From assembly GCA_023246885.1 (NCBI GenBank), contig JAHFHN010000059.1:1-5914 (forward strand): a DNA stretch of 5,914 bases, read 5' to 3'. The translations under genes were made by a program, and so were the position numbers. Below, one piece after another: positions 1 through 5,914 of this stretch (positions are counted from its first letter, which is position 1; each line of letters opens with the position of its first letter). The stretch is from Microcaldota archaeon. GTDB taxonomy: Archaea > Micrarchaeota > Micrarchaeia > Norongarragalinales > UBA8480. The notes beneath the pieces were generated by a model, which did no database searches, was not told the DNA's origin, and saw only the letters and a program-made list of their open reading frames with translations.

Positions 1-24
1 ACATTTAATCACTACACTTTTCAT

Positions 25-660
25 ATGATTTTAAAGCCAAAAAACTATGAAGAGTTAACAAAATTAGTTCAAGATTTACCTGAAGAAAAACGAAAAGTGA
101 TCGTAGTGGTTGGCAGACATCCAAATGAAGGAACTATCAACATAGCTACACGCCACCATAAGGATTGGGAAGAACACGGCGCAGTTGTGGTGCGTATTCC
201 TCCCAAATGGACGCCGCACGGTTTTTGGAAACAAGTTGAAAACGCTAGAAAAAAAGCAAAAAAGCCGGCTAAATGGAAGACCGAAAAAGCTAAACTTGAG
301 CAACAATTACAACAAACCCCGGACGATAGTGTAGTTGTAGCCGCATTTATAGCAAAAAGAATTCGGGTTCCAATAGTTGGCTTTCACGGCACAGGGGGAA
401 GAGCGCCATTTTTACATATAAAACGGCCTACTCCTTGGGAAAGACAAGTTGAATTCTATTACAAAGGCAGGTCTGCGTCTAAATCTGCGCAAGATAGAGC
501 AAAAAACGCTCCAAAAATAGGGGGCGTTCCCCCGCAACTTGGTAAAGAGTACTTGAACCACGAAATAATAACAAGAGAAGATTTGCAAAAATTCGACGAA
601 TGGTACTCAGAGCGATTCTCAACAATGCTAAAAGCATTAAGCAGACAAAGGCCAAGGTAA
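25..660 (+). CDS. Unrecognised protein with HxxE...H motif, possible zinc-dependent hydrolase-like fold
   Basis: A 211-residue soluble, basic protein with no signal peptide or membrane segment. I do not recognise the family. A beta-strand (KVIVVVG, residues 24-30) runs straight into RHPNEG, giving His32-x-x-Glu35; a second strand (AVVVRIP, 53-59) follows, then a Lys-rich helical stretch (70-97), then VVVAAFIA and PIVGFHGTGG, with His121. An HxxE motif after a strand and a further His about 90 residues on resembles the zinc ligands of succinylglutamate desuccinylase/aspartoacylase and M14 carboxypeptidases, but the usual HGNE reads HPNE and the protein is shorter than those families, so this is a weak inference. 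The C-terminal third (140-211) is charged and probably helical. The frame is open from the ATG at 25 back to base 1 (eight sense codons), so the true start could lie outside the window. MILKPKNYEEL looks like a natural N-terminus, and no Shine-Dalgarno sequence precedes it. The gene is followed by a 100-base gap. Confidence 0.8.
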   Translation: MILKPKNYEELTKLVQDLPEEKRKVIVVVGRHPNEGTINIATRHHKDWEEHGAVVVRIPPKWTPHGFWKQVENARKKAKKPAKWKTEKAKLEQQLQQTPDDSVVVAAFIAKRIRVPIVGFHGTGGRAPFLHIKRPTPWERQVEFYYKGRSASKSAQDRAKNAPKIGGVPPQLGKEYLNHEIITREDLQKFDEWYSERFSTMLKALSRQRPR

Positions 661-669
661 ACCGCACAC

Positions 670-674
670 TTTTT
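670..674 (+). terminator. Short T-run after the first gene
   Basis: Five T residues lie 9 bases after the stop codon of the 25-660 gene, in a gap before an apparent new promoter. Archaeal termination often needs only a T-run, but this one is short and has no hairpin, so the call is weak. The rest of the 661-760 gap shows no RNA gene or clear open frame. Confidence 0.25.
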
Positions 675-729
675 GTATAACTTTCGCTGTGACTCAATAG
701 AAACATTAGAATTGAACTGACCAAATCGA

Positions 730-737
730 TTAAAAAT
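730..737 (+). promoter_or_regulatory. Candidate archaeal TATA box for the MBL-fold gene
   Basis: TTAAAAAT is centred about 27 bases before the ATG at 761. This is the spacing expected between an archaeal box A and a transcription start at, or within a few bases of, the start codon. No Shine-Dalgarno sequence lies between the two, which fits a leaderless mRNA. AT-rich DNA produces such words by chance, so support is moderate at best. Confidence 0.4.
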
Positions 738-760
738 GTTCGAGTATTGAATTATTTGTT

Positions 761-1411
761 ATGATAATTAAGAAGTTTTTACATTCTTGTTTGCTTGTTG
801 AAGAAAATGGAAAAAAACTACTTATAGACCCTGGCTCTTTTTCATTTATTGAAAATAAACTCAAGCCTAGCGACTTTGGTCGAATTGACGTAGTGCTATT
901 AACCCACAGTCACTCAGACCATTTTTATCCAGAAGCCTTGAAAATCTTTTCAAAAGAAGGGGCAACAATAGTTGCCAGTCAAGAAATTGGAGACCTATTA
1001 GAAAAAGAAGGTTTGAAATTTGAAGGAATTAAAGAAGGTGAAGAAAAACAAGTTGCAGGATTTTTAATTAAAGCATTGAAATCACCTCACGAAAGACTCC
1101 CAGTTGTTTTACTACCGCACAATTTCGCTTTTCTCATAAATAACACGCTTTTGCATCCAGGCGACTCAATTTCTTTTGAACCAGTAAAGTGCAAAGTTTT
1201 TGCAATGCCAGTAGCTGGCCCTTGGCTGAAACTTTTAGATGCCATTGCAATTGCTGAGAAATTAAAGCCAGAATTTGTTATTCCGATTCACGACGCTATA
1301 ATCAAAGACTTCATGTTAGAAAGAATGTACAACTTAATGTGCAAGCCAACTTTAGAAAAAAGTGGAATTTCATTTAAACCACTTCAACTTGGAGAACAAC
1401 TAGAAGTCTAA
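761..1411 (+). CDS. Metallo-beta-lactamase-fold metal-dependent hydrolase (UlaG/UPF0173-like)
   Basis: A 216-residue protein of the metallo-beta-lactamase superfamily, close in layout to the small UlaG/UPF0173-type hydrolases (beta-lactamase superfamily domain PF12706/PF13483). The N-terminal strand with HSCLLVEENGKKLLIDPG (residues 8-25) is typical: a His followed by a short hairpin ending in IDPG. The metal-binding motif is complete, THSHSDH with His49, His51, Asp53 and His54. Further likely ligands are His110 or His120, Asp135 in HPGDS (132-136), and His177 in VIPIHD. Length is normal for the family and no catalytic residue appears to be missing. There is no signal peptide, so it is expected in the cytoplasm. 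The substrate cannot be read from the sequence: the superfamily includes lactonases, nucleases, phosphodiesterases and glyoxalases, and this protein lacks the long extensions of the RNase J/CPSF nucleases. The stop codon is followed at once by a T-run, suggesting it is transcribed on its own. Confidence 0.93.
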   Translation: MIIKKFLHSCLLVEENGKKLLIDPGSFSFIENKLKPSDFGRIDVVLLTHSHSDHFYPEALKIFSKEGATIVASQEIGDLLEKEGLKFEGIKEGEEKQVAGFLIKALKSPHERLPVVLLPHNFAFLINNTLLHPGDSISFEPVKCKVFAMPVAGPWLKLLDAIAIAEKLKPEFVIPIHDAIIKDFMLERMYNLMCKPTLEKSGISFKPLQLGEQLEV

Positions 1412-1413
1412 AC

Positions 1414-1420
1414 TTTTTTT
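1414..1420 (+). terminator. T7 run directly after the MBL-fold gene
   Basis: Seven consecutive T residues begin three bases after the TAA stop of the upstream gene, without a hairpin. This is the usual form of an intrinsic archaeal terminator. It separates the 761-1411 gene from the gene starting at 1451, although read-through across the 39-base gap is possible because no clear TATA box is seen for the downstream gene. Confidence 0.45.
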
Positions 1421-1450
1421 AGTTCAAGCAAAAAACAAGCGATTAACAAA

Positions 1451-2866
1451 ATGGAAAACTACATTTTTCAATGGAGCGAAGGCGAATCGCTAGTTTTGTT
1501 TAATTGTTGGGCGAAGTGTTTTTATGAACTTAGTAAACTTACAGGCAAACACATGGACATGTTTGGGGTTGTTGAAAATAGAAACGTTACAACGTTTATA
1601 ACAAAACAAAATGCAGAAGTAAGTGCAGAGTTTTCCAAACGTTTTCTTGAAGCTGAATTTCAAAAAGAATTTTTATCGAAAATAGACTCTGCAAAAACTG
1701 ATTTCGATTCGCTTTTTTCTCAACTACGCGCAACAAAACTCAATACATTATCCAACGAACAACTTGCAGTTTTTCTTGAAAAGTTTGAAAATTGCATTAT
1801 CAATACAGCAGTTCCATTTGCCATGATGCAAGCAGAATTCACCGACTATCCACACAAAGTAATAAAAGAAACAATGAAAAAAACCGGCAGTTCCACAGTT
1901 GAAGAAGATTTATCTATTCTACTTATGCCTGACGAACTGGACGTTATAAAGCGCGAAGAACTAGCACTTTCTAAGCTAGGCAAAAACCCATCGCAAGAAG
2001 CACTACTTGCGCATTGCTATGAATATGCCGTGCTTTTTTACAATAGTTACAGTGAACTTCAAAATGTTGACTTCTTGCGTTCAAGGCTATCAGGCGTTAA
2101 ACCATTTTCTGAGCTTAAAGAAGAAGTTGAAGTCGAACAAAAACACTGTAAAGCGCTTCAGCTAAAAATAGAAGCAAAGCTCGATACAGATACTAAACGC
2201 TCGGTACAATTCTTAAGAACACTTGGCTTGCAACGCCTTGAACTAAAAGACAAGTGGGCAGGCGCAGAGTTCCGTTTTCTTTCCTTGTTTAAAGAAGTTT
2301 CAAAGAGGATGTCAATCGGCTTAAATGACATTTTTTCAGTTTATTCCATTCCTGAATTAATTGCTTTTCTACGCAATGGCCAAAGTGTTGAAGAAACAAA
2401 GTTGCGGCAACGAAAGCAATTTTACACAATTACAGTTAAAGCAGGAAAAGTGAGCATAGTTGAAGGAGAAGAAGCTAAGGTTTTGGTTCAAAAGCATGTC
2501 CCGGAGTATTTTGTACGCAAAGACGTTAGGGAAATTCGCGGCGGAGTTTGTAACCCTGGAAAAGTCACAGCAAAAGCGTATGTTGTAAAAGTAGTTGGAA
2601 TTGCAGAGCTTTCTAATTCAATTAAAGAATTTGAACAAGGCGCAGTTCTCGTTACTACAATGACTCAACCAAACATGGTTCCCCTTATGAAGAAAGCAAG
2701 CGCCGTTGTAACAGATGAAGGTGGAATGACTTCACACGCTGCAGTGCTTTCGCGCGAGTTTGGAGTACCTTGCATTGTCGGAACACACATTGCCACAAAA
2801 GCGATTAAAACAGGAGATTTAATAGAAGTTGATGCGAATAGCGGGATTATAAAAAAAATAGAATGA
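1451..2866 (+). CDS. PEP-utilising enzyme swivelling (mobile) domain protein with helical N-terminal region, no ATP-grasp domain
   Basis: A 471-residue cytoplasmic protein. Residues about 364-471 form a PEP-utilising enzyme mobile (phosphohistidine, PF00391-type) domain: it begins GGVCNPGKVTAKAYVV, continues through AVLVTTMTQPNMVPLMKKA, and contains GGMTSHAAVLSREFGVPCIVG, where His429 is the residue phosphorylated in PEP synthase, pyruvate phosphate dikinase and rifampin phosphotransferase. It ends GDLIEVDANSGIIKKI, the normal end of the domain. Residues 1-360 are largely alpha-helical and charged, resembling the helical linker that precedes the swivelling domain in PEP-synthase-like and rifampin-phosphotransferase-like proteins. 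I see no ATP-grasp nucleotide-binding domain and no C-terminal PEP/pyruvate TIM barrel. The protein therefore either transfers phosphate with a separately encoded ATP-grasp partner or uses the domain for something else. Stand-alone versions are, as I recall, seen in archaea and candidate phyla. No Shine-Dalgarno sequence precedes the ATG. It ends 40 bases before the lipoprotein pair, which has its own promoter-like box. Confidence 0.88.
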   Translation: MENYIFQWSEGESLVLFNCWAKCFYELSKLTGKHMDMFGVVENRNVTTFITKQNAEVSAEFSKRFLEAEFQKEFLSKIDSAKTDFDSLFSQLRATKLNTLSNEQLAVFLEKFENCIINTAVPFAMMQAEFTDYPHKVIKETMKKTGSSTVEEDLSILLMPDELDVIKREELALSKLGKNPSQEALLAHCYEYAVLFYNSYSELQNVDFLRSRLSGVKPFSELKEEVEVEQKHCKALQLKIEAKLDTDTKRSVQFLRTLGLQRLELKDKWAGAEFRFLSLFKEVSKRMSIGLNDIFSVYSIPELIAFLRNGQSVEETKLRQRKQFYTITVKAGKVSIVEGEEAKVLVQKHVPEYFVRKDVREIRGGVCNPGKVTAKAYVVKVVGIAELSNSIKEFEQGAVLVTTMTQPNMVPLMKKASAVVTDEGGMTSHAAVLSREFGVPCIVGTHIATKAIKTGDLIEVDANSGIIKKIE

Positions 2867-2875
2867 ACAAAAAGT

Positions 2876-2891
2876 TTTAATATATTTAAAA
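2876..2891 (+). promoter_or_regulatory. Strong TATA-like box upstream of the lipoprotein pair
   Basis: The 16-base all-AT tract TTTAATATATTTAAAA lies in the 40-base gap before the first lipoprotein gene. Its centre is about 23 bases from the ATG at 2907, with an A-rich stretch just upstream that could act as a BRE. No Shine-Dalgarno sequence follows. This is the best promoter candidate in the window and predicts a leaderless or nearly leaderless transcript covering both lipoprotein genes. Confidence 0.55.
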
Positions 2892-2903
2892 CGTTAGAAC
2901 GTT
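2890..2903. promoter_or_regulatory. Pair of AACGTT palindromes between TATA box and start codon
   Basis: Two copies of the 6-base palindrome AACGTT, at 2890-2895 and 2898-2903, start 8 bases apart and fill the space between the TATA-like tract and the ATG. A protein bound here would cover the predicted transcription start, so the pair could be a repressor operator. The sites are short and this may be chance; the placement is the only supporting evidence. Confidence 0.2.
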
Positions 2904-2906
2904 GAA

Positions 2907-3722
2907 ATGAAGCTTATTTTATCCTTAATTGCAGCGGTTCTTCTTCTAAGTGGGTGTATAAATCCAGATAATGTAAATGTCGCTAGTAATTACAGTAACC
3001 AATCTGCAAGTAACATAAATTCTAATAACACAAGCAACATAGCACCACAAAATAACCAAAGTGACTCAATAACAAACTCAAGCAACTACGGCACAACTAA
3101 CGGCGGGGGAAGTACACCATATATATCCGGAACAACCGTAGGACCTTCTAATCCCAGCCGAGGTCAACCGGTTAACATAACCATTAGCGCAAAAGATACT
3201 GAAGGGCTTCAAGGGATATACTGGGAATCAAGCGATACGTTTACAACAAGCCCAGCATCAGCTTCTTTTGAATGCAATTCACAAACAACTTGTAACGTAA
3301 CCTGGACATTCACCTCAACTCAAGACGGACTAAAAACAATAAACGTATACGCAAAAGACTCTGGTGGACAAACCTCTTCAAAAACACCATTGCAAATAAC
3401 AGTTCAACCACGCGATTATCAGGTTCCAACAGGGCCAACTTGTGGCAATAACGTTTGCGAAAGCGGAGAAGCAGATAGCTGTTCAACTGACTGCCCAGCT
3501 ACAACAACCAATACAACCGGCGTTACAAATGATACGACGAGTGGACAAACTAGTTGTGAGTATAATTCACAGTGTACTGGTTTTAGACAAATTTGTTCTT
3601 CTGGACAGTGCATAGATGTCGAATGTACAAATAGCGGACAATGCGGGTTGCACGAGTATTGTTCTTACAACAGTTGTGTAAAATGCAGGAGAGATTACGA
3701 AACAGGCAACTGGGGCTGCTAG
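2907..3722 (+). CDS. Surface lipoprotein: Asn-rich stalk, Ig-like domain and C-terminal Cys-rich repeats
   Basis: A 271-residue predicted exported lipoprotein. Residues 1-17 are a signal peptide ending in the lipobox LLSGC, with Cys17 as the likely lipidated residue. Residues 18-70 are a low-complexity Asn/Ser/Thr stalk. Residues about 71-168 form an Ig-like beta-sandwich (NPSRGQPVNITISAKD, a Trp-centred strand, VYAKDSGGQ, LQITVQP) with a probable disulfide Cys123-Cys129. Next comes CGNNVCESGEADSCSTDC (179-196), then a Thr-rich spacer. The end (217-271) has ten cysteines: two units, C-x5-C-x6-C-x4-C (217-235) and C-x5-C-x5-C-x4-C (240-257), then Cys260 and the final residue Cys271. Sixteen cysteines follow the lipobox, an even number that fits full disulfide pairing outside the cell. 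Ten N-x-S/T sequons (residues 28, 31, 40, 41, 50, 57, 90, 130, 202, 208) suggest glycosylation if an archaeal AglB is present. The function is unknown; binding or adhesion is a guess. The next gene is a paralog starting 2 bases after the stop, so the two are probably co-transcribed. Confidence 0.88.
   Translation: MKLILSLIAAVLLLSGCINPDNVNVASNYSNQSASNINSNNTSNIAPQNNQSDSITNSSNYGTTNGGGSTPYISGTTVGPSNPSRGQPVNITISAKDTEGLQGIYWESSDTFTTSPASASFECNSQTTCNVTWTFTSTQDGLKTINVYAKDSGGQTSSKTPLQITVQPRDYQVPTGPTCGNNVCESGEADSCSTDCPATTTNTTGVTNDTTSGQTSCEYNSQCTGFRQICSSGQCIDVECTNSGQCGLHEYCSYNSCVKCRRDYETGNWGC
3102..3494 (+). repeat. Paralogous block, copy 1 (end of stalk, Ig-like domain, Cys motif)
   Basis: This block aligns without gaps to 4055-4447 at a constant offset of 953 bases. 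It encodes GGG, the Ig-like domain and the CGNNxCESGEADSCSTDC motif of the first lipoprotein. By hand alignment the 100 residues coded by 3117-3416 share 85 identities with the second copy, and 3257-3319 is identical over 63 bases. It is an internal gene duplication, not a mobile element: no terminal inverted repeats or target-site duplications were seen. Confidence 0.93.
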
Positions 3723-3724
3723 AA

Positions 3725-5560
3725 ATGAGGTCAATATTGCCTTTAATTGTGGTAGTTCTTTTTCTAAGCGGATGCATAACCCCTGAAGACGTAAATGTTA
3801 CTGTAAGTTATAATAATCAAACTACAAATAACGTATTTCCAAATAACCCTAATCCCCCAGCGACAAATGGTATATTGCCAAATAACCCCAATAATCCGAT
3901 TACTGCAAATACTAACGTAATTCCTAATAGTCAAAATACAAATAATACAAACGGCGCAGCAACCCTGGGCAATAGTGAAAACGATTCAATTAGAGACTCA
4001 AATAACGGCGACGATAATAATACCTTTGACGATAATTCTAATGTCAGTACAATTGGCGGAGGCGACCGCCCGTATATATCTGGAACAAGTACACGACCTT
4101 CTAACCCTAACCGGGGTCAACCGGTTAACATAACGGTTTCTGCAAAAGATACTGAAGGGCTTCAAGAGATATACTGGGAATCAATCGATACTTTTGCAAC
4201 TTATCCAGAATCAGCTTCTTTTGAATGCAATTCACAAACAACTTGTAACGTAACCTGGACATTCACCTCAACACAAGATGGACTAAAAACAATCAACGTA
4301 TACGCTACGGACTTTGATGGGCAAGTGTCTTCAAAAATGCCATTGCAAATAACCGTTCAACCACGCGATGCAATAGTCTCAACAACCGCCGTATGTGGCA
4401 ATAACATATGCGAAAGCGGAGAAGCTGACAGTTGTTCAACAGACTGCACAACCACAACCGCTAATACAATGAGCGTTGAGGATAGCACATTAACCGATAC
4501 GCCTAGTGAACCGCAAACGGAGGCTACTGAAAGCATACCGATCCCGCCAAATTCACTAGCGATTTATTATTTTGCGTCAATGGGTTCAGACTCCACCACA
4601 TTAAGATATGTTAATGTCATAGAGCCAGTGGGCGGAGGAGGCGTAACTGCAACGGGCATAATACCTCTTAGTGGAAATGTAGCCGATGTAGATGGCGTAA
4701 CGGTTTATCTAGGTCTGCCAACGTGGAACGCTGACAGTTATGCAGTTCTTGCATATATTCCAGCGTTAGACCGGACGCTTTTATTGGATAGAACTACTTC
4801 ATTTAGCTATTCAAGAAGCGTTTTGCAGGTTAAGACAAAAAACAATTTTGTCTTCTCACTTAGTGAACGAGGCGAAAGAAACCCCGCAATAGGGGAATTT
4901 GATGTTTTTCACCCTTTAAATGGCGATAAAGTGGGCTACGTATCGCTTTATCCACAGTCAGGCGCAGGCGGGTGGACAATTACTACCGATGGCTACTACT
5001 ATACCAATAACGGCTTATACAAACGTGCTTTTGATTCTGACAACTCAGTAAAACTTCTAGATAGTACGTCATCTTCGTACGGCGGCAGATTTTATGGCGT
5101 GGGAAGTAGGCTATTATCAGTAAAAAGTACGTACGTAACTGCAACGCAGTCATTTGACTATTTAATAAGAGAACACAGCACAAGCACTGGAGCAAAGACA
5201 CGAGATATAACTAGCTTTTCGCGCCCGTCATCCGTGAATGTAGAATTCTACGATGGAGATACCGCGCTTTATATGAGCACGCTTGAAACATCAAACTCTT
5301 ATAATGTTTATAAAATTGTAAATGGAGCACCAACACTTTTACTAAACGTAAGGCTAGGAACCGGAGAAACCGCTATAGGGAAAATTGATGAAACTAATGG
5401 CTATCTAATAATTCCAATTTTATCAAATGGCGATTCACGCATATTAACTTATAATTTAGCTACGGGTTCACAGCAACAAATGACTATTCCAAAAGAAGAC
5501 TTAATCGGCGCAGGTTATGCACTTGCAAGCGCAGAGTACCTTATGCTAAATCCACAATAA
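3725..5560 (+). CDS. Surface lipoprotein: long Asn-rich stalk, Ig-like domain and C-terminal probable beta-propeller
   Basis: A 611-residue predicted exported lipoprotein, paralogous to its upstream neighbour. The start at 3725 is chosen because it yields a clean signal peptide, MRSILPLIVVVLFLSGC, with Cys17 in the lipobox exactly as in the neighbour. An earlier in-frame ATG at 3641 would add 28 polar and basic residues and overlap the upstream gene. Residues 18-113 are an Asn-rich stalk, about 45 residues longer than in the neighbour. The Ig-like domain (116-213) has Cys168 and Cys174, and CGNNICESGEADSCSTDC spans 224-241. A Thr/Ser/Glu/Pro linker leads to residues 277-611, a beta-rich region of about seven segments of roughly 38-52 residues, each with strand-turn-strand character (for example DGVTVYLGLP, NNFVFSLSERG, DGYYYTNNGLYKR, NGYLIIPILSNGDSRILTYNLATG). 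This suggests a seven-bladed propeller, though no WD or YWTD signature is present. Eight sequons (24, 31, 73, 86, 98, 106, 135, 175) all lie before residue 180. The ligand or partner is unknown. Confidence 0.88.
   Translation: MRSILPLIVVVLFLSGCITPEDVNVTVSYNNQTTNNVFPNNPNPPATNGILPNNPNNPITANTNVIPNSQNTNNTNGAATLGNSENDSIRDSNNGDDNNTFDDNSNVSTIGGGDRPYISGTSTRPSNPNRGQPVNITVSAKDTEGLQEIYWESIDTFATYPESASFECNSQTTCNVTWTFTSTQDGLKTINVYATDFDGQVSSKMPLQITVQPRDAIVSTTAVCGNNICESGEADSCSTDCTTTTANTMSVEDSTLTDTPSEPQTEATESIPIPPNSLAIYYFASMGSDSTTLRYVNVIEPVGGGGVTATGIIPLSGNVADVDGVTVYLGLPTWNADSYAVLAYIPALDRTLLLDRTTSFSYSRSVLQVKTKNNFVFSLSERGERNPAIGEFDVFHPLNGDKVGYVSLYPQSGAGGWTITTDGYYYTNNGLYKRAFDSDNSVKLLDSTSSSYGGRFYGVGSRLLSVKSTYVTATQSFDYLIREHSTSTGAKTRDITSFSRPSSVNVEFYDGDTALYMSTLETSNSYNVYKIVNGAPTLLLNVRLGTGETAIGKIDETNGYLIIPILSNGDSRILTYNLATGSQQQMTIPKEDLIGAGYALASAEYLMLNPQ
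4055..4447 (+). repeat. Paralogous block, copy 2 (end of stalk, Ig-like domain, Cys motif)
   Basis: This is the counterpart of 3102-3494, in the second lipoprotein gene. Similarity stops after the Cys motif: the first gene goes on to a Cys-rich tail, while this one goes on to an acidic Thr/Ser linker and the propeller-like region. A weaker match also exists at the two gene starts (signal peptide, lipobox, and CINPDNVNV versus CITPEDVNV), so the whole N-terminal half was duplicated and the stalk then changed length. Confidence 0.93.
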
Positions 5561-5600
5561 TAATTGCAAGTGGTTAAAAACTATTTTTTGTGTTTAGTTT
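5561..5600. terminator. Compact bidirectional T-run terminator between convergent genes
   Basis: The genes ending at 5560 (+) and 5581 (-) converge with 20 bases between them. Reading + there are T-runs at 5584-5589 and 5596-5600, just inside the end of the opposing gene. Reading - there is a run of five T (A-run on + at 5576-5580) immediately after the stop codon. Such runs on both strands would end both transcripts in the archaeal manner, without hairpins. Confidence 0.4.
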
Positions 5601-5914
5601 TTAAGCTTGTTGCAAATTTTTGTGCTGTGCCGGCTCTTAGTTCAAAGCCGCATACGAATAAAATTAGGGAAACTAAATACGCACCGTTGAACACGTTATC
5701 AGAACAAACGGTTCCAAAGCAGAATTTACTAATTGCTAAAATGTAGCCAATTGCTAGTACTAAAATGCCAGCGTAGAAAATAACTGAAATTTTCCAATCG
5801 GATCTAACTTGTTTTGTTTTTAATTGATAAAGCAACATTAGCGAGTAGCCAAGAATGTAAAATACAACTAAAACACTTGCAACTAATGAAACTAAGCCAA
5901 CTAAATCATTAGAA
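5581..5914 (-). CDS. Partial multi-pass membrane protein, unrecognised (C-terminal part)
   Basis: The minus-strand frame ends at TAG (5583-5581) and is open to the right edge, so at least 110 C-terminal residues are visible and the start lies beyond the window. A Met codon at 5838 is in frame but falls inside the first visible hydrophobic helix, so it is not a good start. Three transmembrane helices can be read: DLVGLVSLVASVLVVFYILG onward, then ISVIFYAGILVLAIGYILAI, then NGAYLVSLILFVCGFELRAG. The loop between the first two is basic (QLKTKQVRSDWK) and the C-terminus is Lys-rich (SLKTKHKK), so by the positive-inside rule both are cytoplasmic. The loop between helices two and three carries KFCFGTVC, a C-x4-C pair on the outer face that could form a disulfide. 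I do not recognise the family. It is convergent with the second lipoprotein gene, so it belongs to a different transcription unit. Confidence 0.75.
   Translation of the reverse strand, partial: SNDLVGLVSLVASVLVVFYILGYSLMLLYQLKTKQVRSDWKISVIFYAGILVLAIGYILAISKFCFGTVCSDNVFNGAYLVSLILFVCGFELRAGTAQKFATSLKTKHKK

What the first reader, a model, noticed from the sequence alone, without database searches (positions are those of the whole stretch)
2907..5560. Tandem lipoproteins sharing one anchoring stalk but carrying unrelated outer modules
Two lipoprotein genes 2 bases apart share lipobox, Asn-rich stalk, Ig-like domain (85 of 100 residues) and a Cys motif, then diverge completely: a ten-cysteine tail in one and a 335-residue propeller-like region in the other. 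The breakpoint is sharp, just after CESGEADSCSTDC. This looks like a surface-display scaffold whose terminal module is swapped after duplication, possibly one pair of a larger genome family. The two may also act together at the cell surface, given their apparent co-transcription.
Basis: partly seen in the sequence, partly recalled or inferred. Interest (0 to 1): 0.72.

Follow-up and report, generated by a model that had tools for sequence, protein, structure and literature searches.

The report
Archaeal surface lipoprotein that captured a propeller
In an uncultured tiny archaeon, two neighbouring genes share the same predicted membrane-anchored stem but end in unrelated outer parts, one cysteine-rich and one predicted to be a beta-propeller, and because relatives carry that propeller on other anchors, the second gene likely arose by copying the first and capturing a new outer part.

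Summary
Gene 1 (g1, 2907-3722) and gene 2 (g2, 3725-5560) share lipobox, Ig-like segment (85% identical) and one Cys motif, then part about 10 codons beyond it. The host is a Micrarchaeota MAG, 63% complete. The scaffold is found in full in 5 of 301 genomes of the class (8 copies): seven end in the ten-cysteine tail, only g2 in the propeller. At the syntenic place a same-genus genome has one gene, with a g2-like long stalk and a g1-like tail. The propeller (AlphaFold pLDDT 80, closest to solved beta-propellers) is in 4 of 301 genomes, elsewhere on other anchors: simple lipoprotein, membrane helix, or helix plus phosphatidylethanolamine-binding domain. A tail like g1's also sits on short lipoproteins without Ig. 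So g2 most likely arose by tandem duplication plus propeller capture. Unexpectedly, Ig segments group by locus but tails group by genome (AU test), suggesting tail exchange between loci; the synonymous-site support for this is mixed. One swap is supported; a family with many C-termini is not. Surface binding is inferred, not shown.

The parts
2875..2882 (+). TATA-like box before g1
   Evidence: TTTTAATA at 2875-2882; two matches in the window are expected by chance, but a similar T/A-rich box (TTTTAATA or [C/T]TTTAAATA) lies upstream of all 7 scaffold genes other than g2 (by eye)
2907..3722 (+). g1: predicted lipoprotein with stalk, Ig-like segment, one Cys motif and ten-cysteine tail
2946..2957 (+). 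g1 lipobox LSGC (residues 14-17)
   Evidence: sequence
2958..3116 (+). g1 Asn/Ser-rich stalk, 53 residues
3117..3410 (+). g1 Ig-like segment
   Evidence: Pfam Big_7 and Big_13 below cut-off
3441..3494 (+). g1 Cys motif CGNNVCESGEADSCSTDC
3495..3719 (+). g1 linker and ten-cysteine tail module
3725..5560 (+). g2: chimeric predicted lipoprotein, scaffold of g1 plus propeller module
3764..3775 (+). g2 lipobox LSGC
   Evidence: sequence
3776..4069 (+). g2 Asn/Thr-rich stalk, 98 residues, like the stalks of P0004 and the G002 gene
4070..4363 (+). g2 Ig-like segment
4394..4447 (+). g2 Cys motif CGNNICESGEADSCSTDC
4448..4537 (+). joint: Thr-rich linker, similar to g1 for about the first 30 bases
4538..5557 (+). 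predicted beta-propeller module, 340 residues, no cysteine

Best explanation
g2 joins the predicted anchor, stalk, Ig-like segment and cysteine motif of its neighbour g1 to a predicted beta-propeller that related archaea carry on other anchors, and it likely arose by tandem duplication of the g1-type gene followed by capture of that propeller in place of the cysteine tail. Shown by the sequences: shared scaffold, two unrelated ends, a single scaffold gene at the same place in a same-genus genome, and both ends present on other N-termini elsewhere. Inferred: the order of events; that both proteins are lipid-anchored outside the cell; that they are made from one transcript; and that the ends are outward binding modules (a disulfide-held knob on g1, a ligand- or partner-binding propeller on g2), so that the duplication let one anchor display two binding modules. 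Also inferred, less firmly: the cysteine tails of the two scaffold loci are homogenised by recombination within a genome, with breakpoints near the same linker.
Against: Host MAG is 63% complete, so copies may be missing; the pair is known from one contig. No donor is identified: the closest propeller is a 217-residue fragment at 62% identity (P0014). Propeller G+C (0.415; GC3 0.326) is ordinary for the window, so composition gives no sign of recent import. The Ig tree of g1, g2, G002 and P0004 is unresolved (supports 22 and 44), so the time of duplication is uncertain. Tail exchange rests on 16 informative sites (12 genome, 3 locus, 1 other; synonymous-only 3 against 2); synonymous identity of g1-C16 rises from 0.49 in Ig to 0.79 in tail (P 0.003) and the contrast with g1-G002 gives P 0.03, but g1-G002 itself does not fall (0.64 to 0.69) and the G002 pair rises only at P 0.08. 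No function was tested.
Confidence: 0.66

Rival explanations
1. The pair is older than the genus and G002 (and perhaps P0004's genome) lost the propeller gene.
For: Duplication time is unresolved in the Ig tree; only 3 genomes of the genus are held and one (G001) lacks the scaffold altogether at E 0.001.
Against: G002 and P0004 have the g2-type stalk with the g1-type tail in one gene, which simple loss of g2 does not give; g1 and g2 Ig segments are closer at synonymous sites to each other than to G002 (dS 0.34 against 0.64 and 0.74), though gene conversion could do that too; no propeller in 28 other genomes of the order.
Confidence: 0.17
2. g2 is an assembly or binning artefact that joins a scaffold copy to an unrelated propeller gene.
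For: Short contig (5914 bases) of a 63%-complete MAG, with two 87%-identical stretches that could mislead an assembler.
Against: Both flanks of the pair match the G002 locus in order and orientation; g2 is one open frame across the joint, its base composition does not change at the joint, and the two scaffold copies differ throughout (87% DNA identity in Ig).
Confidence: 0.06
3. The propeller module is an enzyme or a folding or lipid-handling partner of the envelope rather than an outward binding module, as its fusion to a phosphatidylethanolamine-binding domain in P0002 and P0012 might suggest.
For: PBP-domain fusion; Foldseek's first row is tetrathionate hydrolase and several rows are prolyl oligopeptidase propellers, though TM-scores are low.
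Against: The solved propellers it resembles differ widely in function, so the fold tells nothing; 14 positions are invariant in the 9-row alignment A7, and I recognised no catalytic set among them (not tested further).
Confidence: 0.25
4. The tails look alike within a genome because of shared selection, not recombination.
For: Few informative sites; synonymous-only counts 3 against 2.
Against: dS of g1-C16 falls from 1.34 (Ig) to 0.53 (tail) while that of C16-B10, its orthologue pair, rises from 0.38 to 0.90; AU test p 0.005; P0004, a locus-1 type gene, has a tail closest to that of C16 (48 of 55).
Confidence: 0.3

Closest known systems
Surface-layer proteins of the Micrarchaeota-type archaeon Mia14 with PKD-fold and beta-propeller domains fused to a CARDB-like module (PMC5498576; passages and section 14 read)
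   Same: Secreted proteins of small archaea combining Ig/PKD-like and predicted propeller domains, proposed there to serve cell-cell contact.
   Different: Mia14 proteins are described as surface-layer proteins with Kelch/YVTN repeats and CARDB, not as a short lipoprotein pair with one shared scaffold; the g2 propeller matches no Pfam propeller family above cut-off. No sequence comparison with Mia14 proteins was made by name.
Polymorphic toxin systems (PMC3482391; search listing and start of abstract seen)
   Same: One N-terminal carrier with exchangeable C-terminal modules made by recombination.
   Different: Neither end was matched to a toxin family (g1 end: no match above cut-off, g2 end: none), no immunity gene was recognised next to it, and there are only two kinds of end.
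Domain rearrangement and allelic exchange in surface proteins of Porphyromonas gingivalis (PMC5266723; abstract and outline seen)
   Same: Surface-protein modules exchanged so that parts of one gene have different histories.
   Different: A bacterium and strain-level exchange; here exchange is between two loci and across genomes of one archaeal genus, on much less data.

Membership tests
Beta-propeller | Closed ring of four-stranded blades | tested here: inconclusive
Known propeller family (Pfam) | Match above the curated cut-off | tested here: not met
   g2: no propeller family listed at E up to 1; relative P0002: Peptidase_S9_N 18.1 bits against 24, Beta-prop_NWD2_C 15.6 against 33.
Bacterial Ig-like domain (Big_7, Big_13) | Match above the curated cut-off | tested here: not met
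   Big_7 15.0 bits (g1), 17.4 (g2), 20.5 (P0007) against 24.1; Big_13 15.9 (g1) against 27. Profile against PDB sequences: best E 0.12. Fold not predicted, so Ig-like remains likely, not shown.
DUF7107 (PF23416) for the cysteine tail | Match above the curated cut-off | tested here: not met
   17.5 bits (g1), 18.9 (P0009), 18.5 (P0007) against 24.6.
Prokaryotic lipoproteins | N-terminal signal with lipobox cysteine | tested here: met
   LSGC at residues 14-17 in both; by eye a lipobox-like GC in all 8 scaffold copies. NCBIfam lipoprotein models all below cut-off.
Prokaryotic lipoproteins | Lipid attached and protein on the outer face | not testable with these tools
   needs biochemistry
   Two kinds of end in 8 copies over 301 genomes; own genome incomplete.
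   Propeller on other anchors; tail on short lipoproteins.

The most novel reading that the evidence does not exclude
The linker behind the Cys motif is a standing recombination joint of a small cassette-type display system in Micrarchaeota: outer modules (ten-cysteine tail, propeller) are exchanged between loci and genomes behind conserved lipid-anchored stems, letting these archaea re-equip their contact surface without changing the anchor. Three junctions fall in or beside it: the propeller joint of g2, the start of the g1-C16 tail match, and the start of the G002 tail match, which takes in the last Cys motif.
Probability: 0.2. Interest if true: 0.66.

Novelty: new variant of a known kind. 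Interest (0 to 1): 0.42.

Why it matters
How tiny, likely host-dependent archaea diversify the proteins with which they touch other cells is largely open. Here one can see a single capture event with its single-gene counterpart in a related genome, both modules found elsewhere on other anchors, and a hint that the other module is passed between loci. It names three uncharacterised modules (scaffold, ten-cysteine tail, propeller) that can be expressed and tested for binding. The principle, modular surface proteins rearranged by recombination, is known from other organisms.

Tried and rejected
First structure model from 5 sequences had pLDDT 59.9 and was replaced by one from 9. Structure search gives only the fold: rows are Kelch, TolB, LRP6, ROS1 and other propellers; TolB- or LRP6-like function is not claimed, and that the rows include LRP6-Dickkopf complexes is treated as coincidence. 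Profiles of the Ig segment and tail found no significant solved relative (best E 0.12 each). The sigma-70 scan does not fit an archaeon and was at chance. Literature: six searches listed no paper on these proteins; the library is open-access only.

Rows dropped: G134 (E 8e-4, part of the Ig segment in a 974-residue frame); G007:C6 (E 5e-5, motif region in a 2670-residue frame). In one search the tail profile rang in 31 of 301 genomes; I followed the five with the scaffold plus G138 and G143 (E 1e-16, 7e-15) and did not read the other 24 (E 1e-8 to 9e-4, short Cys-rich stretches). Searches scored only the 7996 and 7989 candidates sharing most words. In one search the stalk/Ig border of the G002 gene was set too early, so its stalk figures are not used (one search replaces them); the Ig figures there compare all 87 codons. 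G001 has no scaffold hit; beside its 44%-identical membrane-protein gene lies another gene, no lipoprotein.

Full report
What is there. The window is one contig (C51) of a 0.77-Mb MAG, 62.9% complete. It belongs to Micrarchaeota: same-class genomes G107 and G047 have contigs of the same lengths as records titled Candidatus Micrarchaeota archaeon, and the homologue P0007 is named so. g1 (2907-3722) and g2 (3725-5560) follow a gene with a C-terminal PEP-utiliser mobile domain (1451-2866; PF00391 E 2.4e-26) and face a small membrane-protein gene on the other strand. Both start with a lipobox, then an Asn-rich stalk, a 98-residue Ig-like segment (85% identical), one Cys motif, and unrelated ends.

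The own genome and its relatives. A third copy lies on contig C16 (L013:4429-5394): lipobox, Ig-like segment, three Cys motifs, ten-cysteine tail. A profile of the Ig segment over 301 genomes of the class matched 6 at E 0.001; one (G134) is a partial match of E 8e-4 and is left out. The other five hold 8 copies: three here, two in G002 of the same genus, one each in G007, G014 and G017. Seven end in the tail, with ten cysteines in each of the seven, behind one to four Cys motifs. Only g2 has the propeller. In a set of 5.8 billion proteins, g1 had 8 hits including itself and the C16 copy.

The propeller module. Four of 301 genomes have it, none of them among the 96 genomes that are at least 90% complete and at most 5% contaminated (the phylum search covered 301 genomes too). 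G107 has two genes 30 bases apart: a 366-residue protein with an N-terminal hydrophobic stretch and a Pro-rich linker, and a 555-residue protein with such a stretch, a PBP domain and the propeller; G047 and G114 have simple lipoproteins. A profile search of the large protein set added P0012 (PBP domain), P0013 and P0015 (simple lipoproteins) and the fragment P0014, 62% identical to g2. None of these has the Ig scaffold, as read by eye. The module therefore existed on at least three other kinds of N-terminus. AlphaFold with nine sequences gives pLDDT 80.0 and pTM 0.80, with residues 23-60 unreliable; the solved chains that align best are beta-propellers. This is a predicted fold and says nothing on ligand or activity.

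The tail module. Besides the seven scaffold copies, the tail profile finds a 115-residue lipoprotein with one Cys motif (G138, L068:1345-1692) and a 106-residue lipoprotein with none (G143, L069:1375-1695). The tail profile also rang weakly in 24 further genomes that I did not inspect.

How g2 arose. In G002 the same flanking genes enclose one scaffold gene. That gene and P0004 have the long stalk that g2 has and the tail that g1 has. The simplest course is tandem duplication of such a gene, after which g1 kept the tail and shortened the stalk while g2 kept the stalk and took the propeller. The order is inferred. g1 and g2 Ig segments are closer to each other (dS 0.34) than to G002 (0.64, 0.74), but the protein tree of g1, g2, G002 and P0004 is not resolved. 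Artefact is unlikely since matching DNA lies on both sides of the pair.

Tail exchange between loci. For g1, C16 and the two G002 genes (B19 at the g1 locus, B10 like C16), the Ig segment groups by locus: 74 informative sites against 1 and 1. The tail groups by genome: 12 sites against 3 and 1. With three outgroup genes, the AU test rejects the genome tree for Ig (p about 1e-44) and the locus tree for the tail (p 0.005). Synonymous identity of g1 and C16 is 0.49 in Ig and 0.79 in the tail (bootstrap P 0.003), and C16-B10 goes the other way, 0.81 to 0.63. Against this: only 5 synonymous-only sites (3 to 2), no fall for g1-B19 (0.64 to 0.69), and P 0.08 for B19-B10. I read this as probable, not proven, recombination between loci.

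Function. Inferred only. Lipobox plus stalk plus Ig-like segment suggests a stem that carries an outer module away from the membrane; sequons (10 in g1, 8 in g2) would allow glycosylation. g2 starts 2 bases after g1 and lacks the T/A-rich box seen by eye upstream of the seven other scaffold genes; that box is not more than chance in the window by itself. One transcript is likely. Propellers and Ig/PKD-like domains in the surface layer of Mia14 were proposed to serve cell-cell contact (PMC5498576, passages and section 14), which makes contact or polymer binding the most likely role here.

Verdict. A real, neat case of module capture in a surface lipoprotein of an uncultured archaeon; new in its parts, familiar in principle.

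Noticed in passing
window:1451-2866; L013:5391-6443 and 6470-7927 (minus strand): Proteins with a PEP-utiliser mobile domain (PF00391) are strongly and patchily expanded: 13 here, 16 in G002, 14 in G001, 1 to 19 in the 29 genomes of the order. Those read in this window and on C16 lack other Pfam domains above cut-off. Both scaffold loci of this genome lie beside such genes.
   Followed up: partly
L039:7283-8383 and 8414-10081: G107 carries two propeller genes in tandem, 30 bases apart, one with a phosphatidylethanolamine-binding domain in front of the propeller.
   Followed up: partly
L013:5391-9109 and L027: The glyA-like gene beside the second scaffold locus is only 48% identical between this genome and G002 and stands in the opposite orientation relative to the lipoprotein gene, while the Ig segments of that locus are 83% identical.
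   Followed up: no
P0005 and P0009: The protein set lists the same longest contig length (27694) for both G002-type scaffold proteins, which might mean that the two loci lie on one contig in another assembly.
   Followed up: no
L029, L028, L030 and L013 scaffold genes: The Cys motif comes in one to four copies of distinct types in a fixed order; g1 and g2 keep a first-type copy and the syntenic G002 gene a last-type copy, as if arrays had shrunk in different ways.
   Followed up: partly
window:25-660: ORF of 211 aa with no Pfam match above cut-off.
   Followed up: no
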